Assembly: GCF_000585375.1 (NCBI RefSeq)
Contig: NZ_KK073874.1
Coordinates: 4,278,001-4,342,000 of the forward strand
Direction: 5' to 3'
DNA: 64,000 nt
Source: Cryptosporangium arvum DSM 44712
Lineage (GTDB): Bacteria; Actinomycetota; Actinomycetes; Mycobacteriales; Cryptosporangiaceae
Shown here in pieces: positions 1-64,000 of the stretch. The translations under genes and the position numbers were made by a program. Every line of letters starts with the position of its first letter. The first letter of the stretch is position 1. Below the pieces are notes generated by a model. That model worked only from the letters and a program-made list of their open reading frames with translations. It had not been told where the DNA came from and made no database searches.

Positions 1-1
1 G

Positions 2-3000
2 ATCGGCGCTCCGATCCAGAACCTGACCCTGTACGTGCTCGACGACCGGCTCCGGCCGGTACCGGTCGGGCTGCCCGGGCAGCTGTACCTCGCCGGGGTG
101 GGCCTGGCCACCGGGTACCTGAACCGGCCCGCGCTCACCGCCGAGCGGTTCGGCCCCGACCCGTTCGGCCCGCCCGGCTCCCGGATGTACGCGACCGGGG
201 ACCTGGCCCGGTGGCGGCCGGACGGCACCGTGGACTTCCTCGGGCGGATCGACAGCCAGGTCAAACTGCGCGGCCTGCGGATCGAGCCGGGGGAGATCGA
301 GGCCGAGCTGCGGCGTCAGCCGGGGGTGCGGGAAGCGGCCGTCGTCGTCCGCGAGGACCACCCCGGCGACAAACGCCTGGTCGCCTACCTGGTGGCGCCC
401 GGGGGAGTGGACGACGCGGCGCTGCGCACCGCGCTGCGCGGTGCGCTGCCCGACCATTTCGTGCCGGCCGCGTACGTGGAGCTGCCGGCCCTGCCGCTCA
501 CCCCGAGCGGCAAGCTCGACCGGCGGGCGCTGCCGGCCCCGGTGGTCCGGCGCGACGCGTCGACCGCACTGGTGGAACCGCGGACCGACACCGAGCGGCT
601 GATCGCCGGCCTCTGGTCCGAACTGCTCGGCGTCGACACGCTCGGCATCGACGACGACTTCTTCGACCTGGGCGGGCACTCGCTGATCGCCACCCAGGTG
701 GCGGCGCGGCTGCGCCGGGTCGCCGCGGGCGGGGTCTCGGTACTCGACCTGTTCGCGTACCGCACGATCCGCGAGCTCGCGGCGTTCGTCGAGCAACCGG
801 CGCGGGCACGGGGGCCGCGCCGGTTGCTCAACGAGCTCACCCGGCCCGTCCCGGCCGACCAGCGCGTGGCCACGCTGGTCTGCGTCCCTTACGGCGGCGG
901 CAGCGCGGTCGTCTACCAGCCGCTGGCCGACGCGCTGCCGGCCGGGTGGTCGCTGTACTCGGTCGCGATCCCCGGCCAGGACATCGGGCTGCGCGAAGAC
1001 CCGCTGCCGTTCGACGAGCTGGCCGCGCGGTGCGTCACCGAGGTGATCGAGCGGATCGAAGGGCCGGTGGTGATCTACGGGCACTGCGGGGTGGGCTCCT
1101 CGCTGGCGGTGGAGACGGCCCGGCGCCTGGAGGCGGCCGGCCGGGCGGTCGAGGCGGTCTACATCGGCGCGGTGTTCCCGTTCGCGCGCCCCACCGGCCG
1201 GGTGTCGTCGCTGCTCTCGACGATCGCCGGGCGCGAACGTCTGCTCGGCAACCGGGTCTACGAGAACTGGCTGCGGTCGATGGGCGTCGACATGGCCGAG
1301 CTGGATCCGGCCGAGTCGGACGTGATCGTCGCGAACATGCGGAAGGCCTCCGAGATCGCCGAGGAGTACTTCACCGGGTTGTTCGCCGGTGGCGCCGCTC
1401 CGCTGCGGGCCCCGATCGTCTCGGTGGTCGGCAACCGCGACCCGCAGACCGAGTTCTACCAGGAGCGGTACCGCGAGTGGCACCTCCTCGGGCCGTCCGC
1501 GTCGCTCGTCGTGCTGGACGAGGGTGGCCACTTCTTCCTGAAGTACCGGGCCGCCGAGCTCGCCGAGATCGTCACCACCGTCCACCGCACCGACGAGCCG
1601 CTCCGCGACCCGGAGGGCGGCTGGAGCGTCACCGGTCGCTCGACCTCGGGCGTCGCACCGCGGCGGACGAGCGGGCCGGAGCCGAGCCTGCGGCGGTTCG
1701 GGACGGTCGCGGCGGCGCAGCTGGTCTCGATCGTCGGCTCGGCGCTGAGCGAGTTCGCGATCCCGCTGTGGATCTACACGCAGACCGGTTCGCTGGTGAA
1801 GTTCGCGACGTTCGCGGTCCTCGGCCTGGTGCCCGGGATGCTCGTCGCGCCGTTCGCCGGTGCGGTCGTCGACCGGTACGACCGGCGGCGGGTCATGCTG
1901 ATCGCCGACGCCGCGGCCGGCGGCAGCCAGGCCGTGCTGCTCGGCCTCGCGCTCACCGGTCGCCTGGGCATCGGCGCGATCTACGTGCTGCTGGTGACGC
2001 TCTCGGTCGCGCTCACCTTCCAGCGGCTGGCGTTCGCCTCGGCCGTTCCCCAGCTGGTGCCCAAGCGCTACCTCGGGCACGCCAACGGCGTCGTGCAGAT
2101 GAGCTTCGGCGCCGGGCAGTTCCTGGTGCCCCTGGTCGCGGCCGGGCTGCTGGCCACGATCGGGCTACCCGGGATCCTGCTCGCCGACGTGCTCAGCTAC
2201 GGCGTCGGCATCGCGGTGCTGCTGTTCGTGCGGTTCCCGAACACGATGGCCTGGGTGCGCCGGGAGACGTTCTGGCAGGAGGTCGTCGGCGGCTGGCGCT
2301 ACTCGCTGGGAGCCGCCGGCCTGCGCCCGGTGCTGCTGTTCTTCGCGGTGCTCAACCTCTTCATGACCCCGCTGTTCCTGCTGCTCTCCCCGCTGGTGCT
2401 GTCGTTCTCCGATCTGGACGCGGTCGCGCGCACCAGCATGGCCGGTGGCCTGGGGGCGGTGCTCGGCGGGCTGCTGATGAGCGTCTGGGGCGGGCCCCGG
2501 CACGATCGGGTGCGCGGGATGCTGCTCGTCGTCCTGGGGCTGGCGCTGTGCAGCGCGGTACCCGGTCTGCGTCCGAGCGAGTGGCTGGTGGCGGTCGGCG
2601 CGTTCGGGATGTCGTTCGGGCTCACCCTGGCCAACGGCGTCTACACGACGGTCGTCCAGGTCAAGGTGCCGCAGCGTTACCACGGCCGGGTGTTCGCCGT
2701 GAACACGGTGATCGCGTTCTCCACGATCCCGATCGGCTACGCGGTCGTGGCGCCGCTCGGCAGCGCTCTGCTCGAGCCGCTGATGGCGCCGGACGGAGCA
2801 CTGGCCGGCAGCGTCGGCGCGCTCATCGGCGTCGGCGAGGGCCGGGGGATCGCCCTGCTGTTCCTGCTCCTGGCGGCCGCGATGGTCGTGCAGGTGCTGA
2901 TCTCGCTGCGCCGGCCCAGCCTGGCGCGGTTCGACGACCGGGTGCCGGATGCGATGCCCGACGACCTGATCGGCGCGAAGGCGCTGGCGGAGAAGAAGAA

Positions 3001-3016
3001 GGAGCGACGGAGATGA
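2..3016 (+). CDS. NRPS C-terminus (A-PCP-TE) fused to an MFS exporter, 5' partial
   Basis: Final module of a nonribosomal peptide synthetase; the reading frame is already open at base 2, so condensation and most of the adenylation domain lie outside the window. Counting from base 2: the end of the A domain shows [20 protein letters not shown] and TPSGKLDRR; the PCP has LGGHSL with the phosphopantetheine Ser at about residue 227; a thioesterase follows (about 290-530) with GHCGVG, Asp480 in GNRD and His510 in GGHFFL, so the nucleophile position is Cys362, not Ser. From about residue 563 to 980 there is a complete MFS permease (EntS/MFS_3 type, RYDRRR loop) in the same uninterrupted frame. The role would be peptide release and export from one polypeptide. 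The stop overlaps the MbtH start as ATGA. The domains are clear; the product is unknown. Confidence 0.93.
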
Positions 3017-3201
3017 GCAACCAGCGGCAGTACGAGGTCGTCCTGAACCTCGAGGAGCAGTACTCGATCTGGCCGACCGACTACGACCGGCCCGCCGGGT
3101 GGCGGGCCGAGGGCACGGTCGGCACCCGGCAGGAGTGCCTCGACCACATCGACGGCGTCTGGACCGACATGCGCCCGCTGAGCGTCCGGGGGGCGTCGTA
3201 G
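3013..3201 (+). CDS. MbtH-like NRPS accessory protein
   Basis: A 62-residue protein carrying the MbtH signature: [10 protein letters not shown] near the N-terminus, PAGW, then [16 protein letters not shown]. MbtH proteins bind NRPS adenylation domains and support their folding and activity. The ATG overlaps the stop of the upstream NRPS (ATGA), and the next gene begins right after its stop, so it is translationally coupled. Length and conserved Trp residues are typical. Longer in-frame extension upstream runs antisense-like through the NRPS and is not credible, so the ATG at 3013 is chosen. Confidence 0.96.
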
Positions 3202-3522
3202 ATGGACGCGACCGAATCGACGGTCGCCCGGATCTGGACCGACCTCGGCCTGCTCCCCACGTCGGCCGACGACGATTTCTTCGCGCTCGGCGGGCAGTCG
3301 CTGACGCTGGTGCGGTTCCTCGCCCGGGTACGCGAGGAACTCGGCCTGGAGCTGCCGGTGGACGCGCTGTTCGAGTCCGACCTGACCGTCCGGGCCGCGG
3401 CGAACGTCGTCACGACGGCCCGGCTGGACAGCGCCGACGCCGACGAGCTCGCGCGGGCGCTCGCCGAGCTCGACGGGATGTCCGAGGCCGAACTGTCGGC
3501 GCTGCTGGCCGAGGGCGGGTGA
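3202..3522 (+). CDS. Stand-alone acyl/peptidyl carrier protein
   Basis: A 106-residue discrete carrier protein. The 4'-phosphopantetheine attachment motif is DDDFFALGGQSL with Ser at about residue 33, followed by the usual helical region. It starts at the base after the MbtH stop and ends 3 nt before the glycosyltransferase. The C-terminal 35 residues are an acidic, Ala/Leu-rich helix beyond the normal carrier domain. A free carrier protein beside E1/E2 dehydrogenase-like genes recalls the discrete carriers that receive glycolicacyl or related C2 units in naphthyridinomycin- and quinocarcin-type pathways; that role is inference. It could instead hold an amino acid for modification in trans. 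Confidence 0.92.
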   Translation: MDATESTVARIWTDLGLLPTSADDDFFALGGQSLTLVRFLARVREELGLELPVDALFESDLTVRAAANVVTTARLDSADADELARALAELDGMSEAELSALLAEGG

Positions 3523-3525
3523 CGG

Positions 3526-4707
3526 ATGCGGGTACTGCTCGCGCAGAACATGCGCTACCGGCCCGGGCACGGGGGAGCCACCAAGTCCAACCGGATCTGG
3601 CTGGAACAGCTGGCCGCCGCGGGGCACCGGTGCGTGGCCGTGACGCCCGGCGACGCCGACGCCGTCCGCGTCGACAACGGGGTGGAGGTGCACACCGTCT
3701 CCACCGGCGCCCGGCTGGCTCCCGCGGTGGTCGCGGTCGCGGCCGCCGAGCGTCCGGACTGGACCCTCGTGCCCTCCGACGACCCGGGTCTGGTGATGCT
3801 CGGCACCGCGCTGCGCGCCACCCCCGGGCGGGTCGTGTACCTGCTGCACACCCTCCAGCAGGCTCCGTTCGGGCCGCGGTCGTTCTACCCGGGCGGCTCC
3901 GGGGCGGCGCTGGTCCGGCGCTGCGCCGCGGTGGTGGCCGTCAGCCGCACCGCGCAGGAGTACGCGGCCCGCTGGGCCGGTCTGGACGCGACGCTGATCC
4001 ACCCCGACGTCTACGGCTCCGGCCCGCACCCGCGGCTCGGCCGGCCGGACGCCGGTGCGGTGACGCTCGTCAACCCGTGCGGTATCAAAGGGCTCGACGT
4101 CCTGCTCGGGCTCGCCGACGCCGAGCCGGACGTCCCGTTCCTCGCGGTGCCGACGTGGGGCACCGACGCCGCCGAGCGGGCCGAGCTGGCGCGCAGGCCG
4201 AACATCGCGCTCGCCCGGCCGGTGGACGACATCGCCGACCTGCTGGCCCGCACGCGCGTCCTGCTGATGCCCTCGCTCTGGGACGAGACGTTCGGCTACA
4301 CGGCGGTGGAGGCCATGCTGCACGGCGTGCCGGTGCTCGCCGCCGACGTCGGCGGGCTGCGTGAGGCGAAGCTCGGTGTGCCGCACCTGCTGCCGGTCCG
4401 GACCATCGAGGCCTACCGGCCGCAGCGCGCCGACGAGCCGTATCCGCGGCCGGTCGTCCCGCCCCAGGACGTGACCCCGTGGCGCACCGCGCTGCGCCGG
4501 CTCCTCGACGATCCGGCCGGCTACACCGCGCTGGCCGACCAGGGCCGGCGCGCGGCGGCGGAGTTCGTCGCCGGTCTCGACGCCCGGGCCCTGGAGCGGT
4601 GCCTCGCCGGGCTCACCCCCGCGCCGGCGCGGCCGGCCACCGCACCCGACCCGGTCCGGCAACGCGCGCTGGCGGCCCTGCTCGCCCGGCGGAAGGTGAC
4701 GACGTGA
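3526..4707 (+). CDS. GT-B fold glycosyltransferase (GT4-like)
   Basis: A 393-residue cytoplasmic glycosyltransferase. The N-terminal domain has a Gly-rich acceptor loop (RPGHGGATKSNR), and the C-terminal donor domain shows PSLWDETFGYTAVEAMLHGVPVL in overlapping form, that is the E-x7-E arrangement of GT4 retaining enzymes, followed by ADVGGLRE. It probably glycosylates the cluster product or an intermediate; donor and acceptor cannot be read from sequence. It lies in the same operon as the NRPS, with a 3-nt gap upstream and a GTGA overlap with the E1alpha gene downstream. Confidence 0.85.
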   Translation: MRVLLAQNMRYRPGHGGATKSNRIWLEQLAAAGHRCVAVTPGDADAVRVDNGVEVHTVSTGARLAPAVVAVAAAERPDWTLVPSDDPGLVMLGTALRATPGRVVYLLHTLQQAPFGPRSFYPGGSGAALVRRCAAVVAVSRTAQEYAARWAGLDATLIHPDVYGSGPHPRLGRPDAGAVTLVNPCGIKGLDVLLGLADAEPDVPFLAVPTWGTDAAERAELARRPNIALARPVDDIADLLARTRVLLMPSLWDETFGYTAVEAMLHGVPVLAADVGGLREAKLGVPHLLPVRTIEAYRPQRADEPYPRPVVPPQDVTPWRTALRRLLDDPAGYTALADQGRRAAAEFVAGLDARALERCLAGLTPAPARPATAPDPVRQRALAALLARRKVTT

Positions 4708-5618
4708 ACTCCGACGACCTGCGGACGATGCTGCTGATCCGCCACTTCGAGCTCGCACTGCTCGACCTGTTCGCCCGGGGCGAGGTGCACGGGACGACGC
4801 ACACCTGCCTCGGTCAGGAGGCCGTGCCGGTCGCGCTGAGCCCGCTGCTCGACCCGGATGACTTCGTCTTCAGCAACCACCGGGGCCACGGCCACTACCT
4901 GGCCCGCTTCGACGACCCGGCCGGGCTGCTCGCCGAGATCCTCGGCCGGGACGGCGGGGTCAGCGGAGGCGTCGGTGGGAGCCAGCACCTGCGGCGCGGC
5001 CGGCACCTCTCGACCGGCGTCCAGGGGGAGAGCCTGCCGGTGGCGGCCGGGACCGCGCTGCACCTGGCCCGCTCCGAACCCGGCCGGCTGGCCTGCGTCT
5101 ACGTCGGCGACGGCAGCTGGGGCGAGGGTGCGATGTACGAGGCGCTGAACATGGCGGCGCTGTGGCGGCTGCCGCTGCTGGTCGCGGTCGAGCACAACGG
5201 GATCGCGCAGAGCACGCCGACCGCCGCGGCGATGGCCGGCACGATCGCCGGCCGCGCCGCCGCGTTCGGCGTCGAGCACCTCCACGTCGACGCGACCGAA
5301 CCCGGCGTCGCGCGGCTGCGTACCGCGCTGGCCGCACCGGTGGAGCGCGTGCGCCGGGGAGCGGGGCCGCTGGTGGTGGAGTTCGCGACCCGGCGTACCG
5401 GCCCGCACAGCAAGGGCGACGACTCCCGCCCGGCCGGGGAGCTCGACCGGTTGCGGACCCAGGACTGGTACGCCCGGCTCGACGGGCCGGAGTTCGACCG
5501 GCTCGACGCCGAGCAGCGCGCCCGGGTCGCCGCGGTGGTCCGTGACGTCACCGCCCGCCCCCCGGCCACCGGCCGCGTCGCCGCGGAGGTGGAGCAGTGG
5601 CAGCCCGTCAGCGTGTAG
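4704..5618 (+). CDS. Pyruvate dehydrogenase-like E1 alpha subunit (ThDP)
   Basis: A 304-residue thiamine-diphosphate-dependent E1 alpha subunit. The ThDP/Mg site is seen as VGDGSWGEGAMYEALNMAA (GDG...N pattern), and the N-terminal region has the RGHGHYLARFDDP loop and GGVGGSQHL typical of acetoin/branched-chain/pyruvate E1 alpha. The start is GTG 4704, overlapping the upstream stop (GTGA). It is shorter than primary-metabolism E1 alpha (about 320-400 residues). The location inside an NRPS operon, with E1 beta and E2 but no E3, suggests transfer of a ketose- or pyruvate-derived C2 unit to a carrier protein, not catabolism. That is inference from the quinocarcin/naphthyridinomycin precedent. 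Confidence 0.9.
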   Translation: MNSDDLRTMLLIRHFELALLDLFARGEVHGTTHTCLGQEAVPVALSPLLDPDDFVFSNHRGHGHYLARFDDPAGLLAEILGRDGGVSGGVGGSQHLRRGRHLSTGVQGESLPVAAGTALHLARSEPGRLACVYVGDGSWGEGAMYEALNMAALWRLPLLVAVEHNGIAQSTPTAAAMAGTIAGRAAAFGVEHLHVDATEPGVARLRTALAAPVERVRRGAGPLVVEFATRRTGPHSKGDDSRPAGELDRLRTQDWYARLDGPEFDRLDAEQRARVAAVVRDVTARPPATGRVAAEVEQWQPVSV

Positions 5619-6610
5619 CCGAGCACCTCAACGGCGCGCTCGGCGCCGCACTCGCCGCCGACGACCGGCTCTACCTGCTCGGCCAGGACATCACCGACCC
5701 GTACGGCGGCGCGTTCAAGATCACCCGGGGGCTCTCCACCCGCTTCCCGCGCCAGGTCGTCGCGACGCCGATCAGCGAGGCCGGCCTGGTCGGGCTGGCC
5801 AACGGCCTCGCGCTGGCCGGCAACCGGGCGATCGTCGAGATGATGTTCGCCGACTTCGTGACGCTCGCCTTCGACCAGATCGTCAACTTCGCGGCCAAGT
5901 CGGTGAGCATGTACGGGCAGCGGGTGCCGATGCCGGTCGTCGTGCGGTGCCCGACCGGCGGCCGCCGTGGCTACGGCCCGACGCACAGCCAGAGCCTGCA
6001 GAAACACTTCCTCGGCGTGCCCGATCTGGACGTCTACGAGATCAGCCCGTTCCACGACTGCGTGGACCTGTTCGCGGGCGTGCTGCGCCGCGGGGTGCCG
6101 GCCGTGGTGTTCGAGGACAAGGTGCTCTACACCGGGCTGCGGCGGCCGCCCGGCACCGCCGACGACCTGTTCCGCTACGACCTGGCCGGGCCGTGGCCGG
6201 GAACCGCGGTGGCCCGGATCGCCGGGATCGACACGCCCGACTGCGTGCTGATCACCCCGGGCGGCGTCGCCGAGCGCGCGCTGGTGGCGATGCGTGAGCT
6301 GCTGATCAGCCGGGAGATCAGCTGCGAGCTGTACGTGCCGGCCCGCCTGGACGCCACGGCGCTGGAACCGATCCTGCCCGCCGCCGCCCGGGCCGGTCAG
6401 GTCGTGATCGTCGAGGACGGGACCGCCGGTGGCACCTGGGCGGCCGACCTCGCGCACCAGCTGCACACCGCGCTGTGGGGACAGCTGAGCCGGCCGGTCC
6501 GGGTCGTCTGTGCGGCCGACCGCGTGGTGCCGGCCGCCGCCCATCTGGAGGAGGAGGTCCTCGTGCAGGCCGCAACCATCAGCGCGACCGTTCAGCGGGG
6601 TCACCGGTGA
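5597..6610 (+). CDS. Pyruvate dehydrogenase-like E1 beta subunit
   Basis: A 337-residue partner of the preceding E1 alpha, with the transketolase pyrimidine-binding domain (GQDITDPYGGAFKIT; TPISEAGLVGLANGLAL, where the conserved Glu activates ThDP) and a C-terminal transketolase domain (LITPGGVAERAL). GTG 5597 is the start, giving a 22-nt overlap with the E1 alpha gene. The stop overlaps the E2 start as GTGA. Together the alpha and beta chains would form the heterotetrameric E1 that makes a hydroxyethyl- or dihydroxyethyl-ThDP intermediate and passes it to the lipoyl arm of the next gene product. Confidence 0.9.
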   Translation: MAARQRVAEHLNGALGAALAADDRLYLLGQDITDPYGGAFKITRGLSTRFPRQVVATPISEAGLVGLANGLALAGNRAIVEMMFADFVTLAFDQIVNFAAKSVSMYGQRVPMPVVVRCPTGGRRGYGPTHSQSLQKHFLGVPDLDVYEISPFHDCVDLFAGVLRRGVPAVVFEDKVLYTGLRRPPGTADDLFRYDLAGPWPGTAVARIAGIDTPDCVLITPGGVAERALVAMRELLISREISCELYVPARLDATALEPILPAAARAGQVVIVEDGTAGGTWAADLAHQLHTALWGQLSRPVRVVCAADRVVPAAAHLEEEVLVQAATISATVQRGHR

Positions 6611-7731
6611 CCGAGATCCGCATCCCCCGGCTGAACTCCAACGACACCGAGTACACGCTGGTCGAGTGGCTGGTGGCGACGGGTGAGCCGGTACGGCCGG
6701 GTGACCTGGTCGCGACCGTCGAGACGTCGAAGGCGACCGAGGACCTGACCTGCGCCGGCGCCGGCGTGCTCCAGCACCTGGTCGCCGCGGGCACCGAGTG
6801 CGCGGTCGGCGAGGTGATCGCCACGGTCCTGCCGGTCGGGACCCGGGTGAGCGCGTCACCGGCCGGGGTGTCACCGGCCGGGGTGTCACCGGCCGGGGTG
6901 TCACCGGCCGGGGTGTCACCGGCCGAGGTCGAGCCGATCATCACCGAGCCCGCGCGCCGGGCGATGGCGGAGCGGGGCATCGGCCTCGCCGCGGTCCGGG
7001 CCCTCGGCCGGCCGGTGATCCGGGTGGCCGACCTCGACGCGCTGGACCCGGCCGGACCCGGCCGGGTCGAACCGCTGTCATCCGTGCAGCAGGCGGTGGC
7101 CGCCGTGGTCAGCGACTCGCACCGGTCCGTGCCCGCGGGTTTCGTCGCGATCGAGGTCCCGGTCGACGCCGCGCTGCACCAGGCCCGCGAGCTCACCCGG
7201 ACCCACCGCTGCCTGATCGGCCTGACCGAACTGGTGATCGCGGCGCTCGGCACCGTCGCCGAGCGGTTCCCGCAGTGCTTCGGCGCCTACGTCGAGCCCG
7301 GCGCGGTCCGCCTCCCCGACCGCGTCGACGTCGGGGTGACGATCGACATCGGACTGGGGCTGCACGTCCCGGTGATCCGGGACGCCGCCGCGAAGCCGGT
7401 CGCGGTGATCGCGAAGGAGCTCATGGCCCACCGGCTCACCGCGATGCGCGGCAGTTTCCGCGCCACCGATCTGACCGGAGCGAACGTCCTGCTGGCCCTG
7501 CACACCGACGACGGCGTGACGACGGCCGTGCCGATCGTGCTCCCGGGCACCGTCTGCGCGGTCTCGCTCGCCGGTGTCCGGCCGGTCCTGCGGCTGGACG
7601 CCGACGGCGCCCCGGTGACGCACACCGTGGTGTCGCTGGGCGTGGCCTACGACCACCGGGTCGTCAACGGGGCCAAGGCGGTCGAGTTCCTGCGTGCGGT
7701 CCGGGAGGTGCTGCTCGCACCGGTTCGCTGA
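6607..7731 (+). CDS. E2 acyltransferase-like protein with lipoyl domain and repeat linker
   Basis: A 374-residue E2 component. An N-terminal lipoyl domain carries the lipoylation Lys in VETSKATEDL. It is followed by a flexible linker built from five SPAGV-type pentapeptides, a peripheral-subunit-binding-like segment (EPARRAMAERGIGLAAVRALG), and a 2-oxoacid-dehydrogenase acyltransferase domain. The catalytic motif, normally DHRxxDG, reads YDHRVVNG: the His is kept but the Asp is replaced by Asn. The protein may therefore use an altered acyl acceptor, such as the neighbouring carrier protein in place of CoA (inference). It is the last gene of the cluster before decayed regulators; no E3 is present here. 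Confidence 0.88.
   Translation: MTEIRIPRLNSNDTEYTLVEWLVATGEPVRPGDLVATVETSKATEDLTCAGAGVLQHLVAAGTECAVGEVIATVLPVGTRVSASPAGVSPAGVSPAGVSPAGVSPAEVEPIITEPARRAMAERGIGLAAVRALGRPVIRVADLDALDPAGPGRVEPLSSVQQAVAAVVSDSHRSVPAGFVAIEVPVDAALHQARELTRTHRCLIGLTELVIAALGTVAERFPQCFGAYVEPGAVRLPDRVDVGVTIDIGLGLHVPVIRDAAAKPVAVIAKELMAHRLTAMRGSFRATDLTGANVLLALHTDDGVTTAVPIVLPGTVCAVSLAGVRPVLRLDADGAPVTHTVVSLGVAYDHRVVNGAKAVEFLRAVREVLLAPVR
6856..6930 (+). repeat. Five tandem 15-bp repeats encoding the E2 linker
   Basis: Four identical 15-bp units (TCACCGGCCGGGGTG) run from 6856 to 6915, and a fifth, diverged in its last third, ends at 6930. Each encodes Ser-Pro-Ala-Gly-Val in frame. Unit length is a multiple of three, so copy-number change would lengthen or shorten the flexible lipoyl-arm linker without a frameshift. 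Confidence 0.95.
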
Positions 7732-7833
7732 TCGGCCGCCCGGAGCGCGGACTCGTTCGCTTTCCGGCTGGTCACTGACCGTCACCGAGCGGCATCATGG
7801 AGCCATCGATTCGGAACGGAAGCGGCGGACGAG

Positions 7834-8203
7834 GTGACGACGACGGCCTCCACGATCGACCTGTGGTCACGCCCCTCCCGGCGCAGGTCGGCGGCGGGGT
7901 CGTGCGGGTGCCGTGGAGGCGCTGGAGAACCTCGCCGGACCCCGGGCCGGGGCCCGGTGCGTCGCGCGGGTCTCCGGACCGGCCCTCCGCGCGGCGTTCC
8001 GGGAGCAGTACGGCACCACCCCTACCGGCTACCTGCGACGGGTCCGAATGGACGGCGCTCACCGCGACCTGCTGGCCGCGGGCCCCGCGCGGACCACGGT
8101 GGACCAGGTCGCCGCCCGGTGGGGCTTCGCCGACGGCGCCCGGTTCGCGGCGTACCACCGGCGCCACTACGGTGTGCCGCCCAGTCGCACGCTCGGAACC
8201 TGA
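7834..8203 (+). pseudogene. Decayed AraC-family regulator (HTH remnant)
   Basis: The only coherent piece is an AraC-type DNA-binding domain from about 7913 to 8203, including FREQYGTTPTGYLRRVRM and VDQVAARWGFADGARFAAYH. A plausible original start (GTG 7834, reading TTTASTIDLWSRP) lies in a different frame, and no ligand-binding domain of normal size (about 200 residues) fits before the HTH. This indicates deletion plus frameshift. It sits just after the biosynthetic genes. Residual transcription is possible, but a functional AraC protein is unlikely. Confidence 0.6.
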
Positions 8204-8234
8204 CGCCACCGGCTTCCTCAGCGCAAGGACATCC

Positions 8235-9164
8235 ATGGTCGAACCACCCTCCAGCCGTCTGCCGCAACGCTCCCAGCGCATCGCCTCCGATCCGGACGAG
8301 GCCCGCGCGGTGCTGACCGAGGCGTTCGGCGCGCGGCTCCGGGTCGGTGGTGTCGCCGGGCGGGACTGGGCGTGAGTATCCGGAGCGTGCGGGCCGGCGA
8401 CGTCTACGTCGGCAACCGTCCCCGGGTGCGGTGGACACCCGGTCGGAGGACTTCGCGGTGCGGGTCGTGGGGCTGCCGGTCACGCTCCTCGCCGAGACCG
8501 CGGGCGCGTCGCCCACCCGGACACGCTGCGTCGCGCGGTCGCCTACATCGAGGCCGACCCCGACCTCGACATCACGGTCGCGGACATCGCGCACGCCGCG
8601 CACGTGACCCCGCGGACCGTCCCGATCGCGTTCCGCCGCCACCTGGGCACTACGCCGATGGCCTACCTGCGGCGGGTGCGTCTCGACCGGGCGCACGCGG
8701 ACCTGCTGGCCGCCGTGCCGGGCGAGGGTGCGACCGTGGCCGGCGTCGCCGCCCGCTGGGGCTACGGCCAGCCCGGGCGGTTCGCCGGCGACTACCGTGC
8801 CGCCTACGGCCGGCTCCCGTACCGGATGGCCCGGGCCCGGCTGATCAACACGATGGTGGGCCACGAGGCCGAGACCGGGGCCGACCTCGCCACCGCCCGG
8901 GAGCTCGTCGCCCGGTTGGCCACCCACGTCACCCGGCTGCGCGTGGCCACCGCCGCCTGTGCGGCCCCGCCGGTCGCACACCCGGCGGAACCGTGCGCGT
9001 TGCTCGACGAGCACGCGCGGGTCCTCCGGGCCGTGGCCGGGATCGTCGAGGCGCTGGGGTCCCTCGCCACCGCCGGCCGGCGACGGCGCGACGACCTGGA
9101 AGCCGAGGTCGTCGAACTGCGCGGCAGTGCCCACCGGCTCAGCGCCTGCGTGACCGCGGCCTGA
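8235..9164 (+). pseudogene. Second decayed AraC-family regulator, several frameshifts
   Basis: Pieces of one AraC-like gene lie in successive frames: an N-terminus from ATG 8235 (SDPDEARAVLTEAFG, as in AraC ligand-binding-like domains), a middle part at about 8430-8500 (VDTRSEDFAVRVVGLPVTLL) in another frame, and from about 8505 a complete AraC HTH (LRRAVAYIEADPDLDITVAD ... GTTPMAYLRRVRLDRAHADL) in a third. The open tail after the HTH (to 9164) is an Ala-rich helical stretch. The HTH closely resembles that of the preceding remnant, so the pair may be a degraded tandem duplication. A GTG at 8604 could still produce a truncated HTH protein. Confidence 0.6.
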
Positions 9165-9279
9165 CCGCGGCGGTGGGATACGTGCCTTTCGGCCCGGAGT
9201 GGTGCGCGATAAACGAAACGTGGGCTCGACACTATGCTGCGTCGGGCAGGATGGACATCAGCCGACGGAAGGCAGGGGA

Positions 9280-10077
9280 ATGACCAGCGGCCCCAAGTTC
9301 GACCTGCAGGCCCGCTTACGCACCGACCAGCCGGCCGGCGCTCGCATGTGGGACTACCTGCTCGGCGGCAAGGACAACTTCGCCGCCGACCGGGCCGCCG
9401 CCGACGCCGTCGTCGCCCGCCTTCCGGAGATGGCCGAGTTCGCCCGGGCCGGCCGCCAGTTCCTCGCCCGTGCCGTCGCGTTCCTGGCCGGCGAGGCCGG
9501 TATCCGGCAGTTCCTCGACGTGGGGCCCGGTCTGCCGACGGTCAGCAACACCCACGAGCTGGCCCAGCGCATCGCGCCGGAGTCCCGGGTCGTCTACGTG
9601 GACAACGATCCGCTGGTGCTGGTGCACGCCCGCGCGCTGCTGACGAGCAGCCCGGAGGGGGCCACCGACTACATCGACGCCGACGCGCGCGACCCGGAGA
9701 AGATCCTGCCGGCCGCGGCGGCCACGCTCGACTTCTCCCGCCCGATCGCCGTCATGATGATCGGCATCCTGGGCCACATCCCCGACGAGGACGACCCGGC
9801 GGGCATCGTCCGCACCATCGTGGACGCCCTGCCCAGCGGCAGTTACCTCGTGATCAACGACAGCATCTCCACTCCCCAGAACGACGACGCGGCCGAGACC
9901 GCGCACCGCCAGGGCGCGGTCGACTACACCCTGCGCACGGTCGAGCAGATCACCGCGTTCTTCGACGGCCTGGAACTGGTGGAGCCCGGCGTGGTGTCGA
10001 ACCCCCGCTGGCGCCCCGAACCCGGCACGGACCCGGCCGAGCTGGCCGTCTACTGCGGGGTGGCCCGCAAGGCCTGA
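9280..10077 (+). CDS. SAM-dependent methyltransferase, DUF574 family
   Basis: A 265-residue protein of the actinobacterial S-adenosyl methyltransferase family (Pfam DUF574). It shows the family start PAGARMWDYLLGGKDNFAADR, the SAM-binding FLDVGPGLPT, VYVDNDPLVLVHARAL and MMIGILGHIPD. Many paralogues occur in actinomycetes and their substrates are unknown. ATG 9280 follows an AGGCAGGGGA ribosome site. It is monocistronic, with a GC hairpin downstream separating it from a convergent gene. Confidence 0.9.
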   Translation: MTSGPKFDLQARLRTDQPAGARMWDYLLGGKDNFAADRAAADAVVARLPEMAEFARAGRQFLARAVAFLAGEAGIRQFLDVGPGLPTVSNTHELAQRIAPESRVVYVDNDPLVLVHARALLTSSPEGATDYIDADARDPEKILPAAAATLDFSRPIAVMMIGILGHIPDEDDPAGIVRTIVDALPSGSYLVINDSISTPQNDDAAETAHRQGAVDYTLRTVEQITAFFDGLELVEPGVVSNPRWRPEPGTDPAELAVYCGVARKA

Positions 10078-10092
10078 GTTCCGGCGACGTCG

Positions 10093-10115
10093 CCCGGGCC
10101 GAGTACCGGCCCGGG
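10093..10115. terminator. GC hairpin between convergent genes
   Basis: CCCGGGCC, a 7-nt loop, then GGCCCGGG: an 8-bp perfect stem located between the stops of the convergent methyltransferase and dioxygenase genes. There is no U-tract, which is normal for GC-rich actinomycete terminators. Confidence 0.5.
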
Positions 10116-10131
10116 GAACTGTCCTCGTCGG

Positions 10132-10947
10132 TCACGCCTCGCCCATGACCAGGCCCTCGATCGTGTGTTTCTGGGTGATCGGGGTCAGCCGGTCGACGAT
10201 TGGGCAGTGCAGATGCGCGCGCACGTCGGCCGGGAGCGTCGCCCAGTAGGCCGCGGTGACGGCCAGGTCGTGCTTGTCGTCGTTCGTCGCGTCGGCGGCG
10301 TCGACACCGAGGACCAGCACCGGCCGCGCCACCGCCGACCGGTTCCTGGTGCCGCGGTGGATGGTCAGCGCCGACCGGGCCGAGATGTCGCCGCGCCGGG
10401 GGTACTTGCGTACCGCCCGTTCCTCGTAGCGGCCGTAGCGCGACCGGGGCGGGAACATCCCGTGCTCGAAGTCGGGTTCGTCGTCGAACTGGGTGCCGGG
10501 TGCGATCTCGAACGGTCCCATCTCGTCGGTCGTGTCCACCCCGGTCAGGTTGAACGCCAGCGAGTTCAGCCGCCGCTGCGCCCGGGTCACGTCGGGCATC
10601 GGGAAGTCGCGGTGCCAGGGCTGGCCGACCGCACCGGCGAACGGGATGTCGAAGCCCAGCTCGACGATCCGGTAGTCCTCGCCCAGTACCGCGGCGCAGA
10701 CCGCGCGGACCCAGGGGTGCGAGACGAGGTCGACGAACCCGCGGAGCTGTTCGGGGTGGATCTCCACGTAGTACCGGTTCGGGCCGCGGCCGACCGCGCC
10801 GCCCGGCCGGGCCGAGGCCTCGGCGAACGCGGTCTCGATGTCGACGCGCATCCGGTCGGCCCAGGCGACGTCGAACGCGCCGGGCAGCGCGGTGATGCCG
10901 TCGGTGTAGATCGCGTCGCGTGCGTCGGGTCCGGCGTCGGCTGTCAT
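10132..10947 (-). CDS. Phytanoyl-CoA dioxygenase (PhyH) family protein
   Basis: A 271-residue predicted non-haem Fe(II)/2-oxoglutarate oxygenase. The iron ligands are visible as the HxD pair in QPWHRDFPMPD and the distal His in TIHRGTRNRS, and an Arg in that motif could bind 2-oxoglutarate. It starts at ATG 10947 (MTADAGPDARDAIYTDGI). The substrate is unknown; family members hydroxylate fatty acyl groups or natural products. It stands alone, on the opposite strand from the methyltransferase and 47 nt beyond the end of the DUF1772 gene. Confidence 0.82.
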   Translation of the reverse strand: MTADAGPDARDAIYTDGITALPGAFDVAWADRMRVDIETAFAEASARPGGAVGRGPNRYYVEIHPEQLRGFVDLVSHPWVRAVCAAVLGEDYRIVELGFDIPFAGAVGQPWHRDFPMPDVTRAQRRLNSLAFNLTGVDTTDEMGPFEIAPGTQFDDEPDFEHGMFPPRSRYGRYEERAVRKYPRRGDISARSALTIHRGTRNRSAVARPVLVLGVDAADATNDDKHDLAVTAAYWATLPADVRAHLHCPIVDRLTPITQKHTIEGLVMGEA

Positions 10948-10994
10948 GGTGCCAGCCTGCAACGTCGCCGGACCCGTGTCTGCCGATCGCCGGT

Positions 10995-11450
10995 TCACGC
11001 CAGTGCGGTGGCCAGTAACGCGAACGCCGCGACGATGACCGCGACGCGCACGTAGTGCAGGCGGTCCCAGCGGCTGATCTGCTGCTTCCAGTCGGCGGGC
11101 CGGTTCTCGGGCGTCCACGTCTTGGCCCGGTTGTTGATCGGGACGAGAAGCAGGACCGACATGACGACGCTGACGACGAGCAACCCGGCGGCGGTGAGGA
11201 CGAGACCGGTGCCCTGCTCCGACCACCCGGCGACGGCCCAGGCCGCGGCGAGGGCGAGCGAGGTGATGTACCAGACCGGCATCGCCGCGCCGAGCATCCG
11301 GCCGCCGTGGGCGCGGCCCGCCTGGCCGCTGTCGCCGGGGAGGGCGTCGAGGATCGGGTTGAGGACGACGGAGACGGCGAGTTCCACCCCCACCATCAGG
11401 CCGACGACGACGACGGTGAGGACTGCCAATACCTCGAGCACGATGACCAT
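10995..11450 (-). CDS. DUF1772 integral membrane protein
   Basis: A 151-residue protein with four hydrophobic segments and the DUF1772 pattern (NPILDALPGD early; VPINNRAKTW and WKQQISRWDRLHYVRV late). This family also contains fungal anthrone oxygenases, but most bacterial members have no known function. It is divergently transcribed from a TetR gene; one of two matching 13-bp palindromes lies 8 nt upstream of its ATG, so it is very probably the regulated target. Confidence 0.82.
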   Translation of the reverse strand: MVIVLEVLAVLTVVVVGLMVGVELAVSVVLNPILDALPGDSGQAGRAHGGRMLGAAMPVWYITSLALAAAWAVAGWSEQGTGLVLTAAGLLVVSVVMSVLLLVPINNRAKTWTPENRPADWKQQISRWDRLHYVRVAVIVAAFALLATALA

Positions 11451-11457
11451 CCTAGAT

Positions 11458-11470
11458 CTAGCGCTGCTAG
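11458..11470. promoter_or_regulatory. TetR-type operator copy 1
   Basis: CTAGCGCTGCTAG: 5-bp inverted arms (CTAGC/GCTAG) around a 3-bp centre. It lies 8 nt upstream of the DUF1772 start codon and differs at only one base from copy 2 near the TetR start. Confidence 0.65.
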
Positions 11471-11508
11471 CTGATGTGTCAACGCTAACGCTTGTAGTGC
11501 TCGATTGT

Positions 11509-11521
11509 CTAGCGGTGCTAG
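11509..11521. promoter_or_regulatory. TetR-type operator copy 2
   Basis: CTAGCGGTGCTAG, the same arms as copy 1 with one centre base changed, 9 nt upstream of the TetR ATG. Spacing between the two sites is 51 bp centre to centre, close to five helical turns, so both dimers would sit on one DNA face. Confidence 0.65.
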
Positions 11522-11530
11522 GATCCAGTC

Positions 11531-12112
11531 ATGTCGGTCCAGGAACGCAAGCAACGCGAACGCGCCGAGCGCGAGCGGCTCATCGTGGCGACGGCCCGCG
11601 AACTCGCCGAGCAGCAAGGGTGGGACGCGGTCACCACCCGGCTGCTCGCCGAACGCATCGAGTACAGCCAGCCCGTGCTCTACAGCCACTTCCGCGGGAA
11701 ACGCGAGATCATCGGCGCGGTGGCGATCGACGGGGCCATCGAGCTGGCCGCGGCCGTGCGCGCCGCGGCGTCCGGCGCGCACGGCCCGCGCGCGCGGGTC
11801 GCCGCCGTCGCGCGCGCCTATCTCGACTTCGCCGCGGGCAACCCGGCCGTCTACGACGCGATGTTCCAGCTCGACGGCGGCCTGGCGTTCGCCCGCGACG
11901 ACACGCCGGAACCGCTGAAGGACGCGTTCGCGGCCCTGAAGGAGAGCCTCGACGCGGTCGCCGGCGAGGGCGTCGACCCGGGGCTGTTCACCGAGGTGTT
12001 CTGGGCGGCCCTGCACGGCGTCGCCACCCTGACGCGGGCCGGCCGGCTCCCGCCGGGCGACACCGCCCGTCGGCTGGACCTGCTGGTGGACCGGCTCGCC
12101 GTCGAACCGTGA
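11531..12112 (+). CDS. TetR-family transcriptional regulator
   Basis: A 193-residue TetR protein. The N-terminal HTH reads VTTRLLAERIEYSQPVLYSHFRGKREII, and the C-terminal region is a helical ligand domain of the TetR_C_33/WHG type (RAYLDFAAGNPAVYDAMFQ; FTEVFWAALHGVATL). It is divergent from the DUF1772 gene with two near-identical 13-bp palindromes between them, so autorepression and control of the membrane protein are likely. The 154 nt after its stop hold a 12-bp GC palindrome (12143-12154) and no gene. Confidence 0.92.
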   Translation: MSVQERKQRERAERERLIVATARELAEQQGWDAVTTRLLAERIEYSQPVLYSHFRGKREIIGAVAIDGAIELAAAVRAAASGAHGPRARVAAVARAYLDFAAGNPAVYDAMFQLDGGLAFARDDTPEPLKDAFAALKESLDAVAGEGVDPGLFTEVFWAALHGVATLTRAGRLPPGDTARRLDLLVDRLAVEP

Positions 12113-12266
12113 CGCGGCACCCGGCGACGTCAGCCGGCCACCGCCGCCGGCGGCCCGCCGCTCTCCCGGACCAGCCGCGCGCCCGGCGTGAGCCGCCGAT
12201 CGGTCAGGTACGCGACCGGCGGCCCCCGGTGGCCTCCCGGGAACCGCCGGGCTGAGCGGCGTCGCG

Positions 12267-13097
12267 TCACGGGCCGGGGACCGACACCTCGACGGCCTCC
12301 ACCCGGCCGGCCCGGATCCCGGTCTCGGACGGTTGCCAGCTGTTCGCGGTGAGCAGATACAGCGTCCGCCCCCCGAGCACGCAGTCGGCCGGCGCCCGGT
12401 CGCCGACGTCGATCTCGTCGGTGACCTCGCCGCCCTCGGTGACGCGCAGGAACCGCCCGTTGCTGATGTCCGCGACCCAGACGCCGTGCTCGGCGTCGAC
12501 GCACAGGCCGTCGGGAGTCGCCCCGGCCGGCAGCGGCGCCCAGACCCGCCGGTCGACAAGGTCGCCGTCCCCGGTGATCGTGAACGCGGTCAGCCGCGCC
12601 GCCCACGTCTCGGCGACGACGAGCGTGCGTGAGCCGGGCAGCACCACCGATCCGTTCGGGAACACCAGGTCGTCGCGGGCCACCCGGGCGTCCCCGGCCG
12701 GCTCGAGCACGAAGATCGGCCCCGGCCGCTGCGGGGCGTCGCCGTAGAGGTCGTACCCGAAGCCACCGACGTACACCCGGCCGTCGCCGTCGACGACCAG
12801 GTCGTTGATCGGGGCGTCGGTGAAGCCGGAGAGGTCGGCGAAGACGCCGTGCACCCCGTCCGGGTCGACCCGGACGACCAGCCGGCGGGTCATCGAACTG
12901 ATCAGCAGGGAACCGTCGGCGCTCCAGCCGAGCCCGGACGGCTGGTCGTCGATGCGCGCGACGGTCTCCGGCGGAGTCCCGGCGACCGGGTCGGCCCGGA
13001 AGACCTCGCCGGTGTGCATGTCGGAGAACCAGAGCCGCCCGTCCCGCCAGCGGGCCCCCTCCGGAAACCGGAACCCGTCGTACACGATCGTGCTCAT
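12267..13097 (-). CDS. SMP-30/gluconolactonase family lactonase
   Basis: A 276-residue six-bladed beta-propeller of the SMP-30/gluconolaconase/LRE family (GFRFPEGARWRDGRLWFSDM, then PNGSVVLPGSRTLVVAETWA and TPDGLCVDAEHGVWVADIS). Conserved acidic and Asn residues of the metal site (PEG, PNG, PDG motifs) are present. It probably hydrolyses a sugar lactone. ATG 13097 is chosen because it forms an ATGA overlap with the upstream permease stop; another ATG lies 6 nt earlier. It is the last gene of a seven-gene minus-strand operon that begins with an acyl-CoA ligase. Confidence 0.88.
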   Translation of the reverse strand: MSTIVYDGFRFPEGARWRDGRLWFSDMHTGEVFRADPVAGTPPETVARIDDQPSGLGWSADGSLLISSMTRRLVVRVDPDGVHGVFADLSGFTDAPINDLVVDGDGRVYVGGFGYDLYGDAPQRPGPIFVLEPAGDARVARDDLVFPNGSVVLPGSRTLVVAETWAARLTAFTITGDGDLVDRRVWAPLPAGATPDGLCVDAEHGVWVADISNGRFLRVTEGGEVTDEIDVGDRAPADCVLGGRTLYLLTANSWQPSETGIRAGRVEAVEVSVPGP

Positions 13098-14059
13098 CCC
13101 CATGCCTTTCGGAGTCGGACCGCACCGCGGCGCAGGCCGGGCGCGTCGACCGCGACCACCCCCGCGAGCAGGAGGGCGTAGAACAGCTGGCTGACGTAGG
13201 TGGGAAGCGCGGCGACGGTCACGATCTGCGCGAGGAACGCGATCGTCAGCGCACCGGCCAGCAGGCCCAGGACGCTTCCGCGTCCGCCGGCCAGCGAGAC
13301 CCCGCCCAGCAGGGCCGCCACCGCCGCGAGGATGAGCGGCTGGACGCCGGGGTCGGGGTTGGCCGAGCCGAGGCTGAAGTTCAGCAGCGCGCCGCCACCG
13401 GCCGCGAGCAGCCCCGAGGTCGCGAACAGACCGACCAACAGCCGGTCGTCGCGGACACCGGACACCCGGCTGGCGCGGCGGTCACCGCCGATCGCCCGGA
13501 CCTCCCGCCCCCAGCGGGAACCGGCCAGCACCGCGGCCAGCACCAGGAAGACGACGAGCACGAGCAGGCTGCGCGGCGAGAACACCTGCAGGACCGGCCG
13601 GTCCACCCAGAGGGTGACGCCCGCGTCGTCGAACGTCTTGCTCAACCCTCCGGAGAGCGAACTGGTGGCTCCCAGCAGCGTGATGTAGGTCGCCAGCGTC
13701 ACCGGCATCGAGGAGATGCGCAACCGCGCGATGACGACGCCCTGCAGCACGCCGACCACGAGCCCGGCGGCCAGCGCGAGCACCAGCCCGACGGCCCAGT
13801 GGCCCTGCCCGTAGGTGACGGCGAGCATGCCGCCGAACGCGTACGTCCCGACGACCGAGAGGTCGAACTCCCCGGCGATCATGGTGAGCCCGAGCGCGAG
13901 GATCAGCGGCCCCAGCCGGGCCAGCACCTGCAGCGCGTTGTACGCGTCGAACGGCGTCAGCAGCTGGCCGGTACGCAGCGGAAGCGCCAGGAAGAGCAGG
14001 ATCGTGGCGCCGAGCGCGACGCCGGGGACCAGCACCTCGGGCCGGGAGAACCGGGTCAT
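13094..14059 (-). CDS. Ribose-type ABC transporter permease (second)
   Basis: A 321-residue inner-membrane permease of the RbsC/branched-chain-like family, with about eight to ten hydrophobic segments and the family motif IAGEFDLSVVGTYAFGGML in the first third. ATG 14059 overlaps the stop of the other permease (ATGA), and its own stop overlaps the lactonase start. With the sister permease it would form a heterodimeric channel for a sugar or sugar-like solute. Confidence 0.9.
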   Translation of the reverse strand: MTRFSRPEVLVPGVALGATILLFLALPLRTGQLLTPFDAYNALQVLARLGPLILALGLTMIAGEFDLSVVGTYAFGGMLAVTYGQGHWAVGLVLALAAGLVVGVLQGVVIARLRISSMPVTLATYITLLGATSSLSGGLSKTFDDAGVTLWVDRPVLQVFSPRSLLVLVVFLVLAAVLAGSRWGREVRAIGGDRRASRVSGVRDDRLLVGLFATSGLLAAGGGALLNFSLGSANPDPGVQPLILAAVAALLGGVSLAGGRGSVLGLLAGALTIAFLAQIVTVAALPTYVSQLFYALLLAGVVAVDAPGLRRGAVRLRKAWG

Positions 14060-15009
14060 CGGCGGCCTCTCGTCGTGCGCAGGTGGACGACGACGATCAC
14101 GGCCAGGACGATCAGGCCCTTCACCATGATCTGCGCGCCCGTGCCGTAGCCGCGCAGCAGCAGGATGTCGGAGACGGTCGCGATCAGGAGCACGCCGGCC
14201 AGCGTCCGCCAGGCCGAGCCCTTGCCGCCCGCGATCGGCGTCCCGCCGGCGAGCACCGCGGCGATCGCGTCGAACGTCAGCGTCCCGCCGAGGTTGATGT
14301 TCGCGCTGGTGTTGAACGCGCCGCTGAACGCGGCCGCGACCGCGAACAGCGCGCCGGCCAGCACCCAGGCGACCATCACGACCCGGCCGACCGGCAGGCC
14401 GGCGGCGCGGGCCGCCGGCCGGTTCTCGCCGGTCAGGTAGAGCTGCCGGCCGAAGGCACTGCGGTCGAGCACGGCCTGCAGCGCGACGGTGAGCAGCACC
14501 AGCGCGTAGACGCTGAGCGGGATGCCGCCGGGGGTCGCGTTCAGCACGGTGTAGCCGGTGCCGGTGGGGGACACCGACGTGCCGCCGCCGATCCCGGTGG
14601 CCAGCCCGGTCAGCGCGAAGCCGGCCGCGATCGTGAGCACGATCGGGTTGGCCGCCCCGTACCCCACCACCAGCCCTTGCAGGCCGGTGATCAGCGCACC
14701 GACGACGATCGTCGCGACCAGCGCCACGACCAGCCCGGCCGACTGCACGGCGAGGAACACCATCGCGCTCACCGCGACCGACTGGGAGATCGCCAGCGAG
14801 ACCGACGTACCGCCGATCACGATCAGGGTCAGCCCGAGCCCGGCGATGCCGATCAGGCTGGCCGAGGTGAGGATCGCCTTGACGTTGGCCACGGTGAGGA
14901 AGCGCTCGGTCGACGCCCCGACGGCGAGGAGAGCGAGCAGCGCCGCGCCGGCGAGCACGTCGGTCCACTGCGGAGGGGAGAGCCGGCGGCCGGCGACGAT
15001 CGTGCTCAT
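14056..15009 (-). CDS. Ribose-type ABC transporter permease (first)
   Basis: A 317-residue RbsC-like permease. The early region has IGIAGLGLTLIVIGGTSVSL, and the later region NINLGGTLTFDAIAAVLAGG and GGKGSAWRTLAGVLL, which corresponds to the ABC-interacting loop of this class. It is linked by ATGA overlaps to the ATPase gene upstream and the second permease downstream. In GTSVSLA the usual IDLS of this family is replaced, a small divergence from ribose permeases. Confidence 0.9.
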   Translation of the reverse strand: MSTIVAGRRLSPPQWTDVLAGAALLALLAVGASTERFLTVANVKAILTSASLIGIAGLGLTLIVIGGTSVSLAISQSVAVSAMVFLAVQSAGLVVALVATIVVGALITGLQGLVVGYGAANPIVLTIAAGFALTGLATGIGGGTSVSPTGTGYTVLNATPGGIPLSVYALVLLTVALQAVLDRSAFGRQLYLTGENRPAARAAGLPVGRVVMVAWVLAGALFAVAAAFSGAFNTSANINLGGTLTFDAIAAVLAGGTPIAGGKGSAWRTLAGVLLIATVSDILLLRGYGTGAQIMVKGLIVLAVIVVVHLRTTRGRR

Positions 15010-16493
15010 CCGGCCTCCGCCCCGTGGGTCATCTCGTGGAGCAGGACGGCACCCGGCACGGCCTCGTCGTGCCGGGACACCAGCCGGCCCTGGTACATCG
15101 TCAGGACGACGTCGGCCAGGTCCACCAGCTCGTCGAGCTCGGTGGAGGAGAACACGACCGCGACGCCCTGGGCCGCGGCGTCGCGCACCAGGGCGTGCAC
15201 GGCGGCCCGCCCCCCGACGTCGACGCCGCGGGTGGGGTCGTCGAGCAGCAGGACCCGGGTACCGGGCCGGTCCAGCGAACGGCCGACGAACGCCTTCTGC
15301 TGGTTGCCGCCGCTGAGCTGACCGACCGGCCGGGCCAGCTGGTGGGCCGGGAAGCCGCACCGCTCGGCCAGCCGGCTCTCGGTCTCCTTCCAGCGGCGGG
15401 TGCCGACCAGCCCGAACCGGCTGAGCGCCGGGATCCGCGTCACGAGCAGGTTGACCCCGGTGGAGCGATCGAGGAACAGGCCCTCGGACTTGCGGTCGTT
15501 CGACGCGAACGCGATCCCCGCGCGGGCCGCCGCCACCGGGTCGGCGGTGCGCAGGCGGGCGCCGCCGACCGTGACCTCGCCCGCCATCGCCGGATGCAGT
15601 CCGGCCAGCCCGCGCAGGACGTCGGAGGCGCCGGACCCGAGCTGCCCGGCGACCGCGTAGACGGTGCCGGCGCGCACCTGGAGGGAGAGCTCGCCGAACC
15701 GTCCGGGCACGCTGACGCCGGTCAGTTCGAGCACGGTCTCCCCGGACTCCGCGCGGACCCGCGGCGCCGCCTGCGGGCTCTCACCGAGCATGTGCCGGAT
15801 CAGCGTGGGCACGGTCAGCGCGGCGGCGTCGCTGGTGGTGACCACCGCGCCGTCGCGCATGACCGTCACCCGGTCGCAGAGGGTCAGTACCTCGCCCAGG
15901 CGGTGGGAGACGAACAGCACCGCGCAGCCGGCCGCGGCGACGCTGCGCACCGCGGCGTAGACGTGCTCGCTCTCGACGTCGGTGAGCGTGGCGGTCGGTT
16001 CGTCGAGGATGACCAGGCGGGCCCGCTGGCCCAGCGCCCGCGCGATCTCGACCAGCTGACGCTCGCCCAGGCCGAGCGTCGCGAGCCGCTGTTCGGGGCG
16101 CACGTGGGTGAGCCCGAGGTCGTCGAGCATCCGCCGGGCGCGGCGGTGCTGCGCCCGGCGCCGGTTGAGCCAGCCGGCGTCGCGGTCGCCGAGGACCAGG
16201 TTCTCGGCCACGGTCAGCGACGGGACCACGCTCAGCTCCTGGTCCACCAGGGCCACCCCGGCGGTCTGGGCGTCGCGCCGGGTCTTCAGCTCGACCGGGA
16301 CGCCGTCGATCGCGATCGCGCCCCCGTCCGGGCTCTCCTGCCCGGAGAGGAGCCGGACCACGGTGCTCTTGCCCGCGCCGTTGTGGCCGCAGAGCGCGTG
16401 GATCTCCCCGGCCCGGATCTCCAGGTCCACCCCGCGGACCGCGACCGTGCCCGCGTACGACTTCGACAACCCGTCGACCCGGATCAGGCTCAT
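15006..16493 (-). CDS. Sugar ABC transporter ATPase (RbsA/MglA type, two domains)
   Basis: A 495-residue protein with tandem nucleotide-binding domains. The first has Walker A GHNGAGKS, signature LGLGERQLVEIARAL and Walker B LVILDEPTA. The second has a degenerate Walker A (GQLGSGAS), an intact LSGGNQQK signature and LLLDDPTRGVDVG. This asymmetry is normal for RbsA/MglA/XylG ATPases. It is joined by ATGA overlaps to the binding-protein and permease genes, and would energise uptake by the two permeases. Confidence 0.93.
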   Translation of the reverse strand: MSLIRVDGLSKSYAGTVAVRGVDLEIRAGEIHALCGHNGAGKSTVVRLLSGQESPDGGAIAIDGVPVELKTRRDAQTAGVALVDQELSVVPSLTVAENLVLGDRDAGWLNRRRAQHRRARRMLDDLGLTHVRPEQRLATLGLGERQLVEIARALGQRARLVILDEPTATLTDVESEHVYAAVRSVAAAGCAVLFVSHRLGEVLTLCDRVTVMRDGAVVTTSDAAALTVPTLIRHMLGESPQAAPRVRAESGETVLELTGVSVPGRFGELSLQVRAGTVYAVAGQLGSGASDVLRGLAGLHPAMAGEVTVGGARLRTADPVAAARAGIAFASNDRKSEGLFLDRSTGVNLLVTRIPALSRFGLVGTRRWKETESRLAERCGFPAHQLARPVGQLSGGNQQKAFVGRSLDRPGTRVLLLDDPTRGVDVGGRAAVHALVRDAAAQGVAVVFSSTELDELVDLADVVLTMYQGRLVSRHDEAVPGAVLLHEMTHGAEAG

Positions 16494-17500
16494 GCGTTGC
16501 TGCACTGGGCCGCGAACTTCTCGACGTTCTTCGCGGTGACCCGCTCCTCGCGGACGGTCTCCTTCTTCGGCGGGTTCTCGCCGTTGAAGTAGCGCAGCAC
16601 GTAATCGGCGGTCTGCGCGGCGATCGTGCCCGGGTCCTCGGTCGCGGTGCCGTAGAGCGTGCCCGCCCTGATCGCGTCGATCCCGGCCTTGAAGCAGTTG
16701 CTGCTGGTCACGACCAGGCCGTTGCGTCCGGCGACCGGGCAGCCGGCTTGTTTGGCCGAGGCGATGATCGGCAGCGCCATGTAGTCGGCCATGCCGTAGG
16801 CGGCCTGGATGCCGGAGCAGCCGTACTTGGCCAGCAGCTGGGTGGCGATCTGGCCGGACCGGGCCGGGTCCCAGTTGCCGTCCTGCACGTCGACCACCTG
16901 GAACTGCGGCGCGGAGGCCATCTCGGCCTCGAACCCCTTCATCCGGTCCTGGGTGACGAGCGACGAGGCCGTGCCGGTGATCACGAAGACCTTGCCGGAC
17001 TTCTTCCCCTGGGCGGTGAGGCCCTCGACGATGTTCTGCGCCGCCGCGGTCCCGAGCGCGACGTTGTCCGAGACGACCTGCATGACGTCGCCGTCGACCT
17101 TGGGGTCGGGACGCCCGTCGAAGACCAGGACGGGGACGCCGGCCTGCTTCGCCTTCTGGATCGGGACCGCCATCGACGTGGTGTCGAGCAGCGCGGTGAC
17201 GATCAGGTCGGGCTTCTCGGCGATGGCCTGGTTGAAGTTCTGCACCGCGGTGCCGGGGTCCATCGTCGTCAGGTCCTTGACCTTGACGCCCTCCGCGTCC
17301 AGCTTCTCGGTGAAGACACCGTTGAAGTAGGCGCCCCACTGGTTGGTGCTGCCGTACCCGACGAAGCTGACGGTCTTCCCCTTCGGGCCGCCGGAGGTCC
17401 CGCTCGTGCTCTGCGGGGACGCGGCGCAACCGCCGGACGCCAGTAACGCCCCGGTGAGACCGAGGGTGACGGCGACTCGGCGCCAGGGTCTGTGCGGCAT
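16490..17500 (-). CDS. Sugar-type ABC substrate-binding lipoprotein
   Basis: A 336-residue periplasmic-binding-protein type 1 (Peripla_BP_4/RbsB class). The N-terminus is a lipoprotein signal (RRVAVTLGLTGALLASGGC, then a Ser/Thr/Gly linker), followed by a mature domain with SFVGYGSTNQWGAYFNGVF, ALLDTTSMAVPIQKAKQAGV and VFDGRPD. ATG 17500 is preferred for its GAGGAG site 7 nt upstream; a GTG at 17518 overlaps the cupin stop. It contains two Cys residues beyond the lipobox that may pair. The cargo is unknown: the acyl-CoA ligase, cupin and lactonase in the same operon point to an unusual sugar-acid or sugar-like compound. Confidence 0.9.
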   Translation of the reverse strand: MPHRPWRRVAVTLGLTGALLASGGCAASPQSTSGTSGGPKGKTVSFVGYGSTNQWGAYFNGVFTEKLDAEGVKVKDLTTMDPGTAVQNFNQAIAEKPDLIVTALLDTTSMAVPIQKAKQAGVPVLVFDGRPDPKVDGDVMQVVSDNVALGTAAAQNIVEGLTAQGKKSGKVFVITGTASSLVTQDRMKGFEAEMASAPQFQVVDVQDGNWDPARSGQIATQLLAKYGCSGIQAAYGMADYMALPIIASAKQAGCPVAGRNGLVVTSSNCFKAGIDAIRAGTLYGTATEDPGTIAAQTADYVLRYFNGENPPKKETVREERVTAKNVEKFAAQCSNA

Positions 17501-17510
17501 GCCGGACTCC

Positions 17511-18047
17511 TCAATCACGAACAGCTCCGATTTGGACGTAACACATCAGCGCGGGCCGGTCGCTCGTGTTCTTCCAGGCGTGGCGGGTGCCGAGCTGGAC
17601 GACGCAGGTACCGGGGGTGAGCGTGACCACCGCGCCGTGGTCGAGCTCGAGGCGCAGCTCGCCCTCGAGGCAGATCGCGTAGTCGACGGTGTCGGTGGTG
17701 TGCATCCCGTCGCCGTCGTCCTCGAACGGGTCGAGCAGGCCGGGCAGCTTGTCGGCCACCTCGCGGCGCACCGCGTCGGGATCCGGGTCGTCGGGCCCGT
17801 CGGCGTACGGGGCCCAGCGCAGGAAGAGCGCGCGGCTCCCCCCGAGGCCGGGGAAGTAGGGCCGCAGGACCGGCGCCGGGTCCGGCCCGCCGACCGTGGC
17901 GACGCCGTCGGGTGTGCCCCAGAGCAGGTAGAAGTCGGCTCCGGGCAGGGCCTGGACACGCACCGGTTCGGGGCGTTGGTCCGTGACGAAGACGGCGTCG
18001 CCGCCGGGGGTGTGACCGGTGACGATCAAGCGCGGTTCAATCGGCAT
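17511..18047 (-). CDS. Cupin-domain protein
   Basis: A 178-residue protein with one C-terminal cupin_2 domain (GMHTTDTVDYAICLEGELRL; PGTCVVQLGTRHAWKNTSDR), in which a His and Glu could bind metal. The N-terminal 70 residues include a GLGGSRALFLRWAP segment shared by cupins annotated as cyclase or quercetin-dioxygenase-like. It starts inside the end of the acyl-CoA ligase gene (11-nt overlap) and sits 10 nt before the transporter, so it belongs to the same operon. The enzymatic role, if any, is unknown. Confidence 0.8.
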   Translation of the reverse strand: MPIEPRLIVTGHTPGGDAVFVTDQRPEPVRVQALPGADFYLLWGTPDGVATVGGPDPAPVLRPYFPGLGGSRALFLRWAPYADGPDDPDPDAVRREVADKLPGLLDPFEDDGDGMHTTDTVDYAICLEGELRLELDHGAVVTLTPGTCVVQLGTRHAWKNTSDRPALMCYVQIGAVRD

Positions 18048-19647
18048 GGCGGGCTCCCAACCGCTGGCGCAGGGTGTGTTTCGACCATTTGCCGGTCGCG
18101 GTCTTCGGGATCTCGTCGAGCAGCTCGACCCGCTCGGGTATCCACCAGGAGGCGACCCGGCCGCGCAGGTGCGCGCGCACGTCGTCGCCGGTGAGGTGCG
18201 TTCCCGGGGCGGGGACGACGCAGGCGACCGGCCGTTCGCCCCACCGCGGGTCGGCGACGCCGATCACGGCCGCCTCCCGGACCCGGGGGTCGGCCATGAT
18301 CGCGTTCTCCAGCTCGACCGACGAGATCCACTCGCCGCCCGACTTCACCAGGTCCTTGGTGCGGTCGACGATGCGCAGGTAACCCCAGCGGTCGATCGTC
18401 GCCACGTCGCCGGTACGCAGCCAGCCGTCGCTGGTGAACGAGTCCGCGCCGCCGTCCGCGCCGAAGTAGGCGCTCGCGATCGTCGCTCCGGCGACCTGCA
18501 GCTCGCCGGGGGTGCTCCCGTCGCGGGGCGGGAGCGCCCCGTCGTCGGCGACGACGCGCAGCTCGGTCAGCGGAACCGCCGGGCCGGGGGTGCCCAGCCG
18601 CAGGCGCCGCTCGTCCGGGGTCAGCCCGGCGTGGTGGGTGCCCAGCCGGGCGGTGGTGACGACGGGGCTGGTCTCGGTCATTCCCCAGGCGTTGGTCAGC
18701 GGGATCCCGATGGTCGTCTCGTACGCCCTCGACAACGCGTCGTCGACGGCGCCGCCGCCGCACGCGATGTGGCGCAGGCTGCTCAGGTCGTGCCCGGCCA
18801 GCAGCGGGACCAGGTCCCGCCAGACCGTCGCGACCGCGGCCGAGAACGTGACCCGGTGCCGGGAGAGCAGGGTGACCAGCTGCTCGGGGGTGGTGTCCGG
18901 GCCGGGCAGCACCAGGTCGGCGCCGCACTGCATCGCGGCGTAGGGGAGCCCCCACGCGTTGACGTGGAACATCGGCACGATCGGCGCGACGACGTCACGC
19001 TCGCTCAGCGCGAACACGTCCGCGCCGAGCAGCAGCAGGCTGTGCAGCACGACCGAGCGGTGGCTGTAGAGCACGCCCTTGGGGTTGCCGGTCGTCCCCG
19101 ACGTGTAGCAGAGCGACGCGGCCGCGTTCTCGTCCGCCACCGCGAGCTCGAGCGGTTCGCCGCTCTGCCGGCCGAGCAGGGCCTCGTAGTCGAGGACGCG
19201 CGGGTCATCGGGGAGCGGGAAGTCGCCGCCGTCGTCCATCACCACCACGTACCGGACCGACCGGAACGACGAGACCAGCGGCCACACCACCGGCAGGATC
19301 GTCCGGTCGACGAAGAGCACGTCGTCGGCGGCGTCGTTCACGATGAACGTGACCTGCTCGCCGAAGAGGCGGTGGTTGATCGTGTGCAGGATCCGGCCCG
19401 AGGCGGGGATCCCGAGGTAGAGCTCGAGGTGGCGCTGGCTGTTCCAGGCGAACGTGCCGACGCACGCGCCGGCGGGGACCTCGAGGTGGTCGAGCACCCG
19501 GGCCAGCCGGCGGACGCGCGGGGCCACCTCGCTCCAGGTCGAGACGGTGTCGCCGGTGACGACCCGCTTGTGCCCGAAGTTGGTCTCGACGCGGGAGAGC
19601 AACGTCGGAATCGTCAGCGGACGGTCCTGCATCAATCCGCGCATCAC
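18037..19647 (-). CDS. Acyl-CoA synthetase (AMP-forming)
   Basis: A 536-residue member of the ANL superfamily. It shows the P-loop CYTSGTTGNPKGVLYSHRS, NAWGMTETSP, the hinge VDRTKDLVKSGGEWISSVEL and the catalytic Lys in KTATGKWSKHTLRQ. It would activate a carboxylic acid to its CoA ester; the SGGEWIS motif is typical of medium/long-chain fatty acid ligases. It is the first gene of the seven-gene operon, divergent from a GAF/PucR regulator. The ATG at 19647 is used; ATG at 19632 is also possible. Confidence 0.9.
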   Translation of the reverse strand: MMRGLMQDRPLTIPTLLSRVETNFGHKRVVTGDTVSTWSEVAPRVRRLARVLDHLEVPAGACVGTFAWNSQRHLELYLGIPASGRILHTINHRLFGEQVTFIVNDAADDVLFVDRTILPVVWPLVSSFRSVRYVVVMDDGGDFPLPDDPRVLDYEALLGRQSGEPLELAVADENAAASLCYTSGTTGNPKGVLYSHRSVVLHSLLLLGADVFALSERDVVAPIVPMFHVNAWGLPYAAMQCGADLVLPGPDTTPEQLVTLLSRHRVTFSAAVATVWRDLVPLLAGHDLSSLRHIACGGGAVDDALSRAYETTIGIPLTNAWGMTETSPVVTTARLGTHHAGLTPDERRLRLGTPGPAVPLTELRVVADDGALPPRDGSTPGELQVAGATIASAYFGADGGADSFTSDGWLRTGDVATIDRWGYLRIVDRTKDLVKSGGEWISSVELENAIMADPRVREAAVIGVADPRWGERPVACVVPAPGTHLTGDDVRAHLRGRVASWWIPERVELLDEIPKTATGKWSKHTLRQRLGARHAD

Positions 19648-19770
19648 GCGTCCCCCTCGCTGTGGCCCGGGTCACACCCGTGTTCCGGAGAACTCTAGGA
19701 GTGCGACGACGGCCTGGTGAGGGATGATCACCCCACTTCCGTAGCTATCCGGGTGGAAGGATTTCCCACC

Positions 19771-21522
19771 GTGAGCGAGTCGCCGGATCTGGCGTCCTAC
19801 CGGCGGCGGCGTGAGCGCGAACTCAGCGCGCTCTACGCCACCGCGCGGTCCCTGACCGCGCTCGGCGAGCTCGACGCGGTGCTGGAGTCGATCGTCCGCG
19901 AGGCGCACGAGCTGGTCGGCACCGACTTCACGTACCTCTCGCTGGTCGGCCCGGACGGCAAGCTGACGCTGACCGCGTCGCAGGGCACGATCTCGCCGAC
20001 CTTCCACGAGGCCAGCGTCCCCTCCGGCACCGGCGTGGGCGGCCGGGTCATCGCCACCGGCGCGCCGGCCTGGGTGAGCAACTACCTCCAGACCCGGGAC
20101 GTCCCGCACGACCGGACGTTCGACGGTCTCGTCGTCCCGGAGGGCATGGTCGCGCTGCTCGGCGTCCCGCTGCTGGTGGGCGAGGAGGTGATCGGCGTGT
20201 TGTTCGCCGCCGACCGCACCGAGCGCCCGTTCGAGCACGACGAGGTGGCGCTGCTCAGCGCGTTCGCCGACCACGCGGCGATCGCGCTGAACAACGCGCG
20301 GCTCTACGACGAGAGCCGCTCGGCGCTCAAGCAGCTGCAGGCCGCGTACCGCACGATCGAACACCAGGTCGCGGTCACCGAGCGCGCCCAGGCGGTGCAC
20401 GAGGCCCTCACCCGGGTGGTGCTGACCGGTGGCGGCGCCGACGAGATCGCCCGGCTGCTGGTCGAGCACCTGCGCGGCGAGGTCACGGTCTTCGACCGGG
20501 CCGGCGCGGTCACCGCCCGGTGCGCGCTCGGCGCGGCGATCGGGCCGTCCCCGGCCGACGTCGTCGAGCAGGCCCGCCGCACCGGCCGATGGGCCACCGC
20601 CACCGACGACGCCGGGAACTGGCACAGCGCGGCCACGGTCCAGGCCGGTGACACCCATCTCGGCGCGCTCCTGCTGGCCCGGGCCGAGGAGCCGAGCCCG
20701 CTCGACCTGCGCACGCTCGAGCGGGCCGCCCAGATCATGGGGCTGCTGATCCTGAAGGAGACCGCGGTCGCCGAGGCCGAGGAGCGGGTCAGCGGCAGCC
20801 TGCTCACCGAGCTCCTGGTCTCGGCCGCACCGGTGGGCCCGGCCCAGCGCGCGCGGGCCTCCGCCCGGGGCGTCGACGTCACGGCGCTCAACGTGGTCGT
20901 CGTCGCCGCGTCGGACACCCGGCCGGCCGCCGATCTGAGCCGCCGGCTGCACGCGATGTCGGCGCAGTGGCGCGGCCTCGCCGGGGAGCACCTGGGTCGC
21001 GCGGCGCTACTCGCCGTCACGTCGGATCCGGCCGGCCTCGCGGAGACGATCCACGGCCGGTTGCGCCGGGAGCTGGGCTCGGCGGTGCGGGTCGTCGCCG
21101 AGGCGTCGGGGGCCGACGACTGGGGCCGCGCGTTCGAGATCGCCGGCCGGTGCTGCGATCTGATGCCGAGCCTCGGCGCGACCGACCGGGGCTCCACGAC
21201 CGAGCCCTACGCGTTGTTCGCCTCGCTGTTCGACGCGAGCCGCGCACCGGGGCTCGACCGGTTCCTCGCCGACGCGCTGCAGGGGCTGCTGACCTACGAC
21301 GCACGCAAGTCGACGCAACTCGTGGCCACGCTGTCGTCCTACTTCGAGCATTCCGGCAACCTCACCCGGACCGCCGCCGCGCTCCACATTCACCTGAACA
21401 CGCTGCTCAAGCGGCTCGAACGGGTGACGAGCATCCTCGGCGACGACTGGCGTTCCCCGGATCGGGCCCTGCCGCTCCAGGTGGCGCTCCGGTTGCACGC
21501 GCTGCGTTCCCGGCTGGACTAG
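19771..21522 (+). CDS. GAF-domain PucR/CdaR-type transcriptional regulator
   Basis: About 583 residues. The N-terminal half is a GAF domain (LDAVLESIVREAHELVGTDF; ALLGVPLLVGEEVIGVLFAA), the middle is a less conserved CdaR-like region, and the C-terminus is the PucR HTH (YFEHSGNLTRTAAALHIHLN, TLLKRLERV). GTG 19771 is chosen because GGAAGG lies about 10 nt upstream; a GTG at 19717 would add 18 weakly plausible residues. It is divergent from the acyl-CoA ligase operon and upstream of the tannase/Liv operon, so it may respond to a small aromatic or acyl ligand and control either one. Confidence 0.88.
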   Translation: MSESPDLASYRRRRERELSALYATARSLTALGELDAVLESIVREAHELVGTDFTYLSLVGPDGKLTLTASQGTISPTFHEASVPSGTGVGGRVIATGAPAWVSNYLQTRDVPHDRTFDGLVVPEGMVALLGVPLLVGEEVIGVLFAADRTERPFEHDEVALLSAFADHAAIALNNARLYDESRSALKQLQAAYRTIEHQVAVTERAQAVHEALTRVVLTGGGADEIARLLVEHLRGEVTVFDRAGAVTARCALGAAIGPSPADVVEQARRTGRWATATDDAGNWHSAATVQAGDTHLGALLLARAEEPSPLDLRTLERAAQIMGLLILKETAVAEAEERVSGSLLTELLVSAAPVGPAQRARASARGVDVTALNVVVVAASDTRPAADLSRRLHAMSAQWRGLAGEHLGRAALLAVTSDPAGLAETIHGRLRRELGSAVRVVAEASGADDWGRAFEIAGRCCDLMPSLGATDRGSTTEPYALFASLFDASRAPGLDRFLADALQGLLTYDARKSTQLVATLSSYFEHSGNLTRTAAALHIHLNTLLKRLERVTSILGDDWRSPDRALPLQVALRLHALRSRLD

Positions 21523-21632
21523 CTCCTCTGTGGAGGCTCTTGCGCGGGCCAGTGGCGGCTGCCACAGTGGCTGGCACCGAGTGTCGACCTTGGATCTCCA
21601 GGCGGCACGGCGTGCTCTCTAGGAGGTGCGCA

Positions 21633-23267
21633 ATGAGGCGAATCCTGCTAGTTAATAACCGATCGCGGGGGATCACTGCCGGTGTCGTACTGATCACTGC
21701 ATTAGGGGTCGCTCCGGTGCCCGCGGCCGCAGCGGTGAGCCGGGAACCGCGCTGCGCGGAGCTGGCCGGCCAGGCGATTCCGGCGTCGGTGATCGGGGGT
21801 CCGACCCGGGGCGGGCGGGTCGAATCGGCCGCCCCCGCCACCAAGGACGTGAACGGCGAGACGATCGGGTACTGCAGCGTCCGCGCGGTGCTCCACCCGG
21901 TCGACCGGTCCGCTCCGGACATCACGTTCCAGATCGGAATGCCGGCCGGGTGGAACCGCCGGACGCTGATGTTCGGCGGCGGCGGGTACGACGGCACGGT
22001 CCCCGACGTCACCCAGAACGTGCCGTTCGGCCGGCCCGACCAGGCGACGCCGCTGGCCCGCGGTTACGTGACCTACGGCAGCGACTCCGGCCACCGGGCC
22101 GGGCCGACCGGGTCGCTCGACGGCTCGTTCGGCGTCAACGACGAAGCGCTCCGGAACTTCGCGGCCGGCGACGCGCTGAAGAAGACCCACGACGCCGCCA
22201 CGTATCTCGTCCGCCGGGCCTACGGCGCGAAGCCGGACCGCGCGTTCTTCGCCGGCGGCTCGACCGGCGGCCGGGAGGCCCTCGTCGTCGCGCAACGGTG
22301 GCCGGACGCGTTCGACGGCGTCATCTCGGCCTATCCGGCCTGGAACAACGCGGCCGAGATCCTGTTTCTCGGCCACCTCGCCCGCGTGATGTCCCGACCG
22401 GGGGCATTTCCCGGGCCGAAACAGCAGGCCCTGCTCTACAACCGCGTCATGGCAGCGTGCGACGGGCTCGACGGCGTCAAAGACAAAATCATTTCGAACG
22501 AGAAAGGGTGCCGTTTCGACCCGCGGGTTCTCCGCTGCCCGAGTGGCCAGGACTGTCTGTCGGACGCGCAGGTCACAGCGGTGATCGCGGCGTCCACGCC
22601 GTTCCGCTGGCCGTACCGCGTCGCCAGCGGCGAGCAGCACTATCCCGGTTTTCCGCTGTTGTCGGGAGCCGACATGCGCACGCCCTCTCTCGGTTTCGGC
22701 ACGTCCGCGCCGGCCGATCCGATGCCGGCGACGAGCGCGTACGGATTCCAATTCTGGGATCAGTGGGTGAAGTTCTTCCTGACCCGCGACCCCCGGCGGA
22801 ATTCGCTCACGATCGATCCGGCGCGGCCCGGGAAATGGTTGTCCCGGATCAGCGAGCTCTCCGCCGTTCAGGACCGCAACGACACCGATCTCCGTCCGTT
22901 CGCGCGGTCCGGCGGACGACTGCTCCTGCTGCACGGCGCCGCCGACGAACTCGTGTCCCACCGCTCGACGAACGACTTCTACGAGCGGGTGCTCGACACC
23001 GCCGGGAGCCGGACGACCCGGGAGTTCCTGCGCTACTACCTCGTGCCGGGCGCCAACCACGCGAACGTCGGGGCGCCGGCGTTCGCCGCCAACTGGGACT
23101 CGCTGACCGCGCTCGAGCGGTGGGTCGGGAACGGACGGGCCCCGGCCGATCCGGTCGTCACCGACAGCCGGGACGGCCGCACGCGTCCGCTCTGCGAATA
23201 CCCGCGCTGGCCGAAGTACCGTTCCGGCGACCCCGCCCGCGCGCGGAGCTTCGAGTGCGTGCGATGA
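21633..23267 (+). CDS. Secreted tannase/feruloyl esterase family hydrolase
   Basis: A 544-residue exported alpha/beta hydrolase of the tannase/feruloyl esterase family. A Sec signal peptide is evident (GVVLITALGVAPVPAAAA). The nucleophile motif FFAGGSTGGRE has Ser210; LHGAADELVS and PGANHANVG supply the expected Asp and His. Six or more Cys residues are spaced as in the family (CSVRAVLHP; CDGLDGVKD with the usual calcium-loop Asp residues; CLSDAQ). ATG 21633 follows AGGAGG. It would hydrolyse aromatic esters outside the cell. Its stop overlaps the next ATPase start (ATGA), which ties it to the Liv-type importer that could take up the products. Confidence 0.9.
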   Translation: MRRILLVNNRSRGITAGVVLITALGVAPVPAAAAVSREPRCAELAGQAIPASVIGGPTRGGRVESAAPATKDVNGETIGYCSVRAVLHPVDRSAPDITFQIGMPAGWNRRTLMFGGGGYDGTVPDVTQNVPFGRPDQATPLARGYVTYGSDSGHRAGPTGSLDGSFGVNDEALRNFAAGDALKKTHDAATYLVRRAYGAKPDRAFFAGGSTGGREALVVAQRWPDAFDGVISAYPAWNNAAEILFLGHLARVMSRPGAFPGPKQQALLYNRVMAACDGLDGVKDKIISNEKGCRFDPRVLRCPSGQDCLSDAQVTAVIAASTPFRWPYRVASGEQHYPGFPLLSGADMRTPSLGFGTSAPADPMPATSAYGFQFWDQWVKFFLTRDPRRNSLTIDPARPGKWLSRISELSAVQDRNDTDLRPFARSGGRLLLLHGAADELVSHRSTNDFYERVLDTAGSRTTREFLRYYLVPGANHANVGAPAFAANWDSLTALERWVGNGRAPADPVVTDSRDGRTRPLCEYPRWPKYRSGDPARARSFECVR

Positions 23268-24022
23268 CGTCCCGGGTGGCGGTGCGCACGCGGGCCCTGA
23301 CCAAGGAGTTCCGCGGGTTCCGCGCGGTCGACGCGGTGGACCTGGAGGTCCGCGAAGGCAGCGTGCACGCGCTGGTGGGCCCCAACGGAGCCGGGAAGAC
23401 CACGTTGTTCAACCTGCTGACCGGCTTCGTGGCCCCGACCTCCGGCGCGATCACCGTGTTCGACGAGGACGTCACCGGCGAGCCACCCGAGCGGGTGGCG
23501 CGCCGGGGCGTGGCCCGCTCGTTCCAGATCACCAGCCTCTTCGAGACGTTGACGAGCCGCGAGCACGTCGAACTGGCGCTCGCCGGCCGCACCGGCCGGG
23601 GGTTCCGGTTCTGGCGGTCGGAGAAACTGCTCGGCCGCGAACGGCCCCGGGTGGACGCACTGCTCGCCGAGGTGGGGCTGGCGCCGCTGGCCGACAAGCC
23701 GGTCGGTCTGCTGGCCTACGGGCAGAAGCGCGCGCTCGAGCTGTCGCTGGTGCTGGCGCTCGACCCCCGGGTGATGCTCCTCGACGAGCCGACCGCCGGG
23801 ATGGGGACCGAGGACGTCGACCGCACGATCGACCTGGTCCGGCGCATCGCGGCCGGGCGCACCGTGGTGCTCGTCGACCACAACATGCACGTCGTCGGCA
23901 GCCTGGCCGACCGGGTGACCGTGCTGCAGCAGGGCCGGGTGCTGGCCGAGGGTCGGTACGACGAGGTCCGCGTGGACGAACGCGTGATCACCGCCTACCT
24001 GGGGCGGGCCGAGCATGCTTGA
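23264..24022 (+). CDS. livG: Branched-chain-type ABC transporter ATPase (LivG-like)
   Basis: A 252-residue ATPase: Walker A GPNGAGKTTLFNLLTG, the LivG-specific RSFQITSLFETLTSREHVEL, a signature region LLAYGQKRALELSLVLALDP (reduced from LSGGQ, as often seen in LivG) and Walker B VMLLDEPTAGM. It begins inside the tannase stop (ATGA). It pairs with the LivF-like ATPase that starts 8 nt before its stop. Substrates of this family include branched amino acids, amides, urea and aromatic acids; the esterase next door favours an aromatic acid (inference). Confidence 0.92.
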   Translation: MTSRVAVRTRALTKEFRGFRAVDAVDLEVREGSVHALVGPNGAGKTTLFNLLTGFVAPTSGAITVFDEDVTGEPPERVARRGVARSFQITSLFETLTSREHVELALAGRTGRGFRFWRSEKLLGRERPRVDALLAEVGLAPLADKPVGLLAYGQKRALELSLVLALDPRVMLLDEPTAGMGTEDVDRTIDLVRRIAAGRTVVLVDHNMHVVGSLADRVTVLQQGRVLAEGRYDEVRVDERVITAYLGRAEHA

Positions 24023-24707
24023 GGTCACCGGTCTGACCGCCTGGTACGGGCAGGCGCAGGCCCTGCACGGCGTGGACCTGCGGGTGGACGAAGGTGAGGT
24101 CGTCACGCTGGCCGGGCGCAACGGCGCGGGCAAGACCACGCTGCTGCGCTGCCTGATCGGCCTGCACCGGCAGGCCGGCGGCCGGGTGAGCTTCCGGGGC
24201 CGCGACCTGGCCCGGGTGCCTGCCCACCGGCGGGCCCGCGCCGGCCTGGGCTGGGTGCCGGACGACCGCGGCATCTACGCCGGGCTCACGGTGGAGGAGA
24301 ACCTGCTCCTCCCGCCGACGGTCTCCGACCGGGCCTGGCCGCTGGAGCGGGTCTACGAGGTGTTCCCGGTGCTGGCCGAACGCCGCCGGGCCCCGGGCAC
24401 CACGCTCTCGGGCGGGGAGCAGCAGATGCTGGCCATCGCCCGGGTGCTGCGTACCGGCGCCCGGCTCCTGCTCCTCGACGAACCGTCCGAGGGCCTGGCC
24501 CCGGTGATCGTGGCCCGGATCGGGGCGATCATCCGCGAGATCAAGGCCACCGGCGCCGGCGTGCTGCTCGTCGAGCAGAACGTCACGTTCGCCGCCACCG
24601 TGGCCGACCGGCACTACCTGCTCGGCCAGGGCCGCGTCGTCGACACGCTCGACAACTCCGAGTTCTCGCGGCGCGAGGGCGAGCTCCTCAAGCACCTGGG
24701 CATCTGA
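24015..24707 (+). CDS. livF: Branched-chain-type ABC transporter ATPase (LivF-like)
   Basis: A 230-residue ATPase: Walker A GRNGAGKTTLLRCLIG, LGWVPDDRGIYAGLTVEENL (LivF hallmark), signature TLSGGEQQMLAIARVL and Walker B LLLLDEPSEGLAP. The start overlaps the LivG-like gene by 8 nt, and a 22-nt gap with an AGGGGGAG site precedes the binding protein gene. Confidence 0.93.
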   Translation: MLEVTGLTAWYGQAQALHGVDLRVDEGEVVTLAGRNGAGKTTLLRCLIGLHRQAGGRVSFRGRDLARVPAHRRARAGLGWVPDDRGIYAGLTVEENLLLPPTVSDRAWPLERVYEVFPVLAERRRAPGTTLSGGEQQMLAIARVLRTGARLLLLDEPSEGLAPVIVARIGAIIREIKATGAGVLLVEQNVTFAATVADRHYLLGQGRVVDTLDNSEFSRREGELLKHLGI

Positions 24708-24729
24708 CCTCTCGAGGGGGAGTACCACG

Positions 24730-25962
24730 ATGAAGCGCAAGGAACTGCTGGCCGGTGCCGTGACGGCCGTCCTGCTCCTCGGTGCCTGCGGTCAGGGCGG
24801 ACCCGGGGCGTCCGGCGGGAAGTTCACCGGCGACAAGCTCGTGCTGGCGGTGCTCAACGACCAGTCGGGCGTCTACAAGGACGCCTCCGGGCCCAACTCG
24901 GTCACCGCGGTCAAGATGGCGGTGGCCGACTACCGGAAGAAGTACGGCGACAAGGCGGTCGTCGACACGATCGAGGTGACCTCGACCGACCACCAGAACA
25001 AGCCCGACATCGCCAACACCAAGGCGGCCGAGCTGTACGAACGCGGGGGAGCCGACGTCATCCTCGACGTGCCCACCTCGTCCGCGGCCCTGGCCGTCGC
25101 CACCCAGGCCAAGAACCACAAGAAGCTCTTCCTCGACGTCAGCGCGGCGACCACCGCGCTCACCGGCGAACAGTGCAACAAGTACACGTTCCAGTGGGCC
25201 TACAACACGTACATGCTCGCCCACGGCACCGGCACGACCGTGACCAAGAACGGGGGTGCGAAGTGGACGATCATCTACCCCGACTACGAGTTCGGGCAGA
25301 ACATGACCAAGTCGTTCACCGACGCGATCACCAAGGCCGGCGGGACCGTGCAGAACTCGATCCCGACGCCGTTCCCGAACGAGAACTTCGCGACGTTCCT
25401 CACCAAGGCCGGGAGCACCAGGCCCGACGTCATCGGGACGATGCACGCCGGTGGTGACCTGATCAACCTGGTCAAGCAGTTCAACGACTCGGGGCTGAAG
25501 GAGAAGGGCATCGAGCTGGCCGTCGGGCTGATGCTCATCACCGACATCCACTCGCTGGGCGTCGACCAGTTCGCCGGCACGATGTTCACCGACGCCTGGT
25601 ACTGGAACATGGACGCCGAGTCGCGTGCCTGGGCCGACCGCTTCCGGGCCGAGACCAGGACCCGCCCGACGTTCGAACACGCCGGCAACTACTCCGCGGC
25701 CCTCCAGTACCTGGAGGCGGTGCAGGCCGCCGGCACCGACGACGCCGACGCGGTCGTCGGTGAGCTCGAGGGCAAGAAGGTCGAGGACGTGTTCCTGCGC
25801 AACGGCGAGATCCGCGCCGCGGACCACTCGGTCGTGCACGACGCGTACCTCGTCCGGGTCAAGAAGCCCTCGGAGGTGACCGAGGACTGGGACTACGAGG
25901 AGATCGTGACGACGATCCCCGCCGCGGAGGCCTTCGCCCCCGCGTCCGGGTGCTCGATGTGA
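24730..25962 (+). CDS. Liv-type ABC substrate-binding lipoprotein
   Basis: A 410-residue periplasmic binding protein (Peripla_BP_6 class). Lipoprotein signal: KRKELLAGAVTAVLLLGAC, lipobox LGAC. The mature part begins LVLAVLNDQSGVYKDASGPN and includes DVPTSSAALAVATQAKNHKK and IYPDYEFGQNMTKSFTDAI, all typical of aromatic- or amino-acid-binding LivK homologues. An AGGGGGAG ribosome site precedes ATG 24730. Its stop overlaps the permease start as GTGA. Confidence 0.92.
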   Translation: MKRKELLAGAVTAVLLLGACGQGGPGASGGKFTGDKLVLAVLNDQSGVYKDASGPNSVTAVKMAVADYRKKYGDKAVVDTIEVTSTDHQNKPDIANTKAAELYERGGADVILDVPTSSAALAVATQAKNHKKLFLDVSAATTALTGEQCNKYTFQWAYNTYMLAHGTGTTVTKNGGAKWTIIYPDYEFGQNMTKSFTDAITKAGGTVQNSIPTPFPNENFATFLTKAGSTRPDVIGTMHAGGDLINLVKQFNDSGLKEKGIELAVGLMLITDIHSLGVDQFAGTMFTDAWYWNMDAESRAWADRFRAETRTRPTFEHAGNYSAALQYLEAVQAAGTDDADAVVGELEGKKVEDVFLRNGEIRAADHSVVHDAYLVRVKKPSEVTEDWDYEEIVTTIPAAEAFAPASGCSM

Positions 25963-26831
25963 ACGCGGTGCTGCAGTACACCGTCCAGGGCCTGGCGGCC
26001 GGCAGCTTCTACGCGCTGGCCGCCCTGGGGCTGGCGATCATCTTCGGTGTGCTCGGTGTGGTGAACTTCGCCCACGGCGCGTTCTACATGCTGGGCGCGG
26101 TCGCCGCGGCGGTGCTGCTCGACTCGTTCGGCCTCTCGCTGTGGTGGTCGCTGCTGGTCGTGCCGGTGCTGATGTTCGGCTTCGGCGTCGTCGTGGAGCG
26201 GTTGCTCGTGCAATGGCTGCTGCGCCTCGACCCGCTCTACAACTTCCTGCTCACGTTCGGCCTCACGCTCGTCGTGGTGGAGCTGGTCAAGCAGCGCTAC
26301 GGCGTCTCCGGGCTGCCCTACGAGCTGCCGGGCGCGCTGCGGGGGCGCCTCGAGCTGGCCGGTGTCGTGCTGCCGTACTACCAGCTGTTCGTGCTGCTGG
26401 CCTCGGCGGTGGTCTGCGCGCTGGTCGGCCTGGTCATGACACGGACCAGGGTCGGCATGATCGTCCGGGCCGCCACCGAGAAACCGGAGCTCGCCCGGGC
26501 CCTCGGCATCAACGTCGGCCGCTGGGTGACGCCGGTGTTCGGCTTCGGCGTCGCGCTCGCCGGACTGGCCGGCGTGCTCGCCGCACCGTTCCGGGCGATC
26601 ACCGCCGACATGGGCAACAGCTTCGCGATCATCCTGTTCGCGGTCGTGGTCATCGGCGGGCTCGGCTCGATCGTCGGCGCGGTCGTCGCGGGCTTCCTGG
26701 TGGGGCTGGTCGAGGCGTTCGGGCAGGCCTACGCCCCGACGTTCGCGCAGATCCTCATCTTCGTCCTGATGGCCGTGATCATCCTGGTGCGGCCGGCCGG
26801 GTTGTTCGGACGCGCGGAGGCGACGGCATGA
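25959..26831 (+). CDS. livH: Branched-chain-type ABC permease (LivH-like)
   Basis: A 290-residue inner-membrane permease with about eight hydrophobic segments, opening with LQYTVQGLAAGSFYALAALG and VVNFAHGAFYMLGA (LivH hallmark), and with RAATEKPELARALGINVGR as the ATPase-coupling loop. GTG 25959 overlaps the binding-protein stop; another GTG at 25950 would add three residues. The stop overlaps the LivM-like start (ATGA). Confidence 0.92.
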   Translation: MNAVLQYTVQGLAAGSFYALAALGLAIIFGVLGVVNFAHGAFYMLGAVAAAVLLDSFGLSLWWSLLVVPVLMFGFGVVVERLLVQWLLRLDPLYNFLLTFGLTLVVVELVKQRYGVSGLPYELPGALRGRLELAGVVLPYYQLFVLLASAVVCALVGLVMTRTRVGMIVRAATEKPELARALGINVGRWVTPVFGFGVALAGLAGVLAAPFRAITADMGNSFAIILFAVVVIGGLGSIVGAVVAGFLVGLVEAFGQAYAPTFAQILIFVLMAVIILVRPAGLFGRAEATA

Positions 26832-27811
26832 CGGTGACCGAGGCCCCCGCCACGAATGCGGACGCCCCCGCCGCGGGCCACCACCCGCGGCGGCGCTGGG
26901 CCCTGCTGGCCGCCGGGCTGCTCGCCGCGCTCGCGCTGCCCTGGTTCGTCTACCCGCCGGTGGCGATGGACATCGTGGCGATGGCGCTGTTCGCGATCGC
27001 GCTGGACATCCTGCTCGGCTACACCGGCCTGCTCTCGTTCGGGCACGCCGCGTTCTGGGGCAGCTCGGCCTACGTGACCGGTCTGATCGCGACCCATTAC
27101 GGGGTGCCGTTCCCGCTCGCGATCGTCGGCGGCGCGGTGTTCGCGATGATCCTCGCGCTGCCGCTCGGGTACCTCTCGGTGCGCCGGTCGGGGATCTACT
27201 TCGCGATGGTGACGCTGGCGTTCGCCCAGCTCGTCTACTTCGTCGGGTACCAGTGGAGCGACCTGACCGGCGGCGAGAACGGGCTCCAGGGCGTACCCCG
27301 CGCGTTCTTCGGCCTCGAGCTCGTCGAGACGAACTCGTTCTACTTCTACTACGCGGCGCTGCCGATCCTGCTGCTCGGCATGTGGGCGGCCTGGCGGATC
27401 GTGCACTCGCCGTTCGGACGGGTGCTGGTGTCGATCCGCGACAACTCCCAGCGGGCCCGGGCCCTGGGCTACGAGGTGGAGAAGTACAAGGTCGTCGCGT
27501 TCGTGCTCTCGGCCGGGCTGACCGGGCTGGCCGGCGGCGTGTTCGCGATCAACCACGGGTTCGTCGCGCTGACCGAGCTGCACTGGAGCACCTCGGGCGA
27601 GGTCGTCCTGATGACCGTGCTGGGCGGAATCGGCACGCTCTGGGGCGGGATCCTCGGGGCGTTCCTGGTCGTGATGCTCGCCGACTACCTGGCCTCGTCC
27701 GGGTTCCACGGCATCGACCTCGTCACCGGCTCGGTCTTCGTCGTGGTGGTGCTGCTCTTCCGCCGGGGCATCTGGGGTACCGTTCGGCACCGATGGCGCG
27801 ACCGGCGGTGA
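26828..27811 (+). CDS. livM: Branched-chain-type ABC permease (LivM-like)
   Basis: A 327-residue permease with a 25-residue polar N-terminus, then about ten hydrophobic segments. It has LLGYTGLLSFGHAAFWGSSA (LivM hallmark) and SIRDNSQRARALGYEVEKYK as the coupling loop. It starts in an ATGA overlap with LivH and is followed by a TetR gene that overlaps its 3' end. It completes the five-component importer. Confidence 0.92.
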   Translation: MTVTEAPATNADAPAAGHHPRRRWALLAAGLLAALALPWFVYPPVAMDIVAMALFAIALDILLGYTGLLSFGHAAFWGSSAYVTGLIATHYGVPFPLAIVGGAVFAMILALPLGYLSVRRSGIYFAMVTLAFAQLVYFVGYQWSDLTGGENGLQGVPRAFFGLELVETNSFYFYYAALPILLLGMWAAWRIVHSPFGRVLVSIRDNSQRARALGYEVEKYKVVAFVLSAGLTGLAGGVFAINHGFVALTELHWSTSGEVVLMTVLGGIGTLWGGILGAFLVVMLADYLASSGFHGIDLVTGSVFVVVVLLFRRGIWGTVRHRWRDRR

Positions 27812-28488
27812 CCCCGCGCAAGATACTCGAGACCAAGTACCGGATCTCGGAGACGGCGATGGCCCTCTTCCTGGAGGAGGGGTACGCGAACGTCACCGTG
27901 GAGGCGGTCGCGGAGGCGTCGAGCGTGTCCCGCCGCACCATCTTCCGGCACTTCGAGAGCAAGGACGAGCTGGTCTTCCCGGACCACACCGAGCGCCTCG
28001 GGCTGGTCGGCCGGTGTCTGGACGACTCCGCTCCCGGCGCCGACCCGGTGGAGGCCGTCATCGCGGCCACCGAGGAGTCACTGCGTGAGTTCGTCAGCCG
28101 GCCCGACCTCGTGCTCCGGCGCTACCAGCTGACGCGCGTCGTGCCCGAGCTGCGCAAGCGCGAGGTCATCGAGCACGAGCGCTACGTGGCCCTGACCCGG
28201 TCGTTCCTGCGTGACCACCTGCCCGCCGACGCCCCGCCGTTCCAGCCGGTGGCGCTCGCCGCGCTCATCGACGCGATCCACCGGTCGGCGCTTGGCCACT
28301 GGGTGCGCACCGGCGGCGCGACCGATCCGCTGGCCGAGCTGGCGGCCGGCATGGAGTGGGTCCGCCGTCTCGTCGACCACCAGTCGACGTTCTCGGCCGC
28401 TCCGCTGCTGCTCGCGGTGCTGCCGGACACGCCGCACACCCGGCGCGCGCTGACGTCGCTGAAGGACGAGGCGCAGGACCTGCTCTAG
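27793..28488 (+). CDS. TetR-family regulator of the tannase/Liv operon
   Basis: About 231 residues from ATG 27793 (19-nt overlap with livM), or 226 from GTG 27808 (GTGA overlap); the latter is equally credible. The HTH is VTVEAVAEASSVSRRTIFRHFESKDELVF, followed by a helical ligand domain with PDLVLRRYQLTRVVPELRKRE as in TetR/AcrR (MftR-like) regulators. As the last gene of the tannase/Liv unit it probably controls that operon. The 153 nt after it hold no gene but contain the GGGGAGG site of the next one. Confidence 0.88.
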   Translation: MARPAVTPRKILETKYRISETAMALFLEEGYANVTVEAVAEASSVSRRTIFRHFESKDELVFPDHTERLGLVGRCLDDSAPGADPVEAVIAATEESLREFVSRPDLVLRRYQLTRVVPELRKREVIEHERYVALTRSFLRDHLPADAPPFQPVALAALIDAIHRSALGHWVRTGGATDPLAELAAGMEWVRRLVDHQSTFSAAPLLLAVLPDTPHTRRALTSLKDEAQDLL

Positions 28489-28641
28489 GCCCGGGCTGGG
28501 TGCGCTGGCCGGGCGGCGAGCCATCGTCTGACCGTTTTCGCTCCACTGTGTAGTCGGCCTCGCGACGCAACGTGGAAAGAAGTCCTCTCCCCGTCCCACA
28601 CTGCGGGCACCGGATCGGCGTCGGCCACGGGGAGGCACTTC

Positions 28642-30108
28642 ATGACGCGATCACGTCAACTGGCGATTCCACGGCAGCGGTCGGGACCGGCGAAACGCAC
28701 GGCCGCGGTGGCACCCGCGTACACACACGTGGTGCCGCCGCGGCCGTTCGTCCCGTCGGTCTCGGACACCCGCTGCCGGAGCATGGTCAGCAAGTCGTCG
28801 TACTACTTCTCCACCTACTGGTGGCGAACGAAGAACCGCTACGCCGCGACCGGCATCCCGAACATCACCTGGACCGACGCGTACGCCACCGGCATGGAGG
28901 TGAAGGTCCGCGAGGCGTGCAACGCGGCGCTCACGATGGCGGTGTGCGCCGGCTGGGGCGGCCATCTGCCGTCGGCGATCTCGCTCGACCTCGGTGACGT
29001 CCGCAACCGCGCGGCCCGGCTGGTGGTCGGGGTGGCACGCAGGCACGTCACCTACGGGACCGGCGGAGCCCGGTGGGGCGGCAACTGGCAGTCCGCCTAC
29101 TGGGCGTACTCGTTGGGGCTGGCGGCCTGGCTGCTGTGGCGGACGCAGCTGACGAACGCCTGGGACCGCGAGGCCGTCTGCGCCGTGGTCGAGTACGAGG
29201 CCGACCAGCAGCTGCACCGCAACCGGCCGGAGATCTGGCGCGACTCCACCGGCGTCGACCAGCCGTTCAGCGGTGTCTACCGGGTCGGGATCCGCAGCGG
29301 CGACAGCGCCGCCGAGGAGAACATGTGGCAGGCGACCGTGCTCGACCTCGCGGCCACGATGATGCCCGGCCACCCGCGCGCGGCGGCGTGGCGGGCGAAG
29401 GCCGCGCAGTTCGGGATCGTCGGGGCGATGTCGCGCAACGACCTCTGGGACACCGGCACCGACGTCAACGGGGAGAGCCCGAACCACTGGACGGTCGGCA
29501 CGACGATGGCGTCCCCGCCACCCGGCCCGGCGCAGATCGGCAAACCCGGCTACAACTGGTCCGAGCAGTACGTCGTCACCAACCACGGCAAGCGCAACCC
29601 CGACTACATGCAGGCCGACGCGATGCGCCTCGCGTTGTCGCTGCACCACTCGCTGGCCGGTGAGCCCACCCCGGAGTGGGTGCGCTGGAACAGCGCGCGG
29701 ATCTACGGGGCGATGCGCACGGTCGTGTACCCGGGCACGGTCAGCCCGGCCAAGCCGATGTACAAGGACACCGCGAGCCCGTCGCTGTACTTCCCGGACG
29801 GCTCGGACTGGGGCACCGCCCGGCACACCGGTTTCTGGCTCTGGGACTCGCTGGTGGAGACCCACGTCGGCCCGTCGCCGTTCGTCCCGGTCGGCGCGGT
29901 GCACTGGGGGTCGGTCCACGGCGCGGCGGCGAAGGCGATGCAGGACCGGACCGGCGTCATGCCCGGTGGCCAGGTCGTGCGTACCGACCTCGAGGACAAG
30001 TACCCGGGCCGGGAGGGGTGGCACGCGTCCAGCGCGGCGTTCGTCGTGCTGAACAAGGCCCTCACCAACGCCGGGCGGCTCTCCTGGACGAACGCGCCGC
30101 TGGTCTGA
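28642..30108 (+). CDS. Protein of unknown family, possibly an alpha/alpha-toroid enzyme
   Basis: 488 residues, no family recognised with confidence. ATG 28642 has GGGGAGG 7 nt upstream. There is no clear signal peptide: the first 45 residues are basic and Pro-rich. The body is unusually rich in Trp, Tyr, His and Asn (for example WWRTKNRYAATGIPNITWTD, RWGGNWQSAYWAYSLGLAAW, NHWTVGTTM, NWSEQYVVTNHGKRNPDYM). The helix pattern and aromatic clusters resemble (alpha/alpha) toroid lyases or glycosidases such as heparinase-like or GH88/105-like proteins, but no catalytic motif can be assigned. It is monocistronic and faces a convergent exonuclease gene. Confidence 0.75.
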   Translation: MTRSRQLAIPRQRSGPAKRTAAVAPAYTHVVPPRPFVPSVSDTRCRSMVSKSSYYFSTYWWRTKNRYAATGIPNITWTDAYATGMEVKVREACNAALTMAVCAGWGGHLPSAISLDLGDVRNRAARLVVGVARRHVTYGTGGARWGGNWQSAYWAYSLGLAAWLLWRTQLTNAWDREAVCAVVEYEADQQLHRNRPEIWRDSTGVDQPFSGVYRVGIRSGDSAAEENMWQATVLDLAATMMPGHPRAAAWRAKAAQFGIVGAMSRNDLWDTGTDVNGESPNHWTVGTTMASPPPGPAQIGKPGYNWSEQYVVTNHGKRNPDYMQADAMRLALSLHHSLAGEPTPEWVRWNSARIYGAMRTVVYPGTVSPAKPMYKDTASPSLYFPDGSDWGTARHTGFWLWDSLVETHVGPSPFVPVGAVHWGSVHGAAAKAMQDRTGVMPGGQVVRTDLEDKYPGREGWHASSAAFVVLNKALTNAGRLSWTNAPLV

Positions 30109-30140
30109 GCCGCGGCCGAGCACGGAGTCGCAGGACACGC

Positions 30141-30704
30141 CTAGGGTTCGGGCCACCGGTCCCGGCGAACCAGGTCGAGGACGAGCGCCGCGATGTTCCA
30201 GGCGTCGTCCTCGCCCCGGTGGTGCCGGCCTTCGAGCGGCAGGCCCGCCCGCTCGAGCGCCTGCGCCATCCCCGGCCGCTTGCGGAGCCCGTGCGCCTCG
30301 GTGAAGACGAGCTTCGCGTTCGTGTGGTGCCGCCCGAACGGGTAGGCGGCCGGGGTCGCGGCGCACTGCCGGAGGAACTGTTTCCGGTCGTAGTCGCCCC
30401 AGCTCGCCCACGGCCGCTGTCCGGCCCGGTGGTCGGACGCGAGCCGGCGGCAGGCCTCGGCGAAGCTGACGCCGCGGTCGACCTCGTCCTGGGTCAGCCC
30501 GGTCAGCTCGGTGCAGAACGCGCTGACCCGCGACCGGACCGGCCGGACGAGGATCCGGTGCCGTTCCCGCCGCCGCGCCGCGTCCAGGTCCACCACGGTC
30601 AGGCCGATCTCGACGATCTCGCTGACCGAGCCGGGCGGCGGGTGACCCGCCCAGCACGTCGCTTCGACGTCGACGACGTTGAGGATCCTGGACACCGCCG
30701 TCAC
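30141..30704 (-). CDS. DEDDh 3'-5' exonuclease (KapD-like)
   Basis: A 187-residue RNase-T/DnaQ-type exonuclease. Exo I is seen as VVDVEATCW (DxE), Exo II in WASWGDYDRKQF, and Exo III as HHRGEDDAWNIAAL (HxxxD), giving the DEDDh set. KapD/ERI-1-like members trim structured RNA 3' ends. The start is uncertain: GTG 30704 or GTG 30695 both suit the family N-terminus (RILNVVDVEAT), while longer versions begin with a low-complexity Arg-rich stretch. Confidence 0.85.
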   Translation of the reverse strand: MTAVSRILNVVDVEATCWAGHPPPGSVSEIVEIGLTVVDLDAARRRERHRILVRPVRSRVSAFCTELTGLTQDEVDRGVSFAEACRRLASDHRAGQRPWASWGDYDRKQFLRQCAATPAAYPFGRHHTNAKLVFTEAHGLRKRPGMAQALERAGLPLEGRHHRGEDDAWNIAALVLDLVRRDRWPEP

Positions 30705-30848
30705 GGTAGGGGCGCTCGGGCGGCTACGCAGCCGGATTTCGGCGGGCGCAGCCGTTCGGACTCCGCGGCGGCCCCGACAACGGGCGGACCCGGTGGCGGG
30801 GAGGCGGCCGGTCACGTTCCTGGCCGCCTCGCCGACCGGGGCCCGAGC

Positions 30849-31013
30849 TCAGAGTTTCCGCAGGCCGCGACGCGCTTCCACGACACCCATCACGATCGCG
30901 ACGACGAGAGCGATCGCACCGATGATCAGCAGCCACTTGACCGCCTTGATCACCAGCCCGAGCACGATCAACACGACGGCGACGACGCCCAGGGCGATGA
31001 GCAGTGCGCGCAT
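30849..31013 (-). CDS. Small membrane protein of unknown function
   Basis: 54 residues from ATG 31013, preceded by an AGAGGT ribosome site. Two hydrophobic segments (RALLIALGVVAVVLIVLGLV and LLIIGAIALVVAIVMGVVEA in overlapping notation) are separated by a Lys-Trp turn, with a basic tail ARRGLRKL. Such two-helix hydrophobic proteins are common and unassigned in actinomycetes. It appears to be monocistronic; the 112 nt upstream separate it from lldD. Confidence 0.7.
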   Translation of the reverse strand: MRALLIALGVVAVVLIVLGLVIKAVKWLLIIGAIALVVAIVMGVVEARRGLRKL

Positions 31014-31125
31014 GAGGTACCTCTTCCGACGGGGCCGATTGCTGTGCCCTACCCGGTTCGAAGTGCGGCTATAGCGCTCCACCGCGTCCGGTTCGCGTCG
31101 GCCGTGGAGCCGCGTTCTGATCCTT

Positions 31126-32361
31126 CTACCGGGGGCGGGGCGCGAGGCGCGCGAGCTGGGTGACGTGTCGGGGGGTGAGTTCCTCGATGCTGTGTGCGCC
31201 GAGGAGTTTCATGGTGCGGATGATTTCGGTGGAGAGGATGTCGATGGTTTTGTCGACGCCGGGTCGTCCGGCGGCCATGAGGCCGTAGAGGTAGGCGCGG
31301 CCGATGAGGGTGAATTTGGCGCCGAGGGCGAGGCAGGCGACGATGTCGGCGCCGTTCATGATGCCGGTGTCGACGCTGATTTCGACGTGGTGGCCGACTT
31401 CGCGGGTGACGTCGGGCAGGAGGTGGAAGGGGATGGGGGCGCGGTCGAGTTGGCGGCCGCCGTGGTTGGAGAGCAGGATTCCGTCGACGCCGTAGTCGGT
31501 GAGTTTTTGTGCGTCTTCGAGGGTTTGGACGCCTTTGACGGCGAGTTTGCCGGGCCACATGTCGCGGATGATTTTCAGGTCTTCGTAGGAGATGGTGGGG
31601 TCCATGGCGGCGTCGAGGAGTTCGCCGACGGTGCCGCCGGTGGAGGAGAGGGACGCGAATTCGAGTTTGGGGGTGGTGAGGAAGTCGTACCACCACCAGG
31701 GTCGGGGGATCGCGTTGGCGACGGTGCGCAGGGACAGTTGTGGGGGGATGGAGAACCCGTTGCGTTTGTCGCGGAGGCGGGCTCCGGCGACGGGGGTGTC
31801 GACGGTGAAGAACAGGGTGTCGAACCCGGCGGCGGCGGCGCGTTCGACGAGGCCGTAGGAGATTTCCCGCTGGCGCATGACGTAGAGCTGGAACCAGTTA
31901 CGCCCGGTCGGGTTGGCGGCTTTGACGTCCTCGATCGACGTCGTACCCAGTGTGGAGAGCGTGAACGGAATACCCGCGGCGCCCGCTGCGCCGGCGCCGG
32001 CGGTTTCGCCTTCGGTGTGCATGAGGCGGGTGAATCCGGTGGGCGCGATCCCGAAGGGCATCGCCGACGGCCCCCCGAACACGGTGGTGGAGGTGTCGAC
32101 GTTCGCGACGTCGGCGAGGACCGAGGGGTGGAATTCGACGTCGAGGAATGCTTGGCGGGCGCGGCGCAGGGAGAGTTCGGCTTCGGCGGCGCCGTCGGTG
32201 TAGTCGAAGGCGGCGCGGGGGGTGCGTCGTTGGGCGATGCGGCGGAGGTCGGCGATGGTGAGGGCGCTGTCGAGGCGTCGGGTGCGTCCGTTGAGCTGGG
32301 GTTTTTTGAGTTGCAAAAGCTCGAAGATTTCCGCGGGCTTCGGAACCTGACGTCGCACCAC
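31126..32361 (-). CDS. lldD: L-lactate dehydrogenase, FMN-dependent (LldD2 type)
   Basis: A 411-residue FMN-dependent alpha-hydroxy-acid dehydrogenase, very close in layout to mycobacterial LldD2: [54 protein letters not shown], the catalytic SNHGGRQLD (His300), then [20 protein letters not shown] and [17 protein letters not shown]. It oxidises L-lactate to pyruvate at the membrane and passes electrons to the quinone pool. Codon use differs sharply from its neighbours: Lys AAA, Gln CAA and Leu CTC are preferred where neighbours use AAG, CAG and CTG. A perfect 12-bp LacI-type palindrome sits just upstream of ATG 32361. Confidence 0.93.
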
Positions 32362-32376
32362 GGGATCTCCCCTCGT

Positions 32377-32388
32377 TGAAACGTTTCA
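32377..32388. promoter_or_regulatory. LacI-type operator upstream of lldD
   Basis: TGAAACGTTTCA, a perfect 12-bp palindrome with the central CG step favoured by LacI-family repressors. It lies 15 nt upstream of the lldD start codon, between lldD and the fasciclin gene. No LacI-family gene is present in the window, so the cognate regulator would be encoded elsewhere. Confidence 0.65.
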
Positions 32389-32455
32389 GGCCCGAGGCTA
32401 GCAGCCGAAGGCCGCGCGGATGGTGGGCCGGCCACCATCCGCGCGGACCGGACGA

Positions 32456-33097
32456 CTACTTCGGCATCAGCACGGTGTCGATCAGGTAGACGGTGGCGTT
32501 CGCGGTCTGGACGTTGCCGCAGACAACCTTGGCGTCGCCGTTCACGGTGAAGTCCTCGCCGCTGCCGGCCGCGGTGATCTCCCCGCCCTGGAGGGACTTG
32601 AACGGGCCGGCGGTGCCGAGCTGCTCGGGCGTGACCGTCTGCCCCACCACGTGGTAGGTCAGGATCTTCGTCAGCATCGCCTTGTCGGCCAGCACCTTCT
32701 GCAGGTCCGCGGCGGGGATCTTCGCGAACGCGTCGTTCGTCGGCGCGAAGACCGTCACGTTCTTGGCGCTGTTGAGCGTGTCGACCAGGCCGGCCGCGCC
32801 CACGGCCTTGACCAGCGTCGAGAGGACCGGGTTGTTGCTCGCGGCGGTGGCGACCGGGTCCTGGGACATCCCGGAGAACGAGCCGGCGCCCGAGGCGGGC
32901 ACCGCGGAGCAGGCGGCGCCGAACGGGCCGTCGGCGGGCATGGCCGACGCCGGCGCCGAGGCCGACGGGGCCGCCGCCATCGAGCTGCCGCTGGTGGTGG
33001 CGGTGTCGGACGACGAGTCGTCGCTGCAGGCCGCCATCGACAGGGCGAGCAGCGCCGCGGCGGTGGCACCGACCAGGCGGGTACGCGTGCGGATCAT
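32456..33097 (-). CDS. Fasciclin-domain lipoprotein
   Basis: A 213-residue exported protein with a lipoprotein signal (GATAAALLALSMAAC) and a Ser/Ala/Pro-rich spacer, then one fasciclin (FAS1) domain: NPVLSTLVKAVGAAGLVDTL, VTVFAPTNDAFAKIP, LTYHVVGQ and VYLIDTVLMP. It is similar in size and layout to MPT70/MPT83 of mycobacteria, which are cell-surface adhesive or matrix proteins. It is the second gene of a minus-strand pair with the molybdopterin oxidoreductase (31-nt gap). Confidence 0.92.
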   Translation of the reverse strand: MIRTRTRLVGATAAALLALSMAACSDDSSSDTATTSGSSMAAAPSASAPASAMPADGPFGAACSAVPASGAGSFSGMSQDPVATAASNNPVLSTLVKAVGAAGLVDTLNSAKNVTVFAPTNDAFAKIPAADLQKVLADKAMLTKILTYHVVGQTVTPEQLGTAGPFKSLQGGEITAAGSGEDFTVNGDAKVVCGNVQTANATVYLIDTVLMPK

Positions 33098-33128
33098 GAC
33101 AGAGTCCTCTCTCAGGGAAATGCGGGGA

Positions 33129-34664
33129 TCAGTCGACGGTCACGACGACCGAGTGCCAGCCGGTCGCGCCGTCGGGGAACGGTTTGGCGCGCCGTTCGGG
33201 TTGGGTCGCGCCGGTCCGGTCGGTCGCGCGGACCTCGAGGGTGTGCGGGCCGGGTGCGGCGGTGGTCGCGTCCCACTCCCAGCGCCACATCCGCCAGGTG
33301 TCCGCGGAGGGCACCGGGGCCAGCGTCGCGGTGTTCCAGGTACCACCGTCGACGCGGACCTCCACCCGCTCGATGCCCCGGTGTTGCGCCCAGGCGACGC
33401 CGGCCACCGTGACCGGCCCGGCCTTCGAACCGGACAGCGGACGCGGGGTGTCGATACGGGAGAAGGTCTTGATCGGGGCCTTGGCCTTCCAGCCCCGCTG
33501 GACCCAGTACGGGTCGAAGGCGGCGAACGACGTGAGCTCCAGGTCGACCAGCCACTTGGTGGCCGACACGTACCCGTAGAGACCGGGCACGAGCATGCGC
33601 ACCGGGTAACCGCGCTCGATCGGCAGCGGCTTGCCGTTCATCCCGACGACGATCAGCGCGTCGCGTCCGTCGCGGACCACGGACGTCGGCGTACCGCAGG
33701 TCCAGCCGTCGACCGACCGGCTGACGATCTGGTCGGCGCCCGCCTCGGGCTGCACCTCGTCGAGCAGCGACTTCAGCGGGACGCCGAGCCAGCGGGCGGT
33801 ACCGGCGAGCACGCCGCCGACCTCGTTGGAGACGCAGGACAACGTGATCACGCGCTCCACCAGGTCGCGGTCGAGGAGATCGGCGTAGGTGAGCGTCAGC
33901 GGCGTGCGGACCCGACCGTGGATCCGCAGCCGGTAGCCGTCGGTGGACAGTTGGGGCACGGCCAGTGCGGTGTCGACCCGGTAGAAGTCCTTCTCCGGGG
34001 TGAGGAACGGCGTGAGGTCGGGCAGACCCGGATCGACGCCGACCGGCAGCGGCGGGGCCGGGTCGGTCGCCGCAGGCAGCGCGATCGACAGCCGCTCCCG
34101 GGCGACGTCACGCAGGTTCTCCAGGAAGCGCCCGGCCGCGCCGAGGCCCGCGGCCCCGACCACGACCACGCCGGACAGCCGGAGGAACCGGCGGCGCGAC
34201 GGACCGGCGCTCCCGCTCGCCGGCGGGGCCGACCCCACCGCGGCCCCCCGGGGAGCGAGGAACACCAGCACCGTGACGCCGACCGCCGCCCCGGCCAGCG
34301 AGGGCAGCCACGCGAGCGGCCCGGCACCCGGACGGGTCACCGCGGCCAGGACGCCGACCGCGCCGAACAGCGCGACCCCGGCCGCGCCCAGCCAGCGGCG
34401 GCGCAGCGACACCACGCCGCACGCCATCGCGAACAGCGCCAGCAGGACGAACACCCCGGTGAGCAGAGCGACCTTGTCGTTCGCCCCGAACGTGCGGATA
34501 CCGAAGTCCTTGACCGGCCGGGGAACCAGATCGATGACGGCGAGGCCGACCGCGACCACCGGTGAGGTGCCGCGCCCGATCAGCGCGGCCACCGGCTCCG
34601 CCGATCCGAGGGCGGCGCCGGCGGCGACCACTCCGGTCGCGGCCCCGAGGCCGAGCGTTCTCAT
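33129..34664 (-). CDS. Membrane-anchored molybdopterin oxidoreductase (sulfite oxidase fold)
   Basis: 511 residues. The N-terminal third has about four to five hydrophobic segments, then an Arg-rich RRRFLRLSG loop before another segment. The rest is a sulfite-oxidase-type molybdopterin domain (LTYADLLDRDLVERVITLSC, the Cys being the probable Mo ligand, followed by NEVGG and VRMLVPGLYGYVSATKWLVD) and a C-terminal dimerisation Ig-like domain (VTVAGVAWAQHRGIERVEVR). It is likely periplasmic-facing. The substrate is not defined in these membrane-fused versions. ATG 34664 is used; a GTG 9 nt earlier is possible. Co-transcribed with the fasciclin lipoprotein. Confidence 0.88.
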   Translation of the reverse strand: MRTLGLGAATGVVAAGAALGSAEPVAALIGRGTSPVVAVGLAVIDLVPRPVKDFGIRTFGANDKVALLTGVFVLLALFAMACGVVSLRRRWLGAAGVALFGAVGVLAAVTRPGAGPLAWLPSLAGAAVGVTVLVFLAPRGAAVGSAPPASGSAGPSRRRFLRLSGVVVVGAAGLGAAGRFLENLRDVARERLSIALPAATDPAPPLPVGVDPGLPDLTPFLTPEKDFYRVDTALAVPQLSTDGYRLRIHGRVRTPLTLTYADLLDRDLVERVITLSCVSNEVGGVLAGTARWLGVPLKSLLDEVQPEAGADQIVSRSVDGWTCGTPTSVVRDGRDALIVVGMNGKPLPIERGYPVRMLVPGLYGYVSATKWLVDLELTSFAAFDPYWVQRGWKAKAPIKTFSRIDTPRPLSGSKAGPVTVAGVAWAQHRGIERVEVRVDGGTWNTATLAPVPSADTWRMWRWEWDATTAAPGPHTLEVRATDRTGATQPERRAKPFPDGATGWHSVVVTVD

Positions 34665-34812
34665 CCGTGTCACACCAGGTCTTCGGAGCCGACGGCCCGG
34701 CGGATTGGTCCTCCTTTTTCCGCGGCCGATCGGCGCCCGGCCCGCGACCGCGCTCAGCTCGGACGCGGGGCTGCCGATACGGGTGGACGACCCGGAGAAG
34801 GATCGAGGGGCC

Positions 34813-36387
34813 ATGTGGCCGCAGCTGATGACGCTCGCCTACGGCGTGGTCGCGTCCATCGGCGCGCACACCGTGGTGGCCGCGTGGCACGGTCGCGCGC
34901 ACCGCGTCGGGGTACGCCCCCTGGCCGGGCTGGCCGGCGGCATCGCGCTGCTGGCCGTCGTCGCGTGCGCGTCGACGCTGACCGGCGACGCCACCACGCT
35001 GCGGGTCCTGGCGACGATCGGCATCCTCCCGCAGGGCGGGCTGATCGCGTCCTACGCGGTGCTGGTCTGGACGATCGGCAACCCGTCCTGGTCGACCCGG
35101 TGGCGCATCGCGCTGCTGTCGATCGAGCCGGTCGTCGCGACCGCGCTGGCCGCCACCGACGGATGGCACCATCTGTTCTTCGGCCCGGTCGCGATGAACC
35201 CGCTCGGCGTCTGGGTGGTGCAGGTCGGCCCGCTGTACTGGCTGCACCTGATGTTCCTGTACTTCCTGACGATCTGGAGCACGCTGCACTTCGGCCTGGC
35301 CGACCCGGCGGCCCCGCAGAAGAAGAAGCGGAAGCTGGGCTGGATGACCGCGATCGCGCTGCCGCCGATCGTCGTGAACTTCCTCGCGCTGGAGGTCGTC
35401 CCGCTCGGCGTCGAGCTGACGCTGATCGGGATGGCGAGCACGGTCGTCGTGCTCCGGGTCGTGCTCGACCGCCAGTCGTTCGACCTGCGGCCGGTGGCCC
35501 GTGAGCAGGTGATCGACGAGCTCTCCGACTACTTCTGCCTCGTCGACCGGGCCGGGTACGTCCGGGATTTCAACCGGGCGGCGCGACAGCTGCTGGACGG
35601 CCTCGACCCGGAGCTGACCCGGCGGCACGACATCCGGATCGAGGAGTTCGGGCTCGGCGTCCAACCGGACCCGGAGCGCGACACCACGACGCTGGTCGAG
35701 GACGCCTCCGGGCTCGGGATCGACCTCGAGATCCGGCTGATCGTCCTGCGCGACCGGGCCGGTGCGTGCGTCGGCTGGGCCCTGCTCAGCCGTGACGTCA
35801 CCGCGTCCCACCGGCAGCAGCGCAGCTTGCGTCGCCAGCTCGAGACGATCGAGGCGCTCCGGGCCGAGCTGGCCGAGCAGGCCGTCCGGGACCCGCTGAC
35901 CGGTCTGCACAACCGCCGCTACCTCGCCGACGTGCTGGCCGTGCGCTCGGGCGGTGCGGCGGGGGAGCGAAACTGTGTCGCGCTCCTCGACATCGACCAC
36001 TTCAAGCGCGTCAACGACACCTGGGGCCACGCGGTCGGCGACGACGTGCTGGTCGGGGTGGCCCGCGTGCTCGCCGACGGTCAGCCGCCCGGCGTCGTGG
36101 TGGCGCGCAACGGCGGCGAGGAGTTCGTGCTCGTGTTCCCGGGCATCACCGCCGACGAGGGCCGGGCGCGGGTCGAGGCGCTGCGGGCCCGGGTGGCCGC
36201 GCGCACGTTCGCGGTCGACGGCGGTGTGTTGCGGGTGACGTTCAGCGCGGGTGTGGCAGCGGCCGACGGGCGGTTCGACGCTGACGCCCTGCTGGAAGGG
36301 GCCGACCGGGCGCTGTACCGGGCGAAGGACAACGGCCGGAACCGGACCGAGACGGCGTCGGCGGACGAGTTCGCGCCGGCGATGTAG
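34813..36387 (+). CDS. Membrane diguanylate cyclase (7TM-PAS-GGDEF)
   Basis: 524 residues. The N-terminus has about seven membrane segments, resembling the histidine-kinase 7TM sensor region (TDGWHHLFFGPVAMNPLGVW is typical of it). A PAS-like segment follows (YFCLVDRAGYVRDFNRAARQ), then a coiled stretch and a GGDEF domain with DPLTGLHNRRYL, DIDHFKRVNDTWGHAVGDDV and the active-site NGGEEF (residues 434-438). Catalytic residues are intact, so it should make cyclic di-GMP from two GTP. No EAL domain. It is divergent from the molybdopterin oxidoreductase, with 148 nt between the start codons. Confidence 0.92.
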   Translation: MWPQLMTLAYGVVASIGAHTVVAAWHGRAHRVGVRPLAGLAGGIALLAVVACASTLTGDATTLRVLATIGILPQGGLIASYAVLVWTIGNPSWSTRWRIALLSIEPVVATALAATDGWHHLFFGPVAMNPLGVWVVQVGPLYWLHLMFLYFLTIWSTLHFGLADPAAPQKKKRKLGWMTAIALPPIVVNFLALEVVPLGVELTLIGMASTVVVLRVVLDRQSFDLRPVAREQVIDELSDYFCLVDRAGYVRDFNRAARQLLDGLDPELTRRHDIRIEEFGLGVQPDPERDTTTLVEDASGLGIDLEIRLIVLRDRAGACVGWALLSRDVTASHRQQRSLRRQLETIEALRAELAEQAVRDPLTGLHNRRYLADVLAVRSGGAAGERNCVALLDIDHFKRVNDTWGHAVGDDVLVGVARVLADGQPPGVVVARNGGEEFVLVFPGITADEGRARVEALRARVAARTFAVDGGVLRVTFSAGVAAADGRFDADALLEGADRALYRAKDNGRNRTETASADEFAPAM

Positions 36388-36395
36388 GCGGCCGG

Positions 36396-36418
36396 CCCCG
36401 GGACCCGGGGTCCCGGGG
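36396..36418. terminator. Bidirectional GC hairpin between convergent genes
   Basis: Perfect inverted repeat with arms CCCCGGGACCC and GGGTCCCGGGG around one G, filling the 42-nt gap between the diguanylate cyclase stop (36387) and the ABC ATPase stop (36430). The pairing is the same on both strands, so it can serve both transcripts. Confidence 0.7.
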
Positions 36419-36429
36419 CTCGGCGCCGG

Positions 36430-37239
36430 TCACCCCTGGTCGGTGTGGCCGGCCAGCGACGTGCGCTTCTCCGACGCCATGACCAGGCCGTAGACCTCGC
36501 CGCGCAGCTCGCCGAAGAGCGCGGTCTGCTTCGTGGCCACCTGGTCACGCGGGCGTTCGAGGCCGATCGCGATGTCCGCGACGACCACCGACGGACCCTG
36601 CGAGAGCACCACGACCCGGTCGGACAGGTAGACCGCCTCGTCGATGTCGTGGGTCACGAACAGCACGGTGGTGCCGGTCTCGGCCCAGATGCGCAGCAGG
36701 AGGTCCTCGAGCGACGTGCGGGTCTGGGCGTCGACCGAGGCGAACGGCTCGTCCATGATGAGCACCTCGGGCTCGACGACGAGGCCGCGGGCGATCGCGA
36801 CGCGCTGCTGCATGCCGCCCGACAGCTGCCAGGGGTGCAGGTCGGCGGCGTGCCCGAGCCCGACCATCTCCAGTGCGTGGGCGACCCGGCTGCGGACCTG
36901 CTCGCGCGGCACCTTGCGGTCCTTGAGCGGCAGCGCGACGTTCTTCGCGACGGTCAGCCAGGGGAACAGCGAGCGGCTGTAGTCCTGGAACACCACCGCG
37001 ACCCCGTCACGGGGCCGGTCCAGCGGCGTGCCGCGGAACGTGACCGCGCCGGTCGTCAGCGGCAGCAGCCCGGCGATGCACATCATCAGCGTCGTCTTGC
37101 CGCAGCCGGACGGGCCGACGACCGACACGAACTCGCCCGGCCGCACGTCGAACGTGATGCTGCGGACGGCGGGCACGTCCCCGGCGCGGGAACGGTAGGA
37201 CTTGCCGAGGCCGGCGACCTCGAGAACCGCGGATGTCAT
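36430..37239 (-). CDS. Sulfonate/taurine/nitrate-type ABC ATPase (SsuB/TauB-like)
   Basis: A 269-residue ATPase: Walker A GPSGCGKTTLMMCIAG, VVFQDYSRSLFPWLTVAKNV, signature QLSGGMQQRVAIARGL, Walker B VLIMDEPFASVDAQTR, and VTHDIDEAVYLSDRV as in SsuB/TauB/NrtD. ATG 37239 is preferred because it has a strong GGAGGGGAGAA site; an upstream ATG at 37269 overlaps the permease stop (ATGA) and would add ten residues. Last gene of the sulfonate-type operon. Confidence 0.92.
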   Translation of the reverse strand: MTSAVLEVAGLGKSYRSRAGDVPAVRSITFDVRPGEFVSVVGPSGCGKTTLMMCIAGLLPLTTGAVTFRGTPLDRPRDGVAVVFQDYSRSLFPWLTVAKNVALPLKDRKVPREQVRSRVAHALEMVGLGHAADLHPWQLSGGMQQRVAIARGLVVEPEVLIMDEPFASVDAQTRTSLEDLLLRIWAETGTTVLFVTHDIDEAVYLSDRVVVLSQGPSVVVADIAIGLERPRDQVATKQTALFGELRGEVYGLVMASEKRTSLAGHTDQG

Positions 37240-37265
37240 CGACTTCTCCCCTCCGATGGTGGCGG

Positions 37266-38063
37266 TCATCGCGACTCACCGCGGGCCGCGTGGTGCCAGC
37301 GCAACGCCGACCGCTCCAGGGCGGCGAACGCGGCGTTGGCCAGGATTCCGATCAGCGCGATCAGCAGGATCGCCGACCACAGCTGCGGGAACCGGAACAG
37401 CCGCTGCTGCTGGGTGAGGTAGTACCCCAGCCCGGACGTCGCGGCGTACAGCTCGGAGACGACCATCAGCACCATCGCGGTGCCGACGCTCACCCGCATG
37501 CCGGCGACGATCGCCGGGCTGGCCCCGGGCAGCAGGACGTTGAGGAAGTACCGGCGCCGGGACAGCTGCATGCTGCGCGCGGTCAGCGTCATCGTGCCGT
37601 CGATCCCGCGGGCGCCGTCGTAGGCGTTGATCAGGATCGGCCACAGGCAGCCGAGCGCGATCAGGAACACGTTCATGCTGTTGGTGATGCCGAAGACGAC
37701 GATGGCCAGCGGCAGCAGCGCGGTCACCGGCACCGACATGCCGAGCCGGATCAGCGGATTGAAGAACGCGCCGGCCGGGCGCCAGACCCCGAGCAGGATG
37801 CCGCCGCAGATCCCGGCCACCGAGGCGATCGCGTAGCCGGCGGCGATGCGGCCGATGCTCGGCAGCACGTTGGTGCGGAACTCCTCGCTCAGGAACAGCG
37901 TGGACGGGGTCGCGGCGAACCAGCTGTCGCCGAACGTCCGCAGGATCTCGCTGACCGGCGGGACGAACAACGACCGGGTGACCGTCCGGGTGAGCAGTTC
38001 CCAGACCAGAAGCACGACGACGAGCAGCCAGACCCACTGCAGCGGGCGCAGAACGCGTCTCAT
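37266..38063 (-). CDS. Sulfonate/taurine-type ABC permease (second)
   Basis: A 265-residue BPD_transp_1 permease with six main hydrophobic segments. The EAA-type loop reads ARSMQLSRRRYFLNVLLPGA, and VSELYAATSGLGYYLTQQQR is typical of SsuC/TauC. ATG 38063 overlaps the stop of the neighbouring permease (ATGA). Having two different permeases suggests a heterodimer instead of the homodimer of E. coli SsuC. Confidence 0.9.
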   Translation of the reverse strand: MRRVLRPLQWVWLLVVVLLVWELLTRTVTRSLFVPPVSEILRTFGDSWFAATPSTLFLSEEFRTNVLPSIGRIAAGYAIASVAGICGGILLGVWRPAGAFFNPLIRLGMSVPVTALLPLAIVVFGITNSMNVFLIALGCLWPILINAYDGARGIDGTMTLTARSMQLSRRRYFLNVLLPGASPAIVAGMRVSVGTAMVLMVVSELYAATSGLGYYLTQQQRLFRFPQLWSAILLIALIGILANAAFAALERSALRWHHAARGESR

Positions 38064-38890
38064 CGGGCCCCTCCTCGCTGGGCGTTCGCCCACGGCAGCA
38101 GGGCGCGTTCGGCGAACGTGAACGCGTAGTACACGACGACCCCGAGCAGGCCGGTGAGCAGGATCCCGGCGTAGACGAAGTCCGGGCGCTGGGCCTGCTG
38201 GTAGGTGGTGATCACGGTGCCGATGCCGGTGGTGGCGCCGAGCAGCTCGGTGGAGAGCACCACGATCAGCGCGATCGAGCTGGCCACCCGGATGCCGGTC
38301 GCGATCGCCGGCGCCGCCGAGGGCAGCACGATCCGGGTGAGCAGCCGGTAGCGGTTCCAGCCCATGCTGCGCCCGGCCGTGAGCATCTGCGGCTCCGCGT
38401 CCCGGACGCCGTACATCGCGTTGAGCAGGATCGGCCAGAAGATCGCGTAGATCGCCAGCGCCAGCTTCATCTGGAAGCCGAGCCCGAACATCAGGATCGC
38501 GACCGGCAGGAACGCCGTCGACGGGATCGAGCGGGCCGCGTGCACGACGGTGGACGCGGGCCGGTAGAGCGTCGCGAAGTAGCCCATCAGCAGACCGAGG
38601 GGCACCGCCACCGCACCGGCCAGCGCGAGCGAGGCGAACCAGGCCCAGAGCGTGTGCCCGGTCTGGGTCAGGAACTCACGATCGACGAGCAGGTTCCCGG
38701 CCCGGGCGAGCATGGCCGCCGGGTACGGGAGAGAGTCCTCCGAGACCGCGCCGGTGCGGACGGCGAGGTCCCAGACGACGAGCAGGGTGACCGCCCCGGC
38801 GGCGCCGAGCACCCAGTCGGGGACGGGACGGCGCCGCCGGCGCACCCGGGTGGGTGCGCCGACGGGCCGAACGGGGGTCTCGGTCGTCAT
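38060..38890 (-). CDS. Sulfonate/taurine-type ABC permease (first)
   Basis: A 276-residue SsuC/TauC-like permease with a basic, Arg-rich N-terminus (TRVRRRRRPVPDWVLG) and six hydrophobic segments. The EAA loop is GRSMGWNRYRLLTRIVLPSA; STELLGATTGIGTVITTYQQ matches the family. It is linked by ATGA overlaps to the binding protein upstream and the second permease downstream. Confidence 0.9.
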   Translation of the reverse strand: MTTETPVRPVGAPTRVRRRRRPVPDWVLGAAGAVTLLVVWDLAVRTGAVSEDSLPYPAAMLARAGNLLVDREFLTQTGHTLWAWFASLALAGAVAVPLGLLMGYFATLYRPASTVVHAARSIPSTAFLPVAILMFGLGFQMKLALAIYAIFWPILLNAMYGVRDAEPQMLTAGRSMGWNRYRLLTRIVLPSAAPAIATGIRVASSIALIVVLSTELLGATTGIGTVITTYQQAQRPDFVYAGILLTGLLGVVVYYAFTFAERALLPWANAQRGGAR

Positions 38891-39849
38891 GACCGGGCGA
38901 ACCCGGGGACGAACGCGTCGAGGTCGGGCTTCTTCGGCAGGATCTTCTGCTCGACCATCTGGTCGGCCATCGCGTTCAGCGCGGTGAGGTCGACCGACGG
39001 CGAGAGCGCGTTCTGCGGCTGGGCCTTGAGCACGTCGGCCGGCACCTTGTTGCAGGCCGAGAGGAGCGCGAACGACTCGTCGGTGTTCGCCGGCTCACCC
39101 AGCGCCGCCATGGTCTCGACCATCGCGTCGTGGAAGCGCGAGGCGGTGTCGCCCTTCGCGACGAACGCCTTGGACGCCACGTAGGTGGCGATGTAGACGG
39201 TGCCCGCGGTGGCGAACGGGTCGGCGAGGCTGCGCACCTTGCCGTTGTTGTCGCCGAGGAGCGAGTAGCCGAGCTGGGCGGCGTCGACCTTGCCGGAGAG
39301 CAGCGCGGGGACCTGGTCGGAGAACGGCAGCGCGACGAACCGGACGCCGGAGACGTCGACACCGTTCTGCTTCAGCCAGGTGGACGTGACGATCTGATTG
39401 AGGCCGTTGAGCTCGTTGACCGCGATCGTCTTGCCCGCGAGGTCCTTCGCGGTCTTCAACGGGGAGTTCGTGCCGACGAAGACACCCTGCGCGGGCTTCG
39501 CCGGCGGCAGCGCGTTCGTGTTCGCGCCGGCGACAATCTCTATCGGGAAGCCGGTGTTGTACGCGTTGATCGCCGAGAACCCGTTGACGTACCCGAGGTC
39601 GGCGGCGCCGGAGAGCACCGCGGCGACCGCGGCGGACCCACCGGTGGACTTGACCAGCTCGACCTTCAGGTCGTGCTTGGCGAACACACCCTTGGCCTCG
39701 GCCCAGGTGTTCCAGATCTCGCAGCCGAACGACGTGACCTTGATCGTGGCGGGACCGCTCGCGGTGTCGGTACCGCCGTCACCGCACGCGGTGGCGGCGA
39801 GGGTGAGGACGGTGAGGGCGGCGGCGAGTCCGAACCGGCGTCTGTTCAT
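38887..39849 (-). CDS. Sulfonate/taurine-type ABC substrate-binding lipoprotein
   Basis: A 320-residue NMT1/SsuA-type binding protein. Lipoprotein signal RRRFGLAAALTVLTLAATAC, lipobox ATAC. The mature domain includes FAKHDLKVELVKSTGGSAAV, ADLGYVNGFSAINAYNTGFP and DLAGKTIAVNELNGLNQIVT. Such proteins bind taurine, alkanesulfonates, nitrate or thiamine precursors; the TauD-like enzyme 77 nt upstream favours a sulfonate. The 77-nt gap holds no recognisable gene. Confidence 0.9.
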   Translation of the reverse strand: MNRRRFGLAAALTVLTLAATACGDGGTDTASGPATIKVTSFGCEIWNTWAEAKGVFAKHDLKVELVKSTGGSAAVAAVLSGAADLGYVNGFSAINAYNTGFPIEIVAGANTNALPPAKPAQGVFVGTNSPLKTAKDLAGKTIAVNELNGLNQIVTSTWLKQNGVDVSGVRFVALPFSDQVPALLSGKVDAAQLGYSLLGDNNGKVRSLADPFATAGTVYIATYVASKAFVAKGDTASRFHDAMVETMAALGEPANTDESFALLSACNKVPADVLKAQPQNALSPSVDLTALNAMADQMVEQKILPKKPDLDAFVPGFARS

Positions 39850-39926
39850 GACGATTCTCCGTAGTCGTGCAGTGGGGGAGCCCCGGCCGGCGGTGCCCGG
39901 CCGGGTGGGATCGGTGGCGGTGCTGG

Positions 39927-40985
39927 TTACTGGCCCCAGTCCTGGCGGGGGACGACCGCGTCGGCGATGTGGAAGTGGCCCCGGGAGTCGTCCTCGGTGC
40001 GGGCCTCCTCGCGGCCGGCCACGACGTGCTTGCCGAAACCGGGTACGAGCGGGCGACCGACGTCCCGCTGGAGCCAGAGGCGGAGCAGGTGGCGGCGTCG
40101 TCCGGGTTCGGGGTGGTCGACGAACGACGTCCGGGAGTGCAGGGCCGCGTAGTTGAGCAGCCACTGGACGTCGCCGGGGCGGAAGTCCATGTCCAGCGCG
40201 ATACCGGGCTCGTGGGTGATCGCGTCGAGCAGGTCGAGGGCCTCGTTCTGCTCCGGGCTCAGCGCCGGTACGCCCTCGTGGCGCTGCGCGGAGCGGATCA
40301 TCGACGTACCGGCGTACATGCTGAAGACGCCGCCGGTCCAGCTGACGATCGGCGAGGTGTAGTAGTCGGCCGGGGCGTCCGGGTCCTGTTTGCGCCAGTC
40401 GAAGTACCAGGGCTCGAGCAGCAGCGCGGCCAGGTCCGGACGCCGGGCGAGCATCTCGTTGACCAGCGTCGCGCCGCTGACCAGGCTGCTCGCGCCGCCC
40501 GCCTTCGCCGCACGCAGGCACATCAGCGCGACGACGTCGGAGGAGTCGGAGTGGAAGTCCAGCCGGTCGCGGACCCGGGAGGGCAGGGCGTCGGCCTCGG
40601 CGAGCGTCTTGTCGGACGTGGCGATGACGTGGTCGAGCAGGTCGCCGAGCTCGTTCTGGCGCATCGGGACACCGAGGTGCAGGCCCATCACGTAGAAGAT
40701 CGCGCCGGCGAGCGCGTCGTCGTAGGTCTCGGTGGGCAGGCCCCGGACCAGGACGAACCCGCGGCCGCGGTCGAGCGCGTCGCCGAAGGCCGCGACCGCG
40801 TCCGCGCAGTGCGGGAGCGGGTAGTCGGTGGCGGTGACCGTGCGGAGGTCGGGGTCGTCCTCGACGAACCGTTCGCCGACGCTCCGGAGCTCCTCGACCT
40901 GGGCCGCGGTGAGCTCGACGATCCAGTCTTTCCGTTCCGCCAGGTCCGAACCCCGCCAGGCGAACGGGCCGTCGATCGGTTGCAT
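39927..40985 (-). CDS. TauD/TfdA-family dioxygenase
   Basis: A 352-residue Fe(II)/2-oxoglutarate dioxygenase of the TauD/TfdA superfamily (the longer, gamma-butyrobetaine-hydroxylase-like branch). Iron ligands: LDFHSDSSDVV (HxD) and the distal His in NYAALHSRTSF; 2-oxoglutarate would be held by Arg residues in RRRHLLRLWLQRD. ATG 40985 has GGAGGAGAG upstream. As first enzyme of an operon with an SsuA/TauA-type importer, it probably releases sulfite from a sulfonate, though other substrates of this branch are possible. Confidence 0.87.
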   Translation of the reverse strand: MQPIDGPFAWRGSDLAERKDWIVELTAAQVEELRSVGERFVEDDPDLRTVTATDYPLPHCADAVAAFGDALDRGRGFVLVRGLPTETYDDALAGAIFYVMGLHLGVPMRQNELGDLLDHVIATSDKTLAEADALPSRVRDRLDFHSDSSDVVALMCLRAAKAGGASSLVSGATLVNEMLARRPDLAALLLEPWYFDWRKQDPDAPADYYTSPIVSWTGGVFSMYAGTSMIRSAQRHEGVPALSPEQNEALDLLDAITHEPGIALDMDFRPGDVQWLLNYAALHSRTSFVDHPEPGRRRHLLRLWLQRDVGRPLVPGFGKHVVAGREEARTEDDSRGHFHIADAVVPRQDWGQ

Positions 40986-41022
40986 GGGTCTCTCCTCCTG
41001 GGTGTGCGTGAACGGCAGGGCG

Positions 41023-41080
41023 CACGCCATGGGCGGAGACGCGGACGGGCCCCGGCACGCATGGCGTGGGCGGGGCGTGC
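41023..41080 (-). promoter_or_regulatory. Candidate attenuator: mutually exclusive hairpins in tauD-like leader
   Basis: On the transcribed strand two stems compete. Arms GCACGC at 41055-41060 and GCGTGC at 41075-41080 can pair with a 14-nt loop that hides 41061-41068. Alternatively CATGGCGTG at 41060-41068 pairs with CACGCCATG at 41023-41031. Both cannot form at once. They lie between the leader-peptide stop and the dioxygenase ribosome site, as expected for ribosome-mediated attenuation. The pairing is seen; the mechanism is inferred. Confidence 0.45.
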
Positions 41081-41133
41081 GTCCGTCAGCGGACGACGAC
41101 GGACAGACTTCGGCCCCGCGGCTCCGGAGCCGG

Positions 41134-41262
41134 CTACCAGCGGCAGGTGGTCTTGCCCGCCGCGGTGCCGAGGCGCATCGAGCGGTGACGCGGCTCGGGC
41201 GCGAGACGGACCGAGCGCTCGAACACGGCCGAAGCGCCGCAGGCGGCGTTCTCCGTGGTCAT
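41134..41262 (-). CDS. Putative Cys-containing leader peptide of the sulfonate operon
   Basis: A 42-residue reading frame starting at ATG 41262 behind GGGAG, 30 nt downstream of a predicted transcription start. It has Cys at 8 and 40 and a basic C-terminal half (VRLAPEPRHRSMRLGTAAG then KTTCRW). Short Arg/His-rich peptides with a Cys near the C-terminus precede many actinobacterial sulfur-assimilation genes and act as cysteine-sensing uORFs; this one matches that style and precedes a sulfonate operon. It could be a small functional peptide instead. It is not homologous to the Cys-rich peptides at 44268-44650. Confidence 0.55.
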   Translation of the reverse strand: MTTENAACGASAVFERSVRLAPEPRHRSMRLGTAAGKTTCRW

Positions 41263-41298
41263 GAGGGCTCCCAGGGTCCGTAGGACGTCGTTTGGGAG

Positions 41299-41327
41299 AA
41301 TGTAAGGACCGGCGACCGTCACGTCAA
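41299..41327 (-). promoter_or_regulatory. Sigma-70-like promoter for the leader peptide and sulfonate operon
   Basis: Read on the minus strand: TTGACG (41327-41322), a 17-bp spacer, then TACATT (41304-41299). It is near-consensus with ideal spacing, in the otherwise AT-richer 90 nt between the signal peptidase gene and the leader peptide. It would start transcription near 41292. Confidence 0.65.
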
Positions 41328-41355
41328 TAGAGATGCCGTTTCTTATCGCGGAACG

Positions 41356-41826
41356 TTACAGCCGCGAAACGACCACCCCGAGCAGGTACTCGGCGTGCAC
41401 GTAGCCGAACTGGCGGGAGTCGGCGCTGGCCGCGACGTTGTCGCCGAGCAGCAGGAACCGCCCGGGTGGCACCTGCAGGTCGGCCACCTTCGCGCCGATC
41501 GTCTCCGGCACCGGGTCGCCCGGGCCGGCCACCATCCGCTTGACGACCCACGGGTCGATCGTCGGCGGCTCACCCGCTACCGGCTCCTCGATCACCAGCG
41601 GGCGCGGCCCGCCCGGCACCGGCGTGCCCCAGGCCGCCACCACCACCTGACCGGTACGCGTCCGCGCGAGCGGCGCCCGGCGCACCAGCACCCGGTCGCC
41701 GTGCGCGAAGGTCGGGACCATGCTCTCGCCGAGCACGGTGACGACGACGTAGCGCCGGCGCGCCCAGTACGCCGCGAGTCCGATCGCGACCCCGGCGGTG
41801 ACGAGCGCGACGAGCGCGGCGCTCAT
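41356..41826 (-). CDS. S26-family signal peptidase
   Basis: A 156-residue type I signal peptidase-like protein with one N-terminal membrane anchor (LVALVTAGVAIGLAAYW). The catalytic Ser35 is in VLGESMVPT and the Lys96 in WVVKRMVAGPGDP, with the conserved LLLGDNVAASADSRQFGYV. It is short compared with LepB and close to the compact S26 proteins found beside exporters. Its start overlaps the ABC exporter stop (ATGA), so the two are co-translated. It probably removes the leader from the two Cys-rich peptides after the AxA-like site (inference). Confidence 0.9.
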   Translation of the reverse strand: MSAALVALVTAGVAIGLAAYWARRRYVVVTVLGESMVPTFAHGDRVLVRRAPLARTRTGQVVVAAWGTPVPGGPRPLVIEEPVAGEPPTIDPWVVKRMVAGPGDPVPETIGAKVADLQVPPGRFLLLGDNVAASADSRQFGYVHAEYLLGVVVSRL

Positions 41827-43652
41827 CCCTCGGACCCGGTGCGGGTGTAGCCGCTGGCCTGCAGGGCGAACAGCCGGGCGTAGGTCCCCCGGGCGGCCAT
41901 GAGTCCGGTGTGGTCACCCTCCTCGGCGACGACGCCGTCGCGGAGGACCACGATCCGGTCGGCGTCGGCCACCGCGCCGAGCCGGTGGGAGATGAGCAGG
42001 CTGGTGCGCCCGGCCCGGTGCGCGCGCAGGCGGGCGTGGATCTCGTGCTCGGCCTCCGCGTCGAGACCGGCGGTCGGTTCGTCGAGGACGAGCAGGTCGC
42101 GTTCGCCGCGCATGAGCGCCCGGGCCAGCGCCACCCGCTGCCACTGCCCGCCGGACAACATCGTCCCGGTCTCCGGGTCGTCGGGGTCGTCACCGACGGC
42201 GAAGATCTGCGAGAGCATCGTGTCGTAGCCCTGGGGCAGCCCGGCGAGCAGGTCGTCGATGCCGGCCAGCCGCGCGGCCCCGGTGATCCGGTCCCGGTCG
42301 TGCCGGGCGGCCAGGTCACCCAGCCCGATGTTCTCGGCCGCGGTGAGGTCGTACTCCATGTAGTCCTGGAACACCGTCGCGATCCGCCGGCGCAGGTCGT
42401 CGATCGGCACGTCACGCAGGTCGACGCCGTCCCAGTGGATCGTGCCCATGGTCGGGTCGTACAGGCGGCACAGCAGTTTGACGATCGTCGTCTTGCCGGC
42501 GCCGTTGTGTCCGGCGAGAGCGACGCTCAACCCGTGCGGGATCGTGAACGTGACCCCACGCAGGACCCACGGTTTGTCGTCGGCGTAGCGGAACCAGACG
42601 TCACGCAGTTCGATGCCGCGGTGCAGGACGGGCACCGGGCGCGGCGCGACCGCGAGCGGCAGGTCCGGAGCGGTCGCGAGTACCGCACGGTGGTGCGCGA
42701 ACAGCAGCGCCGACGCGTGGGCGCCCGCGAACGAGCTGACCAGCCCCGCGAGCGCGGCCTGCAGGCCGGCGACGGTGACGACGAACATCGTGACGTCGCC
42801 GACGCCGAGGCGGCCGTCGCGGGCGGCGAACACGGCCCAGATCAGGCCGCCACCGGCGACGCACGCGCCGAGCAGCGCGAGCCCGCCCTGGGTGGCCAGC
42901 GCCCGCCGGTCGACCCGGCGCTGCGCGACGTCGATCGCGCGGTGCTCGGAGAGCATCCGCTCCCGCAGGAACCCGGCCAGGCCGAACAACCGGACCTCCT
43001 TGGCCGCGACCGGGTGGCCGAGCAGCTGGCCGAAGAAGAACTCACGCCGCGCGGCCGGGCTCATCCGCCACAGCACCGCCGCCCGCTGCCGGGCGAGCGT
43101 CAGCTCCATCACCAGCACCGGTACGGCGGCGGCGAGCACGACGACGGTCATCAGCGGGCTCACCAGGGCCAGCGCCGCGATCAGGCCGACGGCGCCGAGC
43201 AGGCCGGTGCCTGCGCCCAGCACCGCGCCGCACAGTTCGCCGGGTGCCCGCCCGCCCGAGCCGGCCATCCGCAACCGGTCCAGGAACGGAGGGTCCTCGA
43301 ACCTGCGCAGCCCCACCTGACGCTCGACGGCCCGGTACAGCTCGTCGAGGGCGTGCACGGCGCTGCGCCGGCCGAGCTCGGCGCGGGCGTAGGTGGCCGC
43401 GTGCGGCAGCACCCCGACCGCGATTCCCGCCGCGGCCAGCCCGCCGACCAGCGCGAGGAGCTCGCCGGCGCCGGCCCTGGCGATGATGCCGTCGACCGTC
43501 GCCCTGGTCAGCCAGGCCGTCGCGGCCGGCGCCGCCGCGCTCGCCGCGGCCACGGCGACCGCGCCCGCCAGGTACCGGGGTGCGGCCCGCCCGGCCAGCC
43601 GGAACGCGGCGCCGACGGTCGTGCGCACCGGTTCGGCGGAGGTCGTGCTCAT
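41823..43652 (-). CDS. ABC exporter (fused membrane and ATPase domains)
   Basis: A 609-residue half-transporter: six-helix membrane domain (about 20-340), then an ATPase domain with Walker A GHNGAGKTTIVKLLCR, the Q-loop region TVFQDYMEYDLTAAENIGLG, signature MLSGGQWQRVALARAL and Walker B LLVLDEPTAGLDAEAE. There is no C39 peptidase domain at the N-terminus. LSGGQWQRVALARA and FQDY resemble exporters of lantibiotic- and peptide-type clusters. It is linked by ATGA overlaps to the thioredoxin-like gene and the S26 peptidase, so peptide export is the likely job. Confidence 0.9.
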   Translation of the reverse strand: MSTTSAEPVRTTVGAAFRLAGRAAPRYLAGAVAVAAASAAAPAATAWLTRATVDGIIARAGAGELLALVGGLAAAGIAVGVLPHAATYARAELGRRSAVHALDELYRAVERQVGLRRFEDPPFLDRLRMAGSGGRAPGELCGAVLGAGTGLLGAVGLIAALALVSPLMTVVVLAAAVPVLVMELTLARQRAAVLWRMSPAARREFFFGQLLGHPVAAKEVRLFGLAGFLRERMLSEHRAIDVAQRRVDRRALATQGGLALLGACVAGGGLIWAVFAARDGRLGVGDVTMFVVTVAGLQAALAGLVSSFAGAHASALLFAHHRAVLATAPDLPLAVAPRPVPVLHRGIELRDVWFRYADDKPWVLRGVTFTIPHGLSVALAGHNGAGKTTIVKLLCRLYDPTMGTIHWDGVDLRDVPIDDLRRRIATVFQDYMEYDLTAAENIGLGDLAARHDRDRITGAARLAGIDDLLAGLPQGYDTMLSQIFAVGDDPDDPETGTMLSGGQWQRVALARALMRGERDLLVLDEPTAGLDAEAEHEIHARLRAHRAGRTSLLISHRLGAVADADRIVVLRDGVVAEEGDHTGLMAARGTYARLFALQASGYTRTGSEG

Positions 43653-44185
43653 GCCGCCGGAACGGCCAGCCGGTCCACCGACGCGTCGCTGAGCAGGATC
43701 CGGCCCTCGCCGTCGAGCTGGAACACGGCCGGGTAGCCGGTGACCGCGAACGCCGCGGCCACGACACCCTGGCCGGGCTCCTCGACGACCACGCGAGCGA
43801 CCGGGGCGAGCAGGGAGACGTACTCGGCCGTCTCCGACGGCGGACCCACGACCACGGCCACCACCCCGTCCCGGCCGCCGGGCCGGGACTCGGCGTGCGC
43901 CACGAACTTCGGCCGGAGCACCTCGCACGGCGCGCAGCCGGGGCTGAAGAAGGCCACCACGGCACCGTCGGGCAGCGCGTCGCGAGCCAGCGTGCGCCCG
44001 TCGGTGTCGGTCGTGGTGAACGCCTCGATCGGGGTGCCGACCGGCAACGACGCCGGGCCGGGCCGCCCCGGCGGGACGGGATTGTTCTGCTGTTCACGCA
44101 GCCGCCGGATGACGCCGAAGAGCAGCAGCAGGTTCAGGAGGGTCAGGACGTTCGTGACGACGAGCGCGGCGACGACGTAAGCCAT
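43649..44185 (-). CDS. Membrane-anchored TlpA/MauD-like thioredoxin-fold protein
   Basis: 178 residues: an N-terminal membrane anchor (VVAALVVTNVLTLLNLLLLF), a linker, and a redoxin domain facing outward with the active site SPGCAPCEVL (Cys84 and Cys87) and the cis-Pro region VTGYPAVFQLDGEG. The layout matches MauD, the thiol-disulfide factor needed for the Cys-rich small subunit of methylamine dehydrogenase. Next to Cys-rich peptides and a divergent MauE-like gene, it probably forms or reshuffles their disulfides. ATG 44185; the stop overlaps the exporter start. Confidence 0.88.
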   Translation of the reverse strand: MAYVVAALVVTNVLTLLNLLLLFGVIRRLREQQNNPVPPGRPGPASLPVGTPIEAFTTTDTDGRTLARDALPDGAVVAFFSPGCAPCEVLRPKFVAHAESRPGGRDGVVAVVVGPPSETAEYVSLLAPVARVVVEEPGQGVVAAAFAVTGYPAVFQLDGEGRILLSDASVDRLAVPAA

Positions 44186-44267
44186 GTCCGGAGTTGCCTT
44201 CCACTCGGTGGGAGACGAAGAGGCAGGCCCGGCCGGTGCCGCCCGCGGACACCACCGGCCGGTGGGT

Positions 44268-44456
44268 TCAGCACGCCGCGAACTTGCATTCACCCCGGTA
44301 CCACGGGCTGCAGCCGCTGGAGCAGTAACGCCAGTCCAGCCGGGTGTACGGCGAGCCGCAGCTCTCGCACTTGTACTCGTAGCCGGCCATCGCGGTGGTG
44401 CGCGGTGCGACGGCCGACAGCAGGCGGTCGGCCAGTTGTCCGATGGTGCGGATCAT
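44268..44456 (-). CDS. Cys-rich small peptide B, putative exported precursor
   Basis: 62 residues from ATG 44456. Leader: IRTIGQLADRLLSAVAPRTT, then AMA just before GYEYKC. The mature half has six Cys (YKCESCG, RYCSSGCSPWYRGEC, FAAC) and several aromatic residues. Leader and Cys pattern match peptide A immediately upstream, including a 20-nt identical stretch, so the two arose by tandem duplication. There is no hydrophobic Sec signal. With an exporter, a thioredoxin and a signal peptidase in the same operon, it is best seen as an exported disulfide-rich peptide. A zinc-ribbon role is the main alternative. Confidence 0.8.
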   Translation of the reverse strand: MIRTIGQLADRLLSAVAPRTTAMAGYEYKCESCGSPYTRLDWRYCSSGCSPWYRGECKFAAC

Positions 44457-44470
44457 GAGCCTCTCCCCTC

Positions 44471-44650
44471 TCAGCAGGTCCCGCACGTGTCGCAGTACCA
44501 GGGACCGCAGTTGCCGAAGCAGTACTGCCGGCACAGCGCGTTGGTGCCGCCGCACGGCGTGCACTTGTACAGGACCTCGGCGGCCGCGGTGGTCTGCGGC
44601 ACGAAGGCGGACAGCAGGCGGTCGGCCAGCTTTCCCATGGTTCGAGTCAT
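44471..44650 (-). CDS. Cys-rich small peptide A, putative exported precursor
   Basis: 59 residues from ATG 44650, first gene of the operon. Leader: TRTMGKLADRLLSAFVPQTT then AAA before EVLYKC. The C-terminal half has eight Cys in about 30 residues (YKCTPCGGTNALCRQYC, FGNCGPWYCDTCGTC), enough for four disulfides. It shares with peptide B the pattern RTxGxLADRLLSA, P.TTA.A, YKC..CG, YC...C.PWY, and C...C at the end. The ATG has GGGAGA upstream. No known family was recognised. Even Cys count and absence of free charges in the core suggest a compact extracellular peptide; toxin, signal and redox roles remain open. Confidence 0.8.
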   Translation of the reverse strand: MTRTMGKLADRLLSAFVPQTTAAAEVLYKCTPCGGTNALCRQYCFGNCGPWYCDTCGTC

Positions 44651-44693
44651 CGGGGGTCTCCCATCGACGATCCACTTAGTCCGGACCGGATCG

Positions 44694-44723
44694 ACACTGG
44701 CAGGGGAATTGCGGAAATGTCAA
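44694..44723 (-). promoter_or_regulatory. Promoter of the Cys-rich peptide operon
   Basis: Minus strand: perfect -35 TTGACA (44723-44718), 18-bp spacer and a weak -10 CAGTGT (44699-44694), leaving a leader of about 40 nt before peptide A. The -35 overlaps a possible upstream ATG (44717) of the divergent MauE-like gene, which argues for the later start of that gene. Confidence 0.5.
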
Positions 44724-44767
44724 CGAAATCTTCCGTACACACCGTCCACAAAGGCGTACTGTCCGTC

Positions 44768-45412
44768 ATGCGGCCGTCGCCGGGTACGGGGCCCGGCGTC
44801 GCACCGTTGCGCCGTGCCTCCGCCCCGGGATGGGACCGGCTGATGCGCGTCGCGGTGGTGGGCCTGATGGCCGCGCTGGTGGTGGTTTTCGGAGTCTCCG
44901 CGTTCGGCAAGGCGCGGAGCCGGGCGGCGCTGCGCGGCTTCACCGCGTCGCTGCGGGGCTGGCGGGTCGTGCCGGGGCCGCTCGTCGCCCCGGTGGCGGT
45001 GGTGGTCGTCGGGCTCGAGGTCACGATCGTGGCCGGTGCCCTGGTCTCGCTCGTCGTGCCGGGCGCGGCCGGGCGTGTGTGCGCGGCCGTCACCTCGGGG
45101 CTGGCCGCGGTCCTGCTCGCGGCACTGAGCGTGGGCATCGCGCTGGCTCTGCGCCGCGGCCCCGGCGCGACCTGCGCGTGTTTCGGCGCGACCGAACGCC
45201 CGTTGACCCCGGGTCATCTCGTCCGCGACGTGGTGCTGGCCACCGCCTGCGCCGCCGGGGTCGCGCTGGCGCTCGCGGCCGGGGACGCCCCGGCCGAACC
45301 GGCGGGCGTGGCGGTCGCCGTCTTCGCCGGCGCGGTGGCCGGTCTGCTGGTGGCCCGCCTCGACGACCTGATCGACCTGTTCAGCCCCCGACCGGCCGGA
45401 CGGGGGCGGTGA
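44768..45412 (+). CDS. MauE/DoxX-like redox-associated membrane protein
   Basis: About 214 residues from ATG 44768 (an ATG at 44717 would add 17). Four to six hydrophobic segments, with VVFGVSAFGKARSRAALRGF at the start (the FxxxKxxx element of MauE/DoxX) and the conserved CACFG motif (ATCACFGATE) that provides the redox Cys pair. MauE works with MauD in maturation of disulfide-rich methylamine dehydrogenase; the pairing here, on divergent transcripts, suggests the same electron path serves peptides A and B. No methylamine dehydrogenase large subunit is nearby. Confidence 0.87.
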   Translation: MRPSPGTGPGVAPLRRASAPGWDRLMRVAVVGLMAALVVVFGVSAFGKARSRAALRGFTASLRGWRVVPGPLVAPVAVVVVGLEVTIVAGALVSLVVPGAAGRVCAAVTSGLAAVLLAALSVGIALALRRGPGATCACFGATERPLTPGHLVRDVVLATACAAGVALALAAGDAPAEPAGVAVAVFAGAVAGLLVARLDDLIDLFSPRPAGRGR

Positions 45413-45472
45413 GCACGGCGCGGCCCCGGCGCGGGGTGACCGCGGGCCGCGTGCGCGTGGGACGGTGAACCC

Positions 45473-46585
45473 ATGCTGAGCACGCGTGCGCTCAACCGCG
45501 CGACCCTGGCCCGTCAGCTGCTCCTCGAGCGGGCCGACGTTCCCGTCCTTGACGCCGTCGCGCACCTCGGAGGGCTGCAGGCGCAGGAGCCGCAGGAACC
45601 GTTCATCGGGCTCTGGTCGCGGCTGCGTGGCTTCGACCCGGCGGCGCTGTCCGGGCTGCTCGTCGACCGGCGGGTGGTGCGCACCCACCTGATGCGGCGC
45701 ACCGTGCACCTGCTGCCCACCGACGACGTCCTGGCCTGGCGCTCCCGGTTCGACCCGATGCTCCGCCAGCGGCTGCTCGGGGTCTACCGCCGCGACCTGG
45801 ACGGGATCGATCTCGACGCGCTCGCCGCCGAAGGCGCGCGGCTCCTGGCCGACGGGCAGCCGCGCACGACGGCCGAGGTCGGCCGCCTGCTGTCCGAGCG
45901 CCGCCCCGGCCCGGCCCCGGGCGCGGCTCCGAGCCCGGCCCCGGCCCCCCGGATCCTGGGAGAGACCGTCGTCACCGTGCTGGTCCCGACCGTGCAGCTA
46001 CCGCCACGCGGGCTGTGGGGCGCCACCGGCGGCGTCCGTGTCGTTCCGCTGGAAACCTGGGTGGGCCGGGCCGTCGCCCCGGACACCGAGGCGGTCGGGG
46101 AGGCGCTGATCCGGCGCTACCTGGCCGCGTTCGGCCCGGCCGCCACGGCCGACCTCCGCGCCTGGTGCGGCCTCGCCGGCCTGCCCCGCGCGGTCGCGGC
46201 GGTGCGGGACGCGCTGGTCTCCTTCCGCGACGAGCGCCGCCGCGAACTGCTCGACCTGCCCGACGCCCCGCGGCCGGACCCGGACACCCCGGCGCCGGTG
46301 CGGTTCCTGCCCGCGTTCGACAACGCGATCCTCGGCTACGACGACCGCACCCGGATCGTCGACGACGCCCACCGCGGCCTGTCGGTGGCCGGGGAGCGCG
46401 CGGTGCTCGTCGACGGGCGGGTCGCCGCACTGTGGACGGCTCGGGACGCGACCGTGGAGGTCACCCCGCTGCGCCGGTTCTCCCGCGCCGAACGGACCGC
46501 GGTCGCCGAGGAAGGACGGCGGCTGGCCACGTTCCTCTCCGGTGGGAAGAGCTCCCGGGTGCGGGTGAACGCCTCACCCCGCTGA
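45473..46585 (+). CDS. Winged-helix DNA-binding domain protein (AlkZ/YcaQ-like, HTH_42)
   Basis: A 370-residue member of the winged-helix HTH_42 family (DUF1006/AlkX-YcaQ relatives). Typical elements: ALNRATLARQLLLERADVPV, LGGLQAQEPQEPFIGLWSRL, RRTVHLLPTDDVLAW, DLRAWCGLAGLPRAV, and FLPAFDNAILGYDDRTRIVD. Some relatives are DNA glycosylases for crosslinks or alkylated bases (the catalytic QxQ-type motif appears here as LQAQEP); this subgroup is common in actinomycetes and mostly uncharacterised. An Ala/Pro-rich insertion (about 143-160) looks like a linker. Its 3' end overlaps the convergent dehydrogenase by 12 nt. Confidence 0.83.
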   Translation: MLSTRALNRATLARQLLLERADVPVLDAVAHLGGLQAQEPQEPFIGLWSRLRGFDPAALSGLLVDRRVVRTHLMRRTVHLLPTDDVLAWRSRFDPMLRQRLLGVYRRDLDGIDLDALAAEGARLLADGQPRTTAEVGRLLSERRPGPAPGAAPSPAPAPRILGETVVTVLVPTVQLPPRGLWGATGGVRVVPLETWVGRAVAPDTEAVGEALIRRYLAAFGPAATADLRAWCGLAGLPRAVAAVRDALVSFRDERRRELLDLPDAPRPDPDTPAPVRFLPAFDNAILGYDDRTRIVDDAHRGLSVAGERAVLVDGRVAALWTARDATVEVTPLRRFSRAERTAVAEEGRRLATFLSGGKSSRVRVNASPR

Positions 46586-49390
46586 GCGGGGCGGCGCGAG
46601 CAACTGGGCCAGGTGCACCGACGGGCGGTCGCGCAGGTCGGCGACCTGGGTGCGGCAGGAGAAGCCGTCCGCGAGGACCACGGCGTCCGGGTCGGCGTCC
46701 AGGGCCGGCAGCAGCTGCTGCCCGGCCACCGCGACCGACACGTCGTAGTGGCCGAGCTCCACGCCGAAGTTGCCGGCCAGGCCGCAGCAGCCGGACAGGG
46801 TCCGGACCGTCGCGCCGGTACGGGCCAGCAGCCGCGCGTCGGCCTGCCAGCCCAGCACCGCGTGGTGGTGGCAGTGCGGCTGCGCGACGACCGTCGTGCC
46901 GGTCAGGTCCGGCGGGGTCCACCCGGGCGTCCGGTCGAGCAGTTCGGCCAGCGTCACGGTCGCCCCGGCCACCGCCTCGGCGTCCGCGGAGCCGAGCAGC
47001 TCCAGCGCGTCGGAGCGCAGGACCGCGGTGCACGACGGCTCGACGCCGACGATCGGGATCCCGTCGCGCGCGGCCGCGGCGAACCGGCTGACCGTGCGGC
47101 CGAGTATCCGCTTGGCCGCGTCGAGCTGGCCGGTGGTGATCCAGGTCAGGCCGCAGCACGTCCCCGGGTCGGGCAGCGTCGGCTCGTACCCGGCGTCGCG
47201 CAGGACGTCGACGACGGCGCGCGCGGCCTCGGGTGAGAACGCGTCGGAGAACGAGTCGACGAACAGCAGCACGGGGGTGCGGGTGCCGGCGACCGGGCGC
47301 TGCCGGCTCCACCAGCGGCGGAACGACGTCGACGCGAACTCCGGCACCGAGCGGCGCGCGTCGACCCCGGCCAGCGCCAGCGAGAGCCGCTTGAGGCCCG
47401 GCAGCCGGGTCGCCGCGTTGGCCACCCGGGCGGTGAGCGCCGACCGGCCGGCCAGGCGGGCCCAGCGCGGCAGCCACCCCAGCGTGTAGTGCGACCGCGG
47501 CCGCACCCGCCCCCGGTAGCTCTGGTGCAGCGCCTCGGACTTGTAGGTGGCCATGTCGATGCCGGTCGGGCAGTCCGAGGCGCAGCCCTTGCAGGACAGA
47601 CACAGATCCAGCGCGTCGTGGACGCCGGGCGCGCGCCAGTCGAGCTCGCCGCGCACCACGTCCTGCAGGACCCTGGCCCGGCCGCGAGTCGAGTCCTTCT
47701 CCTCGCGGGTGGCCAGATAGGACGGGCACATCACGCCGCCCGAGGCGGAGTTGTCGGCCCGGCACTTGCCGACCCCGGTGCAGCGGTGCACGGCCTCGGC
47801 CAGGTCACCGCGGTCGTGCTGGTAGAGAAAGGCCAGCTCCCTGCGGTAGCTGACGCCGGCCGGCCGCACGTCGGCGTCGAACGGATCGGGGTCGACGAGC
47901 ACCCCGGGGTTGAGCAGATCGCCCGGGTCGAACGCGTGCTTGACCGCGCCGAACAGCGCGATCGCGTCGGGGGAGTACATCAGCGACAGCAGCTCGCCGC
48001 GGGCCCGGCCGTCGCCGTGTTCGCCGGAGATCGAACCGCCGAACTCGGCGACCAGCCCGGCCGCCGCGGTGAGGAACGCACGCAGCACGTGGGTGCCGTC
48101 GGCCCGGTCGAGCGGGAAGTCGAGCCGGACGTGCATGCAGCCGTCGCCGAAGTGCCCGTACGGCGCCGCGGTCATGCCGTACTCGGCGACCAGCCCGTCG
48201 AACCTCGCGAGGTACGCGCCGAGCCGCTCCGGGGGCACCGCGGCGTCCTCCAGGCCGGGCCAGGCCGGGCGACCCGACGGGGCCCGGCCGGCCAGACCGG
48301 CGCCGTCCTCGCGGATGCGCCACAGCCGGGCCTGCGCGGCCGGCTCCTCGACCAGCAGGGACTCCACCCCCAGGTCGGCCGCGGCCAGGCGGCGGGACCG
48401 GTCGAGGACGTCGGCCCTGTCGTCGCCGGCGATCTCCACGAACAGCCAGGCGCCGCCGCGCGGCAGGGGCGGCACCGCGGCGTCCCCACGCCGGTTGCGC
48501 AGCACGTCGACGAGCCGCTCGTCCATGCCCTCGCACGCGGTGGGGGAGAACGTGACGACCGTGGGCGCGGCCTCCCCGGCGGCGACGATGTCGCGGAAGC
48601 CGATCGCGACCAGGATCCGGTGGGCCGGGTCGGTCACCAGCCGGACCGTCGCCTCGGTGAGGACGCCGAGCGTGCCCTCCGAGCCGATCAGCGCCTGGCC
48701 GACGTCGAACCGCTCGGGCAGGAGGTGCTGCACGGCGTAGCCGCTGAGCTGGCGGCCGAACCGGTCGAACTCGGTCCGCGCGCTGGCCAGGTGGCGCCCG
48801 GTGGCGGCGCGGAGGTCGGTGAGCAGCTGCGCGGGGCCGTCGACGGTGGGCGCGCCGGCGGCGTCGTACCCGGTGCGCAGTGTCTGGCCGTTCGCCAGCA
48901 GATGGGTCATCGCGAGCACGTTGTCGGAGGTGCGCCCGTAGCCCAGCGCCCGGTTGCCGCACGCGTTGTTCCCGATCATGCCGCCGATCGTGCAGCGCGG
49001 ATGGCTGGACGGGTCGGGGCCGAACCGCACGCCCAGCGGCAGCGCCGCCTTCTGCAGGACCGCGTGCACGGTGCCCGGCTCGACGACGGCGCGCCGCGAC
49101 CCGGCGTCGATGTCGAGGACGCGGCCCAGGTGGCGGCTGAAATCGACGACGATGCCCCGCCCGATCGCGTTGCCGGCGATCGACGTGCCGCCGCCCCGGC
49201 TGGTCAGCGGCACCCCGAGCGCGCGCGCGACCTCGAGCGTCGCCGCCACCTCGTCGACGTGGCGGGGGCGGACGACGGCGAGCGGCGGGATCCGGTACAG
49301 CGAGGCGTCGGTGGAGTACATCGCCTTGGTCGCCGCGTCGTCGCGGAACTCCAGCCCGGCACGCGTCAGCGCCCCGGCCACGTCAGTCAT
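46574..49390 (-). CDS. FAD-linked and Fe-S-binding dehydrogenase fusion (D-lactate/2-hydroxyacid type)
   Basis: 938 residues. Domains in order: FAD-binding type 4 (LTSRGGGTSIAGNAIGRGIV; IGGMIGNNACGNRALGYGR), FAD-oxidase C-terminal (APYGHFGDGCMHVRLDFPLD; SGEHGDGRARGELLS), a ferredoxin-like region with CTGVGKCRA and CLSCKGCASDCP (4Fe-4S ligands), then CCG-type domains (DPGTCCGLTW; LSGCCGLAGNFG). This is the GlcD-GlcF fusion seen in YdiJ/Dld-like enzymes that oxidise D-lactate or D-2-hydroxyglutarate to the respiratory chain. ATG 49390 leaves the palindrome at 49405-49416 outside the coding region; ATG 49411 lies within it. Divergent GntR gene upstream. Confidence 0.9.
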   Translation of the reverse strand: MTDVAGALTRAGLEFRDDAATKAMYSTDASLYRIPPLAVVRPRHVDEVAATLEVARALGVPLTSRGGGTSIAGNAIGRGIVVDFSRHLGRVLDIDAGSRRAVVEPGTVHAVLQKAALPLGVRFGPDPSSHPRCTIGGMIGNNACGNRALGYGRTSDNVLAMTHLLANGQTLRTGYDAAGAPTVDGPAQLLTDLRAATGRHLASARTEFDRFGRQLSGYAVQHLLPERFDVGQALIGSEGTLGVLTEATVRLVTDPAHRILVAIGFRDIVAAGEAAPTVVTFSPTACEGMDERLVDVLRNRRGDAAVPPLPRGGAWLFVEIAGDDRADVLDRSRRLAAADLGVESLLVEEPAAQARLWRIREDGAGLAGRAPSGRPAWPGLEDAAVPPERLGAYLARFDGLVAEYGMTAAPYGHFGDGCMHVRLDFPLDRADGTHVLRAFLTAAAGLVAEFGGSISGEHGDGRARGELLSLMYSPDAIALFGAVKHAFDPGDLLNPGVLVDPDPFDADVRPAGVSYRRELAFLYQHDRGDLAEAVHRCTGVGKCRADNSASGGVMCPSYLATREEKDSTRGRARVLQDVVRGELDWRAPGVHDALDLCLSCKGCASDCPTGIDMATYKSEALHQSYRGRVRPRSHYTLGWLPRWARLAGRSALTARVANAATRLPGLKRLSLALAGVDARRSVPEFASTSFRRWWSRQRPVAGTRTPVLLFVDSFSDAFSPEAARAVVDVLRDAGYEPTLPDPGTCCGLTWITTGQLDAAKRILGRTVSRFAAAARDGIPIVGVEPSCTAVLRSDALELLGSADAEAVAGATVTLAELLDRTPGWTPPDLTGTTVVAQPHCHHHAVLGWQADARLLARTGATVRTLSGCCGLAGNFGVELGHYDVSVAVAGQQLLPALDADPDAVVLADGFSCRTQVADLRDRPSVHLAQLLAPPRSAG

Positions 49391-49404
49391 CTGGGCAGTC
49401 ACAT

Positions 49405-49416
49405 GTAGCATGCTAC
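49405..49416. promoter_or_regulatory. GntR-type operator between dehydrogenase and gntR
   Basis: GTAGCATGCTAC, a perfect 12-bp palindrome in the 28-nt gap between the divergent start codons 49390 and 49419. Regulator binding here would block both genes, and the gntR transcript probably has almost no leader. Confidence 0.65.
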
Positions 49417-49418
49417 TC

Positions 49419-50102
49419 ATGCTCGAGCGCGCGCCGCTGTTGGCCGACAGTGTGGTCACCGAGGTGCGCGACCGCATCCGCACCCACCGCCTGGTGCCGG
49501 GGCACACGTACTCGGTCTACCAGCTCGCCGACGAGCTCGGCGTGTCACGCAGCCCGGTGCGTGAGGGCCTGGTGAAGCTGGCCGAGGCCGGCGTCGTCCG
49601 GTTCCGGCGCAACCGCGGGTTCCAGGTGCTGCTGCCGGAGCCCCGCGACATCGCGGAGATCTTCGCGGTCCGGGTGGCGCTCGAGGTGCCGGCGGCGCGG
49701 CGCGCGGCCACCCGTGGGAGCGACGACGCGCTGACCGCGATCGCGGAGTGCATGAGCGAGCTGGAACGCACCACCGACCCGGCCCCGTTCTGGGAGCGGG
49801 ACCGGGCGCTGCACCGGCTGATCCTGCTCGCGTCCGGCAACCGGCGCGCCGCCGCCACCGTCGACGAACTGCGCGCGATCACCAGCCTCCTCGACGCCCC
49901 GACCGACCGCACCCGCGCCGCGGTCTGCGCCGAGCACCGCCCGATCGTCGACGCGCTCGTCGCCCGCGACGCCGGCGCCGCCGCCGCGGCGATGCGCGCC
50001 CACCTGAGCTCCACCGCTCTCCTGCTGATGGCCAGGGCCGCCCCCGGCGACCCGGCGATCACGACCGTGTGGGCCGACCTCAGCGCCGAAGACGGTCGTT
50101 GA
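49419..50102 (+). CDS. GntR-family regulator (FCD type)
   Basis: 227 residues: winged HTH (YSVYQLADELGVSRSPVREG, LVKLAEAGVVRFRRNRGFQV) followed by a helical FCD ligand domain (DIAEIFAVRVALEVPAARRA; FWERDRALHRLILLASGNRR; HRPIVDALVARDA with metal-ligand His). FCD regulators usually sense small organic acids, which fits control of the divergent hydroxyacid dehydrogenase through the 12-bp palindrome. The 3' end overlaps the convergent lipoprotein gene by 23 nt. Confidence 0.92.
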   Translation: MLERAPLLADSVVTEVRDRIRTHRLVPGHTYSVYQLADELGVSRSPVREGLVKLAEAGVVRFRRNRGFQVLLPEPRDIAEIFAVRVALEVPAARRAATRGSDDALTAIAECMSELERTTDPAPFWERDRALHRLILLASGNRRAAATVDELRAITSLLDAPTDRTRAAVCAEHRPIVDALVARDAGAAAAAMRAHLSSTALLLMARAAPGDPAITTVWADLSAEDGR

Positions 50103-50793
50103 CGATCGACTCGAACACCGGGCGGAACGGTGTCGCCTGGTCGTCGGCCCGGTCGTGGAGCACGGACAGCTGCACCATGGTGTGGCCGATGACGACCCAG
50201 GTGATCGTCAGGTAGCCGTCTCCGGTGACCGTGTACCGCACGGCGAACTGCTTCTCGCCGACCGGCGGCGGGGTCAGCCGGTCCAGCGTCACCGGATACC
50301 CCTTGCCGACGCCGTCGTACGCGACGAACGACCGGCACCGGTCGACGAGAGCGGCGGTCTGGTCCAGGTCGAGCCGGTCGGCGACGTTCGGCCAGGAGGC
50401 GATGAAGAACTTGGCGTCGAGGGCCTGGGGATCCTTGGTGCGGTACGTGACGGTTTCCAGGACGTCCGGCACGCCGGCCTGGACGAGCGGGCCGCGGTGC
50501 CCCACCTGGCCGCACTCCTCCGGCTTGGTGGGAGCGACGGGATCCTCCCGGCTGGGAGGCGACTCCCAGTTCCTCCCGGGCAGCGACGATTCGTCGGGAA
50601 GCGCGGCCCTGGCCTCCTCGGCGGTCAGGTGCCGCCCGGGCTCGACGGTGGGAGCCACCGGCGGAGCCGACCCGGTCGAGGACGCGGACGGCTCGGCGCC
50701 GGCGACCACCCGCGTCACCACCGGTAACTGACCGTCGCACCCGGCCAGGACGAAGCTCAGGGCGACCAGCAGGGCGATCCCGGTCCGGCGCAT
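50080..50793 (-). CDS. Lipoprotein of unknown function
   Basis: 237 residues with a clear lipoprotein signal (GIALLVALSFVLAGC, lipobox LAGC) and a Ser/Pro/Thr-rich spacer, then a globular part with one Cys pair candidate (EECGQVG and DRCRSFVAYD). The C-terminal beta-rich half (FAVRYTVTGDGYLTITWVVI) resembles the sensor-like lipoprotein domains of actinomycetes with no known function. Monocistronic, 30 nt before the end of a glycosyltransferase gene on the same strand. Confidence 0.8.
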   Translation of the reverse strand: MRRTGIALLVALSFVLAGCDGQLPVVTRVVAGAEPSASSTGSAPPVAPTVEPGRHLTAEEARAALPDESSLPGRNWESPPSREDPVAPTKPEECGQVGHRGPLVQAGVPDVLETVTYRTKDPQALDAKFFIASWPNVADRLDLDQTAALVDRCRSFVAYDGVGKGYPVTLDRLTPPPVGEKQFAVRYTVTGDGYLTITWVVIGHTMVQLSVLHDRADDQATPFRPVFESIVNDRLRR

Positions 50794-50823
50794 GCCCCGA
50801 GCCTCCCACGGGCGACACCCCGG

Positions 50824-51765
50824 TCAGGCGGCGGGCACCGACTCCTCGGCGGCACGCCCGGCGCTCTTCTCCGCGGCGAGCAGCGCGTCGATCTGCCCGT
50901 GCCAGCCGCTGCCGGGCACCGCGAGCACCGGCACCGGCCGGGCGGCGGCCCGGCGGCGCACCGTGCGGCGGTGGAACTCGCTGAGGATCGTGCGCAGCAC
51001 CCGGGCGCCGTCCCGGAACGTGTTGAGGTTGCTGGTGCCGTGGATGCGCAGGTGCTCGATGCTGGAGACCTCCTTGACCCGGACGCCGCTGTCGGCCACC
51101 CGGATGTTGATGAGCGTCTCGATCTCGAAGCCGTCGCCCCACCGCTTCCTGCCGTCGGCCCGGGCCGGCAGGTCGGTGGAGGGCAGGTCCATCACCGGCA
51201 CCATCCGCCGCCAGAAGGCGTTGTAGCCGTAGCAGAGGTCGGTGAACCGGGTCTTGAACAGCGTGTTGACGACCAGGTTCAGCCCTTCGTTGCCCACCCG
51301 GCGCAGCGGCGTGATGTCCTTGCTGTGGCCGCCCGGACCGAACCGCGAACCCTTGGCGAAGTCGGCCCCGGTGATCAGCGTCTCGACGAACCGGGTGATC
51401 TCCGCCGGATCGGTCGACCCGTCGGCGTCGATCATCACGATCGCGTCGCCGGTGCAGGCGGCGAACCCGCTCGCCAGCGCGTTGCCCTTGCCCGTGCGGG
51501 TCTGCCGGACGACGACCACGTCGGGCCGCAGCCCGCGGGCGACCTCGACGGTGTCGTCGGTCGAACCACCGTCGACCAGGACGACCTCGTGCAGGCCGGC
51601 CGGCAGCGCCGCGAACACGTGCGGCAGGTTCAAGGCCTCGTTCAGCGTCGGAATGACGACACTGACGAGGGGCGCGCGCCGCGGCGCGCCCCGCGGGGTG
51701 CTGCGGCGGTCGCGGGGACCGGCGGTCTGCGGTGCGACGCGGCGCTCGGAGCGGTCTACCGGCAT
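50824..51765 (-). CDS. GT2-family glycosyltransferase (DPM1/polyprenyl-phosphate sugar type)
   Basis: 313 residues. A 35-residue basic Arg/Pro-rich extension precedes the GT-A domain: VSVVIPTLNEALNLPHVFAA, VLVDGGSTDDTVEVARGL, and the metal-binding DADGSTDPAE (DxD). KGSRFGPGGHSKDITPLRRV is typical of bacterial DPM-like GT2 enzymes that load a sugar onto a lipid carrier or cell-wall polymer. No C-terminal membrane anchor is seen. Acceptor unknown. Divergent from the LodA-VWA gene. Confidence 0.88.
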   Translation of the reverse strand: MPVDRSERRVAPQTAGPRDRRSTPRGAPRRAPLVSVVIPTLNEALNLPHVFAALPAGLHEVVLVDGGSTDDTVEVARGLRPDVVVVRQTRTGKGNALASGFAACTGDAIVMIDADGSTDPAEITRFVETLITGADFAKGSRFGPGGHSKDITPLRRVGNEGLNLVVNTLFKTRFTDLCYGYNAFWRRMVPVMDLPSTDLPARADGRKRWGDGFEIETLINIRVADSGVRVKEVSSIEHLRIHGTSNLNTFRDGARVLRTILSEFHRRTVRRRAAARPVPVLAVPGSGWHGQIDALLAAEKSAGRAAEESVPAA

Positions 51766-51840
51766 CGGGGGTGCCTTTCGTCGAGAGGACTCGAACGATG
51801 CTGTCGGCCGCCGCGCGCCCGATCTGAGAACTGCCGCTGC

Positions 51841-51854
51841 GTTAGCTCGCTAAC
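51841..51854. promoter_or_regulatory. Inverted repeat upstream of the LodA-VWA gene
   Basis: GTTAGC-TC-GCTAAC: 6-bp arms with a 2-bp centre, in the 144-nt gap between divergent glycosyltransferase and LodA-VWA genes. It is a candidate operator; no regulator is encoded adjacent. Confidence 0.5.
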
Positions 51855-51909
51855 ACCAGCCGTTGCGCTCCGTCGCTAGAGTCGCCCTCGTTTCGACACT
51901 TTCCGACCT

Positions 51910-54900
51910 ATGCGGACAGCGAGGGTCAGGTTGGCGACTACATACCGCATTCATCCGGCGATCGGCGTCGCGCGGCTGGGCAACAGCCCCGACGCCTACT
52001 TCGTCGGCCCCGAGCGGCCCGGCGAACGGCCGTCTCCGGGCACGTTCAAGGACGAGCAGTTACGGATCAAACGGCAGGCCGCCCGGTTCCGGATCTTCGC
52101 CCACCACGACGACGGGAGCACCGAGGAGATCACCTCGGCGCAGGCCCGGATCGGCTGGACGGTCCACCTGGCCAACCGGAAGGCCACGAACCCCGCGGCG
52201 CGCAACGACGAGCCGGACGCCGACCTGGTCATCGACCCGGGCCCGCGCACGGTCGAGGGCCCCGACCAGCGGGCCGCGTTCGACACCGGCGTGATCCGGT
52301 TCGCCGGCCAGCGCCCGGCCACCGTGCCGCTGGGTGAGGTCCGCACCGAGCCCGACGGCCGGTTGCTCGTGCTCGGTGGCTCCGGCACGTCCGCCTCGCC
52401 GGGCGGCAACCTGGTCGGCTCGCTGTGGAACCCCGGCTGGTACGACGACGCCGCCGACGGCCCGGTCACCGCGACGCTCACGCTGCCCGACGGTTCGACG
52501 CCTCCGGTGGAGGGCGCGTGGGTGATCGTCGGGCCGCCGAAGTTCGCCCCGCACCAGGACAGCGTGGTCTCGCTCTACGACCGGCTGCTCTCCCGGATGG
52601 TGGCGCTGAACCTCGTCCCGGCCCCGGCGGCGACGTCCTACACCGCCGACATCTACCCGATTCTCCAGCGGGCCGCCGACGTCCGGTGGGTGCAGAGCGT
52701 CGGGCGGGCCCACGGCTGGGCGCACCCGGTCACCGAGCAGCGCCTGGTCGACCGGATCGTCGGCCGGCTCCGCCCGGCCGGAGACATGCCGCTGCTGGCC
52801 GGGGACGACTCGGCGCTCACCGACGTGCAGACCGCGCACGTCGCCCGGTGGAAGTCCGGTCAGTACGCCAAGGACTGGAACGGCGTGCCCGCGGTGGCCG
52901 CCGAGGTGACGCCGGACGGGCTGGACCGCGCGGCGCTCGAGGCCTGCGTCGGCGGGGCGTTCGCGCCCGGCATCGAGGCCGGCGGCGAGAACGACCAGCC
53001 GATCCTGCTCTCGACGTACACGGCGGCGTTCCGGCTCGACCACACCACGCTCGCGCCCGGTGCGCTCACCGTCGGCATGTCGCTGCCCTGGCAGGACGAC
53101 TTCAGCGCGTGCGGCCAGAACTGGTGGCCCGCGCCGCGGCCCAACGACGTCTTCGAGCGGGTCGGCGCGACCGCCGCGGTGCCGTGGGACCGGGAGGTCG
53201 GCAGCGGCGACGAGATGGTCGTGCACTGGCACACGCTCGGCTTCGTCGTCCCGCAGGGCGACCAGCAGGTGGAGACCGAGCACACCGACGCCCCGGCGAT
53301 CACGCTGCTGACCCCGCACCTCGACTTCGCCGACGTCGAACAGGGGCTGCTCGGCATGATCCGGGAGGAGGTGCTCCCGATCCGGTTCTCGGTACGCACA
53401 CCGACGACGCTGGTGCTCACCGCCCCGGCGCACCCGCAGCTCACCGCGGTGGTCGCCGAGGTCACGGTCGACCCGGAGCAGGACCCGACCGCCGAGTTCC
53501 CGATCGCCTACCGCACCGGCGTCGCGCCCTCGGCGGTGCCCACCCAGACCTTCACCGTCACCGAACCCTCCACCGGGCGGACCTGGCCGATCAGCGTCGA
53601 CGCGAACACGGTGGCCCGGCGTCCGGCCGCGACCGCGCTGGTGCTCGACCGGTCGGGCAGCCTGACCGCCGCCGGCCGAGGCACCCAGCTGCGCAAGGCC
53701 GCCCAGTCGCTGGCCAACCTCCTGCCGGACGGCGACGGCGTGGGGATCGTCGGGTTCGCCGCCGACGCCGAGGTGCTCCAGCCGGTGCTCCCGCTCGATG
53801 CCGCGACCCGGGCCGCGAGCCTGGGCGTGCTCACCGGCCCGGGCCTCGACCCGAGCGGGAAGACGTCGGTGGGCGACGGGGTGAGCGCCGGGCAGAACCT
53901 GCTGGAGGCCGCGACCGGCTTCGGCCCGAAGGCGCTGGTGCTGCTCACCGACGGCGTCGAGAACGCGCCGAAGCCGGTGGAGGACGTCATCGGCGAGACC
54001 ACCGACCCGGTCCACGCGATCGAGATCGGCCCCCCGAACTCGATCGGGGTGCCGGTGCTCGGCGCGCTGGCCGGCAACACCAACGGGACGTTCCGCACCA
54101 GCACCGACACCGCGCTGGGGGCGTCGACGATGCAGGTGCTGGCCGAGGTGACCGGGAGCCAGCCGGTGACCACCGCGAACGGGCGGCTCGCGCCGGGCGC
54201 GGTGCGGCGGATCCCGTTCCAGCTCACCGAGGCCGACAGCGGCATCGACGTCCTGCTGCTCACGCCGACGCCGGACGCGGTCGACTTCCGGCTGCAGACG
54301 CCGATCGGCGAGCTGATCGAGCCCTGGCAGGCGATCGCGGCCCCGAGCATGCGGTTCGGGATCGCCGGCGGCGTCACCTGGTACCGGCTCGCGCTGCCGG
54401 TGCAGCAGCGTCCCGGCCGGTTCGAGCGGGCCGGGACCTGGCACGTCGTGATCACGCCCGGCCGGCCTCGCACCGAGCCGGCGCCGGGCACGGACCGCTC
54501 GGTCCTGCGGGGAGCAACGGCCACCCGCCGGACGGCGATGGCGGCCGTACCCGAGCCGGCCTACCGGTCCGAGCTCGAGCGGGCCTTCGCGGTGATCTCC
54601 GCCCCGGTGGCGACCCAGCGCGCGGCCGTCGCGCCCGCGCCCGGTCTCGCGTACGCGCTCCGGGTGCACGCCTGGTCGTCGCTGTCGCTGCTGGCCGACG
54701 TCACCCAGTTCGAGTTCGCACCCCGGTCCCCGGTGGAGCTCTCGGCGCGGCTGACGCAGTCCGGCCGGGTGCTGAGCACCGGGGTGAGCGTCTCGGCCGA
54801 GATCACCCCACCGACCGGCGCCGTGACCCGGACCGCCCTGACCGGGGACGGCGGCTTCTTCACCGGCAACTTCACGGTCACCGCGGCCGGGTCCTACCAG

Positions 54901-55011
54901 GTGCGCTTCGTCGCCCAGGGCAAGGCGGCCAACGGCCAGCCGTTCACCCGGGAGCGGCTGAGCAGCGCCGCGGCCTGGGTGGGGGAGACGAGGCCGCCGG
55001 CGGAGGGCTGA
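51910..55011 (+). CDS. LodA/GoxA-like (CTQ oxidase family) protein fused to a von Willebrand A domain
   Basis: 1033 residues. The first half matches LodA-like proteins (lysine/glycine oxidases with cysteine tryptophylquinone): YRIHPAIGVARLGNSPDAYF, RIKRQAARFRIF, EACVGGAFAPGIEAGGEND and VGMSLPWQDDFSACGQNWW. Cys346 and Trp405/406 occupy the places of the crosslinked Cys and Trp. From about 575 to 760 there is a VWA domain with MIDAS LDRSGSL (Asp580, Ser582, Ser584) and LLTDGVEN (Asp681), then a beta-rich C-terminus (WHVVITPGRPRT; ELSARLTQSGRVLSTGVSV). No signal peptide, and no LodB flavoprotein gene in the window. TTG 51931 is an alternative start with a better ribosome site. Confidence 0.85.
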   Translation: MRTARVRLATTYRIHPAIGVARLGNSPDAYFVGPERPGERPSPGTFKDEQLRIKRQAARFRIFAHHDDGSTEEITSAQARIGWTVHLANRKATNPAARNDEPDADLVIDPGPRTVEGPDQRAAFDTGVIRFAGQRPATVPLGEVRTEPDGRLLVLGGSGTSASPGGNLVGSLWNPGWYDDAADGPVTATLTLPDGSTPPVEGAWVIVGPPKFAPHQDSVVSLYDRLLSRMVALNLVPAPAATSYTADIYPILQRAADVRWVQSVGRAHGWAHPVTEQRLVDRIVGRLRPAGDMPLLAGDDSALTDVQTAHVARWKSGQYAKDWNGVPAVAAEVTPDGLDRAALEACVGGAFAPGIEAGGENDQPILLSTYTAAFRLDHTTLAPGALTVGMSLPWQDDFSACGQNWWPAPRPNDVFERVGATAAVPWDREVGSGDEMVVHWHTLGFVVPQGDQQVETEHTDAPAITLLTPHLDFADVEQGLLGMIREEVLPIRFSVRTPTTLVLTAPAHPQLTAVVAEVTVDPEQDPTAEFPIAYRTGVAPSAVPTQTFTVTEPSTGRTWPISVDANTVARRPAATALVLDRSGSLTAAGRGTQLRKAAQSLANLLPDGDGVGIVGFAADAEVLQPVLPLDAATRAASLGVLTGPGLDPSGKTSVGDGVSAGQNLLEAATGFGPKALVLLTDGVENAPKPVEDVIGETTDPVHAIEIGPPNSIGVPVLGALAGNTNGTFRTSTDTALGASTMQVLAEVTGSQPVTTANGRLAPGAVRRIPFQLTEADSGIDVLLLTPTPDAVDFRLQTPIGELIEPWQAIAAPSMRFGIAGGVTWYRLALPVQQRPGRFERAGTWHVVITPGRPRTEPAPGTDRSVLRGATATRRTAMAAVPEPAYRSELERAFAVISAPVATQRAAVAPAPGLAYALRVHAWSSLSLLADVTQFEFAPRSPVELSARLTQSGRVLSTGVSVSAEITPPTGAVTRTALTGDGGFFTGNFTVTAAGSYQVRFVAQGKAANGQPFTRERLSSAAAWVGETRPPAEG

Positions 55012-55032
55012 GCGCCGGCGGCCGTCGCCGGA

Positions 55033-55782
55033 TCACACCGCGGTGAACGCGTTGTCGACGAAGAGCTGCGCGCCGTTGACGAACGAGGCCTCGTCGCTGA
55101 GCAGGAAGAGCGCCGCACTGGCGACCTCTTCCGGGGTGCACATCCGCCCCTGCGCGGCGGCGATGGCCTCGTCCGAAACGTCCACACCGTACTTCGTCAG
55201 CAACGCGACCTCGTTCCGGCCGTGCGGGGTGTCGATGAAACCGGGGCAGACCGCGTTGCAGCGGATGCCCCGGTCGCGGAACTCCACCGCGACGGCCCGG
55301 GCGAACTGGTGCACGGCGCCCTTCGTGACGTCGTACAGCACCTCGGCCGGCGTCGCCGCGACCGCCGAGATCGACGAGGTGCAGACGATCGCACCCCGCC
55401 CCGCCCCGAGCATCCCGGGCAGCACCGCCTGGGTCATGACGAACATCGAGCGCACGTTGACGTCCATCAGGAAGTCGTAGTCGTCCATGGTGGTCTCCAG
55501 GAACGGCTTCACGACGAGCGTGCCGGCGTGGTTGAACAGCAGGGTCGGCGGGCCGAGGGCGGCGGTGCCCGCGGCGACGGCGGCCCGGACCTCGTCGGGC
55601 CGGCCGACGTCGGCCCGGGCGAAGAAGCCGCCCACCTCGTCGGCCAGGGCCCGGCCGAGCTCTTCCTGGCGGTCGACGACGATCACCCGCGCGCCCTGCT
55701 CGGCCAGGAGGCGCACCGCGGACGCGCCCGCGCCACCGGCCCCGCCGGAGACCAGCGCCACCCGCCCCGCGAAGCGGCTCAC
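55033..55782 (-). CDS. Short-chain dehydrogenase/reductase
   Basis: 249-residue classical SDR: nucleotide loop LVSGGAGGAGASAVRLL, an NAG element as LLFNHAGTLV, catalytic Ser in CTSSISA and YDVTK (YxxxK), and PGFIDTPHGRNE after it. The Asp in VVDRQEE suggests NAD(H). GTG 55782 overlaps the stop of the permease gene (GTGA), so it acts with that permease, probably oxidising or reducing a derivative of the imported amine or amino acid. A small hairpin (55015-55031) separates it from the convergent LodA-VWA gene. Confidence 0.9.
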   Translation of the reverse strand: MSRFAGRVALVSGGAGGAGASAVRLLAEQGARVIVVDRQEELGRALADEVGGFFARADVGRPDEVRAAVAAGTAALGPPTLLFNHAGTLVVKPFLETTMDDYDFLMDVNVRSMFVMTQAVLPGMLGAGRGAIVCTSSISAVAATPAEVLYDVTKGAVHQFARAVAVEFRDRGIRCNAVCPGFIDTPHGRNEVALLTKYGVDVSDEAIAAAQGRMCTPEEVASAALFLLSDEASFVNGAQLFVDNAFTAV

Positions 55783-57365
55783 GCCTTCTCCCCGACGGCT
55801 TCCTCGGCGGCCCGGATCGCACCCTCGCGGGCCGCGATGATGTCCCCGGTCGGCGGGCCCTGGAACCGGCGTCGCTCGACGGCGAACCAGATGACCAGCG
55901 CCAGCACGACGAACCCGATCGTGATCTCGAGCGCGTAGTCGTTGGGCGGCTGCACGCCGATGAAGAACAACAGCGCCATCGCGACGATCGACAGCACCGC
56001 GACGATCCGGTAGCGCGTGATCCCCATGTTCCACGGGCCCATGTGCGGCCATTTCCGGCCACCGATCGCGACCAGGCCGAGCGCGATCGGCACCGTGAAC
56101 GACAGGAACAGGAAGATCACCGTGCACGAGACGACGATCGAGTAGGCGGGCGTGCCCTTGATCGTGATCGACGAGGTGAACCAGACGAACAGCGTGGCCA
56201 GCGTCGCGGCGACCCAGATCGACCCGATCGGGACCCGCCGCCTGGGGCTCACCCGGGCCAGGACCTTCGAGGCCCCGGGGATGCCGCCGTCGCGCGAGAA
56301 CGCGAACAGCATCCGGGAGACGCTGGTGACCGTGGCCAGCCCGCACAGGAACTGGCAGACGAAGATCAGCACGTAGAGGACGTCGCGCACGACGCTGTTC
56401 ATCCGCTCGTCCATGGCCCAGAAGAAGACGTTCCAGCCCTGCCGGGCCGCGTCGTCCATGTCGGGGATCATCAGCACGAACGCCGAGAGCATCACCCAAC
56501 CGGCCAGACCCGACCACAGCACCGAGGACACCATGCCCGACGGCACGTGGTGGGCGGCCTTCACGGTCTCCTCGGACGTGTGCGCGGACGCGTCGTACCC
56601 GGTGATCGTGTAGACCGGCAGCAGCAGGCCGAGCAGGAACGCCATGCCGATGCCGACGGTCTTGGGCCAGACCGCGTCGGAGCCTTCACCGCCGGTGTAG
56701 TCGTGGAAGGTCCACAGCCGGGTCACGTCGATGTCGCGGGCGGCGACCAGGCACGCGATCGTGAGCGCGATCGCGGTCGCGAAGATCAGGTAGCCGGACA
56801 GGTCGGTGAGCTTCGCGGTCAGGCCGATGCCGAAGTGGTTGATCAGCGCCTGCACCCCGGTGATCAAGGCCATGAAGAGCACGCGGGTGGTCAGCGTGTC
56901 CTCGATGCCGAGGCGCTCGCCGAAGGCGCCGAACACGAAGTAGAACGTGCCGATGTTGATCGCGCCGAGCACCGTGACCAGGCCGAGCAGGTTGAGCCAG
57001 GCCGAGAGCCAGCCGGTGAACCGGTTCCCGAGGATCGAACCCCAGTGGTAGAGCCCGCCCGCGGTCGGGTAGGCCGATGAGATCTGGGCCAGTCCTAACG
57101 CGAACACGCCGGAGATGAGCACGCCGATCGGCCAGCCGATGCCGATCGCGGCCCCGCCGACGCCGGACGTGGCCTGCCCCAGCGAGTTGATGCCGCCCGA
57201 GACGATGCAGATGATCGAGAACGAGATGGCGAAGTTGGAGAACTTGCTCATCCGGCGCTCGAGCTCCTGGGCGTACCCCATTCCGTGGAGCGCCTTGGTG
57301 TCCTCGTGCCGGTCGTCGTCGGTGTATTCCGTGGTGGCGGGTTTTCTGCGACGTGTCGATGCCAT
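55779..57365 (-). CDS. APC-family amino acid/amine permease
   Basis: 528 residues with about twelve membrane segments. The start ALHGMGYAQELERRMSKFSN followed by FAISFSIICIVSGGINSLGQ is typical of the BAT1/GabP/choline-like APC subgroup (Pfam AA_permease_2). ITGYDASAHTSEETVKAAHH is the conserved eukaryote-like BAT1 motif. It imports an amino acid, GABA-like or amine substrate by ion coupling. ATG 57365. It is divergent from a FadR-type GntR gene with a TGGTNNNACCA operator between. Confidence 0.9.
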   Translation of the reverse strand: MASTRRRKPATTEYTDDDRHEDTKALHGMGYAQELERRMSKFSNFAISFSIICIVSGGINSLGQATSGVGGAAIGIGWPIGVLISGVFALGLAQISSAYPTAGGLYHWGSILGNRFTGWLSAWLNLLGLVTVLGAINIGTFYFVFGAFGERLGIEDTLTTRVLFMALITGVQALINHFGIGLTAKLTDLSGYLIFATAIALTIACLVAARDIDVTRLWTFHDYTGGEGSDAVWPKTVGIGMAFLLGLLLPVYTITGYDASAHTSEETVKAAHHVPSGMVSSVLWSGLAGWVMLSAFVLMIPDMDDAARQGWNVFFWAMDERMNSVVRDVLYVLIFVCQFLCGLATVTSVSRMLFAFSRDGGIPGASKVLARVSPRRRVPIGSIWVAATLATLFVWFTSSITIKGTPAYSIVVSCTVIFLFLSFTVPIALGLVAIGGRKWPHMGPWNMGITRYRIVAVLSIVAMALLFFIGVQPPNDYALEITIGFVVLALVIWFAVERRRFQGPPTGDIIAAREGAIRAAEEAVGEKA

Positions 57366-57382
57366 GCGCGCGCTCCCCAACG

Positions 57383-57397
57383 AATGGTCAGACCATT
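57383..57397. promoter_or_regulatory. FadR-type GntR operator
   Basis: AATGGTCAGACCATT: 7-bp perfect arms around one base, containing the TGGTNNNACCA consensus of FadR-subfamily regulators. It lies between the divergent permease and gntR genes, 17 nt from the permease start and 23 nt from gntR. Confidence 0.8.
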
Positions 57398-57420
57398 GAG
57401 GGATCGTTTTAGAATGCGAC

Positions 57421-58056
57421 ATGCCCGCTGTCAAGGGTCGAGAAGGTGTCCGGTCGGGTGCCCGTCGCGCGCGCTCGTTCGACGACGTGGTGGACCGGGT
57501 GCGCGGCGCGATCCTGGCGGGCTCGATCCCCGCCGGTGAACGCCTGCCGAGCGAACGTGAGCTCGCCGAGCAGTTCGGGGTCAGCCGGGCGACGCTCCGC
57601 GAGGCGCTGCGCGCGCTGGAGGCGCTCGGGCTGATCGAGATCCGGGTGGGGGCGCACGGGGGCGCGTTCGCCACCGAGGGCGGCTCCGGGCGCACGGCCG
57701 ACGTGTTGCGCCATGCGTTCGACGTCGAGTTCGCGACCCGGCCCCGCCACGCCCGGCAGTACCGGGCGGCGGCCCACGCCGACAGCGTCACCTGGGCCGT
57801 GCCGGACCAGGAGCGGCTCGAGCGGCTGCGTGCGGCGATCGAGCGCGGCGAAGCGGCGTTCCTGCGTGCGCTGGCCGAGGCCACGGGGTCGCCGGTCCGC
57901 GTCGCGGTGGCGGTGGCACTCGAGTCCGGCCACGCCGCCGGGGCGCGCCCGTCGCTGGAGCCGGACGACATGCGCGAAGTGCTCGACCTGCTGCAGCGCG
58001 GCGAGCGCGACCGGGCCCGCGCGCTGCTGCACCAGCGCCTGGGCGGTACGGCCTAG
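57421..58056 (+). CDS. GntR-family regulator (FadR subfamily)
   Basis: 211 residues. N-terminal winged HTH: LPSERELAEQFGVSRATLRE, ALRALEALGLIEIRVGAHGG, a close match to the FadR/LldR recognition helix. The C-terminal FCD domain is short and reduced (about 110 residues rather than 150): the usual metal-binding His residues are mostly missing. It is divergent from the permease/SDR operon and very probably represses it through the adjacent TGGTNNNACCA palindrome. The convergent SDR gene ends 4 nt after its stop. Confidence 0.88.
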   Translation: MPAVKGREGVRSGARRARSFDDVVDRVRGAILAGSIPAGERLPSERELAEQFGVSRATLREALRALEALGLIEIRVGAHGGAFATEGGSGRTADVLRHAFDVEFATRPRHARQYRAAAHADSVTWAVPDQERLERLRAAIERGEAAFLRALAEATGSPVRVAVAVALESGHAAGARPSLEPDDMREVLDLLQRGERDRARALLHQRLGGTA

Positions 58057-58060
58057 CGGT

Positions 58061-58891
58061 TCACTTCGCCAGCATGCCCGCGTCGACGGGGATCGCACCC
58101 CCGGTCAGGTACCGCGCGTCGTCCGAGCAGAGGAACAGGACCAGGTTGCTGACGTCCTGCGGCTCGATCCATCCGACGTCGAGCAGGTGGATGTCGCCGT
58201 AGCTCGCGCCGGCGTCCGCGAACGTCGGGTGGTCGAGGTCGGGCCGGAACATCTTCGCCACGCCGTCGTTCGTCAGCATCGGGGTGTTGCAGTTGCTCGG
58301 GTGGATCGAGTTGACCCGGATGCCGTGCGGTGCGAGCTCGTTCGCGAGTGCCTTGGCCAGCCCGGTGACCCCGTGTTTCGCGGCCACGTAATGGCCGATC
58401 GCGTTGAGGTTGCGCAGGCCGGCGGTGGAGCTCGTCAGTACGATCGAGCCACCGTGGCCGGCGTCGATCATCGCGCCGACGCCCGCGCGGACGGTCTTCC
58501 AGACGCCGGTCAGGTCGATGTCGATCATCTCCTCGAACTGCTCGACGCTCATCGTGGCCAGGTCGCCGTAGCTGCAGACGCCGGCGTTGCCGAGGATGAT
58601 GTCGAGTCGGCCGAACTCGGCGACGCCGGCCTGGACCGCCGCGGTGAGAGCCGCCAGGTCGCGGACGTCGGCCACGCGGCTGACGATCCGGCGGTCTAGG
58701 GCCTCGACGAGCGCGACGGTCTCGTCCAGATCGGCCGGGGTGGCCATCGCGTAGGGCGCCGAGCGGACCGGGGCGCAGAGGTCGACCGCGATGATGTCGG
58801 CGCCCTCCTTCGCCAGCGTGACGGCGTGCGACCGACCCTGACCGCGCGCGGCGCCGGTGATGAACGCGACTTTTCCGTCCAGCTTGCCCAC
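58061..58891 (-). CDS. Mycofactocin-coupled-type SDR oxidoreductase
   Basis: 276-residue SDR with the long insertion after the Rossmann beta-2 strand that defines the mycofactocin-associated group: VDLCAPVRSAPYAMATPADL then DETVALVEALDRRI. The nucleotide loop is ITGAARGQGRSHAV; LGNAGV, TSSTAG and YVAAK complete the catalytic set, and the GAIPVDAGML C-terminus is typical. Enzymes of this group hold NAD(H) tightly and exchange electrons with mycofactocin, so the organism probably makes that cofactor. GTG 58891, 11 nt after the TetR gene stop. Confidence 0.9.
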   Translation of the reverse strand: MGKLDGKVAFITGAARGQGRSHAVTLAKEGADIIAVDLCAPVRSAPYAMATPADLDETVALVEALDRRIVSRVADVRDLAALTAAVQAGVAEFGRLDIILGNAGVCSYGDLATMSVEQFEEMIDIDLTGVWKTVRAGVGAMIDAGHGGSIVLTSSTAGLRNLNAIGHYVAAKHGVTGLAKALANELAPHGIRVNSIHPSNCNTPMLTNDGVAKMFRPDLDHPTFADAGASYGDIHLLDVGWIEPQDVSNLVLFLCSDDARYLTGGAIPVDAGMLAK

Positions 58892-58902
58892 GGTGCTCTC
58901 CT

Positions 58903-59538
58903 TCAGTCGGGCGGGGGTGGAGCCTCGGTGGGGGTCTCGCCGTAGACCAGGCGCAGGATCGCGTCGGTGAGCGTGTCGAGCAGGGCGTCCTCGTCGTACC
59001 CGCCGGGATCGGCGTAGACCTCGGCGAACATCGTGCTGCGCAGGCGGACGGCCAGCTGGGCGATCAGGTCGGGTGGACCGGCCAGTGCCCGGCCGGCGCG
59101 CGCGTCGCGCTCGATGCGTGCGCTGAACAGGTTGCAGCCCTGATCGATCAACCGGTCGCGGACGTGGGCGACCTCCGGCCCCGGGTCGGGCGTGATGAAG
59201 GCCTCGCGCAGCCAGCGCCCGTCGACCTTCCAGCGCGCGAGCCCCGCGGCCAGACCCCGGCGCAGCTCGGCCCGGCCGAGCCCGTCGGCGGCGAGCCACT
59301 CGGACATCTCGACGTCGGCCTCGGCGATGCCCTGGTCGACGACCGCGGCCAGCAGCGCCTGCTTGGACTCGAAGTAGAAGTAGAACCCCGAGCGCGCGAT
59401 ACCGGCTGCCCCGGCGAGCTCGTCGATCGTCACCTGGCTGATCGGCCGGTCCCGGAAGACGACCCGGGCGGCGTCGATCAGAGCCTGCTCGCGCTGGTCG
59501 CCTTTCGTGGGGGCTCGACGGCTCCTGATGGCTGGCAC
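58903..59538 (-). CDS. TetR-family transcriptional regulator
   Basis: About 211 residues from GTG 59538 (GTG 59547 is also possible). HTH: QVTIDELAGAAGIARSGFYF, YFESKQALLAAVV. C-terminal domain of the EthR-like type (GWRWLREAF-like segment here DGRWLREAFITPDPGPEVAH). First gene of a pair with the mycofactocin-type SDR, and divergent from an MFS exporter; the 89-nt gap holds an imperfect inverted repeat. EthR-like regulators often control an oxidoreductase next door. Confidence 0.87.
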   Translation of the reverse strand: MPAIRSRRAPTKGDQREQALIDAARVVFRDRPISQVTIDELAGAAGIARSGFYFYFESKQALLAAVVDQGIAEADVEMSEWLAADGLGRAELRRGLAAGLARWKVDGRWLREAFITPDPGPEVAHVRDRLIDQGCNLFSARIERDARAGRALAGPPDLIAQLAVRLRSTMFAEVYADPGGYDEDALLDTLTDAILRLVYGETPTEAPPPPD

Positions 59539-59575
59539 GCGACCCACCGTAACAGCGTTCGACGCCACGTCGCTG

Positions 59576-59598
59576 ATTTTTGACACGGTGTTGAAAAT
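59576..59598. promoter_or_regulatory. Candidate TetR operator between tetR and the MFS gene
   Basis: Arms ATTTTTGACAC and GTGTTGAAAAT around one G: an inverted repeat with two mismatches in 11 bp. It overlaps the -35 element of the MFS promoter, so binding would repress that gene. Confidence 0.55.
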
Positions 59599-59619
59599 TC
59601 TCGTCGGCGCGTCTACGTT
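59591..59619 (+). promoter_or_regulatory. Promoter of the MFS exporter, probably leaderless
   Basis: TTGAAA (59591-59596), 17-bp spacer, TACGTT (59614-59619). The ATG at 59627 begins 7 nt after the -10, where transcription would start, so the mRNA likely has no 5' leader; there is no ribosome site upstream of the ATG. Confidence 0.55.
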
Positions 59620-59626
59620 CGGGTCC

Positions 59627-61084
59627 ATGTCCTTCCGAACGCGCCTGGCGTTACCCGTCGCCTGCTACGTGGTGTTGCTCGTCTCGGCGCTGCAGACCCT
59701 GGTCGTGCCGGTCGTCGCCGACATCCGGGCCGACCTCGGGGTCTCGACCAGCGCGGCCAGCTGGGTGGTCACCGCGAACCTGCTCGCGGCCGCGGTGCTC
59801 ACCCCGGTGCTCGGCCGGCTCGGGGACCTCTACGGCCGCCGCCCCGTGATGCTCGGCGTGCTGGGCGTCGTGCTGGCCGGCTCGGTGCTCGCCGCCGCCA
59901 CCTCCAGCCTTCCGCTGCTGCTCGCCGGCCGGGTCGCCCAGGCGGCCAGCTTCGGGCTCTTCCCACTGGCCATCGGCATGCTCCGGGAGGAACTGCCCCC
60001 GCGGCGGCTGACCGGGGCGATGGCCCTGGTCAGCGGGATGCTGTCGGTCGGAGCCGGGTTCGGTCTCGTGGTCACCGGCCTGCTGATGCGCGGCGGTGGC
60101 GACTACCACCAGCTGTTCTGGCTGGCCACCGCGATGGCGGCGATCGGGCTGGCCGGGGTGTGGCTGCTTCCGCGCCGTGCGGGCGCGGCGACCGGCCGCC
60201 TCGACTGGGCCGGCGCGGGGCTCCTCGGCCTCGGCCTCGTGCTGCTGATCCTGCCGCTGGAGGAGGGCAACGGCTGGGGCTGGGGTTCGGCCCGGGTGAT
60301 CGGTTCGCTGGTCGCCGCGGTCGTCGTGCTCGGTGCGTTCGTGCTCCTCGAGCGGCGGATCACGCATCCGCTGGTCAGCCCGCGGATGCTCACCTACCGC
60401 CCGATCGTGCTGGCCAACGTCGTCGGCCTGTTCCTGGGCTTCGCGATGTTCGCGGTGTTCCTGGCCGTGTCCGCCCTGGTGCAGACCCCGCCCGAGGTGG
60501 CCGGTTACGGCTTCGGCGCGTCCGTGCTCGCGGCCAGCCTGGTCTACCTGCTGCCGGGCACGGCCAGCGGTGTGCTCACCGCGCCGCTCGGTGGTCGGCT
60601 CGTCGTCCGCTTCGGGGCGAAGGCGACGCTGCTGATCGCGGCGGTGCTGGCCGCCGCCGGGTTCGGGATGCTCGCGGTGCTGCACGCGGCCACCTGGCAG
60701 ATCGTCGTCGGGGCGCTGGTGGTCAACACCGCGGTGACGTTCGGCTACGCGGCGCTGCCCCCGCTGCTGATCGCGAACGTCGCGCCGGCCGAGACCGGCA
60801 TCGCCAACGGCGTCAACTCGATCGCCCGCTCGGTCGGGATGTCGCTGGGCACCGCGTTCGTCGTCACGATGATGACCCGCAACCCGATCCCCGGGGCGGT
60901 GCCGCTTCCGCGCGAGGCGCAGTTCGTCACCACGTTCGTGGTCGGTGCGGTGCTGGCCGCGGTCGCGGCGGCGCTGATCGCCGTGGCGCTGCCCCGGGAG
61001 CGCGCGGCCGGGCTCACCCCGGCCGAGGTGGCGGCCGACGACGTGCTCGGGGCGGCCGGACTGCCGGTCCCGGCGCCGCGCTGA
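59627..61084 (+). CDS. MFS drug exporter (14-TM DHA2-like)
   Basis: A 485-residue MFS permease with about 14 hydrophobic segments. Motif A is LGRLGDLYGRRPVML, motif C region GMLSVGAGFGLVVTGLL; LDWAGAGLLGLGLVLLILPL and RMLTYRPIVLANVVGLFLGF are typical of the EmrB/QacA group. It probably exports a toxic hydrophobic compound. Divergent TetR gene and an operator-like repeat over the promoter suggest drug-inducible expression. Confidence 0.9.
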   Translation: MSFRTRLALPVACYVVLLVSALQTLVVPVVADIRADLGVSTSAASWVVTANLLAAAVLTPVLGRLGDLYGRRPVMLGVLGVVLAGSVLAAATSSLPLLLAGRVAQAASFGLFPLAIGMLREELPPRRLTGAMALVSGMLSVGAGFGLVVTGLLMRGGGDYHQLFWLATAMAAIGLAGVWLLPRRAGAATGRLDWAGAGLLGLGLVLLILPLEEGNGWGWGSARVIGSLVAAVVVLGAFVLLERRITHPLVSPRMLTYRPIVLANVVGLFLGFAMFAVFLAVSALVQTPPEVAGYGFGASVLAASLVYLLPGTASGVLTAPLGGRLVVRFGAKATLLIAAVLAAAGFGMLAVLHAATWQIVVGALVVNTAVTFGYAALPPLLIANVAPAETGIANGVNSIARSVGMSLGTAFVVTMMTRNPIPGAVPLPREAQFVTTFVVGAVLAAVAAALIAVALPRERAAGLTPAEVAADDVLGAAGLPVPAPR

Positions 61085-61089
61085 CCGAT

Positions 61090-61105
61090 CGGCCGCGCGC
61101 GGCCG
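61090..61105. terminator. GC palindrome between convergent genes
   Basis: CGGCCGCGCGCGGCCG, a 16-bp perfect palindrome 6 nt after the MFS stop, in the 71-nt gap before the convergent SDR-like gene. It could fold as a terminator for the MFS transcript; no U-tract. Confidence 0.45.
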
Positions 61106-61155
61106 GACGCCCCGCCGCCCGCGCGGCCCGGAGGACAGCGGACGGCGGGTGGCGG

Positions 61156-61842
61156 TCAGGTGACCAGGATGCCACCGTCGACGTACAGGTCGTGGGCGTT
61201 CATGCCGGTGTTGCGCAGGAGGAACTCGGTCGCGTCGGCGATCTCGGCCATCGTGACCAGCCGCCCGATCGGCGTCCGGTCGGCGTGCGGCGGGTTCGGC
61301 ACGTCACGCCACTTCGGACTGTCCCCGATCAGCCCGGAGTGCAGCGCGTTGACGCGGTGCGGCGCGATCTCGATCGCGAGCGTGCGCACCAGTCCGGTGA
61401 TGCCGGCGTTGAACGTCGTGACGACGGTCGAGCCGGGATACGGCCGCTCCTTGGCCAGGCCGCCGAACAGCACGACGGCGGCGCCCGGGGTGAAGCGGTC
61501 ACGCAGCACCCGGACGGTCTCCGCGTAGCCGACGAGCTTCATCGTCACGGCCGCGATCGCGTCCGGCACGTTGAGGTTCGCGAGCGTGTTGGGGGCCTGG
61601 CCGACCGCGGTGATCACGAGGTTGTCGACCGCGGTCACGCCGGCCAGCGCGGCCTCGATCGTCTCCGGCCGGGCCAGGTCCAGCGCCAGCGTGCCGGTGC
61701 GGGGCCCGACCTCGGCCGCGGCCTCGTCGGCGCGCGCCTTGTCGCGGCTGGTGATCACCACGTCGTCGCCGCGCTCGGCGAACCGCCGGGCGATGACGCG
61801 GCCGACGCCGCCGCTTCCACCGATGACGAGCGTGCTGGTCAT
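61156..61842 (-). CDS. Atypical SDR-like protein without the YxxxK motif
   Basis: 228 residues with an SDR fold: nucleotide loop VIGGSGGVGRVIARRFAERG, VVITSRDKARADE, LALDLARPE. Where classical SDRs have YxxxK, this has TTFNAG followed by the aligned GITGLVRTLAIEIAPHRVN, so both Tyr and Lys are missing. The NAG element is also altered (VITAVGQ). A dinucleotide-binding sensor or a repurposed enzyme is possible. ATG 61842 overlaps the hemerythrin stop (ATGA). The C-terminus DLYVDGGILVT is normal for SDRs. Confidence 0.82.
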   Translation of the reverse strand: MTSTLVIGGSGGVGRVIARRFAERGDDVVITSRDKARADEAAAEVGPRTGTLALDLARPETIEAALAGVTAVDNLVITAVGQAPNTLANLNVPDAIAAVTMKLVGYAETVRVLRDRFTPGAAVVLFGGLAKERPYPGSTVVTTFNAGITGLVRTLAIEIAPHRVNALHSGLIGDSPKWRDVPNPPHADRTPIGRLVTMAEIADATEFLLRNTGMNAHDLYVDGGILVT

Positions 61843-62432
61843 GAACCGAGACCTTTCAGGGTGGCGCGAGCCTGCTCGCGCAGGACGGGGACGGCGGCGA
61901 GCGCCTCGGGCGGCAGGTTGGCCGCCACGGCGGCGAGTTCCTCCGGGGTGCCCACCCGCTCGAAGAAGCCGAAGTTGAGGTGGAGCCCGACCGGTGGGGC
62001 GGAGGCGATCACCGCGCTCGAGAACGCGGCCCACTCCTGGTCGCTCAGGTGCGCGGCCAGCGCCGGGAAGAGCACCGGCTCCTCGTGGTCGAGGTGCTGG
62101 TGGACGAGGTCGCGGACATCGGCCGCCGCCGCGGCCAGCTGCGGGCCCGGGACGGCCGCGGCGGCGAGCCGGTCGAGCGCGGCGTCGAGGACGTCGTGCT
62201 CGGCGCTGAGATCGGCCAGCGGGGCTCCGGCGGCGGCCAGGCGCGGCCAGAGCACGTCGTCCTCGCTCTCGTGGTGGTGGCGCAGCGCCGCGACGAGGAA
62301 GTCGCGCAGCTCGGTGAGCGCGGCCGGCGCGCTGGTGTCCCGCGTCGCGGCCTCCGCCAGCAGGGAGGTCGCGGCGCGGTGCATCGTGTGCAGTAACCGG
62401 GTCTCGGCGATCGCCACCGGCTCCGGGGTCAT
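61839..62432 (-). CDS. Hemerythrin HHE-domain protein
   Basis: 197 residues with an HHE cation-binding domain of four helices. Likely diiron ligands: HTMH near the start, HHHESEDDVLWP, EHDVLDAAL, and HQHLDHEEPVLFPAL. Such proteins bind O2 or respond to NO and oxidative stress. It is the first gene of a pair with the atypical SDR, and is divergent from a TetR gene with a long perfect palindrome just upstream of its ATG. Confidence 0.88.
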   Translation of the reverse strand: MTPEPVAIAETRLLHTMHRAATSLLAEAATRDTSAPAALTELRDFLVAALRHHHESEDDVLWPRLAAAGAPLADLSAEHDVLDAALDRLAAAAVPGPQLAAAAADVRDLVHQHLDHEEPVLFPALAAHLSDQEWAAFSSAVIASAPPVGLHLNFGFFERVGTPEELAAVAANLPPEALAAVPVLREQARATLKGLGS

Positions 62433-62451
62433 AGTGGTCTCCCGTGTGTTC

Positions 62452-62475
62452 GTTAATATCCAGCTGGATATTAAC
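62452..62475. promoter_or_regulatory. Perfect 24-bp palindromic operator
   Basis: Half-site GTTAATATCCAG followed directly by its exact reverse complement, a 24-bp perfect palindrome. It lies 19 nt upstream of the hemerythrin start and 18 nt upstream of the TetR start, in a strikingly AT-rich island. This is the best operator in the window. Confidence 0.85.
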
Positions 62476-62493
62476 TCTACTCCAGGAGCGACG

Positions 62494-63075
62494 ATGAGCG
62501 AGGTGCGGCGCCGGAACCGCCGTGATCCCGAGGGCCACCGGGCCGCGATCCTCGCGGCCGCGCGGGAGGCCTTCGGTGAGCGCGGTTACGCCGGGACGAC
62601 GCTGCGCGAGATCGCGCGCCGCGCCGGGGTCACCCACGGGCTGATCACGCAGCAGTTCACGTCCAAGGAACAACTGTTCCTGGCGGCCGTCCCGGGCAAC
62701 AGCGACCTGGCGGCCGTGGCCGCCGGCGACCCCGCCACGCTGCCGGAACGGATCGCGAGCGCGTTCGTGCGCCGGATGGAGGCGGGTGCGAGCGGCGACC
62801 CGCTGATCATCCTGCTCCGCAGCACGGCCTCGGACGAGCGGACCGCCACCACCCTGCTCGCCGCGATGCAGCAGCACAGCATCGACGTCTACCGCGACGT
62901 GCTCGGGCCGGACCTGGCCGACGACCTCGACACCCGGGTGACGCTGGTCGGGGCGCAGCTGATCGGCGTCGCGTTCATCCGGTACATCGCCAGGGCCGAG
63001 CCGCTGGCATCGATGCCGCCGGAGGAGCTCACCGGCCACGTCGCCCGGATCCTCCGCCACATTCTCGTCGACTAG
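62494..63075 (+). CDS. TetR-family transcriptional regulator
   Basis: 193 residues. HTH: TTLREIARRAGVTHGLITQQ, FTSKEQLFLAAVPG; C-terminal TetR_C_17-like domain (DPLIILLRSTASDERTATTL; DTRVTLVGAQLIGVAFIRYI). ATG 62494 follows CAGGAG. It is divergent from the hemerythrin/SDR pair, with a perfect 24-bp palindrome between, so it should repress both directions. Confidence 0.92.
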   Translation: MSEVRRRNRRDPEGHRAAILAAAREAFGERGYAGTTLREIARRAGVTHGLITQQFTSKEQLFLAAVPGNSDLAAVAAGDPATLPERIASAFVRRMEAGASGDPLIILLRSTASDERTATTLLAAMQQHSIDVYRDVLGPDLADDLDTRVTLVGAQLIGVAFIRYIARAEPLASMPPEELTGHVARILRHILVD

Positions 63076-63097
63076 TGTCAGGATCCGAGATGGCGTC

Positions 63098-63127
63098 TTG
63101 ACTTACGCGATGACACGGGTCGAGTAT
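63098..63127 (+). promoter_or_regulatory. Candidate promoter of the enolase-superfamily gene
   Basis: TTGACT (63098-63103), 18-bp spacer, GAGTAT (63122-63127). The following ATG at 63135 is only 7 nt downstream, again suggesting a leaderless transcript. The -10 is weak. Confidence 0.4.
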
Positions 63128-63134
63128 CGCGCTC

Positions 63135-64000
63135 ATGAAGATCACGTCGGTCTCGCCGCTCCCGGTGACCGTGGAGCTGGGGCGCGAGCCCATGTCCTTC
63201 TGCTTCCTGCGGATCGAGACCGACGAGGGACTCGTCGGCTACGGCGAGGCCTGCGACAGCTTCGGCGCCAGCTACGCCGGGGTGATCGGCGAGATCGTCT
63301 CCCAGGTGCTCGCGCCGCTGCTGATCGGTCGCGACCTCGTCGCGGCCGAGCCGCTGGCCGAGCACCTGCGCCTGTCCACCCGCCGCCGGCTCGGCGACAA
63401 GGGTGTCGCGGCCCAGGCCCGCAGCGCCGTCGAGATCGCCCTGCAGGACCTCGTCGCGCAGGCCGTGGGCCGGTCGGTGAGCGCGCACCTCGGCCAGGTC
63501 CGGGACCGCGTCCGGATCTACGCCTCGTCGACGTTCCTGGACGAGGGTCCGGCCGGGTTCCACGCCGACCTGCTCGCGCCGCTGCTCGAGCGCGGGGTGC
63601 GGCTGGCGAAGGTGCGGATCGGCCCGGAGTGGCAGCAGGACCTGCGCACGCTGACCGAGCTGCGCGGCCTGCTCCCCGACGACGTGGAGCTGATGATCGA
63701 CGGCAGCGACACGTTCACCCTCGCGACCTCGATGCCGATCGCCGCGCGGCTGGGTGAGCTCGGCGTGCGCTGGTTCGAGGAGCCGATCCCGCAGGCCAAC
63801 CGGGCGGCGATCGCCGCGCTGTCGGCGCGGTCGGCGGTGCCGATCGCCTACGGCGAGCACCTCTACGGGCGGGAGGACTTCCTCGACGCGCTCACCCACG
63901 ACGGCATCTCGGTCGTGCAGCCGGACGCCGCGACCGCCGGCGGCATCGGTGAGTCGCGGGCCATCGCCGGGCTGGCGACCTACTACGGGGCGCGGGTCGT
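63135..64000 (+). CDS. Mandelate racemase/muconate lactonizing enzyme family protein, 3' partial
   Basis: The first 288 residues of an enolase-superfamily enzyme, open to the window end. It starts MKITSVSPLPVTVELG and has the capping domain (FCFLRIETDEGLVGYGEACD, LLIGRDLVAAEPLAEHL), then the barrel with KVRIGPE (Lys/Arg at the general-base site), MIDGSDTF and WFEEPIP (metal Asp and Glu) and YGEHLYGREDF (third metal Glu). These residues bind Mg and abstract the alpha proton of a carboxylate, as in sugar-acid dehydratases or racemases. The substrate cannot be assigned without the C-terminus. Confidence 0.88.
   Translation, partial: MKITSVSPLPVTVELGREPMSFCFLRIETDEGLVGYGEACDSFGASYAGVIGEIVSQVLAPLLIGRDLVAAEPLAEHLRLSTRRRLGDKGVAAQARSAVEIALQDLVAQAVGRSVSAHLGQVRDRVRIYASSTFLDEGPAGFHADLLAPLLERGVRLAKVRIGPEWQQDLRTLTELRGLLPDDVELMIDGSDTFTLATSMPIAARLGELGVRWFEEPIPQANRAAIAALSARSAVPIAYGEHLYGREDFLDALTHDGISVVQPDAATAGGIGESRAIAGLATYYGARV

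Follow-up and report, generated by a model that had tools for sequence, protein, structure and literature searches.

The stretch of DNA analysed here, hereafter the window, comprises 64,000 nucleotides of the Cryptosporangium arvum DSM 44712 genome (contig NZ_KK073874.1, positions 4,278,001 to 4,342,000) and carries a gene in which a half belonging to the LodA/GoxA family of cysteine tryptophylquinone (CTQ) oxidases is fused to a von Willebrand A (VWA) domain (Table 1). The uninterrupted forward frame spans 51910 to 55011 and encodes 1033 amino acids from the ATG at 51910, from which residues are numbered throughout; the start is probably the TTG at 51931, which we favour because homologues begin there and GAGGG lies five bases upstream. 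As the short-chain dehydrogenase gene downstream is convergent, the fusion gene stands alone.

Table 1 Features of the LodA-VWA locus (window positions)
Feature	Coordinates	Strand	Details
LodA-VWA fusion gene	51931..55011	+	TTG start (probable), 1026 aa
LodA_N, residues 15-207	51952..52530	+	Pfam PF17990, E 2.2e-57
LodA_C, residues 300-412	52807..53145	+	Pfam PF18417, E 1.6e-18
CTQ motif Asp397, Cys401, Trp405-Trp406	53098..53127	+	Alignment to 3weu/2ymw
Portable tail, residues 469-1033 (beta linker, then VWA and a beta-rich C-terminal part)	53314..55008	+	Alignment A4
VWA domain, residues 575-696	53632..53997	+	Pfam, alignments; MIDAS D580, S582, S584, T652, D681
Glycosyltransferase family 2, divergent upstream neighbour, outside the system	50824..51765	-	Pfam
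Short-chain dehydrogenase, convergent downstream neighbour, outside the system	55033..55782	-	Pfam

The same architecture of LodA_N, LodA_C and VWA recurs at full length in 10 further loci, 46-62% identical, from four lineages (three congeners, five Kribbella, one Variovorax and one deltaproteobacterial MAG), so that a frame or assembly artefact, a concern raised in the preliminary description for which we found no supporting point, can be dismissed.

LodA-VWA fusions are already known. Known LodA proteins had been described to us as stand-alone, yet Campillo-Brocal et al. (2015; PMC4417212) tabulated catalase-like, pfam14518 and VWA fusions of LodA, and the available part of that paper lists LodA-like proteins with a pfam13519 VWA in Cryptosporangium arvum (CryarDRAFT_3973) and Amycolatopsis vancoresmycina (H480_25957). 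The C. arvum protein is given there as 1026 amino acids long, and its genome as the only one surveyed without lodB close to lodA. The window gene is probably CryarDRAFT_3973, since the length, the small kinship group and the rough place in the genome all fit. As far as its available text goes, PMC4417212 mentions neither a lodB at another place in the C. arvum genome nor the tail on other enzymes, and in our limited literature collection it alone appeared relevant to the tail behind other enzymes or to LodA with VWA.

The LodA half and its cofactor residues

All four Pfam domains of the protein (LodA_N, LodA_C, VWA_2 and VWA) exceeded their curated cut-offs, LodA_N with 195 bits against 26.3 and LodA_C with 67.3 against 25, which bears out the earlier assignment of the N-terminal half to the LodA/GoxA family; the LodA_C match is the sole one in the genome. 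Because the protein scored below the cut-offs of the equivalog models for both LodA, the lysine 6-oxidase (NF038172, 147.3 bits against 600), and GoxA, the glycine oxidase (NF038173, 199.3 against 750), we file it as neither enzyme itself.

Its closest known counterparts share parts of this half. LodA, the L-lysine epsilon-oxidase of Marinomonas mediterranea (3weu, 2ymw), has the same LodA_N and LodA_C domains and aligned cofactor Asp, Cys and Trp, but lacks the VWA tail, separates the cofactor Cys and Trp by 65 residues rather than 5 and is followed in its operon by lodB. In the glycine oxidase GoxA of Pseudoalteromonas luteoviolacea (6byw, 6eer and other structures), the PWQ-x-D-xxx-C cofactor region aligns with the window protein and a VWA tail is again absent. 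Counted in the alignments, Cys401 corresponds to C516 and Trp406 to W581 of LodA, which PMC4417212, in its available part, gives as the cofactor residues. Asp397, Cys401, Trp405 and Trp406 were invariant in all 12 aligned rows. The preliminary description had placed CTQ at Cys346 and Trp405/406; Trp406 stands, and the CTQ cysteine is instead Cys401, Cys346 aligning with LodA C442 and being replaced by Gly in the Deltaproteobacteria row.

Two other residues are peculiar to the window protein. Position 352, aligned with LodA C448 and GoxA H583, is Ala here and Phe in 10 of 11 relatives (Tyr in the other), and position 172, aligned with GoxA F316, is Leu here and Phe in 11/11. We take LodA C448 and GoxA H583 and F316, whose numbers were confirmed by counting in the alignments, to be substrate-pocket positions, so that substrate or activity may have changed. 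In a comparison of seven distinct rows, the window protein alone departs from an otherwise invariant column at 14 of 186 positions in its LodA half (Deltaproteobacteria 14/186, Variovorax 11/183) and at 21/140 in its tail (G003 25/144, Deltaproteobacteria 17/136), so that the LodA half is better conserved than the tail.

The VWA domain and the tail

The C-terminal half does contain the VWA domain with intact MIDAS that had been proposed: VWA_2 matched residues 575-682 (E 2.3e-7) and VWA residues 577-696 (E 2.3e-5), and the predicted MIDAS is complete, with D580-x-S582-x-S584, T652 and D681 all present. Full-length AlphaFold2 modelling on nine rows was set aside (mean pLDDT 46.2); a model of the tail (residues 471-1033) reached modest confidence (mean pLDDT 58.7) and supports a VWA fold, for which purpose alone it was used. 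Neither a transmembrane stretch nor an obvious signal peptide was seen in the hydropathy profile.

The 565-residue tail also recurs, almost in full, as the C-terminal part of three tyrosinases, one M14 carboxypeptidase, one subtilase (S8) and one Ig-type protein. Alignment A4 brings together 12 tail proteins whose N-terminal parts are of five kinds, and the MIDAS columns are invariant in 12/12; in the genome tallies, sequences that went into A2 or A4 are bound to match. The tails of the tyrosinase-VWA proteins of Microvirga ossetica (WP_099514959.1) and Haloarcula sp. JP-L23 (QIO24726.1) and of the M14-VWA protein of Caballeronia insecticola are homologous to the window tail over its length and have the same invariant MIDAS columns, although each sits behind another enzyme and retains, at its C-terminus, a Cys-containing stretch that is missing from all four genus members.

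LodB in the genome and its linkage to LodA-VWA

A LodB-like maturase close to lodA is a feature of LodA/GoxA CTQ oxidases, and its absence from the window locus had led to the claim that the fusion has no LodB partner. For the neighbourhood this is correct: none of the matches from two LodB searches of the genome (7 and 11 matches) fell within the window, and none of the Pfam-scanned neighbours of the fusion gene is LodB-like. For the genome it is not, as the genome-wide search that had been suggested returned one clear homologue, 1.99 Mb from the fusion gene (the 6.32-Mb gene), ruling out that LodB is absent. This gene lies beside a block encoding DUF4331, TPR and membrane proteins. Against Kribbella LodB it scored 196 bits with a second piece of 39 bits, the next best place in the genome reaching 42 bits; nine further weak flavoprotein matches reached 42 bits at most. 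Its best NCBIfam family is maturase_LodB (1.2e-54, 185.8 bits), for which four LodB genes beside LodA-VWA scored 199-235 bits. The curated NF038171 cut-off of 400 was missed by all six LodB scored (the 6.32-Mb gene at 185.8 and five others at 199-235 bits), and we therefore file the gene as a LodB homologue rather than a LodB equivalog. The unlinked LodB of congener G003 scored slightly higher with the GoxB model (218.8 bits) than with the LodB model (205.0). The C. arvum LodB has an open frame in which the GxGxxG and GDAA-x-DP motifs, judged by eye, are kept; it also carries two Ala/Gly/Pro-rich inserts, perhaps a sign of relaxed constraint.

Of the 11 full-length LodA-VWA loci with a readable downstream gene, the window locus among them, nine have a LodB homologue as that gene (five Kribbella, Variovorax, the Deltaproteobacteria MAG and congeners G001 and G002). 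Tallies over genomes are to be read as minima, only two or three candidate places having been scored per genome in overlapping samples, and outside the window a custom caller set the gene boundaries, except in annotated plasmid records. In G001 and G002, LodA-VWA directly precedes LodB within the same gene block; in the window genome and G003, LodB occupies the same syntenic place without LodA. No further conserved partner was recognised beside LodA-VWA and LodB in Kribbella, Variovorax and Deltaproteobacteria when L002, L003, L009 and L005 were inspected gene by gene, and a Pfam scan of four Kribbella frames was empty. Neighbours shared by the window and G003 LodA-VWA loci were limited to an ABC-ATPase likeness (41% and 32%), and DNA matches of the other window flanking genes in G001-G003 fall away from the LodA-VWA loci. 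Sequences upstream of the LodA-VWA gene and of DUF4331 had nothing in common beyond shuffles, and no 8-base stretch was shared with the 68 bases before LodB.

Descent of LodA and LodB

LodB looks, from sequence comparison, vertically inherited within the genus. Identity is 64-73% within the genus and 45-49% to Kribbella; in the LodB tree (13 rows, of which two Kribbella rows start late and the Delta row has a leading stretch) the four sequences from the genus fall into one clade (100/100), and in AU tests that dropped G233 a grouping of the window genome (G000) and G003 with Kribbella was rejected (p 8.5e-41). The LodA half of the window protein, by contrast, is about as close to Kribbella (65%) as to G001 and G002 (63% and 62%), and the distance between the two LodA-VWA versions of the genus is no smaller than that from either to Kribbella.

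This difference makes it possible, though we put it somewhat short of even, that partners were swapped: one LodA-VWA version would have been acquired horizontally, and the resident, vertical LodB would mature a LodA of separate evolution. The LodA trees give divided testimony, depending on L007, a contig of 6 kb that is catalogued with an archaeal MAG. The tree had 15 rows, with G615 (L081) left out, and later tests dropped the three outgroups or L007. With L007 included, monophyly of the genus was rejected for the LodA half in three versions (p 1.9e-4, 5.8e-5 and 3.3e-5), and the genus plus L007 as one clade gave p 0.015. Without L007, however, monophyly was not rejected for the LodA half (p 0.122, 0.224), the full length (0.201) or the tail (0.547), the last two trees lacking L007 because its sequence is truncated. 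The grouping of the window protein and G003 with Kribbella had bootstrap values of 81-94 and never starred support, and a relocated gene that evolved faster would leave a similar picture.

Discussion

We consider it reasonably probable that the fusion protein is a CTQ oxidase whose maturation depends on LodB acting in trans and whose VWA tail determines where it is located. The reading starts, at the level of sequence, from the family membership, the cofactor residues, the intact MIDAS and the one clear LodB homologue, joined by the arrangement of the genes in four congeners and the recurrence of the tail on other proteins; from these we infer cofactor formation, activity, substrate, location, the pairing of LodB and LodA in trans and the ligand of the VWA domain. 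Trp406 would be mono-hydroxylated first, perhaps with participation of Asp397; for GoxA, the available part of PMC7876137 describes Asp678, whose mutation does not abolish CTQ formation. LodB, the flavoprotein encoded at a distance, would then complete CTQ by a second hydroxylation and the Cys401-Trp406 crosslink, and the mature enzyme would convert a primary amine or amino acid by oxidative deamination to an aldehyde or keto acid with release of NH3 and H2O2. The tail may bind a partner through the MIDAS metal and so set where the oxidase acts; a surface-binding amine oxidase, as first suggested, is possible.

The available text of PMC4417212 makes the case that a LodB acts specifically on the LodA encoded in the same operon, which counts against a distant and possibly non-cognate LodB as maturase. 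We think it improbable that the protein is independent of LodB, whether by processing itself or by using another flavoprotein: lodB is not adjacent and there are the nine weaker flavoprotein matches, but these score far below the 196 bits of the LodB homologue, and both species whose LodA is unlinked retain LodB in its syntenic position. About equally unlikely is a catalytically dead LodA half serving as a scaffold while the VWA half does the work. The unique Ala352 and Leu172 would suit such a loss, as would the separation of lodA and lodB; against it, the cofactor residues are retained in every aligned row, which leaves the earlier suggestion of lost catalysis unsupported, the LodA half is better kept than the tail by counts of unique changes, and the genome still carries LodB with an open frame.

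Beyond maturation in trans, a wider reading can be offered only tentatively: that the tail (beta linker, MIDAS-type VWA, beta-rich part and a mostly Cys-containing end) is a portable targeting cassette that microbes attach to enzymes whose targets are side chains or peptides (CTQ amine oxidase, tyrosinase, M14 carboxypeptidase and S8 protease), and that in this genus LodA has become uncoupled, being matured by a distant resident LodB of separate evolution. If true, a portable cassette and an uncoupled LodA would together go against the rule that pairs each LodA with a neighbouring LodB of its own. What is new here is the distant LodB homologue with the linked and split arrangements in the congeners, the seemingly contrasting descent of LodB and LodA-VWA and the portability of the tail. 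Two questions become testable: whether CTQ formation depends on a LodB of the same operon, the pair being linked in two congeners and split in two, and whether the shared VWA tail provides a common address or partner for unrelated oxidases and proteases.

Among other proteins, the VWA domains of CLCA1 (6pyo) and of the pilus protein PilB (7b7p) match that of the window protein by sequence and fold, the attached proteins being different; the CLCA1 match has E 4.7e-6 by sequence and a TM score of 0.67 on the target, other structures ranking above it in the fold search.

Fusion gene and cofactor site

The fusion of a LodA-family domain to a von Willebrand A (VWA) domain proposed in the preliminary description is real: its frame runs open and uninterrupted over 1033 codons, and LodA_N, LodA_C and VWA all scored above Pfam cut-offs. 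Matches to the NCBIfam GoxA and LodA models fell far under the equivalog cut-offs, so the protein is a family member that, by this measure, is neither GoxA nor LodA. The first Met of homologues aligns with a TTG (codon 8), with GAGGG five bases upstream, and a start there yields a protein of 1026 aa; residues are numbered here from the upstream ATG.

Campillo-Brocal et al. (2015; PMC4417212) described catalase-like, pfam14518 and VWA domains as fusion partners of LodA-like proteins, contrary to the earlier statement that LodA proteins always stand alone. Two of those fusions carry VWA: one of 1114 aa in Amycolatopsis vancoresmycina, and CryarDRAFT_3973 of Cryptosporangium arvum, 1026 aa long. 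C. arvum was the single genome of that survey for which lodB did not turn up near lodA. We infer that the window gene is CryarDRAFT_3973, because its length fits, its place at 4.33 Mb fits (assuming a density of ~0.9 gene per kb from the contig start) and the family sample comprised five genomes from two genera; the central LodA-VWA fusion is already known.

In alignments to LodA (solved structures 3weu and 2ymw), PWQ-x-D397-FSA-C401 falls on PWQADFFNC516 and W405-W406 on W580-W581; the PWQ...C segment is likewise seen in the alignment to GoxA, and D397, C401, W405 and W406 are identical in 12/12 aligned rows. The cysteine of the cysteine tryptophylquinone had been placed at Cys346, but that residue lines up with LodA C442, and one relative has Gly there. 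Spacing from Cys to Trp is 5, against 65 in LodA. Position 352, aligned with LodA C448 and GoxA H583, is Ala in the window protein alone (Phe in 10 and Tyr in one of 11 relatives), and position 172, aligned with GoxA F316, is Leu in it alone (Phe in 11/11). Since the LodA half has unique changes at 14/186 otherwise invariant columns, matching the count in the row from a Deltaproteobacteria MAG, A352 and L172 hint, at the level of sequence, at a changed pocket rather than lost function.

In LodA and GoxA, the first Trp hydroxylation is thought to be autocatalytic, after which LodB or GoxB hydroxylates a second time and makes the crosslink (PMC7876137); the enzymes carry out deamination with H2O2 production (PMC4699246). 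For the window protein we infer every biochemical step by analogy: its Trp would undergo the same first hydroxylation, LodB would act in trans for the second hydroxylation and crosslink, and the mature protein would perform H2O2-producing deamination, its VWA tail serving as the address of the oxidase.

Locations of features in the window, its genome (G000) and related loci
Feature	Location	Strand	Remarks
LodA-VWA fusion	window 51910-55011	+	ATG at 51910; TTG at 51931
FAD_binding_4/FAD-oxidase_C/4Fe-4S/CCG fusion	window 46577-49411	-	large flavoprotein near the fusion gene, domains differ from LodB; of the D-lactate or glycolate dehydrogenase kind
LodB	G000 ~6,319,998-6,321,263; L040:8986-10296		two low-complexity Ala/Gly/Pro-rich inserts, absent from aligned relatives
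CoxE-type VWA, AAA ATPase and DUF5682 genes	G000:C1 ~6.3246-6.3290 Mb; L040:13596-18000		continue the LodB block; kept in congeners where the stretch reaches
LodA-VWA on archaeal-MAG contig	L007:4041-6077		contig of 6 kb, assigned to a Nitrososphaerales MAG; closest to the G001/G002 version
Small genes or frame directly before tyrosinase-VWA genes	L082:3045-3299; L084:2846-3046; upstream of L087:784		84 aa; 66 aa; similar short frame

A distant LodB homologue

The fusion had been described as having no LodB partner. This holds for the position directly downstream, where LodB is missing in the window genome and in the congener G003, and fails genome-wide: the absence is resolved as a distant homologue at 6.32 Mb on the single 9.2-Mb contig. 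The NCBIfam LodB model found one clear gene, in two pieces (136.8 and 47.6 bits; next 32.6), on which a Kribbella LodB query gave pieces of 196.3 and 39.2 bits (next place 42.3). Its best family is maturase_LodB (185.8 bits), to which LodB genes linked to LodA-VWA (congeners G001 and G002, Variovorax and Kribbella locus L002) score 199-235 bits; the unlinked G003 LodB scores 205.0 bits to the LodB model and 218.8 to the GoxB model. Since none reaches the curated LodB cut-off of 400, these genes are called LodB on the strength of rank and context. The gene following LodA-VWA is readable at 11 full-length loci, and at nine of them it is a LodB homologue (five Kribbella, Variovorax, the Deltaproteobacteria MAG, G001 and G002); a twelfth locus, L007, is truncated where its contig stops.

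LodB lies in one block common to all four congeners (G000-G003; Pfam scan on G000 genes). Its order is DUF4331, TPR protein and a membrane-type protein that weakly resembles NicO and DsbD, with scores under the cut-offs, then LodA-VWA in G001 and G002 only, and LodB. Farther on lie two proteins that match no Pfam family (149 aa and 462 aa) and a CoxE-type VWA protein; stretches that extend far enough also show an AAA ATPase (MoxR type, our label) and a DUF5682 protein. Between the final sense codon of the membrane-protein gene and the start of LodB lie 68 bases (window genome) or 32 bases (G003), a gap too small for LodA. The window LodA-VWA lies between a divergent glycosyltransferase gene and a convergent short-chain dehydrogenase gene, and in the stretches compared its surroundings share nothing with G001-G003 beyond generic likeness.

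Full-length LodA-VWA occurred in at least 4/397 genomes of the order sample, all of this genus, and in at least 1/394 of the class and 1/396 of the phylum sample, each time the window's own; these are lower bounds, with two candidate places scored per genome. Genome G101 has a LodA half and tail, the VWA core missing by eye and without a Pfam VWA match.

Descent of LodA and LodB

LodB identity is 64-73% within the genus and 45-49% to Kribbella, and the four genus members form one clade (support 100/100). Grouping G000 and G003 LodB with Kribbella was rejected (p = 8.5e-41). The LodA half of the window protein is 70% identical to G003, 65% to Kribbella and 62-63% to G001/G002 (tail: 56%, 48% and 45-46%), and in the LodA-half tree the window protein and G003 join Kribbella, never at starred support.

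With L007 included, genus monophyly of the LodA half was rejected (p = 1.9e-4, 5.8e-5 and 3.3e-5), which, beside the single LodB clade, suggests from sequence comparison a partner swap, the resident LodB now being paired with a LodA of other descent. Without L007, monophyly was not rejected for the LodA half (p = 0.122 and 0.224), the full-length protein (p = 0.201) or the tail (p = 0.547, the constrained tree slightly better); the outcome hinges on this locus, so the swap is only suggested. Faster change in a relocated LodA gene is the alternative. The L007 contig, which decides the LodA tree test, may be mis-binned; according to the 2015 survey, Archaea yielded no LodA (PMC4417212).

A portable tail

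Further work is best directed at the portable tail and the split LodA/LodB pair. A search with residues 456-1033 matched proteins encoded on plasmids of Caballeronia, Haloarcula and Microvirga (3/72,556 records), whose front half is an M14 carboxypeptidase in one (2.8e-52) and a tyrosinase in two (9.2e-43 and 4.9e-28). Near-full tails occurred in 3/389 class-sample genomes, namely the window's own and two others in which the tail belongs to a protein with Ig domains of ASH/HYDIN type or to a third tyrosinase (4.7e-26), and in 5/377 order-sample genomes, where LodA-VWA accounts for four and an S8 subtilase (2.9e-25) for the fifth; all except the third tyrosinase and G001 were model rows and so match by construction. 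The VWA of one trypsin-like protein is only partially like the tail.

MIDAS columns are unchanged across 12/12 aligned tails. A Cys-containing terminal stretch is present in seven of nine tails from outside the genus, its cysteines missing from the subtilase and Ig-type tails; all four genus members lack this end entirely. Hydropathy profiles of ten proteins of the LodA, tyrosinase and M14 types revealed no transmembrane stretch and no clear signal peptide (highest 19-residue mean 1.12-1.43, against 3.62 in a membrane-anchored control). The short products encoded directly before the tyrosinase-VWA genes are alike by eye, and are possibly maturation helpers.
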